A model generated the notes under the pieces. That model made no database searches. It worked only from the letters and a program-made list of their open reading frames with translations, and was not told where the DNA came from. This document shows positions 1 through 8,113 of a stretch of DNA of 8,113 nt, piece by piece. The DNA is from Microcaldota archaeon (GTDB lineage: Archaea; Micrarchaeota; Micrarchaeia; Norongarragalinales; UBA8480), in the NCBI GenBank assembly GCA_023247085.1, contig JAHFHC010000033.1, positions 1 to 8,113 on the forward strand. Reading direction: 5' to 3'. The stretch's first letter is position 1. Each line of letters starts with the position of its first letter. The translations under genes were made by a program, and so were the position numbers.

Positions 1-860
1 TAGCCAAAACAAAGCCGGATAAAATTCTAAAATATTCAATTAACCCTCTTGAAGGGATGCCTGGCTGGAAGGCAAGAGAATTATGCAAAAAAGCAGGTTT
101 TGCAAGTGAATTAATCCCAAAAGTGGCAGATGTAATTGAACGCTTGTACAAGTGTTTTGTAGCCACTGACGCTACAATTGCAGAGGTTATCCCATTGTGC
201 TTAAACAGTGAAGGTAATGTAATTGCGGCTGGTGCAGCTATGATTCTTGACGACGATGCGCTTTACCGCCACAAGGATTTCAACTTTAAACCCCGAAGCG
301 CATTTGACCGGTTACCCACTCAACGCGAATTAGATGCAAAGAAAATTGACGAAGGCGACCACCGTGGAATAGCTGGTAAATATATTGAACTAGATGGCGA
401 CATCGCCATGATGACTTCTGGCGGAGGAGGTTCATTAACGAACATGGACGCGTTGCTTTTGGCAGGTGGAAAGCCAGCTAATTACACTGAATATGGTGGA
501 AACCCGCCAACTGAAAAAATGTATAAACTCACTAAAGTTATTCTAGGCAAACCGAGTTTAAACGCTTGTTGGATTGCAGGGGGAATAGCAAGCAACACGC
601 GCGTTGACGTAACTTTTGAAGGGATTGCCCAAGCCCTGCGTGAAATTCGGCCAACGTTTCCAATTGTAATTCGCCGAGCTGGGCCAGGAGAAAAAGAAGG
701 TTTTGAAATCATGAGAAAATTAGCAGAAGAATGCAAGTTAGACATGCACTTGTATGGCGCAGATACTCCAATGACTTCAACTGCAAAAATAGTTGTTGAA
801 CTAGCGAAAAAATACGCGGCACAACACAAGTCCGAACCAAAAGGTGGCGCTAAAAAATGA
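1..860 (+). CDS. Citryl-CoA synthetase / ATP-citrate lyase beta (ATP-grasp) subunit, 5' truncated by window edge
   Basis: The frame is open from position 3, so the true start lies before the window; the ATG at 57 is only an internal methionine. About 285 residues are visible, and a family member has roughly 390-430. Counting from the ATG at 57, the end of the ATP-grasp fold (EVIPL, 43-47; YRHKDFNFKP, 70-79) is followed by the CoA-ligase domain: glycine loop SGGGGS (121-126), EYGGNP (145-150), GGIASNT (175-181), IRRAGP (205-210) and GADTPMT (234-240). The RHxDxxFKP, EYxGxP, IRRxGP and PMT blocks resemble, from memory, bacterial AclB and human ACLY more than succinyl-CoA synthetase beta, and in ACLY the RR block belongs to the citrate site. 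The expected role is cytosolic ATP-driven formation of citryl-CoA with the alpha subunit, whose gene overlaps this one by four bases (ATGA). The positions of both usual Mg ligands are altered (see findings). A succinate- or malate-CoA ligase is the alternative. Confidence 0.88.
   Translation, partial: AKTKPDKILKYSINPLEGMPGWKARELCKKAGFASELIPKVADVIERLYKCFVATDATIAEVIPLCLNSEGNVIAAGAAMILDDDALYRHKDFNFKPRSAFDRLPTQRELDAKKIDEGDHRGIAGKYIELDGDIAMMTSGGGGSLTNMDALLLAGGKPANYTEYGGNPPTEKMYKLTKVILGKPSLNACWIAGGIASNTRVDVTFEGIAQALREIRPTFPIVIRRAGPGEKEGFEIMRKLAEECKLDMHLYGADTPMTSTAKIVVELAKKYAAQHKSEPKGGAKK
842..846 (+). promoter_or_regulatory. Ribosome binding site of the alpha-subunit gene
   Basis: AGGTG sits inside the last codons of the beta subunit, ten bases before the ATG at 857. 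It supports that start and, with the four-base stop/start overlap, translational coupling of the two subunits. Confidence 0.55.
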
Positions 861-1750
861 GCATCTTAATCAACAAAAATACGAAAGTGTTAATCCAGGG
901 AATAACTGGCCGCGAAGCTGCTAAAGTCAGTGAAGAAATGAAAACTTACGGTACAAAAATCCTTGCAGGTGTAACTCCAGGAAAAGGCGGGCAAGAAGTA
1001 AACGGCGTGCCAGTTTACGATACAGTTAAAGAAGCGCTTGCAAACCACAATGACATTAATGCTTCATTGATTTACGTTCCGCCATTTGCAGCTAAAGATG
1101 CTTGCCTAGAAGCAATAGCGAATAATGTCAAATTACTTGATGTGATTACGGAGCGTATTCCAGTTTATGATACTGCAATTGTGTTAGCTGAAGCGAAAAA
1201 ACAACGCGCAACAGTTATTGGACCAACAAGTGTGGGTATCATTACGCCTGGAGAATGTAAACTAGGCCCAATTGGTGGCAATAACCCAGACCGCATTTTC
1301 AAAAAAGGAGCTATTGGTGTAGTTTCAAAAAGTGGTTCAATGACGAACGAAACTTCTTGGCTATTGCGTCAAGCTGGCTATGGCCAGTCAACTGCAATGG
1401 GAATAGGCGGAGACGTACTTGCAGGCACTCCTTTTCCAGATGCACTTATGTTATTTGAAGCAGACCCCCAGACAAAAGCGATTGTGATGTTTGGTGAACT
1501 CGGCGGAACATACGAAGAACAAGCTGCAGAGTTAATCAAACAAAAGAAAATAACAAAACCAGTTGTAGCATTTGTAGCTGGTTTATTTGCAGACCACTTG
1601 CCAAAATCAATGCAACTTGGACACGCTGGGGCAATCATTGAAGGCTCAACTGGCAGTCCACAAGCAAAGAAAAAAGCATTGAGAGATGCAGGTGCACTAG
1701 TAGCAGAATCGCACCACGAAATCGTAGACAAACTAAAAGAAGTGCTATGA
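857..1750 (+). CDS. Succinyl-CoA synthetase / citryl-CoA synthetase alpha subunit (SucD/CcsB family)
   Basis: This 297-residue protein has the usual length of the family. The N-terminal CoA-binding Rossmann domain carries IQGITGREA (13-21) and the PGKGG loop (41-45). The ligase domain has GPTSVGIITPGECKLG (122-137), SKSGSMTNE (157-165), GIGGD (182-186), GELGG (213-217, with the conserved Glu214) and LGHAG (255-259), whose His256 is the phospho-histidine. The enzyme passes phosphate from ATP via His256 to the acid substrate and then forms the CoA thioester. MTNE resembles the MSNE of ATP-citrate lyase rather than the LTYE common in succinyl-CoA synthetases, whereas GHAGAII looks more like the latter. 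Substrate is therefore inferred mainly from the neighbours: an ACL-like beta subunit upstream and a citryl-CoA-lyase-like gene 47 bases downstream. All key catalytic residues that I can check are present. An automatic pipeline would probably call it sucD. Confidence 0.93.
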   Translation: MSILINKNTKVLIQGITGREAAKVSEEMKTYGTKILAGVTPGKGGQEVNGVPVYDTVKEALANHNDINASLIYVPPFAAKDACLEAIANNVKLLDVITERIPVYDTAIVLAEAKKQRATVIGPTSVGIITPGECKLGPIGGNNPDRIFKKGAIGVVSKSGSMTNETSWLLRQAGYGQSTAMGIGGDVLAGTPFPDALMLFEADPQTKAIVMFGELGGTYEEQAAELIKQKKITKPVVAFVAGLFADHLPKSMQLGHAGAIIEGSTGSPQAKKKALRDAGALVAESHHEIVDKLKEVL

Positions 1751-1784
1751 TTGATTTCTAGAAGAAGTCACATTACAGAAAACT

Positions 1785-1792
1785 GAGTTGAT
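1785..1792 (+). promoter_or_regulatory. Weak ribosome binding site of the citryl-CoA lyase gene
   Basis: GAGTTGAT ends five bases before the ATG at 1798 and is a one-mismatch relative of the archaeal GAGGTGAT. No TATA-like box is visible in the 47-base gap from the alpha-subunit stop, so this gene is probably translated from the same transcript. Confidence 0.45.
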
Positions 1793-1797
1793 AAAAC

Positions 1798-2583
1798 ATG
1801 ACTGAAAAAAAAGTTGAGAAAAATGAAAAAGTTTCCGAGAAGCCTTTCAAAACTGCTATTTCGCAACACGTGGACGAAACTAGCTATATTCGTGGTTATG
1901 ATTTAAATGACTTAATTGGAAAAGTTACTTTCACTGAACAAATTTTTCTTTTGCTAAAAGGAGAGTTGCCAACTGAACCACAACGAAAAGTACTCGATGC
2001 AATGCTTGTAGCTTGTGCAGAGCACCGCATTAACGTGCCGTCAATTGTTTCGGCGCGGTATGCATATTCAGCTGGAAACACTTTTAATTCTGCAATGGCA
2101 GCTGGAATACTTTCAATTGGAGATTACCATGGCGGTGCAATTGACAACGCTGCAAAAATGTTCCTTGACAACATAGACAAAAATGCAGAGCAACTTGCAA
2201 TTGAGCTAAAATCAAGCAAGAAACGCGCGCCTGGCTACGGGCATAAAGTGTACACTACTGACCCACGTACAACAAAACTATTTCAAATAGCAAAGGAGAA
2301 CAAGCTCTACGGAAAATATTGCGAGTTTGCAGAGAGTTTTGAAAAAGCACTGGAAAAAACAAACAGCAAAAAACTATGTTTAAACGTAGACGGCGCAGTT
2401 GCAGCTTTACTGTGCGAACTTGGTATAGATTATAAGTTTGGCAAAGGCTTTTTTGCATTGGCACGCAGTGCAGGCATCGCTTCACACGTGCTAGAAGAGG
2501 CGCTTACTGCTCAACCATTTCGAACACTTGATGAAAAAGACGTTGAATATATAGGTACCGCAAAAAGAATTCTACGCAAGTAA
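1798..2583 (+). CDS. Citryl-CoA lyase (citrate-synthase-like module of a split ATP-citrate lyase)
   Basis: At 261 residues it is much shorter than a full citrate synthase (about 370-430) and has the size of a stand-alone citryl-CoA lyase or of the C-terminal module of ATP-citrate lyase. A charged leader (residues 1-16) precedes PFKTAIS (16-22), IRGYDLNDLIG (31-41) and FLLLKGELP (50-58). The active-site blocks are GDYHGG (108-113, His111), GYGHKV (146-151, His149), LNVDG (195-199, Asp198) and ARSAG (222-226). These match the His/His/Asp triad of citrate synthases, while NVDG and RSxGxxxHxL also match the ACL module. The expected reaction is cleavage of citryl-CoA to acetyl-CoA and oxaloacetate, using product of the two upstream subunits. 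A small citrate synthase working in the forward direction cannot be excluded. The ATG at 1798 is the best start given the GAGTTGAT upstream. Confidence 0.88.
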   Translation: MTEKKVEKNEKVSEKPFKTAISQHVDETSYIRGYDLNDLIGKVTFTEQIFLLLKGELPTEPQRKVLDAMLVACAEHRINVPSIVSARYAYSAGNTFNSAMAAGILSIGDYHGGAIDNAAKMFLDNIDKNAEQLAIELKSSKKRAPGYGHKVYTTDPRTTKLFQIAKENKLYGKYCEFAESFEKALEKTNSKKLCLNVDGAVAALLCELGIDYKFGKGFFALARSAGIASHVLEEALTAQPFRTLDEKDVEYIGTAKRILRK

Positions 2584-2598
2584 CGCCTAGTTAAATCA

Positions 2599-2615
2599 GG
2601 GGGGTTTTTAAATAT
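2599..2615 (+). promoter_or_regulatory. Probable TATA-box promoter of the surface-protein gene
   Basis: TTTTTAAATAT (2605-2615) is centred about 25 bases before the ATG at 2635, so transcription would begin at or next to the start codon and give a leaderless mRNA; no ribosome binding site is visible. A run of six G (2599-2604) occupies the place where a purine/A-rich BRE is usually found, which is unusual. The box separates this gene from the citrate-cleavage cluster ending at 2583. Confidence 0.55.
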
Positions 2616-2634
2616 CCAAAAACTATTTCTAAAT

Positions 2635-5600
2635 ATGCTAAAGAAACCGAAGCACAACGCTAAAAGTATCCACCAAAAAAACAACCACAATTTACCCGCT
2701 TTATTAATAGCAACCGCACTTGTACTCTTACTAGCACTTTTAACACCAAGTTTAACTGGACTTCTAGAAGTCGGCGTTCCATCCTTAACGCAAACCGGTT
2801 CAGTCAGCTCAAACTTTTGTTTAACTCCCGTTGCGCCGTCAGTTCTATCAACTGACAGTAACCCCGATTTTGGATTATCTTTTAAAGACGATTCCAACAT
2901 TGAAACGGTTTACGCGCTTGACAAAAGCAGTCGAAAACTTAACTATTTTTCAATTCCAGGAACCTTGTGGCATTCCAAAACCGTATCTGCGGTTGCAATA
3001 TCTCGCTCATTACCTTTAAGCTCATCTAGTTTGTACACTATGGAAGTGCCGTTAAAACCCCCGACTTTTGCTGCTGTAAGTACCGGTAATTCAATTGTAT
3101 ATGCTAGTAAAGATGCGTCGTTCAAGTTCGTTAAGAAAACCGATGGTTCTGTGCTTACTGGTAATTTTACAGTTAGCACTCTTTACCAGCTAACTGAAAG
3201 CGCGCCAGCTCGTGCAATTGTTTTTGGCCAAAAAGATAAGGTCATTTATTTACTTTCTTTTGCTACGCCGTCAGGTAGTCCATTGTTAAGCATTGATAGG
3301 AGATGGACGTTAACTGGCGCGCCAATTCTTAACGCTTATGCAATGTCCGCTTCAACAGACCATTTGCTTTTACTAACCAATGACAGCAATATAATTCACT
3401 ATTTGTTATCAACAGGCTCCACGCCTATAGGCAGTGTATTACGATCAGAGGGGGATATGTACGGTACGCTTCGAGCTCGTAGAAATCATTTGCCTATGGG
3501 CTCATTAATGACTGCGGTTCTTGCACCGAAATCTGGTGCTAACTTTTACTTTGGCGCTAGCGATGGAAAACTTTACAGACAAATTTACACAAATCTAGGT
3601 TCACTGCTCGCGCCAGTTCAAGTTGCTAGTTTTAGTGGAAGAATTAAGTCAATTCAACAAACGGATGATAATACTTTATACGTTTTGACAAATACCGCAG
3701 TTCACAAATATTTAATTAGCGAGAATAGGGCAACTCAAGTATATGCTTTAGATTTACGCGCCTTAGTTCCAAGCGAATTAGATCACTTTATTCAACTAAT
3801 TATAAGCCCAAATAAAGAGTTATTTGTTTCAGCTAAGTTAGCCGGTTCAAACGGGGTACAACTCTTTAAAGTTACAAATGAATGTAACGCGGTTGGCCCG
3901 TCGCTTAAAACTAAGCTTTCAAGCGGATCAAATTCGAACTCAATTATTTTAACCGTTGTGAAGAATTCAGCGGTTAAACTAACCGCTACTGCTACAGATA
4001 GTGACGGCATTGCAAGCATTGAATGGAAACAACAATCTGGTTTCCCTTCAGGGGTTAAGAGAATAGACGGAGCCTATAAGACCACTAACTCTATTGAAAA
4101 CGTGCTAAATCTAAACTTCACTCAAGTTGGATCTTACAATTTTTCAGTAAATGCAACTGACAAAGGCAACCCAAAGAAAAGCACAGTTTCTACTGTCAAA
4201 GTAATTGTGTCAAGCTCTACAGCATCCCCATCTAACCCCGTTACAGTTGTCATAGACACTCCTCCACACATTATAAGAACTAGTCAAAATAAGCCGCCAG
4301 TGGTTTCAGAGTCACTGGTTAACTTATCAGTTAGCGCCGTTGCACAAAACTTGAACGATGAACTTACTTTTACTTGGAGTCAAACGACCGGTCCATCGCC
4401 ATACGGAGATCCATATATATTGAATCTAAAGAGTATTCTGGGCACTTATACTTCGGCATATCGCGTAAATTTAACTCAACTTGGTGAATACAAGTTTAAA
4501 GTTACAGTATCTTCCCATTCCTCTAATTTATTAGCCACTAAAGAGTTTACTGTAAATGTTGTTCCAAAAACAGCAGCAACTTTGGATGCCGCAGTAGCGA
4601 GTCAAGCGTCACCTGCTTTGTCTGTAGATGTGGTTGGTAATCAATGGGTTACTAGTGGGTCATCAGTTCTTTTAAACGCAACTGCACTTACAAACACTCC
4701 GAATGGACAATTGAGTTTCTCATGGCATCAAGTAGATGGGCCTCCGCTATCTGACAGTAGTATAATTGACGGTAGTTTAACTGACGCGTTTATTACACTG
4801 TCTTTAACCGAAATCGGTAATTATACTTTTGATGTTACAGCAATGTTAGATCCAAATTGGGACGCACCACTTTTAGCGAAAAAGACACTCGGAGTCGGTG
4901 AAGAAATAGCAGTTCCTAACACGCCATTTAAGATAAGAGTTGACCAAGTCAATGCTCCGGCTGGATCGAGTTCACTGCCATCTTGTAACATTGTAGTTTC
5001 AGATGCCGTGCACCCTCAAGTGTTAAAAGTAATGGATCAAGATAGCGCAGCGGTTCAGGTGTTTGGATCTATTTATGTTAAAGTGAGTGCAATTGCTTAC
5101 TCCGCAGTAGCGGGGGCAGTTAACACTTGTGAAGTGTCAGCAGCTTTTCCTTCTTTAATTGCTTTAAATCGAACAACGGTTTTTGTAGTTGATGAGATAC
5201 CCAATAATGTTGAAGCACTAGCAACCGCAGCCCCGGCTTCATGTGCATTTAACGCGTCGTGTACGTCATTTGAGTACTGTGTTTCTCCAGGAGAAGCAAA
5301 TTCAGCTTGTACGCCCCTATTTTGTAGCAGTAGCGAGCTTCCAAGAGACCACAAATGCGTGCCAGAAAGTGTGCAAAGCAGTGCAAGTAATGGAACTAGT
5401 GGTGTTGCGGTTAACTCGGGTGCATCAACCACCGGATCAACGGACGTATCGTCTGGATCAACTGGTGGCAATTTAGGGGGTAATACTGGCGGAAGTACTA
5501 CTACTAGTAGTGGCTCTGGCGCGTCAACGCGCAGTCCTAGCGGAGATTCAGGCGGAGCAGCCAGTAGGGGCAGTAGTTCAATTGGTTCAAATATAGAAAC

Positions 5601-5829
5601 CGCGGCAGGTGAAGCTAATGCGTTGGCTCCAAATGCAAGTGCAGTTGACAGGTTAAAAGGAGTGATTACAACCCCGCAAGGTGGCTTAAACCTTCCAGTT
5701 GTAGCTGGTGCAGTAATTGTCTTGCTATTGCTAGTTGCGGGTATTTATTTCATGCTAAGTAAGAAGAAGCCGCCTGTTGCCAGTGAAGAACAACCTGTTG
5801 AAGAAAATCCTGAAGAAAAAAGTAGCTGA
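2635..5829 (+). CDS. Large membrane-anchored surface protein: probable beta-propeller, three PKD-like domains, Cys-rich module, Ser/Gly stalk
   Basis: I do not recognise this 1064-residue protein as a named family. A basic N-terminus (1-19) precedes a hydrophobic segment (20-37), a signal peptide or anchor. Residues about 85-413 contain six or seven units of the type xLYVLTxxxxxxKYxL, for example near 154, 203, 244, 303, 347 and 395, suggesting a beta-propeller. Three related beta-sandwich units follow (about 425-526, 537-644, 660-755), each with a Trp strand (IEWKQQSG, FTWSQTTGP, FSWHQVDGP) and a closing strand of the form LTxxGxYxFxV, as in PKD/REJ-like domains. Next come a less clear unit (764-853) and a six-Cys module (Cys870, 876, 882, 892, 897, 908). 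A Ser/Thr/Gly stalk (911-990), membrane helix (1018-1041), KKK stop-transfer and acidic tail end the protein. At least a dozen N-x-S/T sequons lie in the presumed outer part. Adhesion, S-layer association or partner-cell contact are guesses. Codon choice looks looser than in the metabolic genes. Confidence 0.85.
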   Translation: MLKKPKHNAKSIHQKNNHNLPALLIATALVLLLALLTPSLTGLLEVGVPSLTQTGSVSSNFCLTPVAPSVLSTDSNPDFGLSFKDDSNIETVYALDKSSRKLNYFSIPGTLWHSKTVSAVAISRSLPLSSSSLYTMEVPLKPPTFAAVSTGNSIVYASKDASFKFVKKTDGSVLTGNFTVSTLYQLTESAPARAIVFGQKDKVIYLLSFATPSGSPLLSIDRRWTLTGAPILNAYAMSASTDHLLLLTNDSNIIHYLLSTGSTPIGSVLRSEGDMYGTLRARRNHLPMGSLMTAVLAPKSGANFYFGASDGKLYRQIYTNLGSLLAPVQVASFSGRIKSIQQTDDNTLYVLTNTAVHKYLISENRATQVYALDLRALVPSELDHFIQLIISPNKELFVSAKLAGSNGVQLFKVTNECNAVGPSLKTKLSSGSNSNSIILTVVKNSAVKLTATATDSDGIASIEWKQQSGFPSGVKRIDGAYKTTNSIENVLNLNFTQVGSYNFSVNATDKGNPKKSTVSTVKVIVSSSTASPSNPVTVVIDTPPHIIRTSQNKPPVVSESLVNLSVSAVAQNLNDELTFTWSQTTGPSPYGDPYILNLKSILGTYTSAYRVNLTQLGEYKFKVTVSSHSSNLLATKEFTVNVVPKTAATLDAAVASQASPALSVDVVGNQWVTSGSSVLLNATALTNTPNGQLSFSWHQVDGPPLSDSSIIDGSLTDAFITLSLTEIGNYTFDVTAMLDPNWDAPLLAKKTLGVGEEIAVPNTPFKIRVDQVNAPAGSSSLPSCNIVVSDAVHPQVLKVMDQDSAAVQVFGSIYVKVSAIAYSAVAGAVNTCEVSAAFPSLIALNRTTVFVVDEIPNNVEALATAAPASCAFNASCTSFEYCVSPGEANSACTPLFCSSSELPRDHKCVPESVQSSASNGTSGVAVNSGASTTGSTDVSSGSTGGNLGGNTGGSTTTSSGSGASTRSPSGDSGGAASRGSSSIGSNIETAAGEANALAPNASAVDRLKGVITTPQGGLNLPVVAGAVIVLLLLVAGIYFMLSKKKPPVASEEQPVEENPEEKSS

Positions 5830-5835
5830 AAGTGA

Positions 5836-5841
5836 TTTTTT
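5836..5841 (+). terminator. Oligo-T terminator after the surface-protein gene
   Basis: A run of six T begins seven bases after the stop codon (5827-5829). Archaeal polymerases stop at such tracts without needing a hairpin. A second candidate stop signal lies about 40 bases further on. Confidence 0.4.
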
Positions 5842-5880
5842 CTATCAACTGGGTTTGTAGATTCGAACGGAGCTAAGGGC

Positions 5881-5900
5881 AAAAGGTTTAACTTCCTTTT
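5881..5900 (+). repeat. Small inverted repeat in the gap before the reductase gene
   Basis: AAAAGG (5881-5886) and CCTTTT (5895-5900) form a perfect six-base-pair stem around an eight-base loop. It may add to termination of the surface-protein transcript or be a protein-binding site upstream of the reductase promoter. Stem strength is low, so this may also be chance. Confidence 0.3.
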
Positions 5901-5909
5901 CTGCGTAAA

Positions 5910-5917
5910 TTTTAATA
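5910..5917 (+). promoter_or_regulatory. Probable TATA box of the reductase gene
   Basis: TTTTAATA lies about 25-28 bases before 5939-5942, giving a very short leader ahead of the TTG start at 5949. A second AT-rich block, TTTTTAAAAA (5928-5937), could serve instead but would place initiation inside the gene. Confidence 0.4.
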
Positions 5918-5948
5918 CTATTTTAACTTTTTAAAAAGGGGATGTTAC

Positions 5949-7190
5949 TTGATTGAAGGTATAGTTGACGGACAGGCATTTGATGTAATAATAGTAGGCG
6001 GTGGCCCTTCAGGGTCGTCATGCGCTACTTTTCTAGGCAAAGCAGGTAAAGACGTGCTTTTACTTGACAAAGCTAAATTTCCACGCGACAAAATCTGTGG
6101 AGACGGCATCAGTGGCAAGTCAGTTAAAATACTAGCAGAACTTGGGACATTACCGGCAATGTCGAAGTCTGAACACATTGAAATGTACGGCGTAACATTC
6201 TCTTCTCCAAAAGGCAGGGTTGTTAAAATTGATTCAAAAGGCAAAAGCGGCGAAAGGCCACCGGGTTTTGTTGCACGGCGCGAAGTATTTGACAACGTTA
6301 TTTTTCAAAACGCAAAGAAATACGCGCGCACACTTGAAGGTTTTCAAGTAATTGACTTATTATGGCAAGGCGACCAAGTGATCGGCGTAACTGGCTTAGA
6401 AACTTCCACTCGCAAGAAGTACTCTTTCAAAGCAAAAGTTGTTGTTGGCGCAGACGGCGCAGCGTCAGTAATAGCAAGTAAGGTTAAACTTGATGAAATC
6501 GACGAAGCACATCAAATAGTTGCCATTAGGTGCTATTACAAGGGAGTAAAAAACTTAAACGACACAATTGAACTTCACTTTATCAACGAATTGCTTCCAG
6601 GTTACTTCTGGATCTTCCCACTTGCAAACGGAATGGCCAACGTCGGTTCAGGCATGATAACCACTGACTTAAAAAAGAAAAAAGTCAATTTACAAGAAGC
6701 AACCATGCGCGCGATTAAAGAGAATCCATTGTTCAAAGCGAGATTTGAAGGTGCAGAACAAGTTACTCCATTCAAAAGCTGGTCACTTCCAGTTGGCTCA
6801 AAACACAAAAAAGCACACGGCAACGGCTTCATATTAGTCGGCGACGCAGCTTCACTAATTGACCCATTTACCGGAGAAGGAATTGGCAACGCGTTAGTCA
6901 GCGGCAAAATCGCAGCTGAATACATTATAAAAGCATTTGAACAAAACGACTTCACTGCTAAAACACTCAAAGAATACGAAGATGCACTATGGCGAGAAGT
7001 TGGCAACGAGTTGAAAACAAGTTATAAACTACAAAAAATCGGCCAACACAAATTCCTGTTAAACCTAGTGATTGACAAAGCGGCAAAAAGCAAAGCAGTT
7101 CAAGAAGCAATTTCAAACTCCTTGCTAAACCCACAAGAACGAAGCGCTTTCTCAAACCCACTATTCTACATAAAAGCACTGCTTAGCTAA
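5949..7190 (+). CDS. Geranylgeranyl reductase family FAD-dependent oxidoreductase
   Basis: A 413-residue flavoprotein of typical family length. The FAD Rossmann motif GGGPSG (17-22) is followed by the acidic end of beta-2 (Asp40) and by FPRDKICGDG (44-53), a hallmark of the geranylgeranyl-reductase group. GADGAAS (167-173) and GDAASLIDPFTGEGIGNA (298-315) complete the FAD site, and LPGYFWIFPL (216-225) matches the YxWxFP block of the substrate domain. In archaea such enzymes saturate geranylgeranyl chains of membrane ether lipids at the membrane surface; relatives reduce other prenyl or polyketide double bonds, so the exact substrate is open. No in-frame ATG or GTG fits: the frame opens at 5916, TTG at 5949 is preceded by AGGGGAT (5937-5943), and the conserved FDVIIVGGG begins ten residues in, so TTG is the best start. 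The gene has its own promoter and terminator. A D-2-hydroxyacid dehydrogenase and glutaredoxin lie nearby without obvious functional linkage. Confidence 0.88.
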   Translation: MIEGIVDGQAFDVIIVGGGPSGSSCATFLGKAGKDVLLLDKAKFPRDKICGDGISGKSVKILAELGTLPAMSKSEHIEMYGVTFSSPKGRVVKIDSKGKSGERPPGFVARREVFDNVIFQNAKKYARTLEGFQVIDLLWQGDQVIGVTGLETSTRKKYSFKAKVVVGADGAASVIASKVKLDEIDEAHQIVAIRCYYKGVKNLNDTIELHFINELLPGYFWIFPLANGMANVGSGMITTDLKKKKVNLQEATMRAIKENPLFKARFEGAEQVTPFKSWSLPVGSKHKKAHGNGFILVGDAASLIDPFTGEGIGNALVSGKIAAEYIIKAFEQNDFTAKTLKEYEDALWREVGNELKTSYKLQKIGQHKFLLNLVIDKAAKSKAVQEAISNSLLNPQERSAFSNPLFYIKALLS

Positions 7191-7192
7191 AA

Positions 7193-7219
7193 TCTTTTCA
7201 TTTTTTTCCATTATTTTTT
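7193..7219 (+). terminator. Poly-T terminator after the reductase gene
   Basis: Three T runs (7195-7198, 7201-7207, 7214-7219) start within five bases of the stop codon. This is the typical archaeal oligo-T termination pattern, with no hairpin needed. Confidence 0.65.
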
Positions 7220-7287
7220 CTTAAATGGATTCACTAACCTTATTCCTACATATTTTTATTCTACCTTTCTCTCTTTTACTTAGCAAG

Positions 7288-7295
7288 GTATAAAC
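7288..7295 (+). promoter_or_regulatory. Probable TATA box of the glutaredoxin gene
   Basis: GTATAAAC lies 26 bases before the ATG at 7322. The T-rich block at 7251-7260 (TATTTTTATT) is an alternative that would keep the GAGGT motif at 7305 in the mRNA leader. Confidence 0.4.
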
Positions 7296-7304
7296 TAGTC
7301 AAGC

Positions 7305-7309
7305 GAGGT
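7305..7309 (+). promoter_or_regulatory. Possible ribosome binding site of the glutaredoxin gene
   Basis: GAGGT is 12 bases before the ATG at 7322, a rather long spacing. It is usable only if transcription starts upstream of it, which the box at 7251-7260 would allow and the box at 7288-7295 would not. Confidence 0.4.
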
Positions 7310-7321
7310 TGATTTCTAAAA

Positions 7322-7573
7322 ATGGTTTCAAAAGCAATTCCAAAAGTAACTGTGTACTCTACTCCCACTTGTCCATATTGTCACATGGCAAAGGATTTTT
7401 TCAAAAAACATGAAGTAAGGTTTAGTGACTACGACGTCAGCGCAAATGTGCCTAAAGCAGAGGAAATGGTGAAGAAAAGCGGCCAAATGGGCGTGCCTGT
7501 AATTGACATTGATGGAAAAATCATTGTCGGCTACGACGTACCCGCAATTAAAAAAGCTCTCGGAATGAACTAA
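7322..7573 (+). CDS. Glutaredoxin-like thiol-disulfide oxidoreductase (CPYC)
   Basis: This 83-residue protein is a minimal thioredoxin-fold glutaredoxin of the NrdH/YruB-like size class. The first strand VTVYST (9-14) leads into the redox motif CPYC (17-20). The cis-proline block GVPVID (57-62) and the closing DGKIIVGYD (64-72) complete the active-site face. Such proteins reduce protein disulfides or mixed disulfides in the cytosol, with electrons from glutathione, another low-molecular-weight thiol or thioredoxin reductase; the partner cannot be told from sequence. It appears to be a single-gene unit bounded by poly-T tracts. The ATG at 7322 fits because the fold starts only eight residues in. 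Confidence 0.92.
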   Translation: MVSKAIPKVTVYSTPTCPYCHMAKDFFKKHEVRFSDYDVSANVPKAEEMVKKSGQMGVPVIDIDGKIIVGYDVPAIKKALGMN

Positions 7574-7579
7574 AAACAC

Positions 7580-7618
7580 TTTTCTTTTAATATTTCTTCT
7601 TATTTTCTTTACTTTTTC
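7580..7618 (+). terminator. Poly-T terminator after the glutaredoxin gene
   Basis: A strongly T-rich stretch with several runs of four or five T starts seven bases after the stop codon (7571-7573), a standard archaeal stop signal. Confidence 0.6.
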
Positions 7619-7726
7619 AATAAAATAGCTTAATCTAATTATTACAGAATGAGAAAATTTATGGAAAATATTTAAAAAGTAAAAAAGAATAGATCAAAAC
7701 GCGGGTTGAGAAAAAATTGCGGTATC

Positions 7727-7760
7727 AAAAATATACGCGTTTGTTTCCGTATGTGTTTTT
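7727..7760. terminator. Bidirectional hairpin/oligo-T terminator
   Basis: ATATACG (7731-7737) pairs with CGTATGT (7748-7754) around a ten-base loop: seven pairs with one wobble on the plus strand, five solid pairs on the minus strand. T runs follow on each strand: TTTTT at 7756-7760 on plus, and the complement of AAAAA at 7727-7731 on minus. On the minus strand it lies just past the stop codon of the microprotein candidate. Confidence 0.4.
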
Positions 7761-7762
7761 AA

Positions 7763-7816
7763 TTATCGTTTTTTCTTTGCTTTTGCCTTTCCTTTGCCCT
7801 TTTTCTTTGCTGCCAA
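7763..7816 (-). CDS. Candidate 17-residue lysine-rich microprotein
   Basis: A minus-strand TTG-initiated frame reads MAAKKKGKGKAKAKKKR and then TAA; ten of 17 residues are Lys or Arg, the rest Ala, Gly and the initiator. GAGGTGA, a near-perfect archaeal ribosome binding site, ends five bases before the TTG, the best site in this window. The two alternative frames through the tract lack a start codon before their upstream stops. A GTG at 7825-7823 is in frame but lies inside the ribosome binding site. A weak upstream box and a downstream hairpin/T-run suggest a discrete unit. Function is unknown: such a peptide would be expected to bind nucleic acid or acidic surfaces. It does not resemble ribosomal protein eL41, which is Arg/Trp/Met-rich. 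Chance coding in a purine-rich tract is possible. Confidence 0.45.
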   Translation of the reverse strand: MAAKKKGKGKAKAKKKR

Positions 7817-7821
7817 TTTAT

Positions 7822-7828
7822 TCACCTC
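7822..7828 (-). promoter_or_regulatory. Ribosome binding site of the microprotein candidate
   Basis: Minus-strand GAGGTGA matches the archaeal anti-16S consensus and leaves five bases to the TTG at 7816. It is the main evidence that the tiny frame is translated. Confidence 0.5.
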
Positions 7829-7861
7829 GTTTTAAAACGATAATATCAGAATGCATCAATA

Positions 7862-7869
7862 GAATAAAA
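7862..7869 (-). promoter_or_regulatory. Possible TATA-like box of the microprotein candidate
   Basis: Minus-strand TTTTATTC would place transcription start near 7840, within the right arm of the inverted repeat, giving a leader of about 25 bases that includes the ribosome binding site. The match to the archaeal TATA consensus is modest. Confidence 0.25.
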
Positions 7870-7879
7870 GGCTATGCGT

Positions 7880-7894
7880 AAAAAATGCAAAAAA
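7880..7894 (-). terminator. Oligo-T terminator after the dehydrogenase gene
   Basis: Two runs of six A on the plus strand (7880-7885 and 7889-7894) read as T6 runs on the minus strand, 53-67 bases past the dehydrogenase stop. Confidence 0.4.
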
Positions 7895-7946
7895 TTGCAA
7901 ATGTTCTTAGCTTTTTTTCTTCAATCTTTTTTTATGTGCATGTAAT

Positions 7947-8113
7947 TTATATTTTTACAGGAGTAATAGGTGGTTTTCCATCCTTAACCGCGAGGATATT
8001 ATCAATTGCCAGTTTCGTCATTGCTGTACGCGCTTCAATTGTTGCGCTGGCAATATGCGGCGTAAGTACAATGTTAGAAAGTTCTAAAAGCATAGGCGTT
8101 AATGCCGGTTCAA
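7947..8113 (-). CDS. D-isomer-specific 2-hydroxyacid dehydrogenase (glyoxylate/hydroxypyruvate reductase-like), C-terminal 54 residues
   Basis: The frame enters from beyond the window and ends with TAA at 7949-7947; 54 residues are visible of an expected 310-330. The stretch begins with the acidic/proline turn EPAL, then strand NIVLTPHIASAT, in which the His of TPHI is the family's catalytic acid/base. The helix EARTAMTKLAIDNILAV and a short GKPP tail follow, as in glyoxylate and hydroxypyruvate reductases. Such enzymes interconvert 2-oxo and D-2-hydroxy acids with NAD(P)H in the cytosol. The nucleotide-binding domain and the catalytic Arg and Glu lie outside, so substrate and cofactor cannot be judged. 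The gene converges on the glutaredoxin gene. Confidence 0.9.
   Translation of the reverse strand, partial: EPALTPMLLELSNIVLTPHIASATIEARTAMTKLAIDNILAVKDGKPPITPVKI

Follow-up and report, generated by a model that had tools for sequence, protein, structure and literature searches.

The window, that is, the whole stretch of 8,113 nucleotides that was analysed, represents an 8.1-kb contig, one of 36 in an archaeal genome of 892 kb. Positions 3-860 and 857-1750 harbor genes for succinyl-CoA-ligase-like beta and alpha subunits, which are followed by a citryl-CoA-lyase-family gene (1798-2583), and the segment from 3 to 2583 resembles a gene set for cleaving citrate in two steps (by citryl-CoA synthetase and lyase), which is notable for a small archaeal genome. 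Positions 2635-5829 encode a predicted surface protein of 1064 aa that carries a PKD-type domain, a stretch rich in Ser/Thr/Gly and, at its C-terminus, a membrane anchor. A glutaredoxin gene (7322-7573, plus strand) converges on a micro-ORF of the minus strand, the subject of this study, and the upstream neighbour of the latter was read by eye as the 3' end of a D-3-phosphoglycerate dehydrogenase-like gene. The features in and around the micro-ORF are as follows.

7763..7816, minus strand: micro-ORF of 17 aa, MAAKKKGKGKAKAKKKR, with TTG start and TAA stop, read from the sequence
7822..7828, minus strand: Shine-Dalgarno (SD) motif GAGGTGA, 5 nt before the TTG (spacer ataaa)
7827..7840, minus strand: perfect 14-nt palindrome TCGTTTTAAAACGA, directly upstream, overlapping the SD and identical in the congener G002
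7861..7871, minus strand: TATA-like box CTTTTATTCT, approximately 46-55 nt before the start codon, conserved with G002
7752-7748 / 7737-7733, minus strand: stem ATACG/CGTAT of 5 bp, 3' of the stop and followed by ATATTTTTGAT
7663..7732, minus strand: T-rich 3' region ATATTTTTGAT ... TTTTTTACTTTTTAAATATTTTC, conserved with G002

The first-pass annotation had described a lysine-rich frame of 17 residues with GAGGTGA five bases ahead of a TTG, and this is what lies on the minus strand. The TTG start codon occupies 7816-7814, the 17 codons are closed by a TAA finishing at 7763, and the product contains nine Lys, one Arg, no acidic residue and no signal sequence, with a net charge of approximately +10. 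The assertion that this is the best ribosome binding site of the window was borne out when strength was scored as match length to the complement of the archaeal anti-SD: the 7 nt of GAGGTGA are the longest match ahead of any ORF-initial start, and their length is tied in the whole window by one other site, AGGAGGT, which lies within a long gene. The frame had also been regarded as the only one of the tract with a start, which is correct for the minus strand, where no other frame has any, but not for the plus strand, whose frames contain TTGs. An alternative in-frame GTG, which overlaps the SD and would give a product of 20 aa (MNKLAAKKK...), is absent from many relatives, while the xTG-GCN ("MA") start, here TTG-GCA, is kept.

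Flanking signals and the congener G002

The TATA-like box is a putative promoter of the micro-gene, and similar boxes are found approximately 35-75 nt ahead of the start in most relatives of the order, while the palindrome might possibly act as an operator. Judged from its sequence, the T-rich 3' region is a probable archaeal terminator, and TTGAT with a pyrimidine tract occurs after the stop in many relatives of the order. Of the hairpin and T-run that were initially thought to bound the frame, the T-rich tract stands, whereas the "hairpin" amounts to the 5-bp stem in a transcript that folds like its shuffles. Both arms of this stem are retained in G002, and the loop is altered.

The DNA search of relatives returned one long match, in which the congener G002 is 88% identical to the window (G000) across 221 nt. 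The 60 nt ahead of the start are nearly identical in the two genomes, the SD and the palindrome fully so, and the G002 product MAAKKKVKAKKGAKKKR has equal length and no indel, with the K9R1 charge exactly kept. Frameshifts or stop codons in relatives, named beforehand as grounds for giving up the gene, were looked for in this congener and none was seen. The upstream gene of G002 was read by eye as transketolase-like, unlike that of the window, and the glutaredoxin gene and a geranylgeranyl-reductase family gene are still close by in an otherwise rearranged neighbourhood. Because conservation of the ORF (approximately 87% identity) does not exceed that of its flanks (88%), this pair alone is no proof of coding. 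By the patterns used here, the micro-ORF is restricted to G000 and G002 in the window's family and is not found in G003-G006 or the incomplete G001. Most of the other short A-rich DNA matches inspected in relatives turned out to be chance or unrelated Lys-rich code and were discarded.

Recurrence in the order and class

The class to which the micro-ORF is assigned was defined by a GGTGA-core SD 3-15 nt before an xTG-GCN start and by a product of 7-25 aa with at least 45% Lys, a KKK run and no acidic residues. The window's micro-ORF belongs to it on both counts, with GAGGTGA 5 nt ahead of TTG-GCA and nine Lys and one Arg in 17 aa. A pattern of SD, MA start and KKK run picked up SD-led poly-Lys micro-ORFs in the majority of the order's genomes, several of them in two copies, as exemplified by MAKKKKKK, MAKKKKK, MAAKKKAAKKKGGKKKKK, MAKKKKGGKKKK and MAAKKKKSKAKKKGKKRR; MASKKKAVKKKPVKKKSAKKKR, MAAKKKAVKSKGKKKR and MAKKKTAKSKKKR come from other orders of the class. 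The peptides comprise 7-22 aa and are mostly MA-initiated, their Lys runs of 3-8 being accompanied by Ala/Gly/Ser/Thr/Pro/Val spacers, and the GGTGA core precedes the ORF in nearly all relatives.

The order's 29 genomes contain more than 20 GGTGA-led K-type micro-ORFs, of which nearly every one fits MA(x)KKK...KK(K/R) followed by the stop, compared with 2 weak cases (VSKKKILKR and MFVKKKQ) in 30 Mb of simulated second-order Markov DNA modelled on the same lineage. Reversed control patterns produced few matches or none. A looser pattern (GGTG..., any start) gained true members in G009, G010, G015, G016 and G026; it was rejected as a count on account of many chance matches and a reversed control nearly as high. 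Among the homopolymer-rich SD-led micro-ORFs of the fetched loci, 60 were of the K-type versus 1 for any other residue, a count drawn from loci partly chosen for Lys. The Lys codons AAG and AAA are used 127:54 in the micro-ORFs and 724:1098 in the long frames of the same loci; this AAG preference breaks A-runs, which fits selection for accurate translation.

A further line of evidence comes from synteny. A SprT/YgjP-like gene adjoins four of the ORFs, the compared neighbours being 42-46% identical to one of them, with Pfam scores for SprT-like or YgjP-like that stay below the cut-off. This gene was used to fetch loci in the order, so that the selection is free of Lys content, and a K-type micro-ORF was present in 8 of the 16 unbroken loci, in divergent orientation and 73-150 nt from the matched start of the gene. 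The eight span families f2, f3 and f5, and the one in G020 is longer (34 aa) and Arg-rich too.

Cys-bearing poly-Lys variants, namely MACGCCGPKKKKRAKKKK (beside MAKKKKKR), MAEKKKKGGCCK and MATKKKAKKKAVKKPAKKKSACCSCC, occur at L241 (1738-1868), L051 (1513) and L007 (minus strand), and could possibly constitute a metal-binding branch. In G007 (L060, 1099-1367), the archaeal RNase P RNA lies just downstream of the micro-ORF on the same strand.

Counterparts in bacteria and other archaea

In a scan of 84,980 genomes, the matches listed included SD-led poly-Lys micro-ORFs of bacteria (Nitrospira, with MATKKAAKKKKK, Rokubacteria, Methylomirabilota, Brocadiales, Dehalococcoidia and Patescibacteria), of other DPANN archaea (Woesearchaeota and Aenigmatarchaeota) and of one euryarchaeal MAG. 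Chance or out-of-frame matches within real genes were set aside by translating each match, examples being a protein of 160-170 aa that recurs in Clostridia (by eye rplJ) and Hsp70-like proteins. One comparison was built around the following feature.

45420-45458 of G301:C1 (NZ_CP011801): micro-ORF MATKKAAKKKKK of N. moscoviensis

Of the 118 genomes belonging to the same family as N. moscoviensis, 51 match, mostly with the 12-mer type. The 17 distinct 12-aa ORFs of Nitrospiraceae show 30 synonymous versus 3 non-synonymous codon differences from the consensus, counted within codons 3-10, which the search pattern leaves free, and among sequences that are related rather than independent events; a wider Nitrospiraceae count of 65:3 took in codons fixed by the pattern, and 30:3 was used instead. 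Indels among the Nitrospiraceae ORFs measure 3 or 6 nt, and in Nitrospira a terminator-like hairpin immediately follows the stop. The class that includes the Rokubacteria genome G304 has the strict pattern in 57 of 95 genomes and the reversed pattern in 0, and the copies are often in tandem, approximately 90-100 nt apart. Tandem poly-Lys micro-ORFs with an SD each were likewise noticed in Methylomirabilota/Rokubacteria at L092 (near 3523) and L100 (near 4736; reverse-complement coordinates).

Membership of the class across phyla is based on similarity of kind between short, low-complexity sequences, for which convergence is a possible origin. One locus from a record titled Nanoarchaeota (L102) has the same neighbours (serS-like, by eye) as the Levyibacteriota locus L166 and is probably a misbinned Patescibacteria contig.

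The first-pass proposal of a short gene overlooked by annotation is supported by the frame and charge kept within the genus, the recurrence in the order and class, the synteny and the coding-type substitution in bacteria. It is very probable that the 17-residue Lys-rich frame represents a real gene, and its coding nature is well supported by these sequence comparisons.

Proposed role and competing explanations

Because the 17-mer itself falls under the 20-aa limit of the NCBIfam and PDB searches, longer relatives were used instead: five relatives of 21-26 aa matched 0 NCBIfam families at E ≤ 10, one 22-aa relative matched 0 PDB chains at E ≤ 10, and a 52-aa class relative (L028) matched 0 Pfam families. 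Rfam gave no gathering-level match at the micro-ORF site, and in the literature searched, which comprised open-licence papers, such peptides, exact strings included, were not found.

We consider it probable that the locus is a stand-alone micro-gene making a free polyanion-binding polycation and that it is a member of the wider poly-Lys class. It would be monocistronic, with its own promoter, strong SD and T-rich terminator, and its translation, presumably at a high level, would yield a disordered 17-residue polycation. To judge from its composition, this peptide would most likely act as a free basic tail and bind polyanions through charge rather than through sequence, its chief partners being rRNA/RNP or chromosomal DNA. 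The functions suggested in the first pass, namely coating of nucleic acid, action at the ribosome or likeness to chromatin tails, were likewise derived from composition. A role as a substitute for missing histones was dropped: histones (PF00808) occur in 27 of the 29 genomes of the order, so the peptide is no replacement for them. It would resemble the archaeal histones of these cells in being basic and in binding nucleic acid, but it coexists with them and is too short for the histone fold. The H1-like bacterial proteins (chlamydial Hc1/Hc2, with AKK repeats) share its Lys/Ala/Pro alphabet and AKKK repeats, and the 52-aa relative L028 resembles such a tail; the H1-like proteins are far longer, however, and that relative is without a Pfam match.

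Among the other explanations, a specific small RNP subunit, above all a low-complexity ribosomal protein like eL41 or bTHX instead of a general polycation, is unlikely and nevertheless deserves the first mention. eL41 is a Lys/Arg ribosomal protein of approximately 25 aa in archaea and eukaryotes, ribosomes do possess basic micro-subunits, and both eL41 and bTHX are very short, highly basic products of stand-alone genes that annotation often misses. The strong SD and the MA start with its GCN second codon, which suggest high expression, and the tandem duplicates of Rokubacteria would suit such a subunit. Nevertheless, eL41 and bTHX possess a specific conserved sequence and a fixed length, whereas nothing beyond MA and Lys runs is conserved here and the peptides may have anything between 7 and 22 aa; no curated family model of NCBIfam (relatives of 21-26 aa) and no PDB chain (22-aa relative) was matched, and in some genomes the micro-ORF was not found.

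Another charge-based role, such as binding to polyphosphate or membranes or, like poly-lysine, action as a secreted antimicrobial, is improbable; cationic homopolymers do bind many anionic surfaces, but a signal sequence is absent from the peptide. Still less credence is given to a cis-acting leader peptide, in which translation of or stalling at the Lys codons would regulate the downstream gene by attenuation or by lysine/tRNA-Lys sensing. As in the trpL and hisL leader peptides, a short SD-led ORF is enriched in one residue, a single codon type is dominant, and in Nitrospira a terminator-like hairpin directly follows the ORF. What sets the present case apart is the downstream side, where no co-directional gene is found: the lysine-sensing leader is disfavoured because the downstream genes are convergent in the window (glutaredoxin, 7322-7573, plus strand) and in N. 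moscoviensis (L124, 175-1128 nt past the start, by eye lpxC). Several genomes of the archaeal class also have convergent SHMT-like and PRC-barrel-like genes (by eye), and co-directional genes downstream do not recur from family to family: the alaS-like gene, identified by eye, that follows the micro-ORF is confined to G007 and G013. A non-coding RNA or a purine-rich DNA tract with a coincidental frame is very improbable: although the non-coding flanks are conserved as well as the ORF within the genus, a structured RNA is disfavoured by the fold z of -0.03 against shuffles of the whole transcript and by the lack of an Rfam match at the site, the frame, start and SD are found again, together with the MA...KKK form, in different families and domains, synonymous differences outnumber non-synonymous ones 30:3 at codons that the search did not fix, and the indels are multiples of three.

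Returning to the stand-alone micro-gene with a polycationic product, a broader proposition is put forward more tentatively, with belief and doubt not far apart: several prokaryote phyla may share overlooked, near-pure poly-Lys genes of 7-22 residues with strong dedicated SDs, whose products would serve ribosomes or chromatin as free basic tails. Frames this short are usually discarded by gene finders, and therefore the class, as met in the archaeal order and class, the Nitrospiraceae and the Methylomirabilota, would be missing from databases. If true, these genes, of repeated origin or very old, would rank with the smallest and simplest known to code for protein, and their product, a near-homopolymeric cation made by ribosomes, would have an unusually simple sequence, which bears on the minimal protein simplicity that selection can keep and on how archaea with small genomes handle the charge of their nucleic acids.
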